A stretch of DNA of 64,000 nt. Origin: Actinomycetota bacterium (GTDB lineage Bacteria; Actinomycetota; UBA4738; HRBIN12). The notes beneath the pieces are model-generated. The model was not told the DNA's origin. It was given only the letters and a program-made list of their open reading frames with translations, and did not search any database. Where the stretch lies: the NCBI GenBank assembly GCA_026003015.1, contig BPGL01000004.1, positions 60,270-124,269 of the forward strand, written 5' to 3'. Below are positions 1 to 64,000 of this stretch, piece after piece. Made by a program: the position numbers and the translations under genes. Positions within the stretch are counted from its first letter, which is position 1; the number at the start of each line of letters is the position of its first letter.

Positions 1-378
1 CTCGCGGACCTTCACCCGCGCGGTCATCTCGTCGGCGTGGCGGAGGTCCTGACGCAGGGCGTCGGGGATCCCCAGGCGCGCCGCGACCACGCGGGCGATG
101 TCCTCCGCGGCGTCGCCGATCCGTTGGATCGCGTCGCCGATCCACAACACGCCGGCCATCTGCTCGGCGTCCTCGGGGTTGCGCGCCGCGAGCATCGCGA
201 TGATCCGCAGGCGCCGAAGCTGCTCGGCCATCCGCTCGTCGAGGCGGCGGACCTCGCGGGCGAGCTTCTCGTCGTTGAAGAAGACCGCCGCGTAGGCCAG
301 GTCGACCATGAGCTCGGACGCGTCCTTGAGCTCGACGAGGAGTTCCTTGACCGTCGCCGGTCGGTGCTCGTCATCCAT
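1..378 (-). CDS. PhoU-like regulatory protein, truncated by window edge
   Basis: The frame opens with ATG at 378 (MDDEH) and stays open to base 1, so only the N-terminal 126 residues are visible. The protein is helical and charged, with a first segment resembling PhoU (VKELLVELKDASELMVDLAYAA) and heptad-like Leu/Ala/Ile spacing. Its start overlaps the stop of the upstream MgtE-type transporter by 8 bases, which suggests translational coupling. In known SLC41/MgtE-like loci a PhoU-like protein, often with a C-terminal TrkA-C domain, sits beside the transporter and is thought to gate it; that role here is inference. The ORF-track entry covering this region (24-1274) is a wrong-frame shadow. The C-terminus is off the window, so a TrkA-C domain cannot be confirmed. 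Confidence 0.7.
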   Translation of the reverse strand, partial: MDDEHRPATVKELLVELKDASELMVDLAYAAVFFNDEKLAREVRRLDERMAEQLRRLRIIAMLAARNPEDAEQMAGVLWIGDAIQRIGDAAEDIARVVAARLGIPDALRQDLRHADEMTARVKVRE

Positions 379-1621
379 GGGGCAGCACCCCGAATAGTGG
401 CATAACGGCCAGAACGATGGCGACCCCCGACAGGTCCATCACGCTCGTGATCACGGGAACCCCCTGGTTGTCCGGATCCCAGCCGAACCGGTAGGTCCAC
501 ACGGCGATCACGTAGCCGCCCACGATCGTGAGGGGCAGGGCGACGAGCCCGGCGAGGAGCGTGGCCGTGACCAGGACGAGCGCCCCCGGAAGGTTGGCCA
601 GGCCGGTCAGGTGCCCCAGCCCCCAGGCGACCGCCCCGATCAGGGTGAAGACCACGACGGCCAGGATCGTCACCACGCCCGCGTCGACGACCGCCGGGCG
701 CTCGGGGAGCCCCCGCGGGGCGATCACCCCGATCTGCAGCTTCGAGCCGATCCGGGAGGCGAAGATCCCGCCCAGGGCGCCGGCCTGCGATACGAACGGC
801 GGCAGGAGGGCTAGGACGACCGGGACCCCGATCAGGTCGGGCTCGCGGGTCCGAAGCAAGGCGCCGGCCAGGGTGTCGAGGATGGGCGTGAGCAGGATCG
901 TCGCGGTCATCTCCCAGGCGATCCGCCGCACCCCCGGGTCCGGCGCGGTCGCCGAGCGCAGCGCTGCGGCGATGCCGGCGAGCACGCACACGACGGCCAG
1001 CGCGACCGCGAGGGCGTCGATCCGCAGCAGGAACGTCGCGAGGAACAGGCTCGGCAGCGTCGCCACGTCGCCCAGGGCCGTGACCATCGGCGCGGCGACC
1101 GAGTCCAGGTCCCAGCCGCGCCGGTACGACAGGGCCGACAGCGCGACGGTGACGGCCAGGATCACGACCGATCCGATCACGCCGCCCACGACCGAGATCA
1201 CGGCGAGCTGCCAGATCGGGATCGAGGTCTGCCCGAACGCCGCGGCCGCCAGCCGTGCGAGAACCGCGAGCCACAGCGAGGAGGACAGCGTCGTGAGGAT
1301 CGCGACCTCGACGTTGCGACGCAGGATGCTGCCGGGCCGCAACGTGATCTCGAGGGTCCCGGCGGCGTTCGCCGTCCCCAGGCGCGCTCCGATCGCCCCG
1401 AAGATCGTGCCGCGCATGCCGACGGCGGCCGGGATCAGCACCAGCAGGCCGGGCAGCTCCTCGAGGGTATCGGTGATGTGGGCGAGGGTCAGGCCGGCGG
1501 CGAAGCCCGCCAGCGTGCTGAGCGTGAGCGCGACCAGGCCCTGGCGCAGGGTCGGGCGTTCCGATCGCCAGGTGCCGACGAGCCTGCGCGCGCGGCGCGC
1601 GAGCGAGCCCCGCCTCGCCAT
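371..1621 (-). CDS. SLC41/MgtE-family divalent cation transporter (integral membrane)
   Basis: A membrane protein of about 416 residues with around ten hydrophobic segments, in two similar halves. Each half carries the Gly/Pro-rich SLC41-type signature: LLVLIPAAVGMRGTIFGAIG in the first, LLPPFVSQAGALGGIFASRI in the second. There is no N-terminal MgtE-N or CBS domain, so this is the short SLC41-like form that moves Mg2+ or related divalent ions. I moved the start from the track ATG at 1660 to ATG 1621 (MARRGS), because GAGGGAG lies about six bases upstream of it. It is coupled to the following PhoU-like gene by an 8-base overlap, suggesting a transporter plus regulatory subunit. Confidence 0.75.
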   Translation of the reverse strand: MARRGSLARRARRLVGTWRSERPTLRQGLVALTLSTLAGFAAGLTLAHITDTLEELPGLLVLIPAAVGMRGTIFGAIGARLGTANAAGTLEITLRPGSILRRNVEVAILTTLSSSLWLAVLARLAAAAFGQTSIPIWQLAVISVVGGVIGSVVILAVTVALSALSYRRGWDLDSVAAPMVTALGDVATLPSLFLATFLLRIDALAVALAVVCVLAGIAAALRSATAPDPGVRRIAWEMTATILLTPILDTLAGALLRTREPDLIGVPVVLALLPPFVSQAGALGGIFASRIGSKLQIGVIAPRGLPERPAVVDAGVVTILAVVVFTLIGAVAWGLGHLTGLANLPGALVLVTATLLAGLVALPLTIVGGYVIAVWTYRFGWDPDNQGVPVITSVMDLSGVAIVLAVMPLFGVLPHG

Positions 1622-1660
1622 AAGGACTCCCTCATCGAACGGCCTCTCGGGTGCGCCCAC

Positions 1661-1699
1661 GCCCCCGCGGCGGCGGGGGCCCCGGGCAGTATCGCCCGG
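1661..1699. terminator. Two adjacent GC stem-loops between glycosylase and transporter genes
   Basis: Bases 1661-1680 form GCCCCCGC-GGCG-GCGGGGGC, a perfect 8-bp stem with a 4-base loop. Bases 1682-1699 form CCGGGC-AGTATC-GCCCGG, a perfect 6-bp stem. Both lie after the glycosylase stop and before the transporter start on the minus strand. There is no T-run, so this would be a hairpin-only terminator of the kind common in high-GC actinomycetes, or an mRNA-processing structure. Confidence 0.5.
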
Positions 1700-1720
1700 A
1701 CGGCCCTGCGGGACAACCGC

Positions 1721-2644
1721 TCAGGGGTCCTGGACCCAGTCCCTCGTGCACACGAGCCAGAACGCGAGGCCGGCGCGGTCGCCGTAGCGGCGGAACCGGC
1801 GCTCGATCGCCGCGTCGCTCGGCGGGCGGCGCTGGCCCGTGAGCCTGGCGTAGGTCGGGCGGGTCCAGGAGTCGAGGACGAGCCGCGAGCCTCGACCGAG
1901 GGTGAGCAGGATGTGGGCGGCGGCGTAGGGGCCGACCCCGGGCAGGGCGAGGAGCCGCCGCTCGAGCTCCTCGTCCGGGAGCTCCTCGCGGCTCGCCGCC
2001 GCCCAGGCCTCGAGGTCGACGGCGCCGTCGGCGACGGCGCGGGCCACCGCCCGCAGGTACGGCGCCCGGTACCCGGCTCGAACGACGGTGCGGTAGAAGG
2101 CCTCGGGCCGAGCGGCCATCGCGGCCGGGGTGGGGAAGGCGTTCTCGAGCCGGTCGAGGCTCCCCGCCGGCGGCTCGCCGAGCGCGGCCACGAGCGCCGA
2201 GACCATCGTGGTCGTGAGCGACCATGAGCAGTTCGTCGTGCAGATCGTCTTCACGACGTCCTCGAAGACCGTGGGGCTGGCGAGCATCCGACCGGCGCCG
2301 GCCGTGGCCCAGGCGAGGTCGGGATCGGTCGCCGCCGTCGCGTAGAAGCCGGACAGGTCCTGGTCGAGCCCCAGGACCCGCCGGGCCCCCTCCTCGATCG
2401 CCGGACGCACGCGCGGGCCGGCGCGCCCGGGACCGAGGACCTCGACGAGCGCGCGGCCGGGCCGACCGGGGCCGATCCGCACGCGTCTGGGAGCGGCGCC
2501 GGGGACGCGCAGGGTGAGCGCGAGGCTTCGGGTCGCCGGGTCCAGGCGCATCGGCGGGAGCTCGGCGAACCCGTGCGACACGAGGGTTCGCCACAGGTCG
2601 ACCGGCTCGCCGGTCGGGCCGCGAAGCGCCAGCTCGAACCTCAC
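1721..2644 (-). CDS. HhH-GPD DNA glycosylase (AlkA/OGG1-like)
   Basis: A base-excision-repair glycosylase of 307 residues. The helix-hairpin-helix LPGVGPYAAAHILL is followed by a candidate catalytic aspartate in LVLDSW, the HhH-GPD arrangement. The N-terminal half is a beta-rich AlkA/OGG1-type domain. The family removes alkylated or oxidised bases; whether this one acts on 3-methyladenine or 8-oxoguanine cannot be decided from sequence. The start is GTG 2644, which overlaps the MFS stop as GTGA, so the two genes are translationally coupled. The 817-residue track ORF (1721-4174) wrongly runs on through the MFS gene in another frame. Confidence 0.8.
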   Translation of the reverse strand: MRFELALRGPTGEPVDLWRTLVSHGFAELPPMRLDPATRSLALTLRVPGAAPRRVRIGPGRPGRALVEVLGPGRAGPRVRPAIEEGARRVLGLDQDLSGFYATAATDPDLAWATAGAGRMLASPTVFEDVVKTICTTNCSWSLTTTMVSALVAALGEPPAGSLDRLENAFPTPAAMAARPEAFYRTVVRAGYRAPYLRAVARAVADGAVDLEAWAAASREELPDEELERRLLALPGVGPYAAAHILLTLGRGSRLVLDSWTRPTYARLTGQRRPPSDAAIERRFRRYGDRAGLAFWLVCTRDWVQDP

Positions 2645-3900
2645 CGGGGACCGTCCTGCGGCGCCGGTGCCAGGTAGCGGCGCAGCTCGGGGTAGGCGGC
2701 CGCGACGCCGGCCGCGCCGAGGATCGACGCCACGCCGCCGGTCACGACGCTGGCGACCGGCCCGACGAGCGCGGCGACGAAGCCCGCCTCGGCGTCGCCG
2801 AGTCGAGGACCGCCGCTCACCACGAGGATATGGATCGCGGCCAGGCGCGCGCGCAGGCGGTCGGGGACGCTCACCTGGAGGATCGTGGAGCGGAAGATCG
2901 CCGAGATCACGTCGGCCCAGCCGGCGGCGGCGAGCAGCGCCACGGCCAGCGGGAGCGATCGGACGAGCCCGAAGGCCGCGATCGCCGCTCCCCACGCGAC
3001 GACCGCCCAGATCACGGCCACGCCCTGGCGGCGGACGTGGCGCGCCCAGCCGCTCGTGGCCGCGCCGACGAGGGCGCCGACCGCGGGCGCCGAGAACAGC
3101 AGGCCGACGGTCTCGGGACCCCCGGCGAACCGTTCGACAGCGAGGAACGTGAACAGCGCGCGGGGCAGCCCGAACACCATCGCCACGATGTCGATCGCGA
3201 AGGTCGACAGGAGCAGGCGGCTGCGGCGCACGAAGGCGAAGCCCTCGCGGACGGCCCGCCACCCGAGCGGGCGCTCCCCGCCGTGGTCGGGGGGCATCGG
3301 TGCGATCAGCAGGGCTGCGACGAGCATCGCCGCGTAGGTCGCGACGTCGATCGCGTAGGCCCAGGCCACGCCCGCGCGGGCGACGACGACGCCGGCGAGC
3401 GCCGGTCCGACGAGCCCGGTGGCGTTCCACACGACCTGGTTCAGGGCCAGGGCGGCCGGGACGAGCGCCGGTCCGACGAGCCGGGGGGTCATGGCGGAGC
3501 GCACGGGCGAGTCGATCGTCGACAGCGCTCCGATGAGGGCCACGCCGAGGTAGATCCAGCCGAGCGGGGGGTCGCCGGCGATCGCGCCGGCGAGCAGGAT
3601 GCCCGAGGCGCCGATGAACCCGACCTGGGCCCAGGCGAGCAGCGTCCGGCGGTCGACGGCGTCGAGGAACGTGGCGCCGACGACCGAGCCGACCACGAGC
3701 CCGGCGAGCCCGAACGTGCCGGTGAGCCCGACGGCCGCCGCGGAGCCCGTGAGCTCGGAGACCTGGATGAAGCTCGCGACGAGCGTGAAGTGGTAGCCGG
3801 TCTCGGAGATGAGCAGCCCCACCCACAGCCGCCGGAAGTCCCGCGAGGCTCGCAGCGGGGACAGGTCGATCGCGAAGCGCCGCGCCCGGCCGATCCGCAC
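2641..3900 (-). CDS. MFS transporter, EntS/multidrug-efflux type
   Basis: A 419-residue major facilitator with about twelve hydrophobic segments. It starts at GTG 3900. The N-terminus (LSPLRASRDFRRLW) is typical of the MFS_3/EntS branch, which exports siderophores or small drugs. The motif DAVDRRTLL, in the loop after the second helix, corresponds to MFS motif A. The substrate cannot be read from sequence. The downstream glycosylase overlaps its stop by four bases, so the two probably share one transcript. A role in exporting a DNA-damaging compound alongside the repair enzyme is speculation. Confidence 0.8.
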   Translation of the reverse strand: MRIGRARRFAIDLSPLRASRDFRRLWVGLLISETGYHFTLVASFIQVSELTGSAAAVGLTGTFGLAGLVVGSVVGATFLDAVDRRTLLAWAQVGFIGASGILLAGAIAGDPPLGWIYLGVALIGALSTIDSPVRSAMTPRLVGPALVPAALALNQVVWNATGLVGPALAGVVVARAGVAWAYAIDVATYAAMLVAALLIAPMPPDHGGERPLGWRAVREGFAFVRRSRLLLSTFAIDIVAMVFGLPRALFTFLAVERFAGGPETVGLLFSAPAVGALVGAATSGWARHVRRQGVAVIWAVVAWGAAIAAFGLVRSLPLAVALLAAAGWADVISAIFRSTILQVSVPDRLRARLAAIHILVVSGGPRLGDAEAGFVAALVGPVASVVTGGVASILGAAGVAAAYPELRRYLAPAPQDGPR

Positions 3901-3951
3901 GGCCGGGGACGCTAGCAGGGCCGGCGACCGCTTCGGCGCGCCGAGTCGTCG

Positions 3952-5292
3952 CTACGTCAGCGCCTCGAGGAGCGCGGCCTCGAGTTGGTCGAGCCCGTCG
4001 TCCAGGAGCGCCGGCTCGATCGCGAGCGGAGGCAGCAGCCGGATCACGTTGCCGTAGGTGCCCGCCGAGATGACCAGGACCCCACGCTCGAGCGCCCCGC
4101 GGGTGATCGCGCCCACCGTCTCGGGGTCCAGGGGCTGCTTCGTCGCCGGGTCGGCGACGAGCTCGATCGCGCACATCGCGCCGCGGCCGCGGACGTCGCC
4201 GACCTGGTTCACGCGCTCGGCGAGCGCTCGGAAGCGTTCCATGATCCGCTCGCCGGTCGCCCGGGCGCGCTCGAGCAGGCCCTCGCGCTCGATCGTCTCG
4301 ATCACGGCCAACGCGGCCGCGGCGGCCACCGGGTTGCCCCCGTAGGTGCCGCCGAGCCCGCCGGGGTGGACCGCGTCCATGATCTCCGCACGACCGGTCA
4401 CGGCGCTGATCGGCAGGCCTCCGCCCAGGGACTTCGCGCTCGTGACGAGGTCGGGGACGACGCCTTCTTCCTCGATCGCGAACCAGCGGCCGGCCCGCCC
4501 GAAGCCCGACTGGATCTCGTCGGCGATGAAGACGATCCCGTGCTCGGACGCGAAGCGGGCGAGGCCGGGGAGGAACCCGGGCGCGGGCACGATGAACCCG
4601 CCCTCCCCCTGGATCGGCTCGACGATGATCGCCGCGATGTTCTCCTCGCCGATGTGCTTGTGCATCTGGTCGAGCGCGTAGGCGAGCGCCTGCTCGGCAC
4701 AGCGCTCGGGATCGCCGTGCCAGCGGTAGGGGTAGGCGAAGGGCAGGCGGTAGATCTCCGGCGCGAACGGCCCCATGCCCTGCTTGTAGGGCATGACCTT
4801 GGCCGTGAGCGACATCGCGAGCAGCGTCCGGCCGTGGAACGCGTGGTCGAAGGTCACCACCGCCGGGCGTCCGGTGAAGCGTCGGGCGATCTTCACCGCG
4901 TTCTCAACCGCCTCGGCGCCGGAGTTCGCGAACATCGTCTTCTTCGGGGCGTCCCCGGGGGTGATCGCGTTCAACCGCTCCGCGAGCTCGATGTACGGCT
5001 CGTTCGCGGTGACGTGGAAGCACGTGTGCGTGTCGCGTTCGAGCTGGCCGCGCGCGGCCTCGACCACGGCGGGGTGGGTGTGGCCGACGTTGAGGACCGA
5101 GATCCCCGTGGCCAGGTCGATCAGCCGGTTCCCGTCGACGTCCTCGACGATCGCGCCCGAGGCTCGAGCGGTGACGATCGGATGCAGGTTCGCGACGCCT
5201 CGGGGCACGGCGCGCTCCCGGCGCTCGAACCAGGCCCGACTCTTCGGGCCGGGGATCTCGGTGACGACCTTCCGCTCCTGCGGGATATCCAC
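3952..5292 (-). CDS. gabT: Class III aminotransferase, probable 4-aminobutyrate transaminase
   Basis: A PLP enzyme of 446 residues that would convert GABA plus 2-oxoglutarate to succinate semialdehyde plus glutamate. Class III landmarks are present: NSGAEAVENAVKIARR, the DEIQSGFGR cofactor aspartate, and the Schiff-base lysine in TSAKSLGGGLP around residue 280. I chose GTG 5292 (VDIPQERK) because GAGGAGGT ends four bases upstream; the track ORF runs 590 bases too far. It is divergent from a PucR regulator and near two aldehyde dehydrogenases, which fits GABA, putrescine or beta-alanine use. Other omega-amino acid substrates remain possible. Confidence 0.82.
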   Translation of the reverse strand: MDIPQERKVVTEIPGPKSRAWFERRERAVPRGVANLHPIVTARASGAIVEDVDGNRLIDLATGISVLNVGHTHPAVVEAARGQLERDTHTCFHVTANEPYIELAERLNAITPGDAPKKTMFANSGAEAVENAVKIARRFTGRPAVVTFDHAFHGRTLLAMSLTAKVMPYKQGMGPFAPEIYRLPFAYPYRWHGDPERCAEQALAYALDQMHKHIGEENIAAIIVEPIQGEGGFIVPAPGFLPGLARFASEHGIVFIADEIQSGFGRAGRWFAIEEEGVVPDLVTSAKSLGGGLPISAVTGRAEIMDAVHPGGLGGTYGGNPVAAAAALAVIETIEREGLLERARATGERIMERFRALAERVNQVGDVRGRGAMCAIELVADPATKQPLDPETVGAITRGALERGVLVISAGTYGNVIRLLPPLAIEPALLDDGLDQLEAALLEALT

Positions 5293-5365
5293 GGCGACCT
5301 CCTCGCGCGAGCTGCCTGCGGCGAGTCTCGGGGGTCGGCGCCCCCGCGTCAGGACGCCGCCTGGC

Positions 5366-5382
5366 CTTGAACGGGGTTCAGG
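5366..5382. promoter_or_regulatory. Palindromic operator candidate between gabT and pucR-type gene
   Basis: CCTTGAACGGGGTTCAGG contains TGAAC-GGG-GTTCA, a perfect 5-bp inverted repeat with flanking partial symmetry. It sits near the middle of the 168-base divergent intergenic region, where a PucR-type activator or repressor could control both directions. No binding consensus is known to me for this regulator, so the role is inferred from position and symmetry. Confidence 0.4.
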
Positions 5383-5448
5383 TTTGTACGCAGCGGCGTA
5401 TCCGCGCGGCGCCTCGAGGCGGGCCCGGCCGGCTGTCTCGACGTTCCG

Positions 5449-5454
5449 TACAAT
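5449..5454 (+). promoter_or_regulatory. -10 box TACAAT, leaderless start of PucR gene
   Basis: TACAAT lies six bases before the GTG at 5461, with no Shine-Dalgarno sequence between. Transcription would start at or next to the start codon, giving a leaderless message. I see no good -35. Confidence 0.5.
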
Positions 5455-5460
5455 CGCGGC

Positions 5461-7014
5461 GTGGCGGTCACGGTCCGCGACATCGTCTCGATCCCCGGGA
5501 TCTGCTTGCGGTTGCTGGCCGGCACGCAGCGTGCCGACCAGCCGGTTCGCTGGGTGCACCTCACCGAGCTCGAGGACCCGACGCCGTGGCTCAAGGGCGG
5601 GGAGCTCGTCCTCACGACCGGGATGGGGATCGGGAAGACGGCCGCCCGCCAGCGCGCGTACGTGCGCCGGCTCGTCGACGCGGGGGTCGCGGGGTTGGGG
5701 TTCGGGCTGGGGTTCGGCCACGACCGCACGCCCCGGGCCCTGATCACGGCCGCGGAGCAGCTGGCGTTCCCGCTGTTCGAAGTCCCCTATCCGGTGCCCT
5801 TCATCGCGATCACCGAGGCGATCTTCACCCGGATCGTGGCCGAGCAGTACGACACGCTGCAGCGCGCGGTCGACGCCGAGCACGTGCTCACCCGGGCCGT
5901 GCTGGAGGGCCGGGGGATCGAGGGGATCGCGTCATCCCTGGCGGCCGTCACGAAGGGCTGGGTGCTGCTGCTCGACCTGCACGGGCTCCCGCTCGCGTCC
6001 ACCTCGCGCGCGGCGACGCTGCGTCAGGAGCGGATCTGGGACGAGCTCCGCCGCGCCCGCCCGGAGGGCTCGAGCTTCTCGCTCACCCTCGTCGACCGAG
6101 GGCACCACGTGTGGGTCCAGCCGGTCGGCGCGCAGGGCCGGACCGAGGCGTTCCTGGCGGTCGGCAAGCCCGAGCAGCCGAGCCAGCTCGACCGGATCGT
6201 CGCCGGGCACGCGCTGTCGCTCGTCGCGATCGAGCTGGCGAAGTCCCGGGCGGTGGCGGAGGAGAAGCGCCGGTTGCAGGGGGACTTCTTCGACCGGCTC
6301 GCTCGGGGGGAGATCGGGCCGACGGAGGCGGCGCGCGGGCTCGCGCGCTTCGGGTTCCGTCGCGACGCGCGCGTGCTCGTCGTGGCGCTCGAAGGGCCCG
6401 ACGTGGACCCCGAGCGGCTCGTCTTGGAGGCGACCGAGCACTGCTCCCGCGAGGGGGTCGACGCCTTCCTCGTCTCGGCCTCGCCGCAGGGCGCGCACGT
6501 GCTCCTCCCGGCCGATCCGCCGGTCGATCTGGACGGGTTCGTGAAGGCGATCGGCGCCCGGGTCGAGGCGGAGCTGCGTGCCGGGGCGGGCTCGCCGGTC
6601 GGTCCCGAGGAGGTCGCCCGGAGCCTGCGGGAGGCCCGCTACGCCCTGCAGGTCTGCCGTCTCGAGGGCTGGGGCCACGCCGGGTTCGACGACCTGGGGA
6701 CCTATCGGCTGCTGCTGTCGATGGCCGAGCCCGACGCGCTGCGGGCCTTCGCCGACGCCCTGCTCGCGCCGCTCGACGCCTACGACCGCGAGCACCACGG
6801 CGAGCTCATCCCCTCCCTGCAGGCGTTCCTGCAGCACAACGCCCGGTGGGAGACGGCGGCCGCCCACCTGTACGTCCACCGCCACACGCTCCGCTACCGG
6901 ATGCGCAAGGTCGAGGAGCTCACGGGGCGGGACCTGGCGAGCTCGTTCGACAGGATGGAGTTCTGGCTCGCCCTGCGGGCCCGAGATCTGTTGGCGGCGG
7001 AGGCGGACGGGTGA
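5461..7014 (+). CDS. PucR-family transcriptional regulator
   Basis: A 517-residue regulator. The N-terminal PucR domain (about residues 5-125) includes ITAAEQLAFPLFEVPYPVPF. A middle region links to the C-terminal HTH_30 domain (about 455-510, HNARWETAAAHLYVHRHTLR). Related proteins control purine, GABA or proline catabolism in response to pathway intermediates. It is divergent from the aminotransferase and upstream of two aldehyde dehydrogenases on its own strand, so it probably regulates that set. The GTG start at 5461 is supported by a TACAAT box six bases upstream. The effector cannot be read from sequence. Confidence 0.8.
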   Translation: MAVTVRDIVSIPGICLRLLAGTQRADQPVRWVHLTELEDPTPWLKGGELVLTTGMGIGKTAARQRAYVRRLVDAGVAGLGFGLGFGHDRTPRALITAAEQLAFPLFEVPYPVPFIAITEAIFTRIVAEQYDTLQRAVDAEHVLTRAVLEGRGIEGIASSLAAVTKGWVLLLDLHGLPLASTSRAATLRQERIWDELRRARPEGSSFSLTLVDRGHHVWVQPVGAQGRTEAFLAVGKPEQPSQLDRIVAGHALSLVAIELAKSRAVAEEKRRLQGDFFDRLARGEIGPTEAARGLARFGFRRDARVLVVALEGPDVDPERLVLEATEHCSREGVDAFLVSASPQGAHVLLPADPPVDLDGFVKAIGARVEAELRAGAGSPVGPEEVARSLREARYALQVCRLEGWGHAGFDDLGTYRLLLSMAEPDALRAFADALLAPLDAYDREHHGELIPSLQAFLQHNARWETAAAHLYVHRHTLRYRMRKVEELTGRDLASSFDRMEFWLALRARDLLAAEADG

Positions 7015-7094
7015 GGCCGACGTTGTCCATCGCGTACAGCTGCGGGGCCACGGCGCGCCGACCGGGCGGGTAGCCCCGGAGCGGCTCCACGCGG

Positions 7095-7100
7095 CATACT
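7095..7100 (+). promoter_or_regulatory. Possible -10 box CATACT before aldehyde dehydrogenase
   Basis: CATACT occurs about 31 bases before the ATG at 7132 and is followed by a strong GAGGAGGAGGGA ribosome site. This would give a short leader. The -35 is not recognisable. The 117-base gap between the regulator and this gene holds nothing else I can identify. Confidence 0.35.
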
Positions 7101-7131
7101 GGAGCGCGAAGGGTCGAGGAGGAGGGACACG

Positions 7132-8580
7132 ATGGCGGACACGTACCAGATGTTCATCGGCGGACAGTGGGTGAACTCGGCGTCCGGCCAGACCCGTTCG
7201 ATCACGAGCCCCGCGACCGGCGAGGTGCTCGCGGAGGTCCAGGAGGGCTCCGCCGAGGACGTCGATCGCGCGGTGGCGGCCGCCAAGAAGGCCTTCGACG
7301 AGGTGTGGTTCGACTCGACCCCCCGGGAGCGCCAGGAGGCGCTGCTGAAGCTCGCCGACATCGTCGAGGAGCACGGCGAGGAGTTCGGGCGGATCGAGTC
7401 TGCCAACGTCGGCAAGCCGTACGCGGTCACGATGGCCGAGGAGATCCCCGTGATCGCCGACCAGTTCCGGTTCTTCGCCGGAGGCGCCCGGTTCCTCGAG
7501 GGTCGGTCGACCGGGGAGTACATGAAGGGCTTCACCTCGATGATCCGACGCGAGCCGATCGGGATCGCCGGGCTGATCGCGCCCTGGAACTACCCGCTGT
7601 ACATGGCGGCGTGGAAGATCGGGCCGGCGCTGGCGGCCGGCAACTGCGTCGTGATCAAGCCCTCGGAGCTCACGCCGCTCACGCTGCTGCGCTTCGCGCA
7701 GTACGTGGCCGAGGCCGACGTGTTCCCGCCGGGCGTGTTCAACGTGGTCACCGGCGACGGCGTGCCGGTGGGGGAGCGGATCGTCCAGCACCCCGACATC
7801 GGGATCGTCTCGCTCACCGGTGAGACGTCGACCGGCAAGCTGATCATGCGCAACGCCGCCGACACCCTCAAGCGCACGCACCTGGAGCTCGGCGGTAAGG
7901 CCCCGGTGATCGTCTTCGATGACGCCGACGTCTCGGCGGCGGCGGAGTGGATCAAGATCGGCGGCTACTTCAACTCCGGCCAGGACTGCACGGCGGCCAC
8001 GCGGGTCCTGGCCAGCGGCGCGGTGTACGACGACCTGCTCGGCGAGCTCGTCCCGGCCGTCGAGTCGCTGAAGGTGGGCGACATCTTCGACGAGAGCACG
8101 GAGATGGGATCGGTGGTGTCCAAGGACCAGTTCGAGCGCATCGCCGGGATGGTCGAGCGCGCGGCGGAGGCCGGTGCGAAGATCGTGACCGGCGGCGAGC
8201 CGCTCGACATGGGCGAGGGGCGCTACTTCTACAAGCCGACGGTCATCACCGACGCGAAGCAGACCGACGAGATCATCCAGCGCGAGGTCTTCGGGCCGGT
8301 CGTCACGGTCCAGCGCTTCGAGGATGAGGCGCAGGCGCTCGCGTGGGCCAACGGCGTCGACTACGGCCTGGCGGCCTCGGTGTGGACCCGCGACGTCGGG
8401 CGCGCCCTGCGGATGGCCCGCCGGCTGCAGTTCGGCACCGTGTGGATCAACACCCACATCCCGCTCACGCCCGAGATGCCCCACGGCGGGTACAAGCAGT
8501 CGGGGCACGGGAAGGACATGTCGATCTACTCGATCGAGGACTACACGAACATCAAGCACGTGATGGCGTCGCTCGAGTGA
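7132..8580 (+). CDS. NAD(P)-dependent aldehyde dehydrogenase (betaine/aminobutyraldehyde type)
   Basis: A 482-residue member of the aldehyde dehydrogenase superfamily. Landmarks: [20 protein letters not shown], the base glutamate in LELGGKAP, the catalytic cysteine in [23 protein letters not shown], and the C-terminal [17 protein letters not shown]. The C-terminal motif and overall pattern resemble gamma-aminobutyraldehyde and betaine aldehyde dehydrogenases. With the nearby aminotransferase this suggests putrescine to GABA to succinate. GAGGAGGAGGGA precedes the ATG. Substrate specificity is an inference from neighbours. Confidence 0.85.
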
Positions 8581-8602
8581 CGCGAACAACGTCGGCGCGG
8601 CT

Positions 8603-8628
8603 CGGGGCGTCCCGTGCGGGGCGCCCCG
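8603..8628. terminator. Stem-loop between the two aldehyde dehydrogenase genes
   Basis: CGGGGCG (8603-8609) pairs with CGCCCCG (8622-8628), and CCCG/CGGG pair inside the loop. The structure fills much of the 73-base gap. It has no T-run, so it may be a weak terminator, an attenuator, or a stabiliser that adjusts the ratio of the two enzymes. Confidence 0.4.
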
Positions 8629-8653
8629 ACGCGCGAAGGGTGGTGGAGAGCAC

Positions 8654-10081
8654 ATGGCGGTACGGCCCTACTTCGTGAACGGGCAGTGGCGCACGGGCGA
8701 GGGCAGCTTCGAGGTCCGCAGCCCCTACGACGACTCGGTCGTCGCCGAGGTCGGCACGCCGACCGAGGCCGACGTGGAGGAGGCGGCGCGGGTCGCGGCC
8801 GGGACCTTCGAGGAGTCCCGGCGTCTGCCGGTGCACGCCCGCGCGGAGGCCCTGGCCCACATCTCCCGGCGCCTGGCCGAGACGGTGGACGAGAACGCCG
8901 AGCTGATCGCCCGCGAGGGCGGCAAGCCGATCAAGTGGGCTCGGGTCGAGGCCCAGCGGGCCGTGTCGACGTTCCGATGGGCCGCGGAGACGGTCCGCCA
9001 CGGCGACGACGAGCTGATCCGGCTCGACACCGAGGCGGCGCTCGGGTCGAGGATCGGCCTGATCCGTCGGTTCCCCGTCGGGCCGGTCCTGGGGATCACC
9101 CCGTTCAACTTCCCGCTCAACCTCGTGGCGCACAAGGTGGCGCCGGCCATCGGCGTGGGGGCTCCGATCGTCGTGAAGCCCGCGAGCGCGACCCCGCTCG
9201 GCGCCCTGCGGATCGCCGAGCTGTTCGCCGAGACCGACCTGCCGGCCGGGATGGTCCAGGTGCTGCCGGTCAGCTCGAAGGTCGCCGACGGCATGGCGCG
9301 CGACCCTCGCTACCGGAAGATCTCCTTCACGGGCTCGAGCGAGATCGGCTGGTACCTCAAGGGGCTCGACCCGAAGAAGCGCGTGACCCTCGAGCTCGGC
9401 GGCAACGCCGGTGTGATCGTCCACGCCGACGCCGACCTGGATCTGGCCGCGCAGCGGATCGCGTTCGGCGGCTACTACCAGGCCGGCCAGAGCTGCATCA
9501 GCGTGCAGCGGGTGTTCGTCGCGAGCGAGGTCTTCGACGACCTCGCCGACCGGCTCACGAAGCAGGTCGAGTCGCTCAAGGTCGGTGACCCGCTCGACCC
9601 GACCGTGGACGTCGGGCCCGTGATCCAGCGCTCCGAGGTCGATCGGATCGCGGCGTGGGTGCGCGAGGCCGTCGAGCAGGGGGCGACCGTGCTGACCGGC
9701 GGGCAGGGCGACGGGCCCTTCTTCCAGCCGACCCTGCTCGCCCAGGTTCGTCCCCGAGATGAAGGTCTGCCGCGAGGAGATCTTCGGTCCGGTGGTGACG
9801 ATCAGCCCCTACGAGACGTTCGAGGAGGCCCTGCGCTCGTGAACGACTCGCGCTACGGCCTGCAGGCCGGTGTGTTCACGAACGACATCAACCGCGCGTT
9901 CGAGGCGCACCGCACGCTCGAGGTCGGCGGCGTGATCGTCAACGACGTGAGCGCGTTCCGCGCCGATCAGATGCCCTACGGCGGGTCCAAGGACTCGGGC
10001 TTCGGTCGCGAGGGGCTGCGCTTCGCGATGGAGGAGATGACCGAGCCGCGGATCATGGTCCTGTCCCACGTCCCGCTGTAA
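8654..10081 (+). CDS. Second aldehyde dehydrogenase, with compensated double frameshift
   Basis: A 475-residue aldehyde dehydrogenase with GITPFNFPLNLVAHKVAPA, the glutamate in LELGGNAG and the catalytic cysteine in AGQSCISVQR. It is closer to the non-phosphorylating GAPDH/lactaldehyde group than its neighbour. Between about 9746 and 9836 the annotated frame reads nonsense (RPRDEGLPRGDLRSGG), while the +1 frame reads the expected VPEMKVCREEIFGPVVTISP and then FEEALR. One extra base near 9746-9750 and one missing base near 9834-9836 explain this. As written, the conserved EEIFGPV cofactor motif is lost. I think the sequence, not the gene, is at fault. ATG 8654 follows AAGGGTGGTGGAGAG. Confidence 0.78.
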   Translation: MAVRPYFVNGQWRTGEGSFEVRSPYDDSVVAEVGTPTEADVEEAARVAAGTFEESRRLPVHARAEALAHISRRLAETVDENAELIAREGGKPIKWARVEAQRAVSTFRWAAETVRHGDDELIRLDTEAALGSRIGLIRRFPVGPVLGITPFNFPLNLVAHKVAPAIGVGAPIVVKPASATPLGALRIAELFAETDLPAGMVQVLPVSSKVADGMARDPRYRKISFTGSSEIGWYLKGLDPKKRVTLELGGNAGVIVHADADLDLAAQRIAFGGYYQAGQSCISVQRVFVASEVFDDLADRLTKQVESLKVGDPLDPTVDVGPVIQRSEVDRIAAWVREAVEQGATVLTGGQGDGPFFQPTLLAQVRPRDEGLPRGDLRSGGDDQPLRDVRGGPALVNDSRYGLQAGVFTNDINRAFEAHRTLEVGGVIVNDVSAFRADQMPYGGSKDSGFGREGLRFAMEEMTEPRIMVLSHVPL

Positions 10082-10114
10082 CCGGGTCGAGGGGTCCGTA
10101 GGCGGAGCCGTGCG

Positions 10115-10477
10115 GTGCAGGTCGACGCGACGGGGTTCGTGGCGATCGGGGTCCTCGTCCTCGCCGCGCTCGTGCTCGGGCTCGGGCTGACCTGGTGGGC
10201 GCGCTCGGCCGTCGAGGCCGGCCGGTTCGTGGAGCCCGATCTCGCGGCCCCGCCGCGCGATGCCCCGCAACCCGAACGGCCCTGGTGGGGGAACCCGTGG
10301 CTGTGGGTCGCGGTGTGCGCGGTCTTCGTCGTCCTGGGGGTCGTCGTGTGGCCGGGGTTGTTCGGCGGGACCTTCGTGTTCCTGCCGTTCATCTGGGTCG
10401 GTCGCCCGCGTCGTCCCGCGGACCCGCGATCCAACGGGCACTCGGCGCGCGGGGCGGATCGGCTACGGGGCGGGTGA
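10115..10477 (+). CDS. Small two-helix membrane protein of unknown function
   Basis: A 120-residue protein I do not recognise. A first membrane helix (about residues 9-27, GFVAIGVLVLAALVLGL) is followed by a Pro-rich acidic linker, then a tryptophan-rich segment (PWWGNPWLWVAVCAVF) running into a second hydrophobic stretch to about residue 96, and a basic tail. The frame is open with normal codon bias, and it sits 33 bases after the aldehyde dehydrogenase. The start is GTG 10115 (VQVDATG). No enzymatic motif is visible. Confidence 0.55.
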   Translation: MQVDATGFVAIGVLVLAALVLGLGLTWWARSAVEAGRFVEPDLAAPPRDAPQPERPWWGNPWLWVAVCAVFVVLGVVVWPGLFGGTFVFLPFIWVGRPRRPADPRSNGHSARGADRLRGG

Positions 10478-10523
10478 GGCTCCGCGGCGGACGCAGCGGG
10501 GCCGCCCCTGCGACGATGCGGCC

Positions 10524-11513
10524 GTGAGCCTCGCACCGGCGTTCGCGCTGCGGGACCCCTGGCCGTGGGCGACCCTGGCCGGCCTCACGCGCCTCGGCGA
10601 GGCCCTGGGCTACGGGGCCGTGTTCTGCCCCGAGATCCGCGGGCGCGACGCCTTCGCGGCGCTGATGGGCCTTGCCGCGGAGACGACCGAGCTGCGCCTG
10701 GCCACCGGGGTCGTGCCGATCACGGCGCGCGAGCCGGTCGTCACGGCGATGGCCGCCGCGACGGTGCAGGAGCGCTCGGGCGGCCGGTTCGTGCTGGGGA
10801 TCGGAGCCGGGCCGCCGCGACCCGGCGCCCTCGAGGCGCTGCGCGCTCAGGTCGCGTCGCTCCGTGCGCTCCTGGGGACCGCCGCCCCCGCCCGCGTCTC
10901 GCTCGCCCTGGCGGCTCCGCCGCCCATCTGGGTCGCGGCGCTCGGGCCGCGGGCGGTTCGGCTCGCCGGCGAGGTCGCGGACGGGGTCCTGCTGAACTGG
11001 TGCACGCCCGAGCGCGTCGCCCAGGCCCGAGCGGAGGCCCGAGGGGCCGCCGAGCAGGCCGGGCGCGACCCCGACGCCGTGCGGGTCGGGGTCTACGTGC
11101 GGGCCTGCCTGGAGCGCGACGAGGCGGCCGCGCTCGCCGCGCTGCGCGCCGCGGCCGGGGAGTACGCGTCCTACGACGCGTACGCTCGGCAGTTCGAGCG
11201 GATCGGGCTCGGCGATCCGGCCCGTGCCGCGGCCCGCGCGCACGCCGCCGGGCGCCCCGAGGACGTCCCCGAGGAGCTCGTGCGAGCGGTCTGCCTGCTC
11301 GGGGACCCCGAGCGGGCCCGGCGGCGCCTGCAGGCCTACGAGCAGGCCGGGGCCGACGTCCCGGTCGTCTACCCGGTCCCCGCCGGCCCCGACCCCGCCG
11401 GCTCGGTCGGGCGCACGCTCGAGGGCCTCGCGCCGCTTGCAGGCGATCGGCCACGCGGTACACTTTCTACGGTCGACACCGTGGAAACGAGGGAAACGGG
11501 AGGCGGGCCATGA
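10524..11513 (+). CDS. Luciferase-like (F420-dependent type) oxidoreductase
   Basis: A flavin/F420-dependent TIM-barrel protein of about 329 residues. Family features are TELRLATGVVPITAREPVVTAMA, ERSGGRFVLGIGAG and GEVADGVLLNWCTPE. In actinomycetes most relatives use reduced F420 for reductions or oxidations of small organic molecules. I chose GTG 10524; the track ORF begins 264 bases early, inside the previous gene. Its stop overlaps the ferredoxin ATG as ATGA, so a redox partnership is plausible but unproven. The substrate is unknown. Confidence 0.72.
   Translation: MSLAPAFALRDPWPWATLAGLTRLGEALGYGAVFCPEIRGRDAFAALMGLAAETTELRLATGVVPITAREPVVTAMAAATVQERSGGRFVLGIGAGPPRPGALEALRAQVASLRALLGTAAPARVSLALAAPPPIWVAALGPRAVRLAGEVADGVLLNWCTPERVAQARAEARGAAEQAGRDPDAVRVGVYVRACLERDEAAALAALRAAAGEYASYDAYARQFERIGLGDPARAAARAHAAGRPEDVPEELVRAVCLLGDPERARRRLQAYEQAGADVPVVYPVPAGPDPAGSVGRTLEGLAPLAGDRPRGTLSTVDTVETRETGGGP
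11437..11487 (+). promoter_or_regulatory. Promoter with inverted repeat for ferredoxin gene
   Basis: TTGCAG (11437-11442), a 16-base spacer and TACACT (11459-11464) make a plausible sigma70-type promoter inside the end of the upstream gene. Right after it, 11464-11487 is the inverted repeat TTTCTACGGT-CGAC-ACCGTGGAAA with nine of ten arm positions paired. It would lie at the transcription start, as an operator or 5' hairpin. This would let the ferredoxin be made independently of the oxidoreductase. Confidence 0.5.
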
Positions 11514-11836
11514 CCTACGTGATCGCGGAACCCTGCATCGACGTGAAGGACCGGGCCTGCGTCGACGAGTGCCCCGTCGACTGCATCTACGAGGGTCCGC
11601 GGATGCTCTACATCCAGCCTGACGAGTGCGTCGACTGCGGCGCGTGCGAGCCGGCGTGCCCGGTGACCGCGATCTTCTACGAGGACGACGTGCCCGCCGA
11701 GTGGAAGCAGTTCACGGCCATCAACGCCGAGTTCTTCTCCGAGGCCGTCTCGGGGCTCGGGTCGCCCGGCGGCGCCGCGCAGGTGGGGCCGGCCGCGGTG
11801 GACCACCCGACCGTGGCGAACTGGCAGGCCGTGTAG
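11510..11836 (+). CDS. fdxA: 7Fe-type ferredoxin
   Basis: A 108-residue ferredoxin carrying the actinobacterial FdxA pattern: CVDECPVDCIYEG for the 3Fe-4S side and CVDCGACEPACP for the 4Fe-4S cluster, then EDDVPAEWKQFTAINAEFF. It is a soluble low-potential electron carrier. ATG 11510 overlaps the preceding stop by four bases and is preceded by GGGAGGCGGGCC. A separate promoter and palindrome upstream suggest its own control. Likely partners include cytochrome P450s, oxidoreductases or the F420-hydrogenase beta-like protein nearby; none is shown by sequence. Confidence 0.92.
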   Translation: MTYVIAEPCIDVKDRACVDECPVDCIYEGPRMLYIQPDECVDCGACEPACPVTAIFYEDDVPAEWKQFTAINAEFFSEAVSGLGSPGGAAQVGPAAVDHPTVANWQAV

Positions 11837-11845
11837 GGGGCGACG

Positions 11846-11866
11846 CAGGGGCGACCACCGCCCCTG
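11846..11866. terminator. Bidirectional hairpin between fdxA and histidine kinase
   Basis: CAGGGGCG-ACCAC-CGCCCCTG is a perfect 8-bp stem with a 5-base loop, in the 58-base gap between two convergent genes. No T-run follows on either strand, but position and stem strength favour a shared terminator. Confidence 0.65.
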
Positions 11867-11894
11867 GCGGCGGCGTTTCCGCGGCGCCTCCCCG

Positions 11895-14351
11895 CTAGGG
11901 GTTCTCGGTCGGCAGGAACACCCGGAACGACGACCCCCCGCCGGGCCGCTCCTCGACCCAGGCGCGTCCGCCGTGCAGCTCGGCGAACCGGCGGACGAGC
12001 GTGAGCCCGACGCCGACCCCCGGAGCGTGCGACGGCGCGTTCGGGCCCTGGCGGAACGGCTCGAAGATCGCCTCGCGGAGCTCCTCGGGGACCCCCGGGC
12101 CGTCGTCGTCGACCCGCAGGACGATCCCGTCCTCGACGCGCTCGACCGCGACCCACACGGTCGTGTCGGCCGGAGTGTGGCGGGCGGTGTTCGCCAGCAG
12201 GTTCTCGACGATCCGCTCGAGCTTCGAGGCATCGACCCCGACCCGCAGCGAGGGCAGATCGAAACGCAGGCGCGCCTCGGGGATGAGCTGCGTGTCGGCG
12301 GCCACCCGCCGGACCAGCGCGCCGACGTCGGTGGGCTCGATCGACGGGGTGACGATCCCCCGCGCGAGACGGTCCAGGTCGAGGAGGTTCGTCACGAGCC
12401 GATCGAGGCGTCGCGCGTTCTCGGCGATCCGGTGGGCGAGGTCGCGCGCCTCGTCGCGGCCGAGCTCCACGTCGGTGCGCTCCAGGGTGATGGCGAGCCC
12501 GAGGATCGCGGCGAGCGGCGTCCGCAGGTCGTGCGACACGGCCTGCAGGAACGTGTTCTTCATCTCGTCGAGAGACCGGAGCCGGGCCGTGGCCTGGCGC
12601 TCGACGTCGAGCGCGTGCTCGAGCTGCTCCTCCGCGCGCTTGCGCTCGGTGACGTCGATCATGAACCCCTGCCAGAAGGGCTCCTGCCCCTCCTCCTCGA
12701 GGAGCACGGCCTCGTCGTGCAGCCAGATGTAGCTCCCGTCCTTGCACAGGAACCGGTAGTCGGCCGCGTAGGGTTCCTTCGTGCGGTCGGAGCGATCGTC
12801 GGCCTCGATCACTCGCTCGAGGTCCTCGGGGTGGATCCGTCGCCGCCAGAAGCCGGGCTCGCGCATCCACTCCTCGGCGGTCCACCCCGTGAACCGCTCG
12901 ACCTGGGGGCTGATGTAGAAGGAACGGGCCGCGTCCACCGGGGACTCGCGGTAGACGATGGCCGGAAGGTGCTCGACCGTTGCACGGAACATCCGCTCCG
13001 CCTCGGCGACGCGAGCCTGCGCCTCGCGATGCTCGGTCACGTCGAGGACGACGCCGAGCCAGTGCGTGGGTCGACCGCGGTGGTCGCGCAGGAGCACGGC
13101 CTCCTCGTGCAGCCAGACGACGTGGCCGTCGGCGTGACGGGTTCGGTAGTCGACCGACAGGGGGGTTCCCTCCTCGTTCGCGCACTCGGCGGCCACGAGC
13201 ACGCGGTCGAGGTCCTCCTCGTGGACGATCCGCTTCCAGAAGTCGACGTCGGCGAGCCAGCGCTCGACGGGGTAGCCGAGGATCTGCTCCATCCTGGGGC
13301 TCATGTACTCGCACGCCACGGCCCGCGTCGTCCCGGGGGCGACGACCTCGGCGTAGACGGCCGCGGGGATCTGCTCCACGATCGCGCGGAACCGCTCACG
13401 GGCCTGGCGCAGCTCCTCCTCGGCCAGACGGCGAGCCGTGACGTCGACGAGGAACCCCTGGAACATCCGGACGGCCCCGTTCTCGTCGCGGATGGGGATC
13501 GAGGTGTCGTGGACCCAGACCTCGCGCCCGTCGGCGGCGATCATCCGGTACTCCTCGTCGAAGGTCGACTCGTCCGCGGCGTCGAAGGCGTTGCGCCCCT
13601 CGAGCTCGGCCAGATCCTCGGGGTGGATCAGGCGGAACCACAGCCCGGGGTCGTCGATGAAGGCCTGCGGCGGGTAGCCGAGGACCTGCTCGATCTGGGG
13701 GCTCACGTAGCCCATCCGGGTCGGCGCCCCGCGCTCGACGACGTCGGTGTAGGTCACGGCGGGGATCGTCTCGACGAAGCTCCGGTAGCGCGCCTCCGCG
13801 TTGCGCAGCTCGGCCTCGCGGCGCTCGCGCTCGATCGCCGCGGCGAGCAGGACCGCGGCCGTCCGCAGGGCGTCGGTGGCCGGGCCGGTCCAGGAGCGCG
13901 GGCGCTCCCGGTCGTCGAACCCCAGGCATCCCCACCACGTGCCGGCGACGACGATCGGCCAGGCGACGACCGAGACGACTCCGTGGTCGTCGAGTACCGC
14001 GCGTTCCTCGTCGGGCAGGACCTCGGCGTCGGCGACCACCGGCTCGCCCCGCTCGAGGATCGCCCGCCAGCGAGGGAACCACGGGGCCAGGGCGACCGCG
14101 GGGTCCTCCGACAGGCGCGGGCAGCCCGGCGCCGCCCACTCGGCCACCCAGGCGGCGAGCCGCGCCCCGTCGGGGCCGGCGACGTCCTGCACGACGTAGG
14201 CGCGCGAGGCGCCCGCCGCCGCGCCGAGCCGGGCCAAGACGTCCTCGAGGACGGCGCGCCAGTCGGCGGCCCGTAGGAACCGCTCGGCGGCGTACGCCAC
14301 GGCGTCGAGCACCTCGCCCCGGTGCAGCAGCGCGTGGGTCGTCTCGCTCAT
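11895..14351 (-). CDS. Soluble GAF/multi-PAS sensor histidine kinase
   Basis: An 818-residue kinase without signal peptide or membrane helices, so it probably senses a cytoplasmic cue. Order: GAF-like domain (about 1-190, GTWWGCLGFDDRERPRSW), three PAS-PAC units each ending in an FxGxxxDVT-type motif (for example FQGFLVDVTARR), HisKA with the phospho-acceptor in AVSHDLRTPLAA near residue 600, and an HATPase with N box ENLLANTARH, DDDGPGVP and GVGLTLVRRF. No response regulator gene adjoins it, so it is an orphan kinase; the REC proteins at 26.5-29.8 kb are possible partners only by speculation. Confidence 0.88.
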   Translation of the reverse strand: MSETTHALLHRGEVLDAVAYAAERFLRAADWRAVLEDVLARLGAAAGASRAYVVQDVAGPDGARLAAWVAEWAAPGCPRLSEDPAVALAPWFPRWRAILERGEPVVADAEVLPDEERAVLDDHGVVSVVAWPIVVAGTWWGCLGFDDRERPRSWTGPATDALRTAAVLLAAAIERERREAELRNAEARYRSFVETIPAVTYTDVVERGAPTRMGYVSPQIEQVLGYPPQAFIDDPGLWFRLIHPEDLAELEGRNAFDAADESTFDEEYRMIAADGREVWVHDTSIPIRDENGAVRMFQGFLVDVTARRLAEEELRQARERFRAIVEQIPAAVYAEVVAPGTTRAVACEYMSPRMEQILGYPVERWLADVDFWKRIVHEEDLDRVLVAAECANEEGTPLSVDYRTRHADGHVVWLHEEAVLLRDHRGRPTHWLGVVLDVTEHREAQARVAEAERMFRATVEHLPAIVYRESPVDAARSFYISPQVERFTGWTAEEWMREPGFWRRRIHPEDLERVIEADDRSDRTKEPYAADYRFLCKDGSYIWLHDEAVLLEEEGQEPFWQGFMIDVTERKRAEEQLEHALDVERQATARLRSLDEMKNTFLQAVSHDLRTPLAAILGLAITLERTDVELGRDEARDLAHRIAENARRLDRLVTNLLDLDRLARGIVTPSIEPTDVGALVRRVAADTQLIPEARLRFDLPSLRVGVDASKLERIVENLLANTARHTPADTTVWVAVERVEDGIVLRVDDDGPGVPEELREAIFEPFRQGPNAPSHAPGVGVGLTLVRRFAELHGGRAWVEERPGGGSSFRVFLPTENP

Positions 14352-14423
14352 GGCGTGATCGCTCCCGGCCGCGGCCGCCGGGCCGAGGCCTTTCGGTGGC
14401 AGTATCGGCGTCCGACCGCGGGG

Positions 14424-15587
14424 CTACAGGCGGTCGCTCGGGGGACCCCCGGACGGCCCACCCGCGTCGGGCAGCCGGCCGGGCGCGGCGTCGGCCGTGG
14501 CGAGCTCGTCGGGAGCCGGCCAGCGGCGGCGGGAGGCGGCCGCGAGGCGGACCATCAGCTCCACGGCCGCCGGGTCCTCGCTCGCGGGGCGGGCCTCGAC
14601 GACGCCCTCGGCGAGCGCGCGCCGCCACAGATCCGCTCCGCGCTCGGTGCGCACGATCGTGAGCGTCCAACCGTCGGACTGCCCCAGCCCGCCGAACGAG
14701 ATGTCCGCGTGCTCCGCGGCGAAGTCGGGGCACCGGCGGCAGCCCGGGCGCGTGAACCGGTGGGCCTGCTTGAGGGGGTACACGTGCTCCTCGCCGTCGT
14801 CGGTGTAGAACAGGAGCCGGCCCTTGACGTTCACCCGCACGAGGTGGCCGAGGTCCAGCCCGAGCTCGCGCTGGGCGATCTCGCCCATGAGGCCGTCGTA
14901 GGTGAAGGTCTTCGAGCACAACAGGCCGAAGGTCCAGGCGATCTTGCGGCGCCACTTGTTCACGCGCCGAGCCTCCAGGGACCCGGTCACGCTCGCCTGG
15001 CAGCTCATCCCGACGAGCGCGACCCGCGACAGGCCGAGCTCGGCCGCCTTCAACAGCGCGAGCGGGTTCGCGCTGTACGTGTAGCGGCTCCCGGCCGTCG
15101 CGAGGACCCCCTCGGCGTCGGTGACGACGGTCGGCTCGGCGTCCCAGGGGCGTTCGTCGGACAGCTTCGACGTGCAGGCGCCGTCGATCTCGCCGTTCTC
15201 GAGGCCCCAGATCAGCAGAGCGGAGACGACCCCGCCGTCTTGGCCCTGCATCAGCACCCGGGGATCGGTCGCGCGCGCGAGCAGGATCTCGCGGTGCACC
15301 CCGATGACGTCCTCGGGGGAGCGGGTCATGCCGAACAGCGACAGGTCGATCTCGGGCTCCCAGGACCGGAACCGCGGGCAGGCGCGCGTGCAGATGTCGC
15401 AGCCGCGGTCGCCGTGCGCGCAGGCGTCGGGGCCGTCCTCCTGCAGCTGCACGGGGACGCCGTCCTCGTAGCCCAGGACGTGGAAGGGGCAGGCGACGAT
15501 GCACGCGGTGCAGCCGGTGCACAGGCCCGTGGTCACGACCTCGTGGTAGAGGTCCCGCCACTGGGTCTTGTCCGCGGAGCTCGGCAT
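14424..15587 (-). CDS. Coenzyme F420 hydrogenase/dehydrogenase beta-subunit-like iron-sulfur protein
   Basis: A 387-residue FrhB-like flavin and Fe-S protein. The N-terminal [13 protein letters not shown] is a 4Fe-4S motif, and CDICTRACP supplies more cysteines. The core has [20 protein letters not shown] and the later cysteines GMSCQASV and [18 protein letters not shown], as in FrhB/FpoF-type F420 oxidoreductases. It would pass electrons between reduced F420 (or NADH) and ferredoxin. It is separated from the kinase by 72 bases. A TATGCT box lies eight bases before the ATG. Actual F420 use is inferred from the family; other members reduce different substrates. Confidence 0.8.
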
Positions 15588-15595
15588 CGGCTCGG

Positions 15596-15601
15596 AGCAT
15601 A
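15596..15601 (-). promoter_or_regulatory. -10 box TATGCT, near-leaderless start
   Basis: On the minus strand TATGCT sits eight bases before the ATG at 15587, with no ribosome site. It matches the TANNNT pattern seen before many genes in this window. Confidence 0.5.
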
Positions 15602-15653
15602 ACGGCTCCGCCTCGAGGAAGGGGCGGGCGCGCGCGGTCGGCGCCTCGGGCGC

Positions 15654-15998
15654 TCAGATGCTGAACGACTCCCCGCAGGCGCACTCGTGCACCGCCTGCG
15701 GGTTGCGGATCTTGAGACCGCCGCCGAGCAAGCTCCGGTCCAGATCCAGGGTGGAGCCGCGGAGGATCGGCTCGCTGCGGGGATCCACGAGGATCCGGAC
15801 CCCGTCGGTGGCCGCCACGACGCGGTCGTCGGGGGCGGGGCCGTCCTCGAAGCCGAGCTCGTAGCTGAACCCCGAGCACCCCCCGGCCGTGACCCGCACC
15901 CGCAGGATCGGCTCCCGACCCTCGCGCTCGGCGAGCGCTCGGACCTTGCCGGCCGCGGCCGGCGTCACCTCGATCGGGTCGGTTGCAGCGCGCACCAC
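15654..15998 (-). CDS. A-type iron-sulfur carrier (HesB/IscA/ErpA family)
   Basis: A protein of about 114 residues with the three conserved cysteines of A-type carriers: one in TAGGCSGFSYELGF and two in the C-terminal ECACGESFSI. These bind Fe or an Fe-S cluster for delivery to apoproteins. Two GTG codons stand together at 15998 and 15995; I use the first, because TAGCAT lies seven bases upstream. The track ORF starts 435 bases early and is wrong. It is divergent from the Nudix gene. Its targets could include the Fe-S proteins just downstream. Confidence 0.87.
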   Translation of the reverse strand: MVRAATDPIEVTPAAAGKVRALAEREGREPILRVRVTAGGCSGFSYELGFEDGPAPDDRVVAATDGVRILVDPRSEPILRGSTLDLDRSLLGGGLKIRNPQAVHECACGESFSI

Positions 15999-16005
15999 GG
16001 ATCCG

Positions 16006-16060
16006 ATGCTACCGCGCGCGGCTCCCGTCGCCCGTCGACCGGTCCCGCGCCGCCTACGAT
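16006..16060. promoter_or_regulatory. Divergent leaderless promoters for Fe-S carrier and Nudix genes
   Basis: TAGCAT on the minus strand (16006-16011) is seven bases before the GTG at 15998. TACGAT on the plus strand (16055-16060) is six bases before the GTG at 16067. Both genes lack a clear ribosome site, so both messages are probably leaderless. Confidence 0.52.
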
Positions 16061-16066
16061 GGCGGG

Positions 16067-16645
16067 GTGCGCGATCTGGCCGCCGTCCGCGCCCGGCTCG
16101 ACCCCGACCCGCACCTGGCTCCGGGCCCCGGGGACCGGCTCGCGGCCGTGCTCGTGCTCGTCCTCGCCGGCCCACCCGCCTCGGTGCTGCTGACCGAGCG
16201 GGCCTCGACGCTCGCCCGCCACGCCGGCGAGATCGCGTTTCCCGGGGGCCTGGCCGACCCCGACGACGCGGGTCCCGCGGCCACGGCGCTCCGCGAAGCA
16301 CGGGAGGAGGTCGGGCTCGACCCGGAGCTCCCGACGGTCCTCGGCGCGCTGCCGCCGGTGCACGCGTCGGTGAGCCGGATCCTGGTCTGCCCGATCGTGG
16401 CGACGATGCCGGCGCTGCCGACGCTTGCGCCAAGCGAGACCGAGATCGTTCGGGTGTTCACGACGGCGCTCGTCGAGCTCGAGCGCGCCGAGCGAGAGCA
16501 CGAGATCCCGCGAGCCGACGGCGGCGCCTGGCGCGGGTGGGCCTACGAGGTCGACGGCGGGGTCGTGTGGGGTGTGACGGGCCGGATCGTGCACGACCTG
16601 CTCGAGGTCGTCCGAGCGGAGGCGCCGTGGCTGACGGCGCCGTGA
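16067..16645 (+). CDS. Nudix hydrolase, CoA pyrophosphatase type
   Basis: A 192-residue Nudix enzyme. LLTERASTLARHAGEIAFPGG matches the UPF0035 motif of CoA-diphosphatases, and the Nudix helix follows as TALREAREEVGL. The predicted reaction splits CoA or acyl-CoA into phosphopantetheine and 3',5'-ADP. GTG 16067 is chosen over the longer track start because a TACGAT box is six bases upstream. Its stop overlaps the next gene, a CoA-binding protein, as GTGA, which fits a CoA-related pair. Confidence 0.82.
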   Translation: MRDLAAVRARLDPDPHLAPGPGDRLAAVLVLVLAGPPASVLLTERASTLARHAGEIAFPGGLADPDDAGPAATALREAREEVGLDPELPTVLGALPPVHASVSRILVCPIVATMPALPTLAPSETEIVRVFTTALVELERAEREHEIPRADGGAWRGWAYEVDGGVVWGVTGRIVHDLLEVVRAEAPWLTAP

Positions 16646-17097
16646 GCCCCGCCGACCGGGAGCTGCGCGCGCTCCTGCGGGACGCCCGGACGATCGCGGT
16701 CGTGGGGCTGTCCTCGGACCCGTCCCGGCCGTCGCACCGGATCGCGCGCTGGCTGCAGGAGCACGGCTACCGGATCGTGCCGGTGAACCCCTGCGAGACC
16801 GAGGTCCTCGGCGAGCGGGCGTGGCCGTCGCTGCTCGACGTCCCCCCCGAGATCCGGATCGACGTCGTCGACGTGTTCCGGCGCGCCGAGGAGGCTCCGG
16901 CGATCGCTCGACAGGCCGCGGCCGTCGGCGCCCGGGCACTGTGGCTCCAGGAGGGGATCGTGAGCGAGGAGGCCGCTCGGATCGCGGCCGACGCGGGGAT
17001 GGAGGTCATCATGGGGCTGTGCATCCGCGAGGCCGGTCGGCGGGTGCTCGACGCCGAGGAGGCCGGCACGCAGGAGGATGAGGAAGGAGGAGCATGA
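16642..17097 (+). CDS. CoA-binding domain protein (YccU type)
   Basis: A 151-residue Rossmann-fold protein of the CoA_binding_2 family: ARTIAVVGLSSDPSRPSHRI, IVPVNPCETEVLGE, then ARALWLQEGIVSEEA. These proteins bind CoA, but their role is poorly defined. GTG 16642 gives the usual 4-base overlap with the Nudix stop; GTG 16627 is an alternative. Its own stop overlaps the next small ORF as ATGA, so all three genes form one coupled unit. Pairing with a CoA pyrophosphatase suggests CoA turnover or sensing, as inference. Confidence 0.8.
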   Translation: MSPADRELRALLRDARTIAVVGLSSDPSRPSHRIARWLQEHGYRIVPVNPCETEVLGERAWPSLLDVPPEIRIDVVDVFRRAEEAPAIARQAAAVGARALWLQEGIVSEEAARIAADAGMEVIMGLCIREAGRRVLDAEEAGTQEDEEGGA

Positions 17098-17261
17098 CCA
17101 CCTGGGAGTACTTCGTTGCGCCGCTGCTCGAGCACAACCCCTCGGAGATCCTGAACACGTTCGGCGAGGACGGCTGGGAGCTCGTCACGGTCCTCGCCCA
17201 GCCGACTCCGGCCGGCGGCGTCTCGCTCGTCGCCTACCTCAAGCGCCCGTCGGCCGGCTAG
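17094..17261 (+). CDS. DUF4177-like small protein (not in ORF track)
   Basis: A 55-residue ORF starting at ATG 17094 (MTTWEYFVAPLLEHN) and ending at TAG 17261. WEYFVAPL and LNTFGEDGWELVTVL match the short DUF4177 fold, where NxxGxxGWEL is the hallmark. GGAAGGAGGAGC just upstream is a strong ribosome site, and the start overlaps the CoA-binding gene as ATGA. Function is unknown. Its last 23 bases overlap the end of the convergent sugar dehydrogenase gene. Confidence 0.75.
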   Translation: MTTWEYFVAPLLEHNPSEILNTFGEDGWELVTVLAQPTPAGGVSLVAYLKRPSAG

Positions 17262-18459
17262 GGGAGCGGCGCCGCCGTGCGGCTCGGGCGAGGGTGACGA
17301 GTGCGGCGATCGCCACGAGGACGAGCCCGCTGGGGACGATCCAGGCTGGCACCCGGGGGCTCCTCGGCGGAGCGGAAGCGGGAGATGGAGGGCCCGACCG
17401 CTCGGGTGGCGACGGCCGATCCGAGATCCGCGGTGGCTCGGCCGAGCGTGCCCGCCAGATGCCCGTCGCCGTCGCGACGTACAGACGGCCGTCGTGACCC
17501 ACGGCCACGTCGATCACCGGGGCGTCGAGCTCGGCCACGAGGTCGGGCCTCGCCCGGCTGGGATCGAGATCCATCCGGTACAGCCCGCCGGTGAGGGCGG
17601 CGCCGAACCAGAGCCGCCCCCGCCAGACGGCGCACCCGGTGAGCGCGACGGGATCAGGGAACACCGCGACCGGGTCGGCGAAGCGGCCTCCCGAATCCCC
17701 CGTGACCTCCGGCCAGCCGTAGTTGGCGCCCGCGCGGAGCGCGTTCACCTCGTCGTCGACGTCGGGCCCGTTCTCCGTCTCCCAGATCGTGCCGCTGTCG
17801 GGGTCGAGGCACAGGCCGAAGGAGTTGCGGTGACCGATCGAGTACGCGGGGCTGGTCGGCCCGAACGGGTTGTCCCGGGGGATGCCGCCGTCGGGGCGCA
17901 GCCGCAGCACCTTGCCCCCGGGGTCGTCGGGGAGTTGCGCCCTCGTGGGGTCGTGCGCCTCGCCCACCGTGAGGTAGAGCATCCCGTCAGCGCCGAACAG
18001 CAGGTCGCCTCCGTTGTGGTAGCCGACCGACCATGGCAGGAAGGTGGCGAGCTGCTGGATCGCTCCCGCTCGCCCGTCCTCGTCGCGCACTCGGGCGAGC
18101 ACGTTGACGCCGCCCTGCGCATCGGAGAAGTAGAGGTACACCCACGGTTCGCGCTCGAAGTCGGGGTGCAGCGCCACCCCGAGCATCCCGGTCTCACCGT
18201 CGTTGGCCACCGCGAAGCGGACGAAGGGCTCGGGCAGGAGCCGCCCACCCCGCGTGACGATCCGCACCGCGCCGGTGTCCTTCTCCGTGAAGAAGAGTCG
18301 GCCGTCGGGGGCGAACGCCATGTTCGTTGGGAACGCGAGATCTCGAACGAACGGTTCGAGCGAGACCTCGGCTCGGGCGGGCGCCGGGCGTGCGAGGAGC
18401 GCAGCGAAGACGAGCAGCAGGCCTGCGCGCCAGGACCGACGCTCGACGATCGCGGGCAT
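17239..18459 (-). CDS. PQQ-dependent sugar dehydrogenase-like protein, exported and anchored
   Basis: A 406-residue glucose/sorbosone dehydrogenase-family beta-propeller. The N-terminus (residues 1-30) is a signal peptide ending near ARAEVS. The body has FPTNMAFAPDGRLFFTEKDTG, TGMLGVALHPDF, GHRNSFGLCLDPDSG and ETENGPDVDDEVN. A Pro-rich linker leads to a C-terminal membrane helix (VPAWIVPSGLVLVAIAAL) and an Arg-rich tail, so the propeller should face outside. Related enzymes oxidise sugars using PQQ or are uncharacterised (YliI/Asd type). Its end overlaps the DUF4177-like gene by 23 bases. A TACCGT box lies six bases before the ATG. Confidence 0.82.
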   Translation of the reverse strand: MPAIVERRSWRAGLLLVFAALLARPAPARAEVSLEPFVRDLAFPTNMAFAPDGRLFFTEKDTGAVRIVTRGGRLLPEPFVRFAVANDGETGMLGVALHPDFEREPWVYLYFSDAQGGVNVLARVRDEDGRAGAIQQLATFLPWSVGYHNGGDLLFGADGMLYLTVGEAHDPTRAQLPDDPGGKVLRLRPDGGIPRDNPFGPTSPAYSIGHRNSFGLCLDPDSGTIWETENGPDVDDEVNALRAGANYGWPEVTGDSGGRFADPVAVFPDPVALTGCAVWRGRLWFGAALTGGLYRMDLDPSRARPDLVAELDAPVIDVAVGHDGRLYVATATGIWRARSAEPPRISDRPSPPERSGPPSPASAPPRSPRVPAWIVPSGLVLVAIAALVTLARAARRRRSPSRPTGA

Positions 18460-18465
18460 GGCCCC

Positions 18466-18471
18466 ACGGTA
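18466..18471 (-). promoter_or_regulatory. -10 box TACCGT, leaderless start of sugar dehydrogenase
   Basis: TACCGT on the minus strand is six bases before the ATG at 18459, with no ribosome site between, matching the leaderless pattern of the window. Confidence 0.48.
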
Positions 18472-18506
18472 GCGGGCGAGGACGGCGACGGCGGCCCGAA
18501 GGACGC

Positions 18507-19649
18507 CTACCCCTCGAGCACCCGGGCGAGGTCGGCCTCCAGGTCGCGGGGGTCCTCCAGGCCGACCGAGAGCCGGACGAGGTCGGCGGGGACCTCCAGC
18601 GGGGAGCCGGCGACGCTGGCGTGGGTCATCGCCCCTGGCACCTCGATGAGCGACTCGACCCCGCCGAGGGACTCCGCGAGCCAGAACAGCTCCGTGCCCT
18701 CGGCGATGCGGATCGCTCGGTCTCGGCTACCGGCGCGGAACGACACCATCCCGCCGAAGCCCCCTCGCATCTGTCGCGCGGCCACCTCGTGACCCGGGTG
18801 CGTCGCAAGACCGGGGTAGCGCACCTCCGGCACCGACGGATGCGACGCGAGGAACCGGGCGATCCGCTCGGCGTTCTCGCTGTGCCGACGCATCCGCACC
18901 CCGAGGGTCTTCAGGCCCCGCAGCGCGAGGTAACTGTCGGTCGGTCCGGGGATCGCCCCGACCGCGTTCACGAGGAACGCGAGCCGCTCGCCCAGGTCCT
19001 CGTCGTTCGTCACGATCGCCCCGCCGATCAGATCGGAGTGCCCGCCCAGGTACTTCGTCACGCTGTGCACCACGACGTCGGCGCCGAGCGCGAGCGGGCG
19101 CTGCAGCGCCGGGGTCGCGAACGTGTTGTCGACGACGGCCAGGGCGCCCGCCTCGTGGGCGATCGCCGCGACGCCCGCCACGTCGACGATCTCGAGCATC
19201 GGGTTCGAGGGCGTCTCGATCCACACCAGGCGCGTCTCGTCGCGGACGGCCGCCCGCACGGCGTCGAGGTCCGTCAGGTCGCAGGCCGAGTGGGTGAGGC
19301 CCCAGGGCTCGAACACCCGCGCGAGCAACCGGTAGGTGCCGCCGTAGACGTCGGTGCCGAGCAGGACGTGGTCGCCGGGGCGGAGGGTGAGCAGCAGCGT
19401 GTGCTCGGCGGCCAGGCCGCTCGCGAAGGCCCGGCACCACGATCCGCCCTCGAGCGCCGCGAGCGCGGTCTCGAAGGCGGCGCGGGTGGGGTTGCCCGCC
19501 CGCGCGTAGTCCCAGCGCCGGGGGCGGCCGACGCCCTCCTGGGCGAAGGTCGAGGTCTGGTAGATCGGTACGTTGACCGCGCCGTAGATCGGCTCGGGGT
19601 CCTGGCCCGCGTGGATCGCGAGCGTGTCGGGGTGGTGTTCGTCGCTCAT
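18507..19649 (-). CDS. Cystathionine gamma-synthase/gamma-lyase (PLP)
   Basis: A 380-residue Cys/Met-metabolism PLP enzyme. Landmarks are YARAGNPTRAAFE, the cofactor aspartate in VVDNTFATP, and the PLP lysine in HSVTKYLGGHSD at residue 199. With a cystathionine beta-synthase in the same operon, gamma-lyase activity (cystathionine to cysteine) is the more likely job, though actinobacterial homologues are often labelled MetB and may do both. ATG 19649 follows GGAGGTCGG and overlaps the DUF429-like gene's stop as ATGA; the track start at 19727 lies inside that gene. Confidence 0.87.
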   Translation of the reverse strand: MSDEHHPDTLAIHAGQDPEPIYGAVNVPIYQTSTFAQEGVGRPRRWDYARAGNPTRAAFETALAALEGGSWCRAFASGLAAEHTLLLTLRPGDHVLLGTDVYGGTYRLLARVFEPWGLTHSACDLTDLDAVRAAVRDETRLVWIETPSNPMLEIVDVAGVAAIAHEAGALAVVDNTFATPALQRPLALGADVVVHSVTKYLGGHSDLIGGAIVTNDEDLGERLAFLVNAVGAIPGPTDSYLALRGLKTLGVRMRRHSENAERIARFLASHPSVPEVRYPGLATHPGHEVAARQMRGGFGGMVSFRAGSRDRAIRIAEGTELFWLAESLGGVESLIEVPGAMTHASVAGSPLEVPADLVRLSVGLEDPRDLEADLARVLEG

Positions 19650-20485
19650 CCGACCTCCGGGGGTGGTTCCCAACCGCGGCGCGCGAGTTCGCGGCGCGCC
19701 CGCTCCCCGGCCCGCACGTCGCGCCACAGCTGGGACTTGCGCTTCGCGTCGTGGCCGGGGGCGAACTCACGCCCCGCGCGCACGAGTCGGCGACAGCCGG
19801 GGTCGCCGCAGGCGCACCACGCGAAGAGCTGGCCGCGCCCGTCCTCGCCGAGCTCCCCGGGACGGTACCGGGGGGCGAGGGCGCGAGCGGGGACGACGAT
19901 GACGCCCTCCCTCGGGTCGCCCAGGTGGGTGTGGTGGCCTTCGAGCGCCCGAAGGCCCGTGAGCGCGGCCAGGGCGGCGTCGAGACGGTCGAGGGTCGTG
20001 AGGTCGTCGGTCCGCACCCCCTGGAGCCGCAGCACGTGCTCGCGCCAGGCGCGCTTGGGCATGCCGGTCGGCGGCAGGCACCCGGCCAACACGACGGCGC
20101 TTGCGTGCGGGAACACCTCGAGCGTGCGCCCTCGTACGGCGCTGCCGTCGAACAGGGGGTAGCCGAGGTGATCGGTGCGCTCGTACACGCGCATCCCCGC
20201 CCGCATCCAGTCGAAGGCCGGCCGAGCGGCGTGGGCCTTCGAGGGCGTTCGCAACGAGTGGATGTTCAGGCGGGCGAGCTCGTTCTCCGTAAGCCTCGAC
20301 CGTCCGTCGGTCGCCCAGCGCGACGGTGCGTCGACCGCGATCACGTCGGGGACGAGCTCGCGAACGAGGCGCTCGAGATCCTCCAGCCCCGCCCGGGACC
20401 GGACGACGAAGGGCACGCGGTGCTCGTCGAGCACCACGAGGTCGAGCCCCCGGCGCACCCCGACGTCGACCCCGAGCGCTCGCAC
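19646..20485 (-). CDS. DUF429-like protein with C-terminal Cys/His motif
   Basis: A 279-residue protein. The N-terminal half (ALGVDVGVRRGLDLVVLDEH, VIAVDAPSRW) looks like the DUF429 RNase H-like fold. The C-terminal part has CACGDPGCRRLVRAG followed by FAPGHDAKRKSQL, a small possible metal-binding motif also seen alone in other proteins. No biochemical role is established. It lies one base after the cystathionine beta-synthase stop and overlaps the gamma-synthase start by four bases, so it is an integral operon member. The start is GTG 20485. Confidence 0.65.
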   Translation of the reverse strand: MRALGVDVGVRRGLDLVVLDEHRVPFVVRSRAGLEDLERLVRELVPDVIAVDAPSRWATDGRSRLTENELARLNIHSLRTPSKAHAARPAFDWMRAGMRVYERTDHLGYPLFDGSAVRGRTLEVFPHASAVVLAGCLPPTGMPKRAWREHVLRLQGVRTDDLTTLDRLDAALAALTGLRALEGHHTHLGDPREGVIVVPARALAPRYRPGELGEDGRGQLFAWCACGDPGCRRLVRAGREFAPGHDAKRKSQLWRDVRAGERARRELARRGWEPPPEVG

Positions 20486-20486
20486 C

Positions 20487-21863
<1,377 letters not shown>

Positions 21864-21934
21864 CCGCCCCCATCGTCGCACGCCGCGCCCCGGCCGTCGC
21901 GCGGGCCGGCGGCGTGGGATGCTTGCCGGTCGGG

Positions 21935-23158
21935 ATGGGTGGACGCGGCGCGATCGTGGCCGCGGGGCTGGCCACGGCGGCCGTCGCCCCGGCTCGGGGC
22001 CGCGACCTCGCGGCCCAGACGTCGCCGGGGCCGATCGGGGTGGCCTGGGAGGACGGCCGGATCGTGGCGATCGGCCCGCCGGAGGACCTGCCCTGGGCGC
22101 CGACGCTCGGCACCCCCGAGGCGGGCCTGCTCGCGCCGGGGTTCGTCGACGCGCATACCCACCTGCCGTTCGTCGGGTGGCGAGCCGACGAGTACGAGGC
22201 CCGCCTGGCCGGCGCCACCTACCGGGACCAGCACGGGGGCGAGGGCGGGATCTTCCGGTCGGCCCGGATGTTGCGCGAGGCCGACGACGAGGAGGTCCTC
22301 GCGTTCTCCCTCGTCCTGGCCCGGGAGATGCTCGCCTCGGGCACGACGGCGCTGGAGCTCAAGACCGGCTACGGCCTGTCGGTCGACCAGGAGCTCCGCC
22401 AGGCGCGACTCGCCCGCGCGCTCGCCGCGCGGGCGCCCCAGATCTGCACCGTGACGCTCCTCGCCGCCCACGCCGTCCCCTCGGGGATGACCCGGGCCGG
22501 CTGGGTCGAGCGCGCGTGCGAGGAGCTCGTGCCGGCCGCCGCCGCGGAGGGCCTGTGCGACCAGGTCGACGTCTACGTCGAGGACATCGCCTTCGATCTC
22601 GACGACCTCGAGCGGATCGCGGCGGCGGCCTCGGCCGCCGGGCTCCCGCTGCGCGTGCACGCCGAGCAGCTCGGCGCCAGCGGCGCGGCCGAGGCCGCCG
22701 CCCGCCTGGGAGCGCGCAGCGCCGACCACCTGAACCGCTGCCCACCGGCGGGCGTGGCGGCGCTCGGCGCGGCGCCGCGGACCGCGGCCGTCCTGCTGCC
22801 GACCTCCTCCCGGTTCCTCGGGCTCGCTCCCGCGCCGGCGACGGCGCTCCGGGACGCCGGCGCGGTGCTCGCGCTCGCCACCGACTGCAACCCGGGAACC
22901 TCGCCGGTGACCTCGATGCCCGAGGTGATCCAGACGGCGTGCGCCGACTACCGCCTCACGCCGGCGGAGGCCCTGAGCGCCGCGACCGCGAACCCCGCGT
23001 GGGTCCTCGGGCTGGAGGGCGACCTCGGTCGCCTCGCCCCGGGCCTTCGCGCCGACGTCCTCCTGCTCGACGTCCCGACGCTCGCCCACGTGCCGTACCG
23101 GCCGGGGCGCAACCCGGTGAGCGCGGTGGTCGTCGCAGGCGAGGTTCTGATCGGCTGA
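21935..23158 (+). CDS. hutI: Imidazolonepropionase
   Basis: A 407-residue metal-dependent amidohydrolase, third step of histidine degradation (imidazolonepropionate to formiminoglutamate). Metal ligands appear in GFVDAHTHLPF and VHAEQLG, and the substrate loop in ELKTGYGLS. The late aspartate is in LATDCNPGTSP. ATG 21935 (MGGRGAI) is used; GTG 21914 is possible. It is divergent from cbs across 71 bases and converges on hutH with only eight bases between stops. HutG or HutF is not in the window. Confidence 0.9.
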   Translation: MGGRGAIVAAGLATAAVAPARGRDLAAQTSPGPIGVAWEDGRIVAIGPPEDLPWAPTLGTPEAGLLAPGFVDAHTHLPFVGWRADEYEARLAGATYRDQHGGEGGIFRSARMLREADDEEVLAFSLVLAREMLASGTTALELKTGYGLSVDQELRQARLARALAARAPQICTVTLLAAHAVPSGMTRAGWVERACEELVPAAAAEGLCDQVDVYVEDIAFDLDDLERIAAAASAAGLPLRVHAEQLGASGAAEAAARLGARSADHLNRCPPAGVAALGAAPRTAAVLLPTSSRFLGLAPAPATALRDAGAVLALATDCNPGTSPVTSMPEVIQTACADYRLTPAEALSAATANPAWVLGLEGDLGRLAPGLRADVLLLDVPTLAHVPYRPGRNPVSAVVVAGEVLIG

Positions 23159-23166
23159 GCGGCGCG

Positions 23167-24726
23167 TCAGTCGAGGCGGCCGACGACGCCCTCGGCCACC
23201 GCGACGAGCGTGCCGTCGCGCACGAGCTCGACGGCCGCGTCGATGTCGGCGCCGAGCTCGCGGTCGTGCTCGACGAACGGCACCCGCTCGCGCAGCGCGG
23301 CGTGCACGGCGCGCGTCGCCGGCCCGGGCTCCAGGGGTGCGCGGAGATCCAGCGCCTGGGCCGCGGCGAGCGCCTCGAGGGCGAGGACGACCTCCGCCAG
23401 GCCCACCACCTCGCGGGCGTGGCGCGCGGCCGTCATCCCCATGCTCACGTGGTCCTCCTGGCCCGCGCTGGAGGGGATCGAGTCGACCGAGGCCGGGTGC
23501 GCGAGCGCCTTGGCCTCCGACACGAGGGAGGCGGCCGTGTACTGCAGCAGCATGTAGCCGCTGTTCAGGCCCGAGGCCGGCGCGAGGAACGGCGGCAGCC
23601 CGTTCGACAGAGCCGGGTCGAGCAGCCGGTACAGGCGCCGCTCCGCGATCGAGGCCAGGGGCACGAGCGCGGCCGCGAGCGCGTCGAGGACGAGGGCCAC
23701 CGGCATCCCGTGGAAGTTCCCTCCGCTTCGGATCTCCCGTGCGTCGAGCAGGACGATCGGGTTGTCCGAGACCGCGTTCACCTCGATCGCCAGCGTCTCG
23801 CCCGCCCGGGCGACCTGGTCGCGCACGGCGCCGTGGACCTGCGGGGCGCACCGCAGGGAGTAGGCGTCCTGCACGAGGTGGGGGCTGTCGCGGTGGGAGG
23901 CGAGGATCGGCGAGCCCGCGAGCAGGCGTCGCAGGTTCGACGCGCTCGCGAGCTGGCCCCGGTGCGGTCGGAGGCGCTGCAGCCGCTCGTCGAAGGGGGC
24001 GTCGGTCCCCAGAGCGGCCTCGATCGTCATCGCGGCCACGACGTCGGCCGCGCGGACGAGCCGTTCGGCGCGGGCGTGGGCGAGCACGCCGATCGCGAGC
24101 ATCCCCTGCGTCCCGTTGACGAGCGCGAGGCCCTCCTTGGCCGCGAGCCGGATCGGCTCGAGGCCCGCCCGCGCGAGCGCCGGAGCGGCCGGCTCGGTGC
24201 CGCCGGCGGCGTCGAGCACCCGGCCGTGGCCGATCACCGGGAGGGCGAGGGCCGCGAGCGGGGCGAGGTCCCCGCTGGCGCCGAGCGACCCGCGCTCGGG
24301 CACCGCGGGCACGACGTCGCGGTTCAGCATCGCCACCATGAGCTCGATCACTTCGGGGCGCACCCCCGAGCCGCCGAGCGCGAGCACGTGGGCGCGCAGC
24401 GCGAGCATCGCGCGCGCCTCCGGGCGCGACAGCAGCGGCCCGACGGCGGTCGCGTGGGAGCGGACGATGCCGTGCTGGAGGTCCTCGGCGCGCTCGGGGT
24501 CGATCCGCGTGCCGGCCAAGGCGCCGAAGCCGGTCGTGACGCCGTAGATCGTGCGCCCCTCCGCGACGGCTTGCTCGACGACGGCCCGGGCCGCTGTGAC
24601 GCGGTCCCTCGCGGCCTCGTCGAGCACGGCCGGCGCGCCGCGGGCGAGCGCCTCGACGTCGGCCAGCGACAGGGGGCCGCCGAGCGCGACCGGCCCGGCC
24701 GGGGCCTGCCGAGGGGCCGCTGCCAT
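23167..24726 (-). CDS. hutH: Histidine ammonia-lyase
   Basis: A 519-residue lyase converting histidine to urocanate. The self-made MIO cofactor arises from ASG at residues 150-152 within SLGASGDLAPLAAL. YGVTTGFGAL and SSAGQEDHVSMGM are other hallmarks. ATG 24726 overlaps the hutU stop by one base (TGATG), so both are on one message. The 1095-residue track ORF (23167-26454) is a false extension through hutU in another frame. Confidence 0.93.
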   Translation of the reverse strand: MAAAPRQAPAGPVALGGPLSLADVEALARGAPAVLDEAARDRVTAARAVVEQAVAEGRTIYGVTTGFGALAGTRIDPERAEDLQHGIVRSHATAVGPLLSRPEARAMLALRAHVLALGGSGVRPEVIELMVAMLNRDVVPAVPERGSLGASGDLAPLAALALPVIGHGRVLDAAGGTEPAAPALARAGLEPIRLAAKEGLALVNGTQGMLAIGVLAHARAERLVRAADVVAAMTIEAALGTDAPFDERLQRLRPHRGQLASASNLRRLLAGSPILASHRDSPHLVQDAYSLRCAPQVHGAVRDQVARAGETLAIEVNAVSDNPIVLLDAREIRSGGNFHGMPVALVLDALAAALVPLASIAERRLYRLLDPALSNGLPPFLAPASGLNSGYMLLQYTAASLVSEAKALAHPASVDSIPSSAGQEDHVSMGMTAARHAREVVGLAEVVLALEALAAAQALDLRAPLEPGPATRAVHAALRERVPFVEHDRELGADIDAAVELVRDGTLVAVAEGVVGRLD

Positions 24727-26384
24727 CAGCGCTCCCGCATCGGGATCGTGAGCTTGTGGGCGGCCGCCGCCTCGATCGCCCGCTCGTAGCCGGCGTCGGC
24801 GTGGCGGAGCACGCCCATCGCGGGATCGGTGGTGAGCACGCGCTCCAGCCGCCCGGCGGCCTCGTCGGTGCCGTCGGCCACCACGACCATCCCCGCGTGC
24901 AGGGAGGCGCCGATCCCCACGCCGCCGCCGTGGTGCACGCTCACCCAGTGGGCGCCGGCCGCCGTGTTCACGAGCGCGTTGAGGATCGGCCAGTCGGCGA
25001 TCGCGTCCGAGCCGTCGCGCATCGCCTCGGTCTCGCGGTAGGGCGAGGCGACGCTGCCGGCGTCGAGGTGATCGCGGCCGATCACGATCGGCGCGCGGAG
25101 CTCCCCGGCCGCCACCATCTCGTTGAAGCGGAGCCCGGCCCGCGCCCGCTCCCCGAGCCCGAGCCAGCAGATGCGTGCCGGCAGACCCTGGAACGCGACC
25201 CGTTCGGGGGCCAGGCTGAGCCAGCGCTGCAGACCCTCGTCGCCGGGGAACAGCTCGGCGACCGCCCGGTCGGTCGCCGCGATGTCGGCCGGGTCGCCGG
25301 ACAGCGCGACCCAGCGGAACGGCCCCTTGCCCTCGCAGAACAGGGGCCGGATGTACGCCGGGACGAACCCCGGGTAGGAGAACGCGCGCTCGCGGTCGAG
25401 CCCGCCCGCCACGGCCCCGGCGCGGAGGTTGTTCCCGTAGTCGAAGGCGACGGCTCCGCGCTCGGCGAACCCCACGATCGCGTCGCAGTGCGCGGCCATC
25501 GACGCGTAGGCGCGGCGCTCGTAGGTCGCGGGGTCCTCCCGTCGCAGCGCCGCGGCCTCCTCGAGCGTCAGCCCTGCGGGGACGTAGCCCCCGAGCGGGT
25601 CGTGGGCGCTCGTTTGGTCCGTCACCACGTCGGGGACGAACCCGCGCGCGAGCAGGGCCGGGAGCACCTCGGCGCAGTTGCCGAGGAGCCCGATCGAGCA
25701 GGGGCGGCCCTCCGAGCGAGCGCGCTTGGCCCAGGCGAGCGCCTCCTCGAGGTCGGCGGTGGACCGGTCGAGGTAGCGGGTGCCGAGGCGCCGCTGGATC
25801 CGCTCGGGATCGACCTCCACGCACAGGGCGACGCCCTCGTTCATCGTGACCGCGAGCGGCTGGGCCCCGCCCATCCCCCCGAGCCCGCCGGTCAGCGTGA
25901 TCGTGCCCGCGAGCGAGCCGTTGAAGTGCCGGGAGGCGAGCGCGGCGAGGGTCTCGTAGGTGCCCTGGAGGATCCCCTGGGTCCCGATGTAGATCCACGA
26001 CCCGGCCGTCATCTGGCCGTACATCGTGAGGCCGGCCGCCTCGAGCTCGCGGAACGTCTCCCAGGTCGACCAGGCCGGCACGAGCAGGGCGTTGGCGATC
26101 AGCACCCGTGGGGCGAGCTCGTGGGTCGTGAGGACGCCGACGGGCTTGCCCGACTGCACGAGGAGCGTCTCGTCGTCCCCCAGCCGGCGCAGCTCGTGGA
26201 CGATCGCGTCGAAGGCCTCCCAGGAGCGAGCGGCCCGCCCCGTACCCCCGTAGACGACGAGGTCCTGCGGGCGCTCGGCCACCTCGGGGTCGAGGTTGTT
26301 CATGAGCATCCGCAGGGCGGCCTCCTGCGGCCACCCGCGGCAGCTCAGCTCGCCGCCCCGTGGGGCGCGGACCAGTCTGCCCAG
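24726..26384 (-). CDS. hutU: Urocanate hydratase, apparent non-standard CTG start
   Basis: The second histidine-degradation enzyme (urocanate to imidazolonepropionate), with [30 protein letters not shown] and [15 protein letters not shown]. The track begins at ATG 26309 ([14 protein letters not shown]), but in-frame codons upstream encode the conserved N-terminus [20 protein letters not shown]. An in-frame TGA at 26393-26391 bounds it, and no ATG, GTG or TTG exists in between. CTG 26384 has GGAGGT eight bases upstream and gives 552 residues, the usual family length. So either CTG initiates or a base is wrong near the start. Confidence 0.85.
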
Positions 26385-26504
26385 CTTCCCTCACCTCCGG
26401 GGCCGTTGGGCCGATGATACGCAGCAGAACCGGCGCGACGCTGGGTCGACGCACGGGCGTGTCCGCGTCGCCGGACGGCGCCGGTGGCCGGAGGACATGA
26501 GGTG

Positions 26505-27701
26505 ATGGCCGACACGATCCGAGTGATGATCGCCGACGACGAGGCGGAGCTTCGCAGCGCTCTTGCCGAGCTGCTCGCCCACGAGGAGGAGCTCGAACTC
26601 ATCGGGACGGCGGCGGACGCGGAAGAAGCGATCGCGCTCGCGGTCGACCACCGTCCCGACGTCGCCGTCGTGGACGTGGTGATGCCCGCCGGGGGCGGCC
26701 CCCGCGCGACGCGCGAGATCCTGCGAAGCTCGCCGGGCACGCGCGTGATCGCCCTGTCGGCCCATGAGGACCGGCGCACGGTCCTCGAGATGTTCAGGGC
26801 CGGGGCGGTGGGGTATCTCGTCAAGGGCGCGGCCGGCGGCGACATCGTGCAGTCGATCGTGCAGGTCGCCCGCGGGGGCACGAGCCTGTCGGCCGAGGTC
26901 ATCGACTCCCTCGTCTCGGAGCTGTCCTCGCACCTGCGCCGGGAGGAGGAGGCGAGCCTCGATCGAGCGGGGCGGGAGCGGCGCATCCGGCGGCTCGTCG
27001 CGGGCACGGGGCGCCGGCTCGTCTTCCAGCCGATCGTCGACATGCAGACCGGCGCGATCGTCGGGGCGGAGGCGCTCACGAGGTTCGACGACGACGACCG
27101 CTCGCCCGAGGCGACGTTCGCCGAGGCGTCCCGGGTCGACCTGCACCTCGAGCTCGAGGTCGCGGCGATCCGGGATGCGCTCGCCCGCCTCCCGGACCTG
27201 CCCGCGGACGCGTACCTGTCGGTGAACGCCTCGTGTGCGACGGCGATGTGGCCCGGACTGGCCGAGGTGGTCGGCGCCGACGCCGGGCGCCTGGTCCTCG
27301 AGATCACCGAGCACGAGGCCGTCGAGGACTACGAGGCGTTGGTCGAGCGCCTCGAGCGACTGCGCGAGCGCGGGATGCGACTGGCCATCGACGACGCCGG
27401 CGCCGGCTTCGCGAGCTTCCGCCATGCGCTTCGGCTGGGGCCCGACCTGATCAAGGCCGATCTCAGCATCGTGCGGGGGATCGACGCCGACGACGGACGC
27501 CGAGCCCTTGCCTCGGCGCTCGTGTCGTTCACGAGGCAGATGGGGATGACGATCGTGGCCGAGGGGGTCGAGACGCTCGGCGAGCTGGAGACGCTGCGCC
27601 GGATCGGCGTGCGCTTCGCCCAGGGGTACGTGTTCGCTCGCCCTGGGCCCCTGCCGCTGCGGGTCGAGGGGTTCAAGCGATGGCCGGCATCCGGATCCTG
27701 A
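26505..27701 (+). CDS. Response regulator with EAL phosphodiesterase domain
   Basis: A 398-residue REC-EAL fusion. REC spans about 1-125 with phospho-acceptor D57 in VAVVDVVMP and lysine in GYLVKG. The EAL domain (about 155-395) has VFQPIVDMQTGAIVGAEALTRF, the metal-site EITEHEAV, AIDDAGAGFASF, and KADLSIV, plus VAEGVET, so the catalytic set looks intact for c-di-GMP hydrolysis. ATG 26505 is used, not the track 26484. It overlaps the next gene by 22 bases. Control would come from a kinase, possibly the neighbouring REC-kinase. Confidence 0.87.
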   Translation: MADTIRVMIADDEAELRSALAELLAHEEELELIGTAADAEEAIALAVDHRPDVAVVDVVMPAGGGPRATREILRSSPGTRVIALSAHEDRRTVLEMFRAGAVGYLVKGAAGGDIVQSIVQVARGGTSLSAEVIDSLVSELSSHLRREEEASLDRAGRERRIRRLVAGTGRRLVFQPIVDMQTGAIVGAEALTRFDDDDRSPEATFAEASRVDLHLELEVAAIRDALARLPDLPADAYLSVNASCATAMWPGLAEVVGADAGRLVLEITEHEAVEDYEALVERLERLRERGMRLAIDDAGAGFASFRHALRLGPDLIKADLSIVRGIDADDGRRALASALVSFTRQMGMTIVAEGVETLGELETLRRIGVRFAQGYVFARPGPLPLRVEGFKRWPASGS

Positions 27702-28840
27702 TCGCCGAGGACGAGGAGGTCGTGCAGCGGGCCCTCGTCGAGCTCGTCTCCTCCGACCCCGAGATGGAGATCGTCGCGGTGGTCGACGACGCCGAGCAGG
27801 CGATCGAGGCGGCTCGGCGGGAGCGGCCCGACGTGGCGCTCGTGGACGTGAAGATGCCCGGGGGCGGCGGTCCCCACGCCGCGCGCGAGATCCTCCGGGC
27901 CTCCTCGAGCACCCGCGTGCTCGCGTTGTCCGCCTACGAGGACCGTCGCACGGTGCTGGAGATGCTCCGCGCCGGCGTCGTCGGGTACCTCGTGAAGGGC
28001 ACGCCGGCCACGGAGATCCTGGGCGCGATCCGACGGACGATGCGGGGGGAGGGGGCGCTGTCGGTGGAGGTCACCGCCGACGTGATCCACGAGCTCGCCG
28101 AGGCCCTCGACCGCTCCGAGCAGCTCGCGACCCAGCTGCACGACCTGGACCGAACGAAGAGCGAGCTGATCCAGATCCTCAGCCACGAGCTGTTCACGCC
28201 GATCACCGCGATCCAGGGCTTCGCCGTCACGGTGGCCGAGCGGGGCCATGAGCTCCCACCGGAGGACGTCCGCGCGATGGTCGAGGGCGTCCAGCGGGCG
28301 TCCCAGCGCCTGCGGCGCCTCGTCGGGAACCTGGGGGCGGCGGCGCGCCTGGACCGCGAGGGGGTGGAGGTGACGACCCGACCGGTGCGGGTGGGCGAGC
28401 TCCTCGAACGGGCCCTCGCCTCCTTCCCGAGCGACACGGAGCGCCTGCGCGCTCCCGCCGCCGAGGAGGCCGTGCTCACGCGGCGCCTGTGGGCGGACCT
28501 CGATCTCGCAGCCCAGGCGCTCGTGGTCGGGATCGAGAACGCCCTCGGCTTCGGCGGCGAGTCGCCGGTCCAGGTGCGGGTCCTCCCCGGCGACGCCGCG
28601 ATCCGGATCGCGGTGGTCGACCGCGGGCCGGGCGTGCCCGAGGGCCGACGGGAGGCCGTCTTCGACGCCTTCGCCCAGCTCGATGCGAGCACGACGCGCG
28701 AGCACGAGGGGCTCGGGATCGGCCTGTACCTCGCCCGGCGGATCATGCGCGCCCAGGGGGGCGACCTCGAGCTCGGCGGGACGCCGGGCGGGGGGGCGAC
28801 CCTGGTCTACACGTTCACGGCCCTGCGCGAGGGCGCCTGA
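27680..28840 (+). CDS. REC-histidine kinase hybrid
   Basis: A 386-residue protein with the receiver first: REC (about 1-125, D56 in VALVDVKMP), then a short coiled linker, HisKA with H169 in ILSHELFTPI, and HATPase with DRGPGVP and GLGIGLYLARR. The N-box has ENALGF. The receiver closely resembles that of the upstream REC-EAL protein (both have EDRRTVLEM and GYLVKG), which points to duplication. Receiver-before-kinase proteins often relay or sense another phosphorylation input. It begins at ATG 27680 inside the previous gene and ends four bases before the convergent GGDEF gene. Confidence 0.85.
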   Translation: MAGIRILIAEDEEVVQRALVELVSSDPEMEIVAVVDDAEQAIEAARRERPDVALVDVKMPGGGGPHAAREILRASSSTRVLALSAYEDRRTVLEMLRAGVVGYLVKGTPATEILGAIRRTMRGEGALSVEVTADVIHELAEALDRSEQLATQLHDLDRTKSELIQILSHELFTPITAIQGFAVTVAERGHELPPEDVRAMVEGVQRASQRLRRLVGNLGAAARLDREGVEVTTRPVRVGELLERALASFPSDTERLRAPAAEEAVLTRRLWADLDLAAQALVVGIENALGFGGESPVQVRVLPGDAAIRIAVVDRGPGVPEGRREAVFDAFAQLDASTTREHEGLGIGLYLARRIMRAQGGDLELGGTPGGGATLVYTFTALREGA

Positions 28841-28844
28841 GGGG

Positions 28845-29804
28845 TCAGTCCGCGCGCCGGTCCATCGCCCAGGACGAGCCCGGCTGGCCCTTCGTGTACG
28901 ACTTCATCTCCGCCGCGACCGCCACGACCTCGGCGTAGTGCGCGAACCGGCGCCGCGCGGTGCTCGCGATGCCGATCGAGACGGTGAGGATCGGGAAGCG
29001 CTGGGGCTCGCCGCGGCGGTTCACGACCTCGATGTGGCCGCGCGCGCGGTCCTCCTCGTCGTAGAAGCTCGGGGCCTCCCGGTCGAAGCGCTGGACGAAC
29101 GTCTCGGCGACCAGGGCGGCGGCCTCCGGTGGAACGAGCGCGACGAAGTCGTCGCCGCCTAGATGCCCCGTGAACCCGTCGTGGGGCGCGAGCTCGCGCA
29201 CGACGTCGACGAGCGTGCGGGAGACCGAGCGGATCACCTGGTCGCCGCGCTCGAACCCGTACCGGTCGTTGTAGGCCTTGAACCCGTCGAGGTCGACGAA
29301 CAGCAGCGCGAACGCGGTCCCCTGGCCGAGGCGCCGCTCGATCTCGTCTTGGACGCGGACGTTGCCCGGCAGGCCGGTGAGGGGTGACTCGTCGCGGAGC
29401 TCTCGCTTGCGGCGCAGGACGCCCCGCACGCGCGCGAGGAGCTCGGGGGTGTCGAACGGTTTGACGATGTAGTCGTCGGCTCCGATCGCGAAGCCCTCGA
29501 GCTTGTCGGCCGAAAGACCCCGCGCCGTGAGGATGATGACCGAGACGCCGGCCGTGCTGGGATCGTCTCGAAGCAGCCGGATCAGCTCGAAGCCGTCGAC
29601 GTGGGGCATCATGACGTCGGTGATCACGAGATCGGGCGGCTCGCGTCGCACGAGCTCCAGCGCCTGTTGGCCGTCGTTGGCAACCCGGACGTCGTAGCCG
29701 GCCGAGGACAGCTCGATCTCGAGCAGCCTGGCGATGAAGGGGTCGTCGTCGACGACGAGCAACCGCTCGCCGCCGCCCTGCTCGTTCGTCTGGTCGTGGT
29801 CCAC
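28845..29804 (-). CDS. Response regulator with GGDEF domain (GGDDF variant)
   Basis: A 319-residue REC-GGDEF protein. REC covers about 10-125 (D63 in LVITDVMMP, K in DDYIVKPFDTP). The GGDEF domain follows PLTGLPGN with FVDLDGFKAYNDRYG and the active-site loop HLGGDDF at 216-220, where the usual E is D. Aspartate may still bind metal, so diguanylate cyclase activity is possible but uncertain. It starts at GTG 29804 after GGAGCGAGGATCGC. Beside a REC-EAL protein, it suggests a balanced c-di-GMP switch. Confidence 0.85.
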   Translation of the reverse strand: MDHDQTNEQGGGERLLVVDDDPFIARLLEIELSSAGYDVRVANDGQQALELVRREPPDLVITDVMMPHVDGFELIRLLRDDPSTAGVSVIILTARGLSADKLEGFAIGADDYIVKPFDTPELLARVRGVLRRKRELRDESPLTGLPGNVRVQDEIERRLGQGTAFALLFVDLDGFKAYNDRYGFERGDQVIRSVSRTLVDVVRELAPHDGFTGHLGGDDFVALVPPEAAALVAETFVQRFDREAPSFYDEEDRARGHIEVVNRRGEPQRFPILTVSIGIASTARRRFAHYAEVVAVAAEMKSYTKGQPGSSWAMDRRAD

Positions 29805-29901
29805 GCGATCCTCGCTCCTTGCGCGGCGCGGGCGCCGGGTGGAGGCATCGGCAGCTTACCCCGACCGCTCGAGCCTCTCGGGAGCTCGGCTCCCCCGTCC
29901 G

Positions 29902-29907
29902 TAGACT
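29902..29907 (+). promoter_or_regulatory. -10 box TAGACT, leaderless start of SRPBCC gene
   Basis: TAGACT lies six bases before the GTG at 29914 in the 109-base gap divergent from the GGDEF gene. No ribosome site is seen. Confidence 0.5.
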
Positions 29908-29913
29908 GCCTGC

Positions 29914-30405
29914 GTGGAGGTCGAGCGCTCGATCGAGCTGCCGGTGTCGCAGGCGAGGGCCTGGGCGTTCCTCGTGGACTGGGAGCGACAGGCCGACTGG
30001 ATGCTCGACGCCGACCGCGTTCGGGTCCTCACCTCGGAGCGCTCGGGGGTCGGCGTTCGGCTCGCGGTGCCCACCCGCGTGCTCGGCCTGCCGCTGCTCG
30101 AGGAGCGCCTCGAGGTCGTCGTCTGGGACCCGCCGCGGCGGCTCGTGGTCGCCCACCGGCGGTTCGTGGCGGGCGAGGGCGAGTGGCGGCTCGACCCCGC
30201 CTCCTCGGGCGGGACCCGGTTCAGCTGGCGAGAGGAGCTCCGGCTGCCGATCCCGGTCCTCGGTCCGCTCGCGCTCCTGGCCTACCGACCGGTGCTGGGC
30301 GCCCTGATGGCCCGCTCGATGCACCGGCTCCGTCGGCTCGTGATCGCGGCCGGGCCCGCCGTCAGGCCGACGGCGCCGGAGGAGGGCCGAGCGCGATCAG
30401 GATGA
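29914..30405 (+). CDS. SRPBCC-fold protein (polyketide cyclase/START-like)
   Basis: A 163-residue protein with the START-like pattern: the opening strand VERSIELPVSQARAWAFLVDW, then LEVVVWDPPRRLVVAHRRF, GTRFSWREELRL and a long C-terminal helix LMARSMHRLRRLV. Such proteins bind hydrophobic ligands in a helix-grip cavity. No specific ligand or partner is indicated. GTG 29914 is supported by the TAGACT box. Its last 44 bases overlap the convergent cupin gene. Confidence 0.7.
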   Translation: MEVERSIELPVSQARAWAFLVDWERQADWMLDADRVRVLTSERSGVGVRLAVPTRVLGLPLLEERLEVVVWDPPRRLVVAHRRFVAGEGEWRLDPASSGGTRFSWREELRLPIPVLGPLALLAYRPVLGALMARSMHRLRRLVIAAGPAVRPTAPEEGRARSG

Positions 30406-30691
30406 CCGACGGCTCCGGGGAGGCGTTGCGGATCGTCAGCGCCCGCCCGGCCGGCACGAGGACCGAGGACCACTGCTTCATCCGGGCGCGCTTGAGCCCG
30501 ACCTGGACGGCGACCTCGCCGGCGAGCACGATGAGCAGCCCGTCGGAGCGCTCGTCGACGAGCGGGCCGAGGTCCTGGGAGCCCTCGAGGCAGACGATCT
30601 CCGACCACAGGCCCGGAGCCTCCCACAGGACCTGGGTCGTGGGGCCGTCGTCGGAGAAGCGCACGAGATCGCGGATGTCTCGGGTCTTCAT
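30362..30691 (-). CDS. Small cupin-like protein
   Basis: A 109-residue single-domain protein with beta-rich, cupin-like pattern: LLIVLAGEVAVQVG and SSVLVPAGRALTIRNASPEPSVILIALG. The usual metal-binding histidines of cupin motif 1 are missing, so it may bind ligand without metal or be a degenerate cupin. It overlaps the SRPBCC gene at its 3' end. ATG 30691 has a TAGGCT box nine bases upstream. Function unknown. Confidence 0.55.
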   Translation of the reverse strand: MKTRDIRDLVRFSDDGPTTQVLWEAPGLWSEIVCLEGSQDLGPLVDERSDGLLIVLAGEVAVQVGLKRARMKQWSSVLVPAGRALTIRNASPEPSVILIALGPPPAPSA

Positions 30692-30700
30692 CCCGGCCCG

Positions 30701-30727
30701 AGCCTAGTCGAAGCGCCCGGCTAGACT
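30701..30727. promoter_or_regulatory. Divergent -10 boxes for cupin and aminopeptidase genes
   Basis: TAGGCT on the minus strand (30701-30706) is nine bases before the cupin ATG. TAGACT on the plus strand (30722-30727) is about 30 bases before the aminopeptidase ATG, which also has GAGGAGGCAGG as its ribosome site. The two boxes are 15 bases apart in a 66-base gap. Confidence 0.48.
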
Positions 30728-30757
30728 CCGCCCGCAGAGCCGACCCGAGGAGGCAGG

Positions 30758-32224
30758 ATGTTCGCGTTCGCCACGGAGTCCCCCAAGCAGGTCCGGGTCG
30801 ACCTTCTCGTGCTCCCCGTGTTCGAAGGACCCGAGCCGGGGCCGGGGGTTGCGGAGGTCGGGCTCGCCGACGCGTTCGGGTCGGCTCGCCTGCGCGGGGC
30901 CAGGGGAGACTCGCTGCTCGTGCCGGCGAGCGACGGCCGATTCGCGGCCGGCGCCGCCCTGCTCGTGGGCGCGGGCCCACGCGCGTCGTTCACCCCGGAG
31001 GTCGCCCGCCGGGTGCTCGGACGCGCCGCGCCCGTCGCTCGGCGCTTCGGCCGGGTGGCCACGACCGCCGCGCTCGCGTTCCGCGGGCGTCAGGCGCTCG
31101 AGGCGGTGCAGGCCGCCGCGGAGGGCTTGGGCCTCGGCGCGTACCGGTTCGACCGCTTCCGGACCAAGGGGGTCGACGATCGTCGCCTTCGGCGGGTCGT
31201 CGTCCTCGGCTCCGAGCGTTGGGACGCCGCCGCGATGCGCGCGGCCGTTCGTCGGGCCGAGGTCGTCGTGGAGGCGGTCACGTGGGCGCGCGACCTGGTG
31301 AACACCCCGGCCGGCGACCTCCCGCCGGCCGAGATCGCGAGGGCGGCCCAGGCGATGGCGCGCCGTGCCGGGCTCACGTGCCGCGTCTGGAGCGACGCCC
31401 ATCTTCGCCAGCGGGGCTTCGGCGGGATCATCGGGGTCGGCAAGGGCTCGGCCAATCCTCCGCGGATGATCGAGCTCGCCTACCGGGGTGCGGGGCGGGA
31501 CCGGCCCATCGCGCTCACCGGCAAGGGCGTCGCGTTCGACTCCGGAGGTCTGTCGCTCAAGGATGCGACGGGCATGGAGACGATGAAGGACGACATGGGC
31601 GGCGCGGCCTCGGTGCTGGCCACGATGCAGGCGATCGCGGCGCTGCGCCCTCGGCTCAACGTGATCGCCGCGATCCCCTGCGTCGAGAACATGCCCAGCG
31701 GCTCCGCCCAGAAACCCGGGGACGTGATCCGCCACTACGGCGGGACGACGAGCGAGGTGCTGAACACCGACGCGGAGGGCCGCCTGATCCTGGCCGATGC
31801 CCTCGCCTACCTCGTGGAACGCTCGCCGGAGCTCGTCGTCGACGTCGCGACGCTGACCGGGGCGTGCATGGTGGCGCTGGGAACCGACATCGTGGGGGTG
31901 TTCGGCAACGACGACGCGCTCGTCGGACGGCTGCTCGCGGCGGGACGCGCCGTCGGAGAGCCGATCTGGCAGCTGCCCCTGCATCGGGAGTATCGATCGA
32001 TGCTCGACTCGTCGGTCGCCGACATCAAGAACATCGGCAAGCGCTACGGCGGGGCGATCACCGCGGCGTTGTTCCTCGCCGAGTTCGTCGGGGACGTCCC
32101 GTGGGCGCACCTGGACGTCGCGGGCCCGGCGTTCGCCGAGCAGGACACCGACCTCGGGCCCAGGGGTGCCACGGGCGTGCCGGTCCGCACGCTCGTGCGT
32201 TTCCTGCTCGACCGCTCCGCCTGA
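30758..32224 (+). CDS. pepA: Leucyl aminopeptidase (M17)
   Basis: A 488-residue zinc/manganese aminopeptidase removing N-terminal residues from peptides. The M17 signature NTDAEGRLILADAL is intact, with the metal/catalytic lysine region TGKGVAFDSGGLSLK and DDMGGAASVLA. The N-terminal 150 residues form the typical regulatory domain. GAGGAGGCAGG precedes ATG 30758. It heads a run of tightly packed plus-strand genes through 35.08 kb; the link between them is not obvious. Confidence 0.9.
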   Translation: MFAFATESPKQVRVDLLVLPVFEGPEPGPGVAEVGLADAFGSARLRGARGDSLLVPASDGRFAAGAALLVGAGPRASFTPEVARRVLGRAAPVARRFGRVATTAALAFRGRQALEAVQAAAEGLGLGAYRFDRFRTKGVDDRRLRRVVVLGSERWDAAAMRAAVRRAEVVVEAVTWARDLVNTPAGDLPPAEIARAAQAMARRAGLTCRVWSDAHLRQRGFGGIIGVGKGSANPPRMIELAYRGAGRDRPIALTGKGVAFDSGGLSLKDATGMETMKDDMGGAASVLATMQAIAALRPRLNVIAAIPCVENMPSGSAQKPGDVIRHYGGTTSEVLNTDAEGRLILADALAYLVERSPELVVDVATLTGACMVALGTDIVGVFGNDDALVGRLLAAGRAVGEPIWQLPLHREYRSMLDSSVADIKNIGKRYGGAITAALFLAEFVGDVPWAHLDVAGPAFAEQDTDLGPRGATGVPVRTLVRFLLDRSA

Positions 32225-32262
32225 GTGGTCGAGGGGAGCGCGGGCGTGGCGGGGGTCGGGGC

Positions 32263-33042
32263 GTGAGCGGGTTCGCCGGCGTGATGGCCGTCGTGCTCAC
32301 GGAGCTGCTCGCCGGGGCGGCGGCGTTCACGTGGCTCACGCCCCTGTGGAACGAGGCGCGGCGCACGCACTTCCGGGTCTTCGGCCTCGTCGTCACGCCG
32401 CTGGTCGGGGTCCCGGCGTGGCTCGCTGCCACGCAGGGGCTCGAGCCGGAAAGCGTCGCGGGGTCGTGGGCGGTTCGGCTCGTGGCGCTCGCCACCGGGT
32501 GCGCGGCGGCGTCCACGCTCGGGCTGCTGGCCCGCCGGGAAGCGCTGGGCCGCGCGTTCGGGATCGCGACGATCCCGGCCGCGACCGCCGCCCTGGTGGC
32601 GTTCGCGGGAACCGGTCGCGGGGCGCCGATCACCGACGCGGCGCAGCTGCTCGCGGGCGCGGCGTTCCTCGGCGCCGTCTTCGACGGGCTGTTCCTCGGT
32701 CACTGGTACCTCACGGACCGCAAGCTGACGCGCCGGCCGATCCGGCGGATCACGCAGATCGCCATCGCCGCCTCGGCCGTCGGGATCGCCGGGATCGCGC
32801 TGGGCGGCTTCGAGGCCACCCCCGCGACCGAGGCGTTCGTCAACCCGCTCCTCACCGCCGGCGCGCTCGCGCCGTGGATCGCCCTGGGCAGCGCGTTCAC
32901 GACGCTCGTGGTGTGCGTGCTGGCCCTGGCGGCGCTTCGGGGCGAGCGACCGTCGGCGGTGCAGGCAGCGACCGGCTTCTACTACCTCGGCGTGATCACC
33001 GCGCTCACCGCGGAGGTGGCGGCGCGCGTGCGGTTCCTGTGA
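32263..33042 (+). CDS. Polytopic membrane protein, unknown
   Basis: A protein of about 259 residues with six or seven hydrophobic helices (for example VMAVVLTELLAGAAAFTWL, LLAGAAFLGAVFDGLFLGHW, LLTAGALAPWIALGSAF). HWYLTDRKL is a polar loop between helices. I do not recognise the family. GTG 32263 has only a weak ribosome site; ATG 32284 is an alternative. Its stop overlaps the next start as TGATG, so it is coupled to the CPBP protease gene. The 607-residue track ORF is a false extension through pepA. Confidence 0.62.
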   Translation: MSGFAGVMAVVLTELLAGAAAFTWLTPLWNEARRTHFRVFGLVVTPLVGVPAWLAATQGLEPESVAGSWAVRLVALATGCAAASTLGLLARREALGRAFGIATIPAATAALVAFAGTGRGAPITDAAQLLAGAAFLGAVFDGLFLGHWYLTDRKLTRRPIRRITQIAIAASAVGIAGIALGGFEATPATEAFVNPLLTAGALAPWIALGSAFTTLVVCVLALAALRGERPSAVQAATGFYYLGVITALTAEVAARVRFL

Positions 33043-33671
33043 TGGACCTCGCCGTGGCGCTGGTCGGCGGTCCGGTGGTCGCCCTCGTCGTCGCCCTCGC
33101 CTGGCGCGCCAACACGCGGGCGATGGGCCCGCTCGTCCTGCTCCCGGCGGCGCTGGTGCTCGTCGGCCTGGCGGCCTTCGCGGTCCGCCCGCCCAGGGTC
33201 GCGCCTTCCGTGGGCCCCGTCGCCGCGCTCGCGGCGGGGATCGCGACGGGGCTCGGCCTGTGGGCGGCCGCTCGCGCGCTCGTGGCGCTCGCGGGCCCGC
33301 GCTTCGCCGCGGCCACGCGCGCGCTGTACACGACCGCACGAGGGTCGGCGGGGCCCGGGTCCGTGGGGCTCGTCGTGCTCGCGGCGCTCGGCGAGGAGGT
33401 GTTCTGGCGGGGGCTCGTGCAGCCCCTCGGGGCCGAGGGGCTCGGCGGAGCGGCGCCGGGCGCCGTCGTCGGCTGGCTCGCCTTCGTCGCCGCCAACGCG
33501 ACGAGCGGGCGGTCGCCGATCTTGGTGGCCGCGGTCGTCGGCGGGGCGTGCTGGAGCGCGCTCGCGTGGTGGAGCGGCGGGGTGCTCGCCGGCGCCGTCA
33601 GCCATATGCTCTTCGCCGGCCTGATGCTCGCGGCCCCGCCGTGGGGCGTGAGGGAGGAGGGGGGACGGTGA
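33042..33671 (+). CDS. CPBP-family intramembrane protease-like protein
   Basis: A 209-residue membrane protein with the CPBP/Abi motif 1 AALGEEVFWRGLVQPLG (the EExxxR glutamates and arginine) and a C-terminal histidine in GAVSHMLFAG. Family members are metal-independent or metal-using membrane proteases, or act in prenyl-protein processing and bacteriocin immunity. ATG 33042 overlaps the previous stop by one base. Its stop overlaps the next gene as GTGA. The substrate is unknown; the paired membrane protein could be one, as speculation. Confidence 0.75.
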   Translation: MDLAVALVGGPVVALVVALAWRANTRAMGPLVLLPAALVLVGLAAFAVRPPRVAPSVGPVAALAAGIATGLGLWAAARALVALAGPRFAAATRALYTTARGSAGPGSVGLVVLAALGEEVFWRGLVQPLGAEGLGGAAPGAVVGWLAFVAANATSGRSPILVAAVVGGACWSALAWWSGGVLAGAVSHMLFAGLMLAAPPWGVREEGGR

Positions 33672-34615
33672 GCTTCCTGTCCACGGCGGTGCGATCCGTC
33701 TTGGAGCGGGGCGCGTTCTGCGTCGCGGCCGCCATGACCCCCAGCGGTCCCCACGCGACGCCGCTCGTGTTCGCGGCGAGCGGTGGGCGGCTGTGGCTCA
33801 CGACCTCTCGGCGGTCGGTGAAGGCCCGCGCCTGGCAACGGGACCCGGTCGCCGCCGGGCTCGTGCGCCACGAGGATCTGGCCGTGACGTTCACCGGCAC
33901 GGTGCGCACCTACGACGCCCTCGACCGACGGACCTGGGGGGCCGCCGTCGCGGAGGCGACGACGATCGCTCGGGCGACGGCGGCGTTCGCGCGCAAGAAC
34001 GCGCGCTTCTTCGCCGGCTACGCCTTCGACGCTCGTGAGGTCCCGCTCGCCTGGACCCCCCCGGGCCGGGTCCTCGTCGGGATCGACCTCGAGCGCACGG
34101 CCCTGTTGGACCCCGGCGGCGTGCAGGAGGGCCGAGGGCGGTGGGGCGGGACGCCCCGGTCGCGGGCGACGTTCCGCCGCCCCCCCGCGGGCGACGACCC
34201 GCTCGACGCGCTGCCCACGTCGGTCGCCGCCGCGGTGGGCCGGCAGGGGGAGGGGGGGCTGACGATCGTCGGAGAGCGGGGGCCCGTCGTGCTCCCGGCT
34301 CGGTGGCGGGTCGACGAGCACGGGCTGTGGGCCGCGCTGCCGTCCGAGACGCTGGCCCTGGCCGACGCGGAGGCCGAGGCTCCCGTCGCCCTCACGATCG
34401 ACGCCCCCTCGATCTGGCGCGCACGCGACATGGTCGGCGCCTTGCTGCAGGGCACCGGGTCGTGCTTCGTGGTGGGGATGCTCGGCTCGGGCGCCGGCAG
34501 CTGCGAGCGGCTCCTGCGCTCGATCGATCCGAGCGCCGACGCGCTCGTGCGGATCGATCCGAGGCGCGTGGTGTGGTGGGAGGGCTGGTCGAGCGGGAGC
34601 ACCGCTCGCGCATGA
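33668..34615 (+). CDS. Pyridoxamine 5'-phosphate oxidase-fold protein
   Basis: A 315-residue protein. Residues 1-130 resemble the split-barrel FMN-binding fold (ERGAFCVAAAMTPSGPHATPLVFAASGGRLWLTTS, KARAWQRDP). A second half (about 190-310) has a similar start (LPARWRVDEHGLWAALPSE), suggesting an internal duplication of the barrel. Members bind FMN, F420 or heme and act on small molecules. GTG 33668 overlaps the CPBP stop by four bases, and its stop overlaps the next gene. The particular cofactor is unknown. Confidence 0.62.
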   Translation: MSFLSTAVRSVLERGAFCVAAAMTPSGPHATPLVFAASGGRLWLTTSRRSVKARAWQRDPVAAGLVRHEDLAVTFTGTVRTYDALDRRTWGAAVAEATTIARATAAFARKNARFFAGYAFDAREVPLAWTPPGRVLVGIDLERTALLDPGGVQEGRGRWGGTPRSRATFRRPPAGDDPLDALPTSVAAAVGRQGEGGLTIVGERGPVVLPARWRVDEHGLWAALPSETLALADAEAEAPVALTIDAPSIWRARDMVGALLQGTGSCFVVGMLGSGAGSCERLLRSIDPSADALVRIDPRRVVWWEGWSSGSTARA

Positions 34616-35082
34616 CGCGGGTCCGGGTCGCCGTTCGGGTCGACGCTCCGGCGGAGCTCGTCTGGCGGGTCGTCGCGGACCCCCGGAACCTGCCCCACTG
34701 GGATCGCCACATCGTCGGCGTGTCGCTTGCGTCGTCGCGGCTCGCCCCCGGGGCCACCTACGTCGTGACGATGGCGTTCATGGGCGTGCGGGCGCGCGTG
34801 CGCTGCGAGGTCCTCGACTGGGAGCCTCCTCGCCGGTCCCGCGTGCGCCTCAATGGGGTGCTCGAGGCCACGGTCACGACGGAGATCGAGCCGCGCGCCG
34901 GCGAGCGCTCGACGCTCCGCCACGAGGTCGACTACGAGTTCCGAGGTCCGCTCGGACGCTTCGCGGGGGCCAGCCTGGGGGCGGTCGGTGGGGCGCAGCT
35001 GGCGCTTCGACACGGCACGCTCGCGCAGAAGCGCGCGGCCGAGGAAGCGGCGCGCCGCCCGACGCGTTCCAGCCCGCGCTAG
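34612..35082 (+). CDS. SRPBCC-fold protein
   Basis: A 156-residue START-like protein: VRVAVRVDAPAELVWRVVADPRNLPHW, then VTMAFMGVRARVRCEVLDWEPPRRSRV and a C-terminal helix with ALRHGTLAQKRAAEEAARR. It probably binds a hydrophobic ligand; no ligand is evident. ATG 34612 overlaps the preceding stop as ATGA, closing a five-gene run from pepA. It ends in CTAG, two bases before the convergent LapA-like gene's stop. Confidence 0.68.
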   Translation: MTRVRVAVRVDAPAELVWRVVADPRNLPHWDRHIVGVSLASSRLAPGATYVVTMAFMGVRARVRCEVLDWEPPRRSRVRLNGVLEATVTTEIEPRAGERSTLRHEVDYEFRGPLGRFAGASLGAVGGAQLALRHGTLAQKRAAEEAARRPTRSSPR

Positions 35083-35100
35083 CGCTAGCGCTCGCGCTCG
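35075..35100. repeat. Short tandem repeat at convergent stop codons
   Basis: The sequence CGCGCTAGCGCTAGCGCTCGCGCTCGCGC contains the 6-mer GCGCTA twice and then GCGCTC twice. The first CTAG (35079-35082) holds the plus-strand stop TAG; the second (35085-35088) holds the minus-strand stop, read as CTA on the plus strand. Confidence 0.8.
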
Positions 35101-35378
35101 CGCAACCGCGCTTCCGCGCGGCGCGCGCGTCGCTCGGCGCCACCGATCCTTCCGACGACCCAGCCGCCGAGGAGCCCGAGGAGCGCCGCGACGACGATCG
35201 AGGTCCACACCGGGAACCAACCGTCCCAGAAGAGGAACGCGATGCGGGCGCGCGACCCGTTCTGGAGGATGAACACGACGAGCAGGACGAGCACGATCCC
35301 CAGGACGATCAGCTTGCCGCTCGGACCCTCACGCCGCTCGACCCACTCGGGGCGGCCCCCGTCGCCGCGGTCGCGCAT
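35085..35378 (-). CDS. LapA/DUF1049-like membrane protein
   Basis: A 97-residue protein with two membrane helices: KLIVLGIVLVLLVVFILQNGS and SIVVAALLGLLGGWVVGRIGG, joined by RARIAFLFWDGWFPVWT. This matches the lipopolysaccharide assembly LapA/DUF1049 domain, also widespread in actinomycetes where its function is unclear. The C-terminus is a basic coiled stretch (RRARRAEARLRERER). ATG 35378 follows GGGAGGGTCG; the track start 35417 is too long. Confidence 0.7.
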   Translation of the reverse strand: MRDRGDGGRPEWVERREGPSGKLIVLGIVLVLLVVFILQNGSRARIAFLFWDGWFPVWTSIVVAALLGLLGGWVVGRIGGAERRARRAEARLRERER

Positions 35379-35415
35379 CGACCCTCCCTGACGGCTCCGG
35401 CTTGGATTATGCATC

Positions 35416-36027
35416 ATGCGGGCGATGGGATGGCGGCGGCTCGCGTGGGGGGGTGCGCTTTCGGCCGTCGCGGCCGGGATCGGCTACGCGGCGATCCGCA
35501 CCCCGACGGGGCGCCGGATCGACCGGGGTCTGTTCGCGGCGCTGAACCGCGGGGGCGGGCCGATCGCGGATCGCGCTATGGCCGGGATCACCGAGCTCGG
35601 CTCGATCGGGGCGCCGGCCGCGGCGGCTGCGGTGCTCGCGGTCGCCGGGCGTCGGCGGGCGGCGGTCCGCGGCCTCGCCGCGGCCGGCGTCGTGTGGCTC
35701 GCCCTGCAGGGGGTGAAGGCGCTCGTCGATCGCCCGCGTCCGGCCGACGCCGACCCCGGAGCGGCGCGGACGCTGATCCGGCGTCCCCGCGCGGCGGCCT
35801 GGCCGAGCAGCCACCCGGCCGTGCTCACGGCCTTCTCCCGGATCGCGGCCAGGGAGCTGGGGGTGGGGGCGCTCGGCGCACGGCTGCTCGGCGCGCTCGA
35901 CGTTGCCGTCGCCGTGTCTCGCGTGTACGTGGGGGTCCACTACCCGAGCGACGTCGTGAGCGGCCTGCTCTTCGGGCGCGCGGCCGCGCGGTGGTGGCCG
36001 CGCGGGGGCGGTGTGGCCGGCGGCTAG
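35416..36027 (+). CDS. PAP2-family phosphatase
   Basis: A 203-residue membrane phosphatase. The three PAP2 motifs are present: KALVDRPRP, PSSHPAVLTAFSR (PSSH in place of the common PSGH) and SRVYVGVHYPSDV with the catalytic histidine. It has about five hydrophobic segments. Likely substrates are lipid phosphates such as phosphatidic acid, PGP or undecaprenyl diphosphate. It lies just upstream of lgt, so an envelope role fits. ATG 35425 is a possible later start. Confidence 0.8.
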   Translation: MRAMGWRRLAWGGALSAVAAGIGYAAIRTPTGRRIDRGLFAALNRGGGPIADRAMAGITELGSIGAPAAAAAVLAVAGRRRAAVRGLAAAGVVWLALQGVKALVDRPRPADADPGAARTLIRRPRAAAWPSSHPAVLTAFSRIAARELGVGALGARLLGALDVAVAVSRVYVGVHYPSDVVSGLLFGRAAARWWPRGGGVAGG

Positions 36028-36030
36028 ACT
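36025..36030 (+). promoter_or_regulatory. -10 box TAGACT overlapping PAP2 stop, leaderless lgt start
   Basis: TAGACT starts with the TAG stop codon of the PAP2 gene and ends seven bases before the GTG at 36038. No ribosome site is present. Confidence 0.5.
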
Positions 36031-36037
36031 GCCGGAC

Positions 36038-36979
36038 GTGGTCGATCTCCTCGGCGCCGTCGGCTGGCCCGTCGTCGATCGCGTCCTCGGGCTCTCGCCC
36101 CACGGCGTGTTCATCGCGATCGGGTTCGCGATCGGCGCATGGGTGTTCACCCGCCTGGCCCTCCAACGTGGGATCGACGAGGCGGCGGCGAGCTCGGTCG
36201 TGTTCTGGTCGCTGGTCGGAGCGGTCGTCGGAGCCCGCGTCGGCTACGTGATCGCCCACGTGAGCGAGTTCTCCGGTCCGCTCGAGTGGTTCGCGGTGTG
36301 GCGCGGAGGGATCTCCCTGCTCGGCGGGATCGCCGGGGCGACGATCGCGAACGCGGTGAACATCCGTCGGTATGGGCTGCGCTTCTTCCAGGTCGCGGAC
36401 ACGGTCGCGCCGGGGCTCGCGCTCGGGATCACGGTCGGGCGGATCGGTGACCTGATCATCGGCGACCACCTGGGCCGCCCGACGAGCTGGCCGCTCGCGT
36501 GGACCTACCGGGGAGGGACGATCGCGCCGCCGTTCCGGGAGACGGCGCCGGGCGTGTTCGTCGCGGACCTGCAGGGAGGGCTCACGCAGACGATCAGCCG
36601 GGCGGGCTCGGAGCTGCGCGACGGCGCGGAGGTGCTCGCCCGCGGGGTCGGCGTCCACCAGACCGCGTTGTACGACCTGCTGCTGGCCGGCGTGCTGTTC
36701 GCGTTCCTGTGGTGGTTCGTGCGATCACCGCGCCGCGAGGGCGTGACGGCCCTCACGTTCGCACTGTGGTACGGGTGCAACCGCCTCCTCGAGGACGCGG
36801 TGCGGATCGACAAGCGCTTCGGGCCACTCACGGGCTCGCAGTGGACCGCGCTTGCCACGGCGCTCGTGGCCGCGGGCCTGCTCCTGTGGTTCGCGCGGAC
36901 ACGACGGCCCGGCCCGACGACGCCGGCCCGAGGGCCGCTGCGCCGGTCCGAACCCGATCGCGCCGGCTCTACGGGCTAG
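36038..36979 (+). CDS. lgt: Prolipoprotein diacylglyceryl transferase
   Basis: A 313-residue inner-membrane enzyme that transfers diacylglyceryl from phosphatidylglycerol to the lipobox cysteine. The family signature region reads GITVGRIGDLIIGDHLGRPTSWP, with VGARVGYVIAH and RGGISLLGGIAGA before it and H-Q-T-A-LYDLLLAG near the end. About seven helices are predicted. The signature has GDLIIGDH where Gram-negative enzymes have GNFINxE, as I recall for other actinomycetes. GTG 36038 follows a TAGACT box. Its stop overlaps the mrp stop in a CTAG. Confidence 0.85.
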   Translation: MVDLLGAVGWPVVDRVLGLSPHGVFIAIGFAIGAWVFTRLALQRGIDEAAASSVVFWSLVGAVVGARVGYVIAHVSEFSGPLEWFAVWRGGISLLGGIAGATIANAVNIRRYGLRFFQVADTVAPGLALGITVGRIGDLIIGDHLGRPTSWPLAWTYRGGTIAPPFRETAPGVFVADLQGGLTQTISRAGSELRDGAEVLARGVGVHQTALYDLLLAGVLFAFLWWFVRSPRREGVTALTFALWYGCNRLLEDAVRIDKRFGPLTGSQWTALATALVAAGLLLWFARTRRPGPTTPARGPLRRSEPDRAGSTG

Positions 36980-36983
36980 CCCG
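36972..36983. repeat. Perfect palindrome holding both convergent stop codons
   Basis: CGGGCTAGCCCG is a 12-base perfect palindrome whose central CTAG is the stop codon of lgt on the plus strand and mrp on the minus strand. It may also act as a small two-way hairpin. Confidence 0.75.
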
Positions 36984-38082
36984 GCTGCCGAGCGAGCAGC
37001 CCCAGCGGCCTTCCGACGCGGGACTTCGTCGCGCGCCGAACCCCTTCGGCGGCCTCTCGGAACGCCAGGCTCGCCGGGGCTTCCGGCGAGCGCACGACGA
37101 TCGGCACCCCCTCGTCGCCGCCCGCGCGGATCGCCGCAACGAGCGGGACGCGGGCGAGCAGCGGCACACCTAGCGTCCGCGCCGCCTCGTCGCCGCCTCC
37201 CTCGCCGAAGATCGCCTCGCGCGCCCCGCAGTGGGGGCACTCGTAGTACGCCATGTTCTCCACGACGCCGATCGGTCGCAGGTTCGTGCGCTCGGCCATC
37301 TTGCCGGCGCGCTCGGCGACCCGCCGGGCCGCCTCCTGGGGCGTCGTGACGACGAGCATCGACGCTCCCGGGATGAAGGAGGCCAGCGAGATCGACACGT
37401 CGCCGGTGCCCGGAGGCAGGTCGCAGAGCAGGTAGTCGAGCTCGCCCCACCACACGTCGCCGAGGAACTGCTCGATCGCCTTGTGCAGCATCGGGCCGCG
37501 CCAGATCACCGGCGTGTCCTCGGGCACGAAGAAGCCCATCGAGATGACCTTCACGCCGTGGGCCTCCAACGGCAGGATCATGCCGTCGAAGCCGACGGGC
37601 TTGCCCGAAACCCCGAGCATCCGGGGCACGCTGAACCCCCAGACGTCGGCGTCGAGCACGCCAACGCTCGCCCCGTCGGCCGCGAGCGCGGCGGCGAGGT
37701 TCACCGTGACGCTCGACTTGCCCACGCCGCCCTTGCCGGAGGCGATCGCCACGATCGCGGTTCGATCGGGGAACGCGATCCGCGAGGCCGGCGCCGCGCC
37801 CCCGCGCAGGGCGCCGACCAGCGACCGACGCTGCTCCTCGCTCATCGGTCGCAGCAGCACCTCGACGCGCTCGATCTCGGGGATCGGCTGCAGCGCCGCG
37901 GTGACGTCCGCGGTGATCCGATCGCGGAGCGGACAGCCCTCGATGGTGAGCAGCACGTGCACGCGCACGAGCCCGCCGTCGATCTCGATGCGCTCGAGCA
38001 TCCCGAGATCCTCGATCGGCCGGCCGATCTCCGGGTCCCGCACGCCCCGCAGCGCTTCGCGGACCTGCTGTTCGGTGACCAT
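36976..38082 (-). CDS. Mrp/ApbC-type P-loop iron-sulfur carrier
   Basis: A 368-residue protein. Residues 1-85 are a MIP18/DUF59 domain (VRDPEIGRPIEDLGML). The deviant Walker A is SGKGGVGKSS (115-124), with DLPPGTGDVSISLAS later and the cluster-binding CxxC in YYECPHCG. Such proteins bind a bridging 4Fe-4S cluster and deliver it to apoproteins using ATP. It is divergent from a SufR-like regulator with a symmetrical site between them, and converges on lgt with shared stop bases. Confidence 0.88.
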   Translation of the reverse strand: MVTEQQVREALRGVRDPEIGRPIEDLGMLERIEIDGGLVRVHVLLTIEGCPLRDRITADVTAALQPIPEIERVEVLLRPMSEEQRRSLVGALRGGAAPASRIAFPDRTAIVAIASGKGGVGKSSVTVNLAAALAADGASVGVLDADVWGFSVPRMLGVSGKPVGFDGMILPLEAHGVKVISMGFFVPEDTPVIWRGPMLHKAIEQFLGDVWWGELDYLLCDLPPGTGDVSISLASFIPGASMLVVTTPQEAARRVAERAGKMAERTNLRPIGVVENMAYYECPHCGAREAIFGEGGGDEAARTLGVPLLARVPLVAAIRAGGDEGVPIVVRSPEAPASLAFREAAEGVRRATKSRVGRPLGLLARQPG

Positions 38083-38105
38083 CGCGTCCCCCGACGCCCC
38101 GCGTG

Positions 38106-38132
38106 GTAGACACGGGGCGAAAGCCAGTCTAC
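38106..38132. promoter_or_regulatory. Operator candidate GTAGAC-N15-GTCTAC between mrp and regulator
   Basis: Perfect 6-bp inverted arms (38106-38111 and 38127-38132) span most of the 62-base divergent gap. On the minus strand TAGACT (38131-38126) could be the mrp -10 box, so a dimeric regulator bound here would block it. Confidence 0.45.
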
Positions 38133-38144
38133 GACCGAGGAACG

Positions 38145-38837
38145 ATGACGGAGCCGGCCCCGATCGAGGTCCACAAGGCGCTCGCCGACGACACCCGCTA
38201 CCGGCTGTACCGCTACCTGCGCCGCTCCGGGCGGGCGGTGCCGATCCGGGAGCTCGCCGCCCGCCTGTCCCTGCACCCGAACACCCTGCGTCCGCACCTG
38301 CGCCGGCTGCAGGAGGCCGGGCTCGTCGTGAGCGAATCCCGCCGCGGCCCCGGCGTCGGGCGTCCCCAGGCGCTGTACGCGGCCGCCGAGCCCGACGGGC
38401 GGGCGGGACGGGACTACCGGCTGCTCGCCGACATCCTCGCGGGGCTCGTTCGGGGAGGTCGCCAGCTCGAGCGCGCCGAGGGCCTCGCCCGGGAGTGGGG
38501 CGCCTACCTCGTCGGTCGTCGCCCGCCTCGCCCGGGGACCCGACGCCCGGCGGGGCCGAACCTCGCCGCGCTCCAGGAGGCCCTGGCGGAGGCCGGGTTC
38601 GACCCGCGGTTCCGACGGACCGGTCGTGCGAAGGTCGAGATCACCCTGCGCGACTGCCCGTTCCGAGACCTGCTCGACGAGCATCGGGAGCTCGTCTGCG
38701 CGGTGCACCGGGGGCTGCTCGAGGGGATGCTCGTGGCGTCCCGGCCGCCGCTGCGCCTCGTCGGCTTCGAGCCCCTGCGGGACCGGTCCTCCGTGTGTCG
38801 GCTCACGGCCGGGATCCCCGGGCGATCCGGGGCTTGA
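38145..38837 (+). CDS. ArsR/SufR-like helix-turn-helix regulator
   Basis: A 230-residue regulator. The N-terminal winged helix (about 5-75) reads VHKALADDTRYRLYRYLRR and LSLHPNTLRPHLRRLQEAG. The C-terminal domain has DCPFRDLL, ELVCAVHRGLLEG and SSVCRL, a cysteine arrangement like SufR-type Fe-S sensors. It is divergent from the Mrp-type Fe-S carrier, so it may be a cluster-responsive repressor. Metal or other ligand sensing is an alternative. ATG 38145 follows CGAGGAACG; the track start 38103 lies inside the operator-like repeat. Confidence 0.72.
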   Translation: MTEPAPIEVHKALADDTRYRLYRYLRRSGRAVPIRELAARLSLHPNTLRPHLRRLQEAGLVVSESRRGPGVGRPQALYAAAEPDGRAGRDYRLLADILAGLVRGGRQLERAEGLAREWGAYLVGRRPPRPGTRRPAGPNLAALQEALAEAGFDPRFRRTGRAKVEITLRDCPFRDLLDEHRELVCAVHRGLLEGMLVASRPPLRLVGFEPLRDRSSVCRLTAGIPGRSGA

Positions 38838-38864
38838 GTCGCCGCCCCGATCGTCCGATGACAG

Positions 38865-40004
38865 ATGGGGTCGTTCGGCATCGCGAGGGAGTGGAGCAGG
38901 TTGGATCCGAGCACGTCTCCGATCGTCCCCGAGTTCAACGCCTGGCTGCACGAGCTCGTGCGGGGCGAGGGGTCGGACCTCCACGTCAAGGTGGGGTCTC
39001 CCCCGATGATCCGGATGCCCGACGGGCTCCACCGGCTCGATCGCGACCCGCTGTCGCCGATCGAGACGAAGGTGATCGCCGCCGCGATCGTGCCCGAGGA
39101 TCGGTGGCGTGAGCTCGAGGAACGGGGCGAGGTCGACCTCGCCTACTCCGTCCCGGAGGTGGGTCGGTTCCGCGTGAACGTGTTCCGTCAGCGTGGGTCG
39201 ATCTCGATGGTGCTGCGCAAGCTCCGGTTCGGGGGGCCGAGCTTCGAGGAGCTCGGCCTGCCCGAGGCGGTGCGCAGCCTCGCCGAGGAACACCGCGGCC
39301 TGGTCCTCGTCACAGGGCCGACGGGATCGGGGAAGACGACGACGCTCGCCGCGATGATCGACCACATCAACCGGACCCGACCGGTGCACATCGTCACGAT
39401 CGAGGATCCGATCGAGGTCCTGCACCGCGATCAGCTCGCCTCGATCAACCAGCGCGAGATCGGCAACGACACCGGTGATTTCCTCACGGCGCTGCGGGCG
39501 GCGCTGCGCCAGGACCCGGACGTGATCCTGATCGGAGAGATGCGCGACACCGAGACCGTGCGCGCGGCGATCCAGGCGGCCGAGACGGGCCACCTCGTCC
39601 TGTCGACGCTCCACACGGTCGACGCGACCGAGACGGTGAACCGCGTGATCGACTTCTTCCCACCCTTCCAACAGAAGCAGGTCCGTCTGGCGCTCGCCGG
39701 AACCCTGCGCGGGATCGTCTCCCAGCGGCTCGTCCCCACCGTCGACGGATCGCGGATCCCCGCCCTGGAGATCCTCGTGAACACGGGCCGGGTCGCCGAG
39801 CGGATCGCCGACCCCGACCGGACCCACGAGATCAAGGACGTCATCGCCGACGGCGAGTACTACGGGATGACGACCTTCGACCGGTCGTTGCTCCGGCTGG
39901 TGCAGGAGGAGCGGGTGACGGTGGAGGCGGCGCTGCAGGCCGTGTCGAACCGCCACGATTTCGAGCTCGCCATGCAGCAGGCCGGCCTCGTCGTGCCGGC
40001 CTGA
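38865..40004 (+). CDS. PilT-type ATPase
   Basis: A 379-residue secretion/retraction ATPase: N-terminal PAS-like domain with SDLHVKVGSPP, Walker A GPTGSGKTTT (151-160), Asp box TIEDPIEVLH, Walker B DPDVILIGEMRD, His box GHLVLSTLHTVDA, and the PilT-like C-terminus. It would power retraction of type IV pili. No pilin, PilB or PilC gene is in this window, so its partners must lie elsewhere. The start may be TTG 38901, which has GAGGGAG nine bases before it, rather than ATG 38865. Confidence 0.85.
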   Translation: MGSFGIAREWSRLDPSTSPIVPEFNAWLHELVRGEGSDLHVKVGSPPMIRMPDGLHRLDRDPLSPIETKVIAAAIVPEDRWRELEERGEVDLAYSVPEVGRFRVNVFRQRGSISMVLRKLRFGGPSFEELGLPEAVRSLAEEHRGLVLVTGPTGSGKTTTLAAMIDHINRTRPVHIVTIEDPIEVLHRDQLASINQREIGNDTGDFLTALRAALRQDPDVILIGEMRDTETVRAAIQAAETGHLVLSTLHTVDATETVNRVIDFFPPFQQKQVRLALAGTLRGIVSQRLVPTVDGSRIPALEILVNTGRVAERIADPDRTHEIKDVIADGEYYGMTTFDRSLLRLVQEERVTVEAALQAVSNRHDFELAMQQAGLVVPA

Positions 40005-40007
40005 GGC

Positions 40008-40937
40008 TCAGGGGTTCGCCGATCCGCCGCCGCGGCCGTCGCCCGCCGTCTCGGACAGGGCGGTGAAGGCCGAGACGAGCCCGGCGAGCTCCATCGGGAC
40101 GACGACCTTCGTCGAGGCCGAGGCCCCGATCTGCTTGAGGGCCTCGAGGTACTGCAGCCGCATCGTGTTGTCGTCCAGACGGGCCGCGACCTGGAAGATC
40201 CGCTCCAGCGCGAGCGCGAACCCCTCCGCACGAAGGATCGCCGCCTGTCGCTCGCCCTCGGCGGACAGCACGGCGGCCTGCTTCTGCCCCTCGGCGTTCA
40301 GGATCGCCGCGTCCTTGTTGCCCTCGGCGACGGTCACGGCCGCCTGCTTCGACCCCTCCGCTTCGGTGACGATCGCGCGGCGGGTCCGCTCCGCGGACAT
40401 CTGGCGGGTCATCGCCTCCTGGACGCTCGGAGGCGGGATGATCTCGCGGATCTCCACGTTCGTGACCTTGACCCCCCATCGCTCCGTGACCTCGTCGAGC
40501 TTCGTGCGCAGGACCTGGTTGATCTCGTCGCGCTTGGCGAGGACGTCGTCGAGCAGGATGTCGCCGACCACGGCGCGAAGCGTCGTAGCGGCGATGTTCT
40601 GCGCGGCCCCTGCGAAGTTCCCGACCTGCACGACGCTCGCCTTCGGATCCAGCACCTTGTAGAAGACGATGAAATCCACGCCGATCGGCGCGTTGTCCTT
40701 CGTGATCGAGTCCTGCCGGGGGATCTCGAGGTAGAACTCGCGCAGGTCGACCGTGACGGCCTTGTCGATGAAGGGGATCAGCAGGACGAGGCCCGGGCCC
40801 TTCGTCGCGAGGTAGCGGCCCAGTCGGAACACCACGAGCCGTTGGTACTCGCGGACGATGCGGATCGCGTTGAACAGGAACAGCGCGGCGGCGACGACGA
40901 CCACGCCGAGCGCGATCGCGAGCGGACCGAGATCCAT
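40008..40937 (-). CDS. SPFH/stomatin-like membrane protein
   Basis: A 309-residue SPFH protein: one N-terminal helix (about 3-25), then REYQRLVVFRLGRYLATKGPG, the SPFH core with DAPIG-like DNAPIGVDFIVFYK, and a long coiled region with repeated AEG units (TEAEGSKQAAVTVAEGNKDA) typical of oligomer formation. It probably organises membrane microdomains. Its ATG overlaps the NfeD gene's stop as TGATG, the standard stomatin-NfeD operon. The 538-residue track ORF extends wrongly upstream. Confidence 0.88.
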   Translation of the reverse strand: MDLGPLAIALGVVVVAAALFLFNAIRIVREYQRLVVFRLGRYLATKGPGLVLLIPFIDKAVTVDLREFYLEIPRQDSITKDNAPIGVDFIVFYKVLDPKASVVQVGNFAGAAQNIAATTLRAVVGDILLDDVLAKRDEINQVLRTKLDEVTERWGVKVTNVEIREIIPPPSVQEAMTRQMSAERTRRAIVTEAEGSKQAAVTVAEGNKDAAILNAEGQKQAAVLSAEGERQAAILRAEGFALALERIFQVAARLDDNTMRLQYLEALKQIGASASTKVVVPMELAGLVSAFTALSETAGDGRGGGSANP

Positions 40938-42298
40938 CAGCGTTTCCCTCCTTCGTGCACCGACGCGGTCGTCGGCTCCCCATCCGTCACGGGGGGAGCC
41001 TGTCCGGACGCGTCGGCGTCCAGGGGCTCGACCGTGAGGACGAGCCCGTCGATCCCGGTGACGCGGATCCGCGTCCCGGGGGCGAGCGCGCCCGACGCAC
41101 AGGTGGCCCGCCATTCCTCCGCGGCGACGCGGACGACACCGCCCCGGGGGTCCACGCCGACGCCGACCACCACCCCTTCGCGGCCGACGATCGCCTCGGG
41201 GCCTTGGACCGGCGGGAGGTCCCGCATCCGCAGCACCTTCGCGACGACCACGCCGAAGAAGGCAGCTACGAGCGCCGCCGTCGGGGCGAGCACGAGCGGG
41301 GAGACCGCGACGCCGCCGGAGCGGTCGAACAGGAACCACCCGCCGAGCACGAGGGCCACCGTGGCGGCGATCCCCGCGGCTCCGAGGCCTGGCGCGTTCA
41401 GCTCGATCACGAACAGGACGACCGAGGCCACGAGCAGGAGGAGCCCGATCCAGCTCACGGGCAGCACGCCGAACGCGAACAGGGCGATCAGCAGCAGCAC
41501 CGTGCCGACGGTGCCCGAGAACACGTGCCCGGGGATGAGGAGCTCCAGCACGATGAGCGCGAGGCCGAGCCAGAAGGCGATGAAGGCGAGGTTCGGATCG
41601 AGCAGCTCGTGCAGCAGGTTCCACAGGCCGCCCATCGGGCGCTCCTCGACCACGACGCCGTCCACGTCGAGCGTCAGCGTCCGCCCCGACGCGAGCCGCA
41701 CGGCCTTGCCGTCGAGCTCGGCGAGCAGCGCCGCGCGGGTCGGGGCGACGAGGTCGACGACGCCCGCCTCACGGGCCTGCTCCGCCGACAGGCTCCGGCC
41801 TTGCGTCACGAACGTCTCGGCGACGGCGCCGTCGCGCCCGTAGGTCTCGGCGAGGCTGCGCAGGTACGCGGCGGCGTCGTTGCGCGTCTTCGTCGACAGG
41901 TCGCCGCCGTCCAGGCCCACGGGGGTCGAGGCGCCGATGTTCGTCCCCGGCGCCATCGCGGCAACGGGGGCCGCGAGCGCGATGAACGCGCCCGCGGAGG
42001 CGGCTCGTGCGCCTGGCGGGGTGACGTAGGCGATCACCGGCACGCGCGCGTCGAGCATCGCCTCGGTGATCGAGCGCATCGAGCCGCCGAGCCCTCCGGG
42101 GGTGTCGATCTCGAGCACGACCGCGACGGCGCCCTCGTCGCTCGCGCGGGCGATGCCGTTGCGCACGTAGTCGGCGACGAGGGGATCGACGACGCCCTCC
42201 AGGCGCAGGACGACGACCACCGGATCGCTCGGCGCCGCGAACGCGATCGGCCCGCCGGCGAGGGCGAGGGCCAGGGCGAGCAGCACCCGGGTACGCAC
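40937..42298 (-). CDS. NfeD-family membrane protein with ClpP-class serine protease domain
   Basis: A 453-residue protein with an N-terminal signal (1-22), a ClpP-like protease domain (about 25-215) carrying IDTPGGLGGSMRSI and the nucleophile region ARAASAGAFIA, four or five membrane helices (about 235-370), and a C-terminal OB-fold NfeD domain (GREGVVVG to LVLTVEPL). The family (1510-N type) cleaves stomatin partners. GTG 42298 is preceded by GAGGGAGGA eight bases away. It is cotranslated with the SPFH gene. Confidence 0.87.
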   Translation of the reverse strand: MRTRVLLALALALAGGPIAFAAPSDPVVVVLRLEGVVDPLVADYVRNGIARASDEGAVAVVLEIDTPGGLGGSMRSITEAMLDARVPVIAYVTPPGARAASAGAFIALAAPVAAMAPGTNIGASTPVGLDGGDLSTKTRNDAAAYLRSLAETYGRDGAVAETFVTQGRSLSAEQAREAGVVDLVAPTRAALLAELDGKAVRLASGRTLTLDVDGVVVEERPMGGLWNLLHELLDPNLAFIAFWLGLALIVLELLIPGHVFSGTVGTVLLLIALFAFGVLPVSWIGLLLLVASVVLFVIELNAPGLGAAGIAATVALVLGGWFLFDRSGGVAVSPLVLAPTAALVAAFFGVVVAKVLRMRDLPPVQGPEAIVGREGVVVGVGVDPRGGVVRVAAEEWRATCASGALAPGTRIRVTGIDGLVLTVEPLDADASGQAPPVTDGEPTTASVHEGGKR

Positions 42299-42483
42299 CT
42301 GGCTCGTCCTCCCTCGCTCCTGCGGTCCGGCCCGAACGGCCGGTCCGGTTCCCAGGCTACCCGAGGCGCGTCGTGGCGCGCGAGCCCTCGTGGACCGAAC
42401 GGCGCCGACGTGCGACCCTAGGGTCGGAGCGCGGGCGCAAGCCGCGCCCCCGCCGTCTCGCGTATATCGGAAGGACCGAGGAC

Positions 42484-43083
42484 GTGCCCAGACCGAAGGA
42501 CGGTCCGCTGCTTCCGAGGGAGGAGCAGCGCCTGATGGAAGCGCTCCTTGCCGGTGACGACGATGCCGTCCGCGCCCTGTACGCACGGTTCGCCCGCCCC
42601 ATCTACACGATGGGGCTTCGCCTGCTGGGGACGCGCGAGGCCGCGGAGGAGCTCACGCAGGACGTGTTCGTCACGGCCTGGCGGAAGGCCGCGCGCTTCG
42701 ATCCCACACGCGGCAGGCTCTCCACCTGGCTCATGACGATCGCCCACAACCTCGCCGTCGATCGACTGCGCCGCGAGCACGGCACGGCGCGCCCGACCCT
42801 CGTCCTCGTCGATGAAGTGCCCGACGCGCCCGGGGTCGACGAGGAACAGGTCTTGATGGAGCGCGACGAGGCCCTCCGGGCGCTGGCGGCGCTGTCGGAG
42901 GCCGAGCGTCGATTGCTCAAGCGGGCCTACTTCGGCGGGATGACGGCGCGCGAGATCGCCGAGGCCGACGGCGTTCCCCTGGGGACGGTGAAGACGCGGT
43001 TGCGAACGGCGCTGATCAAGATCCGACGGGCGCACGAGGGCAAGGGAGGTCGGCCGGGCGCGGTGGACGGGGGGGTCGGATGA
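42484..43083 (+). CDS. ECF-family RNA polymerase sigma factor
   Basis: A 199-residue sigma factor with region 2 (about 25-95, TREAAEELTQDVFVTAWRKA) and region 4 (about 135-190, MTAREIAEADGVPLGTVKTR). GTG 42484 follows ACCGAGGAC; the track ORF starts 111 bases too early. It overlaps the anti-sigma gene as ATGA, the classic ECF/anti-sigma arrangement. I found no recognisable GGAAC-type autoregulated promoter in the 185-base upstream gap. The stress it responds to is unknown. Confidence 0.87.
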   Translation: MPRPKDGPLLPREEQRLMEALLAGDDDAVRALYARFARPIYTMGLRLLGTREAAEELTQDVFVTAWRKAARFDPTRGRLSTWLMTIAHNLAVDRLRREHGTARPTLVLVDEVPDAPGVDEEQVLMERDEALRALAALSEAERRLLKRAYFGGMTAREIAEADGVPLGTVKTRLRTALIKIRRAHEGKGGRPGAVDGGVG

Positions 43084-43856
43084 ACTGCGCGGCGGCGCGC
43101 GAGCGGCTGTGCGAACACGTCCTGGGCGTGCTCGCGGCGCGCGAGGCCGACGCGCTCGAGCGGCACCTCGCCTGGTGCGCGGCGTGCCGGACCGAAGCCC
43201 GGGGGCTCGCGGAGGCGGCGGCCCTGTTGCCGCACGCCCTCGCCCCCGCCGTCCCGCCCGAGGACCTGCTCGAGCGGGTCGTCGCGCGCGTCGCCTCGGC
43301 CCGCGGCGACACGCGCGGGCCAGCGCTGCGACGGTCCCGGCTCGCCTCGGTCGCGGTGGTGGCGGCCCTCCTCGCGGTCGCGGCGTCGGGGTTCGCAGCG
43401 GTGATGGCCGGGCGGGCGAGCCGTGCCGAGCAAGCCGCGGCCAACGCGGCCACGACGCCGGAGCTCGGGGGGTTGTCGGAGGTGATCCGGGTCACGACGC
43501 TCGGCGCCGAGGCCGACGTCTACCTCGGGGTGCTGATGCCGACGACCGAGGCGGAGGTGGGCGGCTCGGCCGCCACCGTCGTCGTGCCGCGGCTCCCGGA
43601 TCGGGTCCTCGTCGTCGTCCAGGGCCTGTCGCGGGACGGATCGGGGCTGCCCTGGGAGGTCGAGCTCGTGGCGGGGCCGAACGATCGGATCGCCGTCGGT
43701 CGGATCGCGGCCGACGACGTCGACGCCGCAGGCGCGGCGGAGTTCGGCGCGGTCCTCGACGACGACCTGCGCCGCTACGACCGGATCCGGGTTCGCGATC
43801 GCACCGGCGCGATCGTGCTTCGGGGCTCGCTCGAGCTCCAGGCCACCACGCCCTAG
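43080..43856 (+). CDS. Zinc-type transmembrane anti-sigma factor
   Basis: A 258-residue ZAS-type anti-sigma. The N-terminal motif HLAWCAAC gives H29, C33 and C36 (HxxxCxxC). A single membrane helix lies at about 89-110 (SVAVVAALLAVAASGFAAV). The extracellular domain has a RskA/anti-sigma-K-like pattern (ADVYLGVLMPTTEAEVGG, RVLVVVQGL). It should hold the preceding sigma factor at the membrane until a signal releases it. ATG 43080 overlaps the sigma stop. Confidence 0.85.
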   Translation: MNCAAARERLCEHVLGVLAAREADALERHLAWCAACRTEARGLAEAAALLPHALAPAVPPEDLLERVVARVASARGDTRGPALRRSRLASVAVVAALLAVAASGFAAVMAGRASRAEQAAANAATTPELGGLSEVIRVTTLGAEADVYLGVLMPTTEAEVGGSAATVVVPRLPDRVLVVVQGLSRDGSGLPWEVELVAGPNDRIAVGRIAADDVDAAGAAEFGAVLDDDLRRYDRIRVRDRTGAIVLRGSLELQATTP

Positions 43857-43873
43857 GGGCGGGGCGCGCCGCG

Positions 43874-43879
43874 TATCCT
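43874..43879 (+). promoter_or_regulatory. -10 box TATCCT, leaderless start of luciferase-like gene
   Basis: TATCCT is six bases before the GTG at 43886, with no ribosome site, in the 29-base gap after the anti-sigma gene. Confidence 0.48.
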
Positions 43880-43885
43880 GCGGCC

Positions 43886-44887
43886 GTGCGCGTCGGCCTG
43901 AGCCTGCCCCACTACGGGTTCTCCCTGCCAGGCGGATCGCCGATCTCGTTCGAGGCGTGCGCGGCGTGGGCCGAGCGTGCCGAGGCCCTTGGGTTCGACT
44001 CGGTCTGGGTCTCGGATCACTTCTTCTACGCCTTCGATCGCTACGGTGGCGATCCGGCGCCCATCGCATCGCTCGAGCCGCTCTCGACGCTGGCTGGGAT
44101 CGCGAGACGGACCCGCCGGGTGCGCCTCGGGACGCTGGTGCTGGCCGCGCCGTTCCGCCCGCCGGCGCTGCTCGCCCGCGCGGCGGCGACCCTGGACGCG
44201 CTCTCCGGGGGTCGGCTCGAGCTCGGCGTCGGCGCGGGGTGGTTCGAGCGGGAGTTCGAGGCGTTCGGCTACCGGTTCGGAACGGTCGGGGAGCGCTTCG
44301 CCCGGCTCGAGGCCTGCCTGGAGGTGCTCGCCGCCCTCGGCGGCGCCGAGCCCGGGCGAGCCGTCCGCCTCGAGGGACCGACGCCCCTGCGCGACGCGCG
44401 ACTGCTCCCGGCGCCGGTGCAGCGACCGCTGCCGGTGTGGGTCGGCGGCAAGGGAGGCCCGCGCCTGCTGCGCTTGGCGGCGCGCCTGGCCGGGGGGTGG
44501 AACGTCGTGTGGCGCGTTGCGCCCCACGCCTACGCGGCCCGGCTGGCCGACGTCGCGGCGGCCTGCGCGGAGGTCGGCCGCGATCCCGCCACCTTCCGCC
44601 GCTCGGTCGGGCTGTACGCGCTCATCGGGGAGGACGAGCGCGACGCGCGGGCCCTCTACGACCTCGCGCGGGCGAGCATGCCGGGCGGTGCGCTCGACGC
44701 GGAGGACCACGAGGTCTGGTGCGCGGACACCCTGTCGGGCGGGCCCGAGCGGGTCCTCGAGCGGGTCGCGGCCTTCGAGGCGCTCGGGGTCGAGGAGCTG
44801 ATCGTCGCGCCGTGGGTGCTGCCCTTCGCCGTTCCCATGCCCGAGCTCGTCGAGCGCGTCGCCGAGGTCGTCATCGGGCGGCGATGA
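43886..44887 (+). CDS. Luciferase-like F420-type oxidoreductase
   Basis: A 333-residue TIM-barrel flavin/F420 protein: LGFDSVWVSDHFF, RVRLGTLVLAAPFRPPALLA, GGRLELGVGAGW and GGWNVVWR. It belongs to the same superfamily as the enzyme at 10.5 kb but is only distantly similar. The substrate is unknown. The start is GTG 43886 with a TATCCT box six bases upstream; the track ORF runs through the anti-sigma gene. Its stop overlaps the winged-helix gene as ATGA. Confidence 0.83.
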   Translation: MRVGLSLPHYGFSLPGGSPISFEACAAWAERAEALGFDSVWVSDHFFYAFDRYGGDPAPIASLEPLSTLAGIARRTRRVRLGTLVLAAPFRPPALLARAAATLDALSGGRLELGVGAGWFEREFEAFGYRFGTVGERFARLEACLEVLAALGGAEPGRAVRLEGPTPLRDARLLPAPVQRPLPVWVGGKGGPRLLRLAARLAGGWNVVWRVAPHAYAARLADVAAACAEVGRDPATFRRSVGLYALIGEDERDARALYDLARASMPGGALDAEDHEVWCADTLSGGPERVLERVAAFEALGVEELIVAPWVLPFAVPMPELVERVAEVVIGRR

Positions 44888-45102
44888 GCGTTCGCGAGGC
44901 CGTGCTCGCCGTGCTCGCCGACAGCGAGGAGCCGCTGCACTGGACCGCCGTGCTCGATCGGGCGCTGCGGTCCGGCCGGATCGACCCGTTCACCACGCCC
45001 GACGTTCGCGGCGAGGTGCTTCGCGCTCTTCGCGCGCTCGTGCGCGAGGGCGAGCTCGTCGTGGAGTCGAAGGGCGTCTACCGGCTCCGGCGCTCGGGCT
45101 AG
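44884..45102 (+). CDS. Small winged-helix protein, HARE-HTH-like
   Basis: A 72-residue protein: SVREAVLAVLADSEEPLHWTAVLDRALRSG, then VRGEVLRALRALVREGELVVESKGVYRL. This is the layout of a HARE-HTH or RNA-polymerase-delta-like winged helix, used for nucleic-acid or chromatin binding. ATG 44884 overlaps the oxidoreductase stop by four bases. Its stop shares a CTAG with the convergent zinc-ribbon gene. Function is unknown. Confidence 0.68.
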   Translation: MSVREAVLAVLADSEEPLHWTAVLDRALRSGRIDPFTTPDVRGEVLRALRALVREGELVVESKGVYRLRRSG

Positions 45103-45377
45103 GCCTTCGGGGCCTTGGCGGCGGTCTTGGCCTTGGCGGCGGACCTCGGGCGTCCCCGTCGGGCCGACGCGGCGCTCCGGCGGACCGGCGTGCTCGCCGG
45201 CGCGGTCGCGGCCTTGCGCGGGCGCCCCCGCCGCGGCTTGCGGGTTCCTCTGAGGAGTTCCTCGACGTGAGGTGCGCACAGATCCTTGAGCGCGTTGCCC
45301 CGCTGCGTTCGGATCGTCACTGTTTCGGCCGCCGCCTTGCCGCACACGTCGCACACCAGAACCACCGTCTCGGCCAT
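45099..45377 (-). CDS. Zinc-ribbon protein with AT-hook-like basic tail
   Basis: A 92-residue protein. The N-terminus VCDVCGKAAAET and later DLCAPHVEELL give a Cys/His ribbon. The C-terminal half is Lys/Arg/Ala-rich with two AT-hook-like units, RGRPRK and RGRPRS. This suggests a small DNA-binding or nucleoid-associated protein. ATG 45377 follows GGAGGTAGAGG. It lies 16 bases upstream of nothing on its strand except the glpX stop behind it. Role inferred only from composition. Confidence 0.65.
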   Translation of the reverse strand: MAETVVLVCDVCGKAAAETVTIRTQRGNALKDLCAPHVEELLRGTRKPRRGRPRKAATAPASTPVRRSAASARRGRPRSAAKAKTAAKAPKA

Positions 45378-45393
45378 CCCTCTACCTCCGTCG

Positions 45394-46389
45394 CTACGGT
45401 CGGTAGATGATAGGCGAGAATCGCTCGAGTTTCTCGAACCGATGCTCCGCTTCGACGTAGCGGATCGTGCCGGATCGTGAGCGCATCACCATCGAGTGGG
45501 TCGTTGCTCCGTCGGGGAAATACTTCACACCTCGCAGCAGGTAGCCGTCGGTGATGCCCGTCGCCGCGAAGAACACGTCCTCGCCTCGCACGAGGTCGTC
45601 GACCGTGAGGACGCGGTCCGGGTCGAGCCCGGCATCGACGAGGCGCTCGCGCTCCTGCTCGTCGCGCGGCGCCAACCGGCCCACCATGCCGCCCCCCAGG
45701 CACTTGAGGGCGGCGGCGGCGACCACGCCCTCGGGCGTGCCGCCCGTACCGGCGAGGAGGTCGACCTGCGTTCGCGGTGCCGCGGCGACGATCGCGCCGG
45801 CGACGTCGCCGTCGGTGATGAGGAACACGCGAGCGCCGGCCTCACGGCAGGCGCGGATCAGGGACTCGTGGCGTGGTCGGTCCAGGATCGTGACCGTGAC
45901 CTCCTCGGGGCGCTTGCCCTTGGCCTTGGCGATCCGCCGGATCGTCTCGTCGATCGGGGCGTCGAGATCGAGGACGTCGGCGGCCTCCGGCCCGGTCGCG
46001 AGCTTCTCCATGTAGACGGCGACGCCGGGGAAGAACATCGTTCCGCGTTCGGCCAGGGCGATCACCGACAGCGCGTTCGGCTGTCCTACCGACGTGAGGC
46101 GCGTGCCGTCGATCGGGTCGACCGCCACGTCGACGGCGGGGCCGGTGCCGTCGCCGACCTCCTCGCCGTTGTACAGCATCGGCGCCTCGTCCTTCTCGCC
46201 CTCACCGATCACCACGGTGCCGTGCATCGAGACCGAGTCGATCATCAGGCGCATCGCGTCGACGGCCGCTTGGTCGGCCGCCGCCTTGTCGCCTCGCCCG
46301 ATCCAGCGGCCGGCCGCGAGCGCCGCGGCTTCGGTGACGCGAACGAGCTCCATCGCGAGGTTCCGGTCGGGTCGCACGGACGCGGCCAT
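45394..46389 (-). CDS. glpX: Class II fructose-1,6-bisphosphatase
   Basis: A 331-residue GlpX-type phosphatase that converts fructose-1,6-bisphosphate to fructose-6-phosphate in gluconeogenesis. Motifs: [32 protein letters not shown] and [31 protein letters not shown] precedes ATG 46389. The usual length and intact metal-site DPIDGT support activity. It is followed 16 bases later by the zinc-ribbon gene on the same strand, which has its own ribosome site. Confidence 0.93.
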
Positions 46390-46428
46390 CGCTTCCTCCT
46401 CGACGCTCGGGTCGCTCCGCCGGCCATC

Positions 46429-47433
46429 CTAGCGCGGCCGCGGAGGCGTCCCGCCCGCCAGCAGCCCCTCGGCGCGGAACCACGCGAGCTGGCGACGGAT
46501 CGTCTCCTCGGCGGGGCGGCAGCGCAGGCCGAGCTCCCGTTCGGCGAGCGCGCCGTCGTACCGGTGGCCGTCGAGGACCGTCGCGACCGCGTCGGCGCAC
46601 AGCAGCGGGTCGCCGCGGGCCGGCACGAGCCGCGCGAGGCCGGCGAGGGGCACGAGCCCGCGCGCGAGGCCGCGGGGGAGCCACACGACGCGACGCGGTC
46701 GCCCGGCCGCGGCGCGGACGACCTCGACCGCTCGGGCCGTCGTGATCGGCGGTGCGGACAGCACGTAGCGGGCGCCGGGACGTCCCCGACGGGCGGCGAG
46801 GAGGTGGGCGAGGGCGCAGTCCTCGAGGTCGACGAGCGAGATCCAGGTCCGGACCAGGACGATCACGGGGTTGCGCGCGGCGGCAAGCAGGAGGCGCGCG
46901 GTGCCGGTCGCCCGTCCGGGGCCCTGGACCGACGCGGGGTTCACGCAGACGACCTCGACGCCGGTCTCGACGCCGGCGGCAAGCGCGGCCCGCTCGCCGA
47001 GGAGCTTCGCCCGCGCGTAGCGCGTGCGCGGCGGCCGCGCCGGCGGCCGCTCCTGCGGACCGACCGCGCCCGGCCGCTCGCCGAGGACCGCGGCCGAGGA
47101 GGTGTGGACGACCCGCGCCACCCCGGCCGCCGCGGCCGCGCGCACGACGAGCGCGGGCCCGTGGGCGTTCGCCTCGACCATCGCGCGAGGGTCGCGGGGG
47201 CAGATCGCGTTCACCCCCGCGGCGTTGAAGGCGACGTCGCAGCCGGCCAACCCCCGGCGCAGCGACCCCTCGTCGGCGAGCCGGCCCCGGACCGGCTCCG
47301 CCCCGAGCGCGGCGAGCCGCGCCGCGGCCTCGTCGGTCCGGGCGAGCGCGCGGACCTCGGCGCCTTGGGCGAGCAGCAGGCGCAGCAGCGCGCCGCCGAC
47401 GAGCCCGGTGCCGCCCGTGAGGAACGCCCTCAC
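46429..47433 (-). CDS. NAD(P)-dependent epimerase/dehydratase (extended SDR)
   Basis: A 334-residue extended short-chain dehydrogenase. The N-terminal TGGTGLVGGALLRLLL is the nucleotide loop, VHTSSAAVLGE the serine region, and YARAKLLGE the catalytic YxxxK. The pattern resembles dihydroflavonol-reductase/sterol-dehydrogenase-like members. GTG 47433 overlaps the upstream phosphatidyltransferase stop as GTGA, suggesting a lipid or envelope substrate, as inference. The track ORF 46429-47709 extends too far. Confidence 0.8.
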   Translation of the reverse strand: MRAFLTGGTGLVGGALLRLLLAQGAEVRALARTDEAAARLAALGAEPVRGRLADEGSLRRGLAGCDVAFNAAGVNAICPRDPRAMVEANAHGPALVVRAAAAAGVARVVHTSSAAVLGERPGAVGPQERPPARPPRTRYARAKLLGERAALAAGVETGVEVVCVNPASVQGPGRATGTARLLLAAARNPVIVLVRTWISLVDLEDCALAHLLAARRGRPGARYVLSAPPITTARAVEVVRAAAGRPRRVVWLPRGLARGLVPLAGLARLVPARGDPLLCADAVATVLDGHRYDGALAERELGLRCRPAEETIRRQLAWFRAEGLLAGGTPPRPR

Positions 47434-47996
47434 CGGTGCCGGCTCAGGCGACCCACGAAGCGGCGGAGATAGTCGCCCGCCGACGCGACCGTCACGACGG
47501 CCGCGACGAGCATCGCCCAGGCGTCGAGGTAGCGTCCGCCGAGCACGACCTCGGGGCGCCAGATCGCCAGCGTGATCGCGACGAACTGCGCGTTGGCCTT
47601 GGCCTTGCCCATCCAGGAGGGCGTCACGACCGTCCCGTCGCTGGCGGACACCGCCCCGCGCAGACCGAGGATCATCACCTCTCGCCCGACGATCAGGGCC
47701 GCGAGCCACGGCGAGCAGCGGTCCACCGCGACCAACGCGAACAGCGCCCCTGCGACGAGCAGCTTGTCCGCGGTCGTGTCGAGGTAGTTCCCGAGCGCCG
47801 AGGTACGCGCCCAGCGCCGGGCGAGCCGACCGTCGAGGAAGTCCGTGAGGGCGGCCGCCGCGAACAGCGTCGCCGCGGGCACGGCGGTCCAGGGCCGGTC
47901 GAGCAGGACGAGCGCCATCACGGCTGGCGTGAGGGCGATCCTCAGGTACGTGAGCCCGGCGAGGAGGGCGCCGGCGCGCTCGTCGGCCGTCCGCAC
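47430..47996 (-). CDS. CDP-alcohol phosphatidyltransferase (PgsA-like)
   Basis: A 188-residue membrane enzyme with the CDP-alcohol signature DFLDGRLARRWARTSALGNY continuing LDTTADKL (D-G-x2-A-R-x8-G-x3-D-x3-D). It joins CDP-diacylglycerol to glycerol-3-phosphate or a similar alcohol; PGP synthase is the commonest role for this length. It has about five hydrophobic segments. GTG 47996 has a TAGGCT box seven bases before it. Coupled to the SDR gene. Confidence 0.82.
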   Translation of the reverse strand: MRTADERAGALLAGLTYLRIALTPAVMALVLLDRPWTAVPAATLFAAAALTDFLDGRLARRWARTSALGNYLDTTADKLLVAGALFALVAVDRCSPWLAALIVGREVMILGLRGAVSASDGTVVTPSWMGKAKANAQFVAITLAIWRPEVVLGGRYLDAWAMLVAAVVTVASAGDYLRRFVGRLSRHR

Positions 47997-48003
47997 GGAG
48001 CGG

Positions 48004-48009
48004 AGCCTA
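48004..48009 (-). promoter_or_regulatory. -10 box TAGGCT, leaderless start of phosphatidyltransferase
   Basis: TAGGCT on the minus strand lies seven bases before the GTG at 47996, with no ribosome site. Confidence 0.5.
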
Positions 48010-48053
48010 ACAAGGGTGCCGCCGCGGGGGGCACCGTGCGTCGGGCCGAGGCG

Positions 48054-48755
48054 TCAGAACACGAGCGTCCCGAGCAACCCCGCGACGACGCCGCCGCCGA
48101 TCGGTCCCGCGACCGGGATCCAGGCGTAGCTCCAGTCGGAACCGCCCTTGCCGGGGATCGGGAGGACGGCGTGCATCGCTCGCGGCGCGAGGTCGCGCGC
48201 TGGGTTGATCGCGAACCCCGTCGGGCCGCCGAGGCCCATCCCGATGGCTCCCACCAGGAGCCCGACGTACAGGGGGACCAGGCCGCCCAGGCCCACCTGT
48301 TCGACGAAGGCGAGCACGCCGATCACGAGCACGAAGGTCCCGATGGCCTCGGTGAGCAGGTTCGCTCCCGGCCGCCGGATCTGCGGGCCGGTGGCGAAGA
48401 CGCCGAGCTTCACGGCCGGGTCGTCGGTGACCTCCCAGTGGGACAGGTAGGCGAGCCACACGAGGACCGCGCCGATCGCCCCGCCGACGAACTGGCCGGC
48501 GACGAGCAGCGGGACGTCGCCCCACGAGGCCTCTCCGGCGATCGCGAGCCCGATCGACACCGCCGGGTTGATGTGGCCCTGTCCGCCGGCGGCGAGGCTC
48601 GTGAGCACGCCGGCGGCGATCGCGATCGCCCACCCCAACGTGATCACGATCCAGCCCGCGCTCTGCGCCTTGCTCCGGGACAGCAGCACCCCGGCGATCG
48701 TCCCGTCGCCGAGGAGGACGAGCACCGCCGTGCCGACCGCTTCACCGAGGAACAT
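48054..48755 (-). CDS. MIP-family channel, glycerol facilitator type
   Basis: A 233-residue channel with both NPA loops: GHINPAVSIG and FAINPARDLAPR. The aspartate after the second NPAR marks the glycerol-conducting (GlpF) branch. Six membrane helices are visible. ATG 48755 follows AAGGAGACGCACGG; the track start 48893 is upstream of that. It is 57 bases upstream of the phosphatidyltransferase on the same strand, so glycerol supply for lipid synthesis is a plausible link. Confidence 0.87.
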   Translation of the reverse strand: MFLGEAVGTAVLVLLGDGTIAGVLLSRSKAQSAGWIVITLGWAIAIAAGVLTSLAAGGQGHINPAVSIGLAIAGEASWGDVPLLVAGQFVGGAIGAVLVWLAYLSHWEVTDDPAVKLGVFATGPQIRRPGANLLTEAIGTFVLVIGVLAFVEQVGLGGLVPLYVGLLVGAIGMGLGGPTGFAINPARDLAPRAMHAVLPIPGKGGSDWSYAWIPVAGPIGGGVVAGLLGTLVF

Positions 48756-48824
48756 CCGTGCGTCTCCTTCCCACGCGTCGTTCGGCGCGGAGTCTACGTG
48801 GTCGGCGCCCGCTGGGGTGCGCGG

Positions 48825-48830
48825 TATCGT
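48825..48830 (+). promoter_or_regulatory. -10 box TATCGT, leaderless start of hydroxy-acid oxidase
   Basis: TATCGT is seven bases before the ATG at 48838 in the 82-base gap divergent from the channel gene, with no ribosome site. Confidence 0.48.
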
Positions 48831-48837
48831 CCGGCCG

Positions 48838-49893
48838 ATGGCCACCGGGCAGGACCAGCGGCCCGAGGGCGCGCCGGCAACGCCGATCCTCACGGTCGAC
48901 GACTACGAGCGGATCGCGCGCGACGCGCTCTCCGAGCCCGTGTACGACTTCTTCGCGGGGGGAGCGGTGGACGAGCGGACGCTCGCCCGCAACCGCGCGG
49001 CCTTCGAGCGCTGGCTCCTTCGACCTCGCTACCTCCGCGGGGCCGCCGCCCCGGACCCCTCGACGCGGCTGCTCGGCGTCCCGCTCGCCTTCCCCGTGCT
49101 CGTGGCGCCCGTGGCCTACCAGCGCCTGCTGCACCCCGAGGGCGAGCTCGCGACGCGTCGGGCGGCCGCTCGGGTCGGGACCGTGATGGTCGTCTCCTCG
49201 ACCGCGGCCGACCTGCTCGAGGACGTGGCGGCGGCCGCCGAGGGGCCCGCCTGGTGGCAGCTGTACCTGTGGCGCGACCGCGGTGCGGCCGCCGAGCTCT
49301 TGGCCCGCGTTCGCGAGGCGGGCTACGGGGCGCTCGTGTGGACCGTGGACCTCACCACCTGGGGCCGACGCCTCCGGGACCTGCGCACGGGCTTCGAGGT
49401 GCCCCCCGCCCTCGTGCCGAGCGCCCACGATCCCGAGCCGGACCTGCGCTGGGAGGACCTCGCCTGGATCCGCGAGCGCGCGGCGGGCCTGCCCGTGCTC
49501 GTCAAGGGTCTGCTCACCGCCGAGGACGCGCGCCTGGCCCTCGAGCACGGTGCCGACGGGGTCGTCGTGTCGAACCACGGCGGCCGGCAGCTCGACGCCG
49601 TGGTCGGCTCGCTCGAGGCGCTGCCGGAGATCGTCGAGACGGTGCAGGGGCGCGTGCCCGTCCTGATGGACGGCGGCGTGCGCCGGGGAACCGATGTGCT
49701 CGTCGCCCTCGCGCTGGGGGCCTCGGCGGTGCTCGTCGGCCGGCCGGCGGCCTGGGGGCTCGCGGCGGAAGGGGAGCGAGGCGTCGCCGGGGCGCTGTCG
49801 ATCCTGCGGGACGAGCTCGAGAGCGCGATGGCCCTCACCGGGTGCCGCACCCTCGCCGACGTCGGGCCCGCCCTCGTCCGCCCGGCGGGGTGA
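48838..49893 (+). CDS. FMN-dependent alpha-hydroxy-acid oxidase/dehydrogenase
   Basis: A 351-residue TIM-barrel flavoenzyme. VYDFFAGGAVDERTLARNRAAF is the family N-terminus, and VVVSNHGGRQLDAV holds the catalytic histidine and arginine. VLMDGGVRRGTDVLVALALGA binds the FMN phosphate. It would oxidise lactate, glycolate, mandelate or another 2-hydroxy acid. TATCGT is seven bases before ATG 48838. The track start 48568 lies inside the divergent channel gene. Confidence 0.85.
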   Translation: MATGQDQRPEGAPATPILTVDDYERIARDALSEPVYDFFAGGAVDERTLARNRAAFERWLLRPRYLRGAAAPDPSTRLLGVPLAFPVLVAPVAYQRLLHPEGELATRRAAARVGTVMVVSSTAADLLEDVAAAAEGPAWWQLYLWRDRGAAAELLARVREAGYGALVWTVDLTTWGRRLRDLRTGFEVPPALVPSAHDPEPDLRWEDLAWIRERAAGLPVLVKGLLTAEDARLALEHGADGVVVSNHGGRQLDAVVGSLEALPEIVETVQGRVPVLMDGGVRRGTDVLVALALGASAVLVGRPAAWGLAAEGERGVAGALSILRDELESAMALTGCRTLADVGPALVRPAG

Positions 49894-49927
49894 CGGGCCC
49901 TCCCGCGTCCTGGGAGCATCGGGGGCC

Positions 49928-50773
49928 ATGGCCGGCTACGACCTCCACACGCACTCGACCTGCTCCGACGGGACCGAGTCCCCCGCCGCCAACGTCCGCC
50001 TCGCGCTCGAGCGCGGGCTCGCCGGGCTGGGCGTCACCGACCACGACACGACCGAGGGCATCGACGAGGCGGTGAGGGCCGCGGCCGGGACCGACCTGGA
50101 GATCGTGCCCGGGGTCGAGTTCTCCGCCGAGCACGAGGGGGCGAGCCTGCACGTGCTCGCCTACTGGGTCGATCTCCGCCATGAGGGGCTGCGCACGGAG
50201 CTTCGCCGGCTCGTCGACACGCGTCTTCGGCGCGGTGAGCTGATCGTCGAGAAGCTCCGTGACCTGGGCTACGCGATCTCGTTCGAACGGGTTCGGGAGA
50301 TCGCCGGCGAGGAGCTGATCGCCCGTCCCCACATCGCGCAGGCCATGGTGGAGGCCGGGATCGTGGCGACCGAGAAGGAGGCCTTCGACCGCTTCATCTC
50401 CGACGACGGGCTCGCCTACGTCCCGAAGCACGCCCTGGACCCGCTCGACGCGCTCGCGCTGATCCGCGACGCGGGGGGCGTGTGCGTGCTCGCGCATCCG
50501 GGGATGTGGAAGGGCTCGGGCGCCGTTCCCGACGAGCTGATCGAGCGGATGGCCGCCGCGGGGATGGCCGGGCTCGAGGTGGACCACCCCGACCACGACG
50601 AGGCGCAGCGCGCGCGCTACCGCGACCTCGCTCGGGCGCTCGACCTCGTCCCCACGGGCGCGTCGGACTGCCACGGGGCGCGCTACGGGTTCCGGCTCGG
50701 CTGCGACACGACGCCGGCCGAGCTCGTCGAGGAACTGCGGCGCCGGGCCCCCGAGCCGCGCCCCGCGTCCTGA
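49928..50773 (+). CDS. PHP-domain phosphoesterase (nucleoside bisphosphate/RNase AM-like)
   Basis: A 281-residue PHP protein. Metal ligands are in YDLHTHSTCSDG, GVTDHDT, EIVPGVEFSA, RPHIAQAM, LAHPGMW and GASDCHG. This full set matches the YciV/RNase AM family, which acts on 3',5'-nucleotide bisphosphates or short RNA. ATG 49928 is used. It follows the hydroxy-acid oxidase by 34 bases and precedes a HAD hydrolase; a joint pathway is not obvious. Confidence 0.82.
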   Translation: MAGYDLHTHSTCSDGTESPAANVRLALERGLAGLGVTDHDTTEGIDEAVRAAAGTDLEIVPGVEFSAEHEGASLHVLAYWVDLRHEGLRTELRRLVDTRLRRGELIVEKLRDLGYAISFERVREIAGEELIARPHIAQAMVEAGIVATEKEAFDRFISDDGLAYVPKHALDPLDALALIRDAGGVCVLAHPGMWKGSGAVPDELIERMAAAGMAGLEVDHPDHDEAQRARYRDLARALDLVPTGASDCHGARYGFRLGCDTTPAELVEELRRRAPEPRPAS

Positions 50774-50829
50774 GATCGGTTCTCGGGCTGGGCGATCCCG
50801 CCTCGGGGCGCGCCTGCGCGGTCGCGGGC

Positions 50830-50835
50830 TAGCAT
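50830..50835 (+). promoter_or_regulatory. -10 box TAGCAT, near-leaderless start of HAD gene
   Basis: TAGCAT is eight bases before the GTG at 50844, with no ribosome site, in a 70-base gap. Confidence 0.48.
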
Positions 50836-50843
50836 GCCGCCCG

Positions 50844-51512
50844 GTGGGCGGGATCGAGGTCGTGTTCTGGGATATCGGCGGCGTGATGTACGACGACCGC
50901 GTCTACGCGCTCGCCTGGCGCCGGGCGCTCCGAGCGGTCGGCGCGCGGTTCTCCGACGCCGAGTTCGAGGCGGCGTACACCGGCTGCCGGGCGGCCCAGG
51001 ACGGGTCGTTCCGCCGACGGCTCGCGGAGCGGTTCCTGGGGCCCGAGCACGACCTGCTCGCGCTCGAGCGCCTGGCGTCGCGCTGGTGGGACTACCCCCC
51101 CGGGGCCCTCGCTCCCGACGTCGTTCCGGTGCTCACGACGCTGCGGGATCTCGGCTACCGCCTCGGGGTGATCGCGAACCAGCCCAGCGACGTGCGGGCG
51201 GCGCTGCGCCGCGACGGGCTCGAGCCCTTCTTCGAGACCTGGGCGATCAGCGCCGATCTCGGGCTGCACAAGCCCGACCCCGCGCTGTTCGTCGAAGCGG
51301 CCCGGGCGGCGCGCGTCGAGGCCGGCCGCGCGGCGATGGTGGGGGATCGGCTCGACTACGACATCCGCCCGGCGGCGGCCGCGGGGATGCGCACGGTCTG
51401 GCTCCTGCGCGGCGAGGCGCCCGACGAGCCGACGCCCGCCCAGCTCGCCGAGCCCGACCGATCGATCCGCGAGCTCCGGGAGCTCCCGGAGGCGCTCGCC
51501 TCCTTGCGATGA
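50844..51512 (+). CDS. HAD-superfamily hydrolase
   Basis: A 222-residue HAD hydrolase: motif I is VVFWDIGGVMYDD (nucleophile D followed by G rather than the usual D at +2), motif II IANQPSDV, motif III lysine in LGLHKPDPALF and motif IV MVGDRLDYDI. The missing acid at D+2 (DIGGV, as in some epoxide-hydrolase N-terminal and dehalogenase-like members) weakens a simple phosphatase call. The substrate is unknown. GTG 50844; its stop overlaps the NDH-2 gene as ATGA. Confidence 0.78.
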   Translation: MGGIEVVFWDIGGVMYDDRVYALAWRRALRAVGARFSDAEFEAAYTGCRAAQDGSFRRRLAERFLGPEHDLLALERLASRWWDYPPGALAPDVVPVLTTLRDLGYRLGVIANQPSDVRAALRRDGLEPFFETWAISADLGLHKPDPALFVEAARAARVEAGRAAMVGDRLDYDIRPAAAAGMRTVWLLRGEAPDEPTPAQLAEPDRSIRELRELPEALASLR

Positions 51513-52897
51513 GCAGGCCGGGGCGCGAGCGGTCCCGGCGGATCCTGATCGTCGGCGGGGGGTTCGTCGGGATGGTCGTCGCCCGTCGGCTGGAGCGCCG
51601 GATCGACCGACGGCACGCGATCGAGCTCGTCACGCCAGAGAACTTCATGCTGTACCACCCGTTCCTCCCGGAGGTGGCGAGCGGGACGATCGACCCCCGA
51701 GCGGTCGTCGTGCCGCTGCGACGGGCGCTGCGGCGCACGCGCCTCACGATCGGGGAGGTCGAGCGGGTCGAGCACGACCGTCGCAGTGCGTCGGTGCGGC
51801 TCCCGCACGGTGCTGTCGTCGAGCGGGCCTACGACGAGATCGTGCTGGCCCCGGGCTCGCGCTCGCGCGTCTCGCACGTGCCGGGGCTCGCCGAGCACGG
51901 GATCGGCTTCAAGACCCTCGCGGAGGCGATCTGGCTGCGCAACCGCGTGCTGTCGCAGCTCGACCGCGCGGAGGCGATGGACGACCCCCGCGCGCGACGG
52001 CAGGCGCTCACGTTCGTGTTCGTCGGCGGCGGCTACGCGGGGATCGAGGCGCTCGGCGAGCTCGAGGACCTCGTCCGCGACGCGTTGCCCCTGTACCGCA
52101 CGGTCGCGCCCCAGGAGCCGCGCTGGCTGATGGTCGAGGCCGGTCCGAGGATCCTGCGGGAGCTCGATGAGGACCTCGCGGCCGACGCCCGCCGCCGTCT
52201 CGAGGAGCGCGGCGTGGAGTTCCGGATCGGGACCCGTCTCGAGGCGGTCGAGCCGGGCCGCGTTCGGCTCTCCGACGGGGAGGTGATCGCAGCCGACACC
52301 GTCGTGTGGACCACCGGGGTCCACCCCGTCGCGCTCGCGCGTCGTTCCGGGCTGCCGGTCGACGCGACCGGACGCCTGCTCGTCGACCCGTACCTGCGGG
52401 TCCAGGGGCTCGAGGGGGCGTGGGGGGCGGGCGACGCCGCGGCCGTGCCCGACGTCACGACCGGCGGGCTCGTGCCGGCGACCGCTCAGCACGCCCTGCG
52501 CGAGGCCCGGCGCCTCGCCGACAACCTCGCCTCGACGGTCGACGGCGACGGCGGCCTGCGACCCTTCCGCTGGAAGCACAAGGGCTCGGTGGTCTCGCTC
52601 GGACACTACGAGGGCGTGGCGAACCCGCTCGGGATCCGCGTGCGCGGGTTCCCCGCCTGGTTCCTGCACCGGACCTACCACCTATTCGCGATGCCGACCC
52701 TGGGGCGGCGGGTCCGCATCGCGGCGGACTGGACCGTCGCCCTGCTGTTCGCCCGGGACGTGTCGCAGCTCGGCTCGCTCACGACGCCGCGCGAGGCCTT
52801 CCTGCGGGCTCTCGAGAGCGATGACAACGGGCCGCACGGCGCCGGGGGTTCCGAGGCCGACGGAGACGCGCCGCGATCGGACCGGCCCGGAGGCTAG
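51509..52897 (+). CDS. Type II NADH dehydrogenase-like flavoprotein
   Basis: A 462-residue FAD/NAD(P)H oxidoreductase of the Ndh family. RILIVGGGFVGMVVARRLE binds FAD, FVFVGGGYAGIEALGEL binds NADH, and the FAD-contact GAWGAGDAAAVPD lies later. NFMLYHPFLPEVASG is a typical segment after the first strand. A moderately hydrophobic C-terminus could attach it to the membrane. It passes electrons from NADH to quinone without pumping protons. ATG 51509 overlaps the HAD stop by four bases. Confidence 0.85.
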   Translation: MSRPGRERSRRILIVGGGFVGMVVARRLERRIDRRHAIELVTPENFMLYHPFLPEVASGTIDPRAVVVPLRRALRRTRLTIGEVERVEHDRRSASVRLPHGAVVERAYDEIVLAPGSRSRVSHVPGLAEHGIGFKTLAEAIWLRNRVLSQLDRAEAMDDPRARRQALTFVFVGGGYAGIEALGELEDLVRDALPLYRTVAPQEPRWLMVEAGPRILRELDEDLAADARRRLEERGVEFRIGTRLEAVEPGRVRLSDGEVIAADTVVWTTGVHPVALARRSGLPVDATGRLLVDPYLRVQGLEGAWGAGDAAAVPDVTTGGLVPATAQHALREARRLADNLASTVDGDGGLRPFRWKHKGSVVSLGHYEGVANPLGIRVRGFPAWFLHRTYHLFAMPTLGRRVRIAADWTVALLFARDVSQLGSLTTPREAFLRALESDDNGPHGAGGSEADGDAPRSDRPGG

Positions 52898-52927
52898 GAG
52901 CTCAGCCGGCCTAGGAGCTCAGCCGCC
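52894..52927. repeat. 17-bp tandem duplication spanning two convergent stop codons
   Basis: CTAGGAGCTCAGCCGGC is followed directly by CTAGGAGCTCAGCCGCC (16 of 17 identical). The first copy holds the TAG stop of the NDH-2 gene; the second holds the CTA that is the stop of the CBS-domain gene on the other strand. Confidence 0.85.
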
Positions 52928-53381
52928 GCTGGCGCTGAAGCTCGCTCGCGGCCCGCAGGGCCTTCTGGCTCCGCTCGATGTCGGGCATCTCGTGGCCGCC
53001 GGCGAGCTCCTCGGCCGCCCACTTCGTGAGGTCGCGGATCGACACGATCCCAACGACCCGTCCACCGTCGACGACCGGCAGATGGCGGATGTTCATCCGC
53101 ACCATCTGGTCGGCCGCCTCGGCGATGTCGGTCTTCGGTCCGCACGTCTCCAGGTGACGGCGCGTCATCCCGTGCTCGACCTTGACCGTGTGCGGATCGC
53201 CGCCCGCGGCCACGAGGTTCACGATGTCGCGCTCGGTGACGATGCCGGCCAGGTGTCCGTCGGCGTCGAGCACCACGACGGAGGAGATCCCGTTGGACCG
53301 CATCACCTTGGCAACGTCGGCGAAGGTCTCCTGCGCGTCGGCCGTCTTGACGTCGGTGTGCATGATGTCGCCGACCTGCAT
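52911..53381 (-). CDS. CBS-pair domain protein
   Basis: A 156-residue protein with two CBS motifs: VGDIMHTDVKTADAQETFADVAKV with GIVTERDIV, and IAEAADQMVRMNIRHLPVV with GIVSIRDLTKW. Such proteins bind adenine nucleotides and report energy state. I use ATG 53381, with GAGGAGG seven bases upstream, rather than the track start 53408. It converges on the NDH-2 gene, so an energy-sensing link is possible but only from position. Confidence 0.82.
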   Translation of the reverse strand: MQVGDIMHTDVKTADAQETFADVAKVMRSNGISSVVVLDADGHLAGIVTERDIVNLVAAGGDPHTVKVEHGMTRRHLETCGPKTDIAEAADQMVRMNIRHLPVVDGGRVVGIVSIRDLTKWAAEELAGGHEMPDIERSQKALRAASELQRQRRLSS

Positions 53382-53475
53382 CGCGATCGCCTCCTCGTCC
53401 GATGCCACCCGGGCTCGTGCCGGGGCGGCAAGCCTACCGCAGCCCGGGGCCGGGAGGCCGCGAGCCCGGCGGGGC

Positions 53476-54831
53476 TCAGTGGTCGCTCGCGCCGGAGAAC
53501 CGGAACGCCTCGATCGCCAGCGCCGGCACGAGCGAGGCGCTGAAGAAGAACTCGCTCGCGAGGCGCGCCTCCCGGCCGATCGCCGTGACGGACGAAAGGG
53601 CCTCGATCGTCGACTGCGTGAACCTCAGGTTGCGCACCGGCTCCCGGACCTCGCCGCCCTCGATCCAGAAGGTGCCGTCGCGGGTCATGCCGGTGATCGT
53701 CGACTCGATCGGGTTCACGACGTTGGCGTAGTGGAAGCGGGTCACGAGCAACCCTCGGTCGGTGGCCGCGATCATCTCCTCGAAGGAGGCCTCGCCCGGG
53801 TCCATGCACAGGTGGAGGGGGAAGGGTCCCTCCGGGTTCGGCGAGGGCAGGCCGTGGCCGGTCGATCCTTCGGCGCGGTCGGCCTGCCGCGCGGTGCGCC
53901 GGTCGTAGACGGCGTCGAGGAACACCCCCTCGCGGATCAGGTCGAGCCGACGCTTGGGCGTGCCCTCGAAGTCGAAGCCGACGCCGATCATGGCGGGGTC
54001 GGTTACGTCGTCGCGGATCGAGACCGAGGGTGCGGCGACCTGCTGTCCGGCCTTGCCGCTGAAGCACGACCGCCCCTCGATGTAGTCCCGACCCGCGAAA
54101 CCGATCCAGGCGAGGAAGCCCACGAGGGTGGCGGTGGCGGCCGGCTCGAGGACCACCGGATACACGCCCGGCTCGATCGGGCGGGGGTTCGCGGCACGCC
54201 GAGCCTTGTCCGCCGCGCGCTCGCCCAGGGCCGCGGGGTTGACGTCGGCGACCCGGGCCCCGATGTGCTCGGCGAACCCGTCCCCGCCGTCGGGGCCGGA
54301 CACGACCGTGGTGAGCGAGGCCTGGGTCCACGGTCCCCAGCACAGCTGGCCCTCGGTGTTGGCGATCCCCACCTCGACGGCACGGGTCTCGAAGGCTCCG
54401 GCGGCTCGGAAGCCCTCGGGGCAGCGGGCGACGAGCTCGGCGACGGCCGCCGCACGCTCCTGCGGGCCGAGCCCTGCGGTCGCCTCGTCGTACCGGTCGA
54501 GCCGCGGGTAGTCGGCGGCGGGCGCCAGGCCGGGCCACAGCGGGTCCGGCCCGCTCACCGAGGCGAGCTCGCGCGCGCTCGCCGCGGCCGCCGCGGCCCC
54601 CTCGGGGCTGAAGGCGTTCGTCGCGACGACCCCGACCCGGTCGCCGAGGGCGACCCGCACGCGCAGGCCCGTGTCCTCGCTCGCGGTCGACTGGTGGATC
54701 TCGCTGTTCGCGAAGCGGGTGAGCCCGCCCCATTCGTGGACGAACAGGACCTCGACCCCGTCGACGCCGGCGAGCTCGAGCGCGGCCTCGGCGACCCTGC
54801 GGAAGGCGTCCTCCCCGATCGGCCCGGTCAC
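53476..54831 (-). CDS. tldE: TldE/PmbA-type subunit of TldD/E protease
   Basis: A 451-residue U62-family protein lacking the HExxxH site, as expected for the non-catalytic TldE/PmbA subunit. Family segments: EVLFVHEWGGLTRFANSEIHQS, VVLEPAATATLVGFLAWIGFAG and FHYANVVNPIESTITGMTRDG. GTG 54831 overlaps the TldD stop as GTGA, so the two are made together. The heterodimer degrades unfolded or modified peptides such as microcins. The 937-residue track ORF joins two genes across frames. Confidence 0.88.
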   Translation of the reverse strand: MTGPIGEDAFRRVAEAALELAGVDGVEVLFVHEWGGLTRFANSEIHQSTASEDTGLRVRVALGDRVGVVATNAFSPEGAAAAAASARELASVSGPDPLWPGLAPAADYPRLDRYDEATAGLGPQERAAAVAELVARCPEGFRAAGAFETRAVEVGIANTEGQLCWGPWTQASLTTVVSGPDGGDGFAEHIGARVADVNPAALGERAADKARRAANPRPIEPGVYPVVLEPAATATLVGFLAWIGFAGRDYIEGRSCFSGKAGQQVAAPSVSIRDDVTDPAMIGVGFDFEGTPKRRLDLIREGVFLDAVYDRRTARQADRAEGSTGHGLPSPNPEGPFPLHLCMDPGEASFEEMIAATDRGLLVTRFHYANVVNPIESTITGMTRDGTFWIEGGEVREPVRNLRFTQSTIEALSSVTAIGREARLASEFFFSASLVPALAIEAFRFSGASDH

Positions 54832-56273
54832 GACGCGCGCACCCCGACCTGCACCCCTCGGAACCGCGCCGGCGCCACGCCGTGCCCGACGCGCCCGACC
54901 TGGCTCGGCTGCCCCTTGCCGCAGTTCGGCGTCCCGTAGACGACCCAGTCCTCCCGGCCGGCCACGGCGTCGAGGGAGCCCCAGAACTCCGGCGTCGTTC
55001 CCGTGTAGTTCGGGTTGCGGTACAGCTGCGTGAGCCGGCCCTTGCGGATCCGCCACGCGACCTCGCAGCCGAACTGGAAGTTGATCCGGTGGTCGTCGAT
55101 CGACCACGACGTGTTCGTCGACAGGTACATCCCGTCCTCGGTGTCGCCGATGATCTCGGCGAGCGTGCCCTCGCGCGGCTCGATCGAGATGTTCGTCATC
55201 CGGATCAGCGGCAGGTGCCCCCAGCCGTCGGCCCGGGCGGTCCCGTTCGAGGTGCGCCCGACGATCGGGGCCGTCTCGCGGCTGGTGAGGAAGTTCACGA
55301 GTACGCCGTCCTCGATGATCGGCACGCGCTGCGCCGGGACGCCCTCGTCGTCGAACCCGAACGTGCCGAGGCCGCCGGGAAGGGTCGCGTCGGCGGTGAC
55401 GGCGAGCAGCGGGCTGCCGTAGCGGCGCCGGCCGAGGTCCTCCGGACGTAGGAACGATCCGCCGGCGTAGGCGAGCTCCATCCCGAGCACGCGGTCGAGC
55501 TCGATCGCGTGGCCGATCGATTCGTGGATCTGGAGCTCCATCTGGTTCGCGTCGAGCACGAGGGTCGTGACCTCGCTCGGGCACTCGGGCGCGGCGAGCA
55601 GCTCGACGGCCTCCCGGCCGATCCGCTCGGCCTCGGCGACGAGCCCGAGCATCCGGACGTGCTCGTAGCCGGCGGAGCGATGGTGGCCGCGGAACGAGTC
55701 CGGGAACGACCGCCGCTGGACGTCCTCGTCGCCGACCGCCGTCGCCTGCAGGCCGCCCCCGGACTGGGTGATCGTCTGCTCGATCGCCGCTCCCTCCGAG
55801 GAGGCGAACCAGCTGCGACGGCGGAAGAAGTCGAGCGTGCCCTCGGCGTAGGTGACGCCCGCGACGCCCCTCGCTCGGTGGGTCGCCTCCATCAGGAGGG
55901 CGATCTTCTCGGCCAGGGGCACCTCGAAGGGATCCTCCACGATCGGGGTCTCCCAGCGGGCCTGCGCGGGCTCGACCGGGGCGAGCCGCACGGCCTCGCC
56001 GGGCAGGCGGGCGGCGGCCCGCGCGATCGAGACGGCGAGGGCCGCGGTGCGCTCGACGTCCTCCTCGTCGAGGCGCGCGGTGGCGGCGAACCCCCAGCGA
56101 CCGCCGGCGAGCACGCGGATCCCCACGCCGGTGGAGCTCGTGCGGTCCACGCCCTCCATCCGTTCGTCCCGGACCGTGATCGCCTCGGTCTCGTCGGTCG
56201 TCACGCGCGCCTCGGCGTGGTCGGCGCCGGCGCGGCGCGCCGCCTCGACCGCGAGCCGAGCAACGTCGAGCAC
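54828..56273 (-). CDS. tldD: TldD metalloprotease subunit
   Basis: A 481-residue U62 metalloprotease. The zinc motif is HESIGHAIELD (HExxxH with a downstream acid). The N-terminal part has AEARVTTDETEAITVRDERMEGV, and the C-terminus has EVAWRIRKGRLTQLYRNPNY. It forms a heterodimer with TldE that cleaves peptides inside the shared cavity. GTG 56273 has GGGGGGAGGCTC upstream. No peptide-antibiotic precursor is nearby, so a general protein-turnover role is likely. Confidence 0.9.
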   Translation of the reverse strand: MLDVARLAVEAARRAGADHAEARVTTDETEAITVRDERMEGVDRTSSTGVGIRVLAGGRWGFAATARLDEEDVERTAALAVSIARAAARLPGEAVRLAPVEPAQARWETPIVEDPFEVPLAEKIALLMEATHRARGVAGVTYAEGTLDFFRRRSWFASSEGAAIEQTITQSGGGLQATAVGDEDVQRRSFPDSFRGHHRSAGYEHVRMLGLVAEAERIGREAVELLAAPECPSEVTTLVLDANQMELQIHESIGHAIELDRVLGMELAYAGGSFLRPEDLGRRRYGSPLLAVTADATLPGGLGTFGFDDEGVPAQRVPIIEDGVLVNFLTSRETAPIVGRTSNGTARADGWGHLPLIRMTNISIEPREGTLAEIIGDTEDGMYLSTNTSWSIDDHRINFQFGCEVAWRIRKGRLTQLYRNPNYTGTTPEFWGSLDAVAGREDWVVYGTPNCGKGQPSQVGRVGHGVAPARFRGVQVGVRAS

Positions 56274-56474
56274 GAGCCTCCCCCCTCACCGCTCCGCGGG
56301 CGGGCCGATGCCCAGGCCCGCAACGGACCGCCGCATCCTACCGTTTGCGCGCGACATCTTGCGCGCGACATCGCCCGCTCGGCCGGTCGGGTCGCGCGGG
56401 CCGCACGGCGGCGTCTGGACCTCGGTCGCGCCGCGACGTGGCAAGCTACGCCCACCCGAACGGAAGGAGCCAGG

Positions 56475-56846
56475 ATGCCCGTCGAGCGAGCCGCCGACCA
56501 CCCGACGTTCGACCTTGCCGGCAACGCGGTCACGAGCTACGCGGCGCCGGGGCGCAGCGGCAGCGAGGTCGCGCTGTTCCGCGTCGAGCTTCCTGCCGGC
56601 AGCGCGGTGCCCCGCCACCACCACGACCACACCGAGAGCTTCGTCGTGCTCGCCGGGTCCGGGACGATGCACCTGGGGGAGGAGGCCGTGGCGGTCGGTG
56701 AGGGCGACGTCGTCGTCGTCCCCGTCGGCACGTGGCACCGGCTGGAGGCCGGCGCGCACGGCGTCACGATCGTCTCGGCGATGCCCGCGTCCACGCGCTT
56801 CACCCGCGAGGACGGGTCGACGAGCGTCCCGCCCTGGGTCGCCTGA
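56475..56846 (+). CDS. Small single-domain cupin
   Basis: A 123-residue cupin with intact motif 1 (PRHHHDHTESFVVLAG) and motif 2 (VVVVPVGTWHRLEAG), giving the 3-His-1-Glu metal site. It may be a dioxygenase, isomerase or sensor. ATG 56475 follows GGAAGGAGCCAGG. It is two bases upstream of the amidohydrolase ATG, so they probably form an operon. The 201-base gap to tldD holds no other gene or motif I can name. Confidence 0.8.
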   Translation: MPVERAADHPTFDLAGNAVTSYAAPGRSGSEVALFRVELPAGSAVPRHHHDHTESFVVLAGSGTMHLGEEAVAVGEGDVVVVPVGTWHRLEAGAHGVTIVSAMPASTRFTREDGSTSVPPWVA

Positions 56847-56848
56847 GC

Positions 56849-58024
56849 ATGACGACGACCTACGTCGCCGACGTCACCGTGTTCGACGGGCGGCGCGTCC
56901 GTCGGCGCCAAGGGGTGCTCATCGACGGCGACCGGATCGGCTGGGTCGGTCCGCACGCCCGGGCGCCCCGACGGTTCGCGGACGCCGACGAGACGATCGA
57001 GGGCGCCGGACGCACGCTCACGCCGGGGCTGATCGACTGCCACGTGCACCTCAGCTTCGACGGGTCGGCCGACTTCGCCGCCGAGGCGCGCGAGCTCGAC
57101 CCCGCCGTCGGGGCGATCAAGGGGGTGGTCAACGCCCGTCGCCACCTCGCGGCCGGCGTGACGACCGTGCGCGACCTGGGCGGGCTGGGGATCACCCGGC
57201 TCGCCCGCGCCGTCGAACGCGGCGTCGTGGCGGGGCCGAGGATCCTGGCCGCTGGTCGGGCCCTGACCGTCACCGGCGGCCATGGTCACGGCCTCGGGCT
57301 CGCGCGCGAGGTCGACGGCCCGGGCGAGCTCCGTCGAGCGGTGCGGGAGGAGTGCCGTGAGGGAGCGGCCGTGATCAAGCTCATGGCCACCGGCGGTGTC
57401 CTCACCCCGGGGATCGACGCGACGTCGACCGCGTTCACCGACGAGGAGCTGCGCGCCGCGGTCGAGGAGGCCCATGCGCGCGGACGCCGGGTGGCCGCCC
57501 ACGCGATCGGCGCGGCCGGCGTGGAGCGGGCCGTGCGGGCGGGCGTCGACTCCGTCGAGCACTGCGTCCAGGTGACGGACGCCGCGGTGCGGGAGATGGT
57601 GGAGCGGGGGACGTTCCGGTCCCCGACGCTGTCGGCGCTGCTCGGGATCGTTTCGAACGCCGACCGCGTTCCCGCCTACGCGGTGGAGAAGGCCGCGGCG
57701 ATCCTCGACGACGCGCGACGGACGCACCGACGGTGCCTGCGCGCCGGGATCCGCCACGTGTGCGGGACCGACGCCGGAACACCGTTCAACCCGCACGGCA
57801 ACGCGCCGCGCGAGCTCGTCGCCATGGTCGAGTGGGGGATGCGGTCGCTCGACGCGCTCGCCGCGGCGACGGCCAACGGCGCCGAGCTGCTCGGCCTCCC
57901 CGAGATCGGAACGATCGAGGAGGGCAAGCTCGCGGACCTCGTCCTGTACGAGGGCGATCCCGTCGAGGACATCTCCGTCGTGCTGCGCCCGCGCGCCGTG
58001 TGGCGCGCGGTTCCCGAAAACTGA
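56849..58024 (+). CDS. Metal-dependent amidohydrolase (prolidase/imidazolonepropionase-like)
   Basis: A 391-residue amidohydrolase-superfamily enzyme. LTPGLIDCHVHLSFDG supplies the first metal ligands, VIKLMATGGV the bridging lysine, AAHAIGAAGVERA and SVEHCVQV the later histidines, and HVCGTDAGTPF the catalytic aspartate. This is the pattern of Xaa-Pro dipeptidase-like and mycotoxin/organophosphate-hydrolysing members. The substrate is unknown. It sits two bases after the cupin gene and converges on the MarR gene. Confidence 0.83.
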   Translation: MTTTYVADVTVFDGRRVRRRQGVLIDGDRIGWVGPHARAPRRFADADETIEGAGRTLTPGLIDCHVHLSFDGSADFAAEARELDPAVGAIKGVVNARRHLAAGVTTVRDLGGLGITRLARAVERGVVAGPRILAAGRALTVTGGHGHGLGLAREVDGPGELRRAVREECREGAAVIKLMATGGVLTPGIDATSTAFTDEELRAAVEEAHARGRRVAAHAIGAAGVERAVRAGVDSVEHCVQVTDAAVREMVERGTFRSPTLSALLGIVSNADRVPAYAVEKAAAILDDARRTHRRCLRAGIRHVCGTDAGTPFNPHGNAPRELVAMVEWGMRSLDALAAATANGAELLGLPEIGTIEEGKLADLVLYEGDPVEDISVVLRPRAVWRAVPEN

Positions 58025-58035
58025 CCTCCTGCGGC

Positions 58036-58494
58036 TCAGCCGCGCGCCACCCGCTCGATCAGCTCGACCCCGCGAGCGACCGCCCCGAGCTCCTCGGGCT
58101 CGAGGTCCCCGAGTCGCTCCGCGAGCGCCCGCGTCCGACGTCGTCGGCTGCGCTCCAGCGTCCGGGCGCCGCGCGGTGTGGCGCGCACCCGGACCCCGCG
58201 GGCGTCGTCGGGATCGGGTTCGCGTCGGACGAGGCCGTCGCGCTCGAGCCCGTCGACGAGCCGTGACATCGTCGGGGCGCTCACCCCCTGGTCGGCGGCG
58301 AGGGCGCCGATCGGCATCGGCCCGTCCTCGACGACCGCGGTGAGGGCGGCGACCCGAGGGGGGGACAGGCCGAGCGCGTCGTCCTCCTCGCGCAGACGAC
58401 GCAACAGGTGCAGGGCCAGGACGTGCAGCCGGTCGGCCACCGCCTCGAGCTCCTGCACCCGTCGCGCTGGGGAAGTCCGCCTCGACGTGGGCAT
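58036..58494 (-). CDS. MarR-family transcriptional regulator
   Basis: A 152-residue winged-helix regulator: LSPPRVAALTAVVEDGPMPIGALAADQGVSAPTMSRLVDGLERDGLVRREPDPDDARGVRV in MarR order (recognition helix APTMSRLVDGLE, wing with the DxRxxxV pattern), followed by a dimerisation helix. An inverted repeat begins two bases before its ATG, so it probably represses itself and possibly rmuC. The ligand is unknown; the nearby amidohydrolase is a candidate target. Confidence 0.85.
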   Translation of the reverse strand: MPTSRRTSPARRVQELEAVADRLHVLALHLLRRLREEDDALGLSPPRVAALTAVVEDGPMPIGALAADQGVSAPTMSRLVDGLERDGLVRREPDPDDARGVRVRATPRGARTLERSRRRRTRALAERLGDLEPEELGAVARGVELIERVARG

Positions 58495-58495
58495 C

Positions 58496-58522
58496 GAGTT
58501 ATTTGTTTAGGCTATGCAACTC
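58496..58522. promoter_or_regulatory. MarR operator candidate GAGTT-N17-AACTC
   Basis: A 27-base AT-rich island with perfect 5-bp inverted ends lies directly upstream of the MarR ATG. On the plus strand TAGGCT within it could be a -10 box for leftward or rightward promoters. The low GC content stands out from its surroundings. Confidence 0.48.
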
Positions 58523-58665
58523 TACCCCCTCGCGCGATCGGCCACAAGCACCCGCCGCCGCCGGGATCGTCGGGCAGGCGAGGAGGGCCACGGGGGAGCA
58601 GGGGGAGGACCGGACGGCCGGAAGCCGCGGCGTGTCGGTGCGCCGCGGTAGCGTGCGGGCCGGTC

Positions 58666-58689
58666 GGCCGGCGAGATCGCGAGCCGGCC
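58666..58689 (+). promoter_or_regulatory. Hairpin in probable rmuC leader
   Basis: GGCCGGC-GAGATCGCGA-GCCGGCC has a perfect 7-bp stem. A TAGCGT box (58650-58655) upstream could start transcription, placing this hairpin in the leader about 30 bases before the rmuC ATG. Its purpose is unknown; the rest of the 226-base gap shows no gene. Confidence 0.35.
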
Positions 58690-58720
58690 AGATCTGGGCC
58701 GGGCGACGAGAGGAGCGGTG

Positions 58721-59761
58721 ATGGACGACGTGCTGTGGATCGGCGTGGCGGCGGCCTTGCTGGGCGCGGTGGGCGGCGCCGCGCTCGCCACCGCGCTCGC
58801 GCGACGGCCGGCGCAGCCCGACGTCGGCGGGCTCGAGGCCAGGCTCGAGCTGCAGGCCGCCGAGCTCCGTCGGCTCGCCGACGCGGCCGCCCAGCGCGAC
58901 CTGAGCGCCGAGCACCTGCGGGGATCGCTCGAGGCGGCCCGCCGGACCCTCGAGGAGCTGAGCGTCCGCGAGCAGGAACGGCGGGCTCGCGACGACGAGC
59001 ACCGCGACGTGATCCGGCGCCTCACGACTGTGCTCGCAGGAGGGAGCGCGACCGGGCGCGCCGGCGAGCACGTGCTGCGCGAGCACCTGGCCCACCTCCC
59101 GCCGACGATGCTCGAGCAGGGGTTCCGGGTGAACGGCAAGATCGTCGAGTTCGGCCTGCTGCTGCCCGACGGCCGCCGGCTGCCGATCGACTCGAAGTGG
59201 ACGGCCCGGGCCGAGCTCGAGGCCCTGGAGCGGGCCGAGAACCCGGTGGAGCGCGATGCGTGCGCGCGCGCGGTCGAGCGGGCGGTCGTCGTCAGGGCTC
59301 GCGAGGTCGCGCAGTACCTCGACCCCTCGGTCACGGCGCCGGTGGCGATCGCCGCCGTGCCCGACGCCGCCTACGCGGCGCTCAGGCGCGCGCACGCGGA
59401 CGCGTTCGGCAAGGGCGTCGTGATCGTCCCGTACTCCTCGGCGCTGCCGATCGCCCTGTTCCTCTACGCACTCGTGCAGCGCCTCGGGGCGGCCTCCGAC
59501 GTTCAGGCGACCCTGGTCGAGCTCGCGGCGGTGCTCGACGCCCTGGAGACCCTCGTGGAGAACCGGTTCGTGCGGGCGGAGCGGATGTTGGCCGGCGGCG
59601 TGGAGGAGGCGCGCTCGCACCTAGGGCGCGCCCGGGGGTCGATCGCCCGGGCTCGAGCCGCCGATCCTGGGGCCGTGGGGCCCGATGGGGACCCCGTGGT
59701 CCCCGCCGGCCCGACGTCGGCCTTCGACGCCGGGCGCGGCCCGGAGCTCGCGGCCATGTGA
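58721..59761 (+). CDS. rmuC: RmuC-family DNA recombination protein
   Basis: A 346-residue protein: N-terminal membrane helix (about 5-24), a coiled coil (about 35-100), then the RmuC nuclease-like core with GRAGEHVLREHLAHLPPTML, VEFGLLLPDGRRLPIDSKW and VVIVPYSSALPIALFL. RmuC proteins limit inversion at short repeats; the core is related to restriction-nuclease folds. ATG 58721 is preferred over GTG 58718 because AGGAG sits at proper spacing. Its stop codon overlaps the -35 box of the argC promoter. Confidence 0.87.
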   Translation: MDDVLWIGVAAALLGAVGGAALATALARRPAQPDVGGLEARLELQAAELRRLADAAAQRDLSAEHLRGSLEAARRTLEELSVREQERRARDDEHRDVIRRLTTVLAGGSATGRAGEHVLREHLAHLPPTMLEQGFRVNGKIVEFGLLLPDGRRLPIDSKWTARAELEALERAENPVERDACARAVERAVVVRAREVAQYLDPSVTAPVAIAAVPDAAYAALRRAHADAFGKGVVIVPYSSALPIALFLYALVQRLGAASDVQATLVELAAVLDALETLVENRFVRAERMLAGGVEEARSHLGRARGSIARARAADPGAVGPDGDPVVPAGPTSAFDAGRGPELAAM

Positions 59762-59794
59762 CAGATCTATCCAACAACTGCATACTTATGCGCA
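59758..59794 (+). promoter_or_regulatory. argC promoter with overlapping ARG box
   Basis: GTGACA (59758-59763), a 17-base spacer and CATACT (59781-59786) make a strong promoter, nine bases before the argC ATG. ACTGCATACTTATGCGCA (59777-59794) overlaps the -10; it has the GCATA-CT-TATGC palindrome and matches 12 of 18 positions of the E. coli ARG box. Bound ArgR would cover the -10 and start site. This is a low-GC island between GC-rich genes. Confidence 0.72.
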
Positions 59795-59795
59795 C

Positions 59796-60842
59796 ATGGG
59801 CGAGGTCGTGCGCGCGGCGGTGCTCGGTGCGTCGGGCTATGCGGGCGGTGAGCTCGTGCGGCTGCTGGCCACCCACCCGTCGATCGAGGTCGTCGCCCTC
59901 GGGGGCCACGGGTCGGCGGGCCGTACGCTCGCCGAGGTTCACCCGCACCTCGCCGGCCTGGCTGCGGCCGACCTGCCGCTCGATCCGATCGACGGGGATC
60001 CGCCCGCCGTGGACCTTGCGTTCACGGCCCTTCCCCACGGCGCGAGCGCGCGGGTCGTACCGGGGCTCCTGGACGCGGGGATCCGTGTTGTCGACCTGGG
60101 GGGGGATTTCCGCCTGCCGGCGGAGGACTATCCGACCTGGTACGGGTTCGAGCACCCGGCGCCCGAGCGGCTCCATGAGGCGGTCTACGGGCTGCCCGAG
60201 CTCTTCGGGGACCGCATCGGGGGTGCGGCGCTCGTGGCGAACCCGGGCTGCTACCCGACGCCGACCGTGCTCGGCCTCGCGCCGCTGCTGGCCGCCGGCC
60301 TGATCGAGCCGGAGTCGGTGCGGGTCGACGGCAAGACCGGGCTGTCGGGCGCGGGGCGTGGTGCGAGCGAGGCGCTCTCGTTCAGCGCGAGCGAGGACAG
60401 CGTGCGTCCCTACCGAGCGCCGGGCCACCAGCACACCCCTGAGATGGAGCGGGGCCTCGAGCTCGCGACCGGCCGGCGCGTCCCGATCCTGTTCGTCCCC
60501 CATCTCGTGCCGGCCGTCCGCGGCGTCGTGACCACCGCCTATGCGCGCCTGGCCGGCGGCGCGTCGACGGAGGACCTGACCTCGTGCCTGCGGGCGGCCT
60601 ACGAGGGGCGGCCCTTCGTGCGGGTCCTCGAGGCAGGCGCCATGGTCGATGCGAAGCGCACCCGGGGCTCCAACGTCGTCGAGCTGCAGGCGATCGCCGA
60701 CGCCCGAACGGCCACGGCGGTCGTCGTGGGCGCCCTCGACAACCTCGTCAAGGGCGCCGCCGGTCAAGCGATCCAGAACGCGAACCTGGCGCTCGGGCTG
60801 CCCGAGGCGACCGGTTTGCCGACCGCAGGGGTGTACCCGTGA
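59796..60842 (+). CDS. argC: N-acetyl-gamma-glutamyl-phosphate reductase
   Basis: A 348-residue NADPH enzyme reducing N-acetylglutamyl phosphate to the semialdehyde (arginine step 3). The N-terminal GASGYAGGELVRLL binds nucleotide; the catalytic cysteine is C152 in NPGCYPT; the end has GALDNLVKGAAGQAIQNAN. No Shine-Dalgarno precedes ATG 59796, and a -10 box is nine bases upstream, so the transcript is probably leaderless or nearly so. It leads argC-argJ-argB-argD. Confidence 0.94.
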   Translation: MGEVVRAAVLGASGYAGGELVRLLATHPSIEVVALGGHGSAGRTLAEVHPHLAGLAAADLPLDPIDGDPPAVDLAFTALPHGASARVVPGLLDAGIRVVDLGGDFRLPAEDYPTWYGFEHPAPERLHEAVYGLPELFGDRIGGAALVANPGCYPTPTVLGLAPLLAAGLIEPESVRVDGKTGLSGAGRGASEALSFSASEDSVRPYRAPGHQHTPEMERGLELATGRRVPILFVPHLVPAVRGVVTTAYARLAGGASTEDLTSCLRAAYEGRPFVRVLEAGAMVDAKRTRGSNVVELQAIADARTATAVVVGALDNLVKGAAGQAIQNANLALGLPEATGLPTAGVYP

Positions 60843-62035
60843 TCACGTACCCCTTGGGGTTCGAGGCGGCGGGGATCGCGGCGGGGCTCAAGCCCAGCGG
60901 ACGGGAGGACCTCGCCCTGCTCGTGGCCCCGCCCGGGGCGACGGCGGCCGGGCTGTTCACGACGAACCGCGTCCAGGCCGCTCCCGTGCGGCTCGCGCGC
61001 GAGCGCCTGGGAAGGACCGGGGGCGTCGCGCGCGCGGTGCTCGTGAACAGCGGGCAGGCCAACGCGGGGACCGGCGAGCGCGGTCTCGCCGATGCGGTGG
61101 CCACGACCGATGCCCTGGCGGCGCTCCTCGGCTGCGCCCCCGATGAGGTCCTGCCCTGCTCGACCGGCGTGATCGGGGAGCCCCTGCCGGTCGAGGCGAT
61201 CCGTCGGGCGCTGCCCGCGCTCGTGGCCGCGCGCTCGCCCGAGGGGAGCGCCGCGTTCGCGCGGGCGATCCTCACGACCGACACGGTCGACAAGCAGGCC
61301 GCGGCCGAGGCCGACGGCTACCGCGTCGGGGGGGCGGCGAAGGGCGTCGGGATGGTCGCCCCGCACCTGGCGACGATGCTCGCGTTCGTGACGACCGACG
61401 CGCCGGTGAGCGCCGCCGACCTGTCGGTGCTCGCCGACGAGGCCCTGCGCCCGGCGTTCGAGGCGATCACGGTCGACGGGTGCACGAGCACGAACGACAG
61501 CGTGCTCCTGCTGGCGAGCGGCGCGGCGGACGGTGAGCCGGTCGTCCCCGGCACCCCCGCGTGGGTCGCGCTCGCGGGCGCGTGTCGGCGGGTCGCCGAC
61601 GAGCTCGCCCGCCGACTGATCGCCGACGCGGAGGGCGCCGAGCACGTCCTGATCGTCGACGTCGAGGGCGCGGCCTCCGAGCGCGACGCCGGACGCCTTG
61701 CCCGCGCGGTGGCCGACTCGCCGCTGGTGAAGACGGCGGCGTTCGGGCGGGACCCGAACCCGGGCCGGATCCTGCAGGCGCTCGGCGCCGCCGGCGTCGA
61801 GCTCGACCCGACGTCGATCGACGTGTGGATCGCCGACGTGCGGGTGGTGGAGGCCGGCGTGATCCCGCCCGCGTACTTCGGCGACGACGGCCTGCGGGCG
61901 TCGGCCTCGGCCGCGATGGCCGGTTCCGAGATCCCGGTCCGCGTGCGGGTCGGTGGGGGACCGGGCACGGCGCGGGTCCTGGGGTGCGACCTCACCTACG
62001 GCTACGTCCGGATCAACGGGGAGTACACGACGTGA
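60839..62035 (+). CDS. argJ: Ornithine acetyltransferase / N-acetylglutamate synthase
   Basis: A 398-residue ArgJ protein recycling the acetyl group from acetylornithine to glutamate. The self-cleavage site is T179 in KGVGMVAPHLATML, with SGQANAGTG and the C-terminal LTYGYVRINGEYTT also diagnostic. Cleavage yields two chains. GTG 60839 overlaps the argC stop as GTGA. The stop is the first part of a 27-base tandem repeat that holds the argB ribosome site. Bifunctionality cannot be told from sequence. Confidence 0.94.
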   Translation: MITYPLGFEAAGIAAGLKPSGREDLALLVAPPGATAAGLFTTNRVQAAPVRLARERLGRTGGVARAVLVNSGQANAGTGERGLADAVATTDALAALLGCAPDEVLPCSTGVIGEPLPVEAIRRALPALVAARSPEGSAAFARAILTTDTVDKQAAAEADGYRVGGAAKGVGMVAPHLATMLAFVTTDAPVSAADLSVLADEALRPAFEAITVDGCTSTNDSVLLLASGAADGEPVVPGTPAWVALAGACRRVADELARRLIADAEGAEHVLIVDVEGAASERDAGRLARAVADSPLVKTAAFGRDPNPGRILQALGAAGVELDPTSIDVWIADVRVVEAGVIPPAYFGDDGLRASASAAMAGSEIPVRVRVGGGPGTARVLGCDLTYGYVRINGEYTT

Positions 62036-62085
62036 AGGGGAGGTCGCCCACGTGACCGGTGAAGGGGAGGTCGCCCGCGTGAGCG
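62032..62085 (+). repeat. 27-bp tandem repeat duplicating the argB ribosome site and start
   Basis: GTGAAGGGGAGGTCGCCCACGTGACCG (first copy) and GTGAAGGGGAGGTCGCCCGCGTGAGCG (second) match at 25 of 27 positions. Each has AAGGGGAGG and a following GTG (62052 and 62079) in the same frame, so argB has two complete initiation sites. Confidence 0.85.
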
Positions 62086-62965
62086 CGCCGCAGATCCGCC
62101 AACGCACCGTGGCCAAGGCGCGCACGCTGCTCGAAGCGCTCCCGTTCATCGCGCGCCCACCAGGGGCGCACGATCGTCATCAAGTACGGCGGCGCGGCGA
62201 TGGACACCGCCGGCCTGGCGAGTTCCTTCGCCGAGGACGTCGCGCTCGTGCAAAGCGTCGGGATCCGTCCCGTGATCGTGCACGGGGGCGGCCCGGCCGT
62301 CACGCAGCTGTCGGACAGGCTCGGGATCGAAACGACGTTCGTCGACGGCCTGCGCGTCACCGACGCGGCCACGCTCGACGTCGCCACGATGGTGCTCGCC
62401 GGCAAGCTCAACACCGAGGTCGTCGCGACGCTCGTCGCCGGCGGGGTGAACGCGGTCGGGCTCTCGGGCGTCGACGGGCGCCTGCTGCTCGCGCGTCCGA
62501 CGAGCGAGCCGGACCTGGGCTTCGTGGGCGAGGTCGTTCACGTCCGCGTCGACGTGCTGGACACGCTCCTGGGTCGGGGCTTCGTGCCCGTCGTCGCGTC
62601 GATCGCGGTCGACGAGTCGGGGCAGGCCTACAACGTGAACGCCGACGTCGTCGCCGCCGAGCTCGCGATCGCGCTTCGAGCGCAGAAGCTCGTCTACGTG
62701 CTCGACGTCCCCGGCCTGCTCGGTTCCGGGGGCGAGCTGTTGTCGGAGCTGTCGGCCGAGCAGGCTCGCGAGCTGCTCGACCGCCGCGGCGTGATCGAGG
62801 GGGGCATGATCCCGAAGGTCGAGAGCGCCGTGCGGGCCCTCGGCGCGGGCGTGGAACGGGTGCACCTCGTCGACGGCCGGGTCGAGCACGCGGTGGTGCT
62901 CGAGCTGTTCACCCCCCGAGGGGATCGGCACGATGATCGCGCCCGAGGCCGGGAGCGCGCCGTGA
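62052..62965 (+). CDS. argB: Acetylglutamate kinase, interrupted by two single-base insertions
   Basis: The kinase sequence is clear when three frames are joined: LLEALPFIAR, then HQGRTIVIKYGGAAM, HGGGPAVTQLSDRLG, LAGKLNTEVVATL, VNADVVAAELAIAL, RGVIEGGMIPKVESA, and FTPEGIGTMIAPE to TGA 62965. One extra C in the run at 62156-62158 and one in the six-C run at 62912-62917 break the frame. Corrected, it is about 300 residues and intact, and its stop overlaps argD as GTGA. Start is GTG 62052 or 62079. It phosphorylates N-acetylglutamate and is often feedback-inhibited by arginine. Confidence 0.85.
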
Positions 62966-64000
62966 TCGACGAGCGCTGGGTCATGCCCGACCTACGCGCG
63001 GCTCCCCGTCACCCTCGTGCGCGGCGAGGGCGCGCGGGTGATCGACGACGAGGGCCGCACCTACCTCGATCTGATCGGTGGCCTCGGCGCGCTCGCGCTC
63101 GGGCACGCGCACCCGCGGTGGGTCGAGGCCGTCGAACGCGCCTCGCGCACGATCGGGCTCACGTCGAACCTCGTGGCCACGCCCGCGCAGGCCGAGCTCG
63201 CCGAGCGTCTCGCCGCCCTGCTGCCGGTGCCCGACGCGCGCGTGTTCTTCTGCAACTCCGGCGCCGAGGCCGTCGAGGCGCTGCTCAAGCTCGTCCGACG
63301 GGCGGGCCTGGTGCGCGGCCGGCCGATCGTCGTCGCCCTCGAGGGGTCGTTCCACGGCCGCACGATCGGGGCCCTCTCGGTCACCGGGCAGCCCGCCAAA
63401 CGGGCCCCGTTCGAGCCCCTCGTCGACCTGGGTCCGGTTCGTGCCGCCGGCCGACCCCGCGGCGCTCGAGGCCGCGCTCGAGCCGGGAGACGTCGCCGCC
63501 GTGCTGCTCGAGCCGGTGCTCGGCGAGGGCGGGGTCGTGCCGCTGGGTCCCGGCTACCTGCGCGCGGTGCGCGAGCGCTGCGCCGAGCACGGGGCGCTGT
63601 TCGCCGTGGACGAGGTGCAGTCCGGGATCGGGCGTTGCGGGAGGTGGCTCGCGATCGAGGAGGCCGGGGTCGCCCCCGACGTCGTCGCGATCGCCAAGGC
63701 GCTCGGCGGCGGCCTGCCGATCGGCGCGCTCGTCGCTCGGGCGGAGCTCTCGTTCGGCCCGGGCGAGCACGCCTCGACGTTCGGCGGCGGCCCGGTACCG
63801 GCGGCGGCGGCCCTGGCGGTTCTGGCCGCGATCGAGGACGAGGCGCTGCTCGAGCGCGTGCGCCGCACCGGCGAGGGTCGTGCGCGAAGCGATCCAGCGC
63901 TCGGTTCCGCCGGGCGCGGTTGCCGAGGTGCGCGGCCGGGGTCTGTTGGTGGGGGTGCGTCTGGCGGCTGGGCTCGACGCCTCTCAGGTGGTGCTCGCGC
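62962..64000 (+). CDS. argD: Acetylornithine aminotransferase, frame-broken and cut by window end
   Basis: A class III PLP aminotransferase absent from the ORF track because its frame breaks three times. Joined pieces read YARLPVTLVRGEGARVIDD, FFCNSGAEAVEALLKL, SFHGRTIGALSVTGQPAKRA, VAAVLLEPVLGEGGV, FAVDEVQSGIGR and AIAKALGGGLPIGALV, with the PLP lysine in the last. Single extra bases lie near 62985-62992, 63436-63439 and 63875-63877. It converts acetylglutamate semialdehyde to acetylornithine. GTG 62962 overlaps the argB stop. The C-terminus is beyond the window. Confidence 0.83.
   Translation, partial: MIDERWVMPDLRAAPRHPRARRGRAGDRRRGPHLPRSDRWPRRARARARAPAVGRGRRTRLAHDRAHVEPRGHARAGRARRASRRPAAGARRARVLLQLRRRGRRGAAQARPTGGPGARPADRRRPRGVVPRPHDRGPLGHRAARQTGPVRAPRRPGSGSCRRPTPRRSRPRSSRETSPPCCSSRCSARAGSCRWVPATCARCASAAPSTGRCSPWTRCSPGSGVAGGGSRSRRPGSPPTSSRSPRRSAAACRSARSSLGRSSRSARASTPRRSAAARYRRRRPWRFWPRSRTRRCSSACAAPARVVREAIQRSVPPGAVAEVRGRGLLVGVRLAAGLDASQVVLA

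Follow-up and report, generated by a model that had tools for sequence, protein, structure and literature searches.

In the window, by which we mean the whole stretch of 64,000 nucleotides analysed here, a gene for an NDH-2-type oxidoreductase and a gene for a two-CBS-domain protein converge on a short repeat (Table 1). The repeat consists of two adjacent, head-to-tail copies of 17 bp which are identical at 16 of 17 positions (94%). The first CTAG ends the oxidoreductase gene on the forward strand and the second ends the CBS-domain gene on the reverse strand, with 13 bases between the two stop codons. Copy 2 is wholly coding and encodes the C-terminal residues of the CBS protein (..RLSS*), for which the single mismatch between the copies is synonymous. 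The tandem duplication, its coordinates and the CTAG at each stop had been described in a first-pass annotation, and all of these proved exact when checked in the sequence. The same annotation had predicted that a one-copy version would place both stops in a single CTAG. Deletion of either copy in a script gave this outcome, and the 462-aa and 165-aa proteins remained identical.

The repeat was unlisted by TRF at score 30 and was picked up by a second repeat search. The window contains one repeat of period 17 whose copies agree at 16 or more of 17 positions, as opposed to none in 40 first-order Markov simulations. When all periods from 13 to 40 were considered at an identity of at least 93%, two tandem repeats were observed in the window against 0.025 expected. 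The 17-bp tandem duplication is not a product of chance.

Table 1. Genes, repeat copies and CTAG stop sites at the NDH-2/CBS junction and at the junctions used for comparison; positions without a prefix are those of the window
Feature	Position	Strand	Remarks
NDH-2-type NAD(P)/FAD oxidoreductase	51509..52897	+	Pyr_redox_2, Pfam 7.5e-40; 462 aa
Two-CBS-domain protein	52911..53408	-	165 aa; two Pfam CBS domains
Copy 1 of 17-bp repeat, CTAGGAGCTCAGCCGGC	52894-52910	.	52895-52897 = NDH-2 TAG stop
Copy 2 of 17-bp repeat, CTAGGAGCTCAGCCGCC	52911-52927	.	52911-52913 (CTA) = CBS TAG stop on -
Single CTAG common to lgt (+) and mrp (-) stops	36976..36979	.	unsplit state
GCGCTA hexamer array, 4.7 copies	35076..35103	.	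CTAGs at 35079-35082 and 35085-35088; split CTAG pair (window 35079), period 6
Split CTAG pair	L113:10159		period 5
Split CTAG pair	L128:11697		period 5
Split CTAG pair	L155:15712		period 13, 12/13 identity; other contig

The junction in related genomes

The junction was compared in 11 readable relatives drawn from 17 family genomes, all of which belong to other genera. A tree built from NDH-2, CBS and Mrp placed the nearest of them, G003 and G013, together as a sister lineage, a sister genus with about 70% protein identity. A contig scan for nearer relatives returned four loci, all in genera further away; judging by length, at least two of their contigs are those of G003 and G013. The convergent order of the two genes is conserved in the relatives, and the 17-bp repeat at this junction is absent from all 11. 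The distance from stop to stop is -4 in G007, whose genes share a CTAG, 6 in each of G005, G002 and G012, 7 and 8 in the sister genus (G003 and G013, respectively, with TGA for both genes), 15 in G014, 16 in G009, 30 in G004, 181 in G006 and 761 in G008. Long, unrelated spacers in relatives, which the first-pass annotation had named as the observation that would speak against its reading, thus separate the genes in only two of the 11 (181 and 761 bp).

The one-copy versions that it had proposed looking for are represented by the shared CTAG of G007 (1/11), the 10 other readable relatives having separate stops. G007 belongs to another part of the tree than the sister lineage, and its reading as a preserved one-copy ancestor became doubtful once the tree had placed it there. 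Given this position, the TGA codons lying 7-8 bp apart in the sister genus and the NDH-2 tail described below, the shared stop of G007 is probably independent and not a preserved ancestor.

The NDH-2 protein of this genome is about 25 C-terminal residues longer than in the relatives, none of which has the same tail, so its stop shifted either earlier than the duplication or along with it. This tail of about 25 residues, at window positions 52820-52894, is of low complexity (DDNGPHGAGGSEADGDAPRSDRPGG). On the other side of the junction, copy 2 contains AGCTCAGC, which agrees with the end of the CBS gene in G003 (TCAGCTCAGC), and the matching bases are kept in relatives. Because of this match, copy 2 looks like the older copy, and copy 1 would be the addition.

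As far as these comparisons go, the relatives neither refute the splitting of a shared stop at the NDH-2/CBS junction nor supply a preserved one-copy ancestor. The proposal that overlapping stops were moved apart by the duplication, which we regard as plausible and supported in part, has the duplication itself, the one-copy CTAG and G007 in its favour. Against it stand the TGA/TGA stops of the sister genus; because these are 7-8 bp apart and the NDH-2 tail is lacking in the relatives, the ancestral junction cannot be read off. The duplication had also been called recent, which the 16/17 identity only suggests, the nearest relatives for comparison being in the sister genus.

Shared and split stop codons across the genome

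The source genome comprises four contigs with a total of 2.2 Mb and 73% GC. Gene calling proceeded in separate stretches of 20 kb and used a codon-usage model that had been trained on this same genome; it gave 2067 genes and 87% coding sequence. Among 291 convergent pairs genome-wide, 28 have an exact four-base overlap, 25 via CTAG and 3 via TTAG. Two shared-stop junctions in the window had been put forward for comparison by the first-pass annotation. The one at lgt/mrp is real, as one CTAG ends both genes. At 45099-45102 the forward gene was called and the reverse gene, which is short, K/A-rich and AT-hook-like, fell below the threshold of the gene caller, so that this second comparison is plausible.

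Two separate CTAG ends at most 60 bp apart were found in five convergent pairs, all of them tandem repeats (NDH-2/CBS with period 17, and the four listed in Table 1). The cases with period 5 and period 6 count for less, since they need little beyond CTAG to look tandem, although the period-6 pair does sit in an array of 4.7 copies (Table 1). Among convergent pairs with gaps of 1-56 bp, those in which both genes end in CTAG are over-represented (5 observed; Fisher P = 0.013). Moreover, among the 160 junctions whose gaps measure 2-120 bp, a tandem identity of at least 75% at the stop-to-stop offset was found at only three, all of them CTAG/CTAG. No further split CTAG pairs were found in 400 kb of G008 and 77 short loci from relatives, both of which are small samples.

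Two of these junctions can be followed in relatives. In the hexamer array, the two CTAGs end a polyketide-cyclase-like gene (+) and a gene for a LapA-like small membrane protein (-). Of eight clean relatives, seven end both genes in one CTAG or CTAA, with the sister genus among them, so this genome represents the derived, split state. At the junction with the 13-bp period, the stop is shared in the sister genus, as CTAG in G013 and G016 and as TTAG in G003, and also in G002, as CTAG; the small membrane protein on its forward side was recognised by pattern, and by tblastn in G002 only. These comparisons make it probable that a shared stop was split by tandem duplication in this lineage. The process is better supported at the 35079 and 13-bp junctions than at NDH-2/CBS, to which it may be carried over by analogy.

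Dozens of similar short tandem duplications are present in this genome, and those with a period of 10-60 and an identity of at least 90% make up about 1% of the intergenic bases. The corresponding expectation at the 28 shared-stop points is about 0.28, and two were seen with a period of at least 10, one being NDH-2/CBS. When this case is left out, duplications are not significantly enriched at shared stops (1 observed vs 0.27 expected), and no hot spot is claimed there. The simplest account is that duplications arise everywhere and are harmless across a shared stop. Further examples were noted elsewhere. A perfect 14-bp tandem duplication of TTGCGCGCGACATC occupies the divergent intergenic region at window positions 56345-56372, a short way upstream of a reverse-strand gene which starts near 56273, and a 27-bp tandem duplication (93%) at window positions 62031-62086 was assigned to a convergent junction. 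A codirectional intergenic region holds a perfect 17-bp tandem duplication with two CTAGs (GACTCCTGGGGCTAGCGTGCTCCTGGGGCTAGCGTGCCG) at L151:14668-14706. Furthermore, L093:12177 and L093:16724 carry identical stretches of 54 bases (CTAGGTGTTCTGC...GACCTAG), 4.5 kb apart, which are perhaps the ends of a repeated element.

The tetramer CTAG is strongly avoided genome-wide, with 541 copies, or 0.28 of the Markov expectation. The expected number is 1927 from trinucleotides and 5358 from base composition. Gene stops account for 171 of the 541 copies, and 25 of these are common to two genes. Rarity of CTAG has been described in enterobacteria (PMC5337935).

Discussion

The reading that we favour, and to which we attach a fair but far from complete confidence, is that the NDH-2/CBS repeat is a neutral short tandem duplication which split a shared stop. 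Before the duplication, a single palindromic CTAG, which gives TAG on either strand, most likely ended the two genes. A short head-to-tail duplication across the convergent 3' ends, probably caused by slippage during replication or by a comparable local error of copying, would then have doubled the unit holding this stop. Each gene, coming from its own side, terminates at the first copy met, with both frames left whole, so a duplication of this kind is invisible to both proteins and can drift. A four-base overlap would in this way become a short spacer, here the 13 bp between the stop codons.

An ancestor without a shared stop may also be considered, in which NDH-2 ran past its old end and was caught by the CTAG in the duplicated CBS end. 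Such a course of events would agree with the relatives, which end NDH-2 about 25 residues earlier and mostly have spacers of 6-16 bp and other stops, and also with the fact that copy 2 is the side conserved among them. However, the NDH-2 frame meets the same CTAG in the one-copy sequence, so that no duplication is needed for the stop, and the other split junctions share a stop in relatives; we therefore regard this ancestor as rather unlikely, though deserving of some weight. It is improbable that the two copies serve a function, whether as a double site for protein binding or as a transcription terminator lying between the convergent genes. The unit does contain GAGCTC and sits exactly between two transcription units, a possible place for a bidirectional terminator, but RNA folds of both strands were no better than those of shuffled sequences (z of 0.07 and -0.49), the repeat is found in none of the relatives and the whole of copy 2 is coding. 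Scans of the repeat for terminator-like or promoter-like sites found none, and Rfam gave no match; a bidirectional terminator with a stable hairpin and T tract, or another RNA element, was rejected on the folds, the terminator scan and Rfam.

It is scarcely credible that the doubled stop was kept as a fail-safe against read-through. On its own strand, each gene does have a further TAG downstream of its stop, but this is offset by 17 bases, which is not a multiple of three, and is out of frame for both genes. The fail-safe is thus contradicted by the frame. In bacteria, no sign of selection for extra stops has been reported (PMC6764699). As for a chance resemblance or an artefact of assembly, the genome is a single draft assembly in four contigs, yet the absence of such a repeat from the 40 simulations speaks against this, and an array of 34 bp is short in relation to usual read lengths, which makes an origin in assembly unlikely; the probability left to either is very small.

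Convergent four-base overlaps via CTAG, CTAA, TTAG or TTAA have been described (PMC2174442). This type includes the presumed one-copy ancestor and the 28 four-base overlaps of this genome, whereas at NDH-2/CBS the stops are 13 bp apart and the tetramer is duplicated together with its flank. With its period of 17, two copies and 16/17 identity, the repeat resembles the short intergenic tandem duplications of the slippage type, from which it differs in that its unit extends over the stops of both genes at once. Overlaps have been found to be readily gained and lost, and movement of start or stop codons has been proposed as the route of their loss (PMC4161906). The end result is alike, as the overlap is gone; in that route, however, a new upstream stop or downstream start shortens a protein, whereas duplication of a shared stop alters neither. 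The word 'duplication' is absent from PMC4161906, and a limited search of the open-access literature found no paper in which a tandem duplication is described as splitting a shared stop.

Most studies of overlapping genes deal with the formation of overlaps; their loss has been little modelled, and a model of it has been called for (PMC4161906). A duplication holding the shared stop harms neither gene, and would be a cheap way of undoing an overlap. More broadly, tandem duplication across a shared palindromic stop might be a general, protein-neutral route by which four-base overlaps give rise to a measurable share of short convergent spacers. We put this forward tentatively and hold it to be possible rather than probable; its basis is five split against 25 intact CTAG junctions in one genome, with the two period-5 cases being weak. 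The trace left by such events, two CTAGs in a tandem repeat, is countable across genomes. Taken alone, the NDH-2/CBS site is without practical consequence, and its duplication is ordinary in kind, a piece of small wear and tear. Together with the four other sites, it suggests a simple way in which genes sharing a stop can be separated while their proteins remain unchanged.

Follow-up and report, generated by a model that had tools for sequence, protein, structure and literature searches.

The window analysed here, a 64-kb stretch of DNA, belongs to a genome of 2.2 Mb in 4 contigs (90.5% complete), and its last base is also the last base of contig C4 (C4:124269). The far end of the window carries a run of genes on the plus strand: rmuC (58721–59761; RmuC family, PF02646, E 7.5e-11), which ends inside the −35 hexamer of the promoter described below; argC (59796–60842; PF01118/PF22698), which encodes N-acetyl-gamma-glutamyl-phosphate reductase; argJ (60840–62035; PF01960, E 2.1e-127); argB (62080–62963), recognized from reading frames and by tblastn to relatives; and argD (62963–64000), within which the contig is cut. 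The frame breaks near 62150 in argB, and near 63430 and 63880 in argD, are likely assembly indels close to the contig end. The closest named relatives of argC are uncultured Actinomycetota, and the argC homologues of the family relatives are 62–68% identical.

Two features of the neighbourhood may be recorded in passing. Here rmuC adjoins argC directly, where relatives have about 0.8–1.6 kb between the two genes, which suggests that a gene between them was lost or that the region was rearranged. Upstream of rmuC, on the minus strand (58036–58494), lies a gene for a regulator that by eye is MarR-like; the gene start is preceded by an AT-rich stretch.

Promoter and ARG box before argC

The original prediction had placed a promoter of the form GTGACA-N17-CATACT in front of argC, and its coordinates were confirmed: the −35 hexamer GTGACA (59758–59763, plus strand) agrees with TTGACA at 5 of 6 positions, the spacer is exactly 17 bases long, and the −10 hexamer CATACT (59781–59786, plus strand; 4 of 6 positions matched) is separated by 9 bases from the argC ATG at 59796. 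The −35 does make use of the end of rmuC, as had been proposed, with the stop codon TGA (59759–59761) falling within the hexamer and the last codon, ATG (59756–59758), supplying its first base. The promoter is of moderate strength (9 of 12 positions), and its −10 begins with C instead of T, i.e., misses TANNNT, because these bases are shared with the ARG box. The A of the −10 lies 14 bases ahead of the argC ATG, inside the range of roughly 8–14 bases by which leaderless promoters are recognized, and no Shine–Dalgarno sequence is visible before argC. From this layout the argC leader is expected to be very short (about 0–4 bases).

The ARG box, ACTGCATACTTATGCGCA (59777–59794, plus strand), has 18 bases that enclose the whole −10, and in its 20-base form (59776–59795) the last base adjoins the argC ATG. 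The arms, TGCAT and ATGCG, stand 4 bases apart, and the box agrees with the consensus WNTGMATWWWWATKCANW at 16 of 18 positions (2 mismatches), the right arm closing with G instead of A. It had been described as an 18-base palindrome, which is correct for the inner GCATA-CT-TATGC and incorrect for the outer bases, which are asymmetrical. Within the 64 kb no other site matches the ARG consensus with at most 3 mismatches (0.03 expected), and there is no second sigma-70-type promoter-like site besides the argC promoter. Three of the features expected of an ArgR operator were found, namely a palindrome of the consensus type, a location at an arginine-gene promoter, and conservation at orthologous promoters (see below).

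Scoring was done with a matrix made from 35 S. coelicolor boxes from ArgR-bound fragments (table in PMC5839063), with which 59776–59795 reached 17.4 bits and led the runner-up of the window (10.5 bits) by 7 bits. Of 60 random windows with matched composition, 1 had an equally high box somewhere (about 0.02 per window), so that the matrix score alone is only suggestive, and the case for the box rests on its position plus its conservation. A weak upstream box probably lies over the −35 and the spacer (59757–59776, plus strand), where the score in the window is 2.2 bits and a degenerate half-site, ATCCA, is found at 59769–59773.

Conservation and near-uniqueness of the site

The family comparison covered 11 argC upstream regions, with nine other genera in all. 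The exact core TGCATNNNNATGCR lies over the −10 before argC in 9 of these 11 relatives (0.004 expected), and in 10 when one mismatch is allowed, counts that overstate the independence of the sequences because the relatives share descent; the eleventh, G004, retains TGCATAATCACTCA. Most of the family promoters have a TTGACR-like −35, and a hexamer with at least 5 of 6 matches to TTGACA at a spacing of 16–18 is present in 9 of the 11, the TTGACA-like signal having its sharp maximum where the spacer is 17 bases (on average 4.0 of 6 matches) and three sequences having 16 or 18. The −10 position is occupied by CATAnn or CATGAA, and the gap from there to the start codon is 8–11 bases across the family, which leaves at most a few bases between the expected transcript start and the argC start codon. 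The mean box score of the family has a second peak, which overlaps the −35 and precedes the main box by 19 bases, and a clear upstream ATGCA half-site, weak in the window, occurs in 6 of the 11 relatives; two relatives that belong to the order but to other families have it at an offset of 20, as in the contiguous 20-base boxes of Streptomyces. The recurrence of the same layout in related uncultured actinobacteria makes the switch almost certainly real.

A search for the box at other arg genes, which had been put forward as a check, gave a single match to TGCATAWTTATGCA with at most 2 mismatches in the own genome, i.e., the argC site, and no good box near argF (C1:374588) on the strand scanned. 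In six of the seven relatives searched, too, the sole genome-wide match to TGCATAWTTATGCA at this threshold sits before argC. Exact matches to TGMATNNNNATKCR were found at five further sites of the own genome, each of which was scored with the Streptomyces matrix, and just one of them (C1:42627) outscores the argC box. This site, TGAATGGTCATTCA (C1:42624–42643), is a perfect palindrome of 23 bits with a whiB-like gene on one side and a divergent gene on the other; its arms differ from those of the argC box, and it could be an ArgR site or one of TetR type.

argR, the contig end and other explanations

The reading of the site as the operator–promoter of an argCJBD(RGH) operon, with ArgR as a feedback switch at argC, is the best explanation, to which we would give a probability of roughly nine in ten. 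As first put forward, it is supported by the Streptomyces matrix, by the conservation of the box over the −10, and by the presence of argR in the operon of the relatives. There argR comes after argD, or after argB where argD is elsewhere, and where the operon does include argD, argR begins ~3.3 kb after argC, a position roughly 150 bases past the end of this contig. In the one relative that was read through to argG and argH (G006) the order is argC-J-B-D-R-G-H. The prediction that argR would follow argD thus holds exactly for the relatives, whereas the own contig stops inside argD.

The own assembly yielded no credible match to the N- and C-terminal families of ArgR, no argG, and for argH sub-cut-off matches alone. 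The lack of an argR gene in the genome had been named beforehand as grounds for giving up the claim. Taken literally, this is what the assembly gives, yet it is uninformative, because argR, argG and argH are missing together and the contig ends where the relatives carry argR, and it was rejected as a refutation. The absence of all three genes is as expected from a gap at the contig end, and a loss of argR is far less likely. Of the order's 26 other genomes, 14 have argC together with argR and 11 have neither, and the one with argR only has its contig cut in argB. Several order members without the two genes are 86–91% complete (G003, G007, G013, G019, G021, G024 and others), and these may be arginine auxotrophs.

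The same absences could be read differently, i.e., the promoter would be real and the box an unbound relic in a genome that has lost argR, argG and argH, with the relatives that are without both argC and argR as a parallel. This is very unlikely in view of a contig that ends in argD ~150 bases short of the expected argR start, in an assembly that is 90.5% complete; moreover, the core of the box is intact and argF is present, and as the relatives without argR are also without argC, a genome with argC and no argR would be a single exception, which the gap explains. Slightly less probable still is the binding of the palindrome by another regulator, e.g., one of TetR or Lrp type: ArgR is not the only regulator with short TGCAT/ATGCA palindromes, and the palindrome before the whiB-like gene scores above the argC box, but the position before argC, the match to ArgR-bound boxes, the occurrence of argR in the same operon of the relatives and the near-uniqueness at argC all point to ArgR. 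A chance AT-rich stretch in a GC-rich genome, which the 1 in 60 random windows might allow, was rejected as an origin of the box, since conservation in the same place across nine other genera (9 of 11 exact cores against 0.004 expected) leaves it a negligible probability.

The predicted switch and known arginine operators

In the operator–promoter reading, polymerase with the main sigma factor would use GTGACA-N17-CATACT, and the message would begin with the argC ATG or a few bases ahead of it. With arginine in ample supply, hexamers of ArgR together with arginine would occupy the ARG box over the −10, probably aided by the weak second box over the −35 and the spacer, and the bound ArgR would exclude RNA polymerase. 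The gene for ArgR is most likely the next one after argD in the same operon, in which case ArgR would also repress its own synthesis, and with the gene order of G006 a single operator could control most of the pathway as well as argR.

The arginine pocket of the relatives' ArgR deserves attention for an unusual change, as the GDD motif has become GDN in 10 of the 11 ArgR proteins of the family, with G002 as the family member retaining GDD, and also in G020, from another family of the order (loci L051, L052, L055, L056, L059–L061 and L063–L066, from family and order relatives). GlyAspAsp was the only fully conserved stretch of more than two residues among four ArgRs compared (PMC7248756), and in simulations of E. 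coli ArgR both Asp residues contact arginine (PMC2880562). The GDN motif may thus mean an altered response to arginine. An extended version, in which one operator governs an almost leaderless argC and the genes through argR, argG and argH, and in which another arginine response or another effector may follow from the GDN ArgR, seems rather unlikely from what the genomes contain.

The placing of an operator over an arg promoter and the argCJBDR operon have precedents in E. coli and Streptomyces (PMC3293853, PMC5839063). E. coli operators consist of two 18-bp ARG boxes 3 bp apart that overlap the promoter, and operators with a single box are also known (PMC3293853). The argC site resembles those of E. 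coli in the operator placed over the promoter, the predicted direct block of polymerase and the 18-bp consensus, and differs from them in that two boxes make up each operator there. The arms of the E. coli box are TGAAT and ATTCA. Near-leaderless genes are common in Actinobacteria, and the argC promoter resembles theirs in having the −10 about 10–15 bases before the start and no Shine–Dalgarno sequence (PMC3160421), and differs from theirs in a −10 that does not fit TANNNT; a literature search for ArgR at a leaderless argC turned up nothing beyond a start-site paper on E. coli/Klebsiella.

The likeness to Streptomyces lies in the ARG boxes of the TGCAT-N4-ATGCA type directly before argC. In S. 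coelicolor the argC boxes are close to the start codon, with a listed distance of 18 bases between B1 and one possible start codon, and S. clavuligerus has footprinted ARG boxes and an argCJBDR operon (PMC3293853, PMC5839063), with argR inside the operon as in the relatives here. In contrast to Streptomyces, the −10 here is covered by a single strong box, with a weak one upstream at a distance that in the family is 19 rather than 20 bases, and argG and argH come after argR in G006; argG, argH and arcB of S. coelicolor have boxes of their own, whereas six relatives here are without a near-perfect box beyond argC. The −10, the operator and the expected message start share about 20 bases, a clean regulatory overlap that involves no new principle, and the apparent absence of argR is most likely explained by an assembly gap, not by biology. 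The circuit is a textbook feedback loop, its one operator lying over the promoter and argR sitting within the operon itself, and it would thereby extend to an uncultured actinobacterial family.
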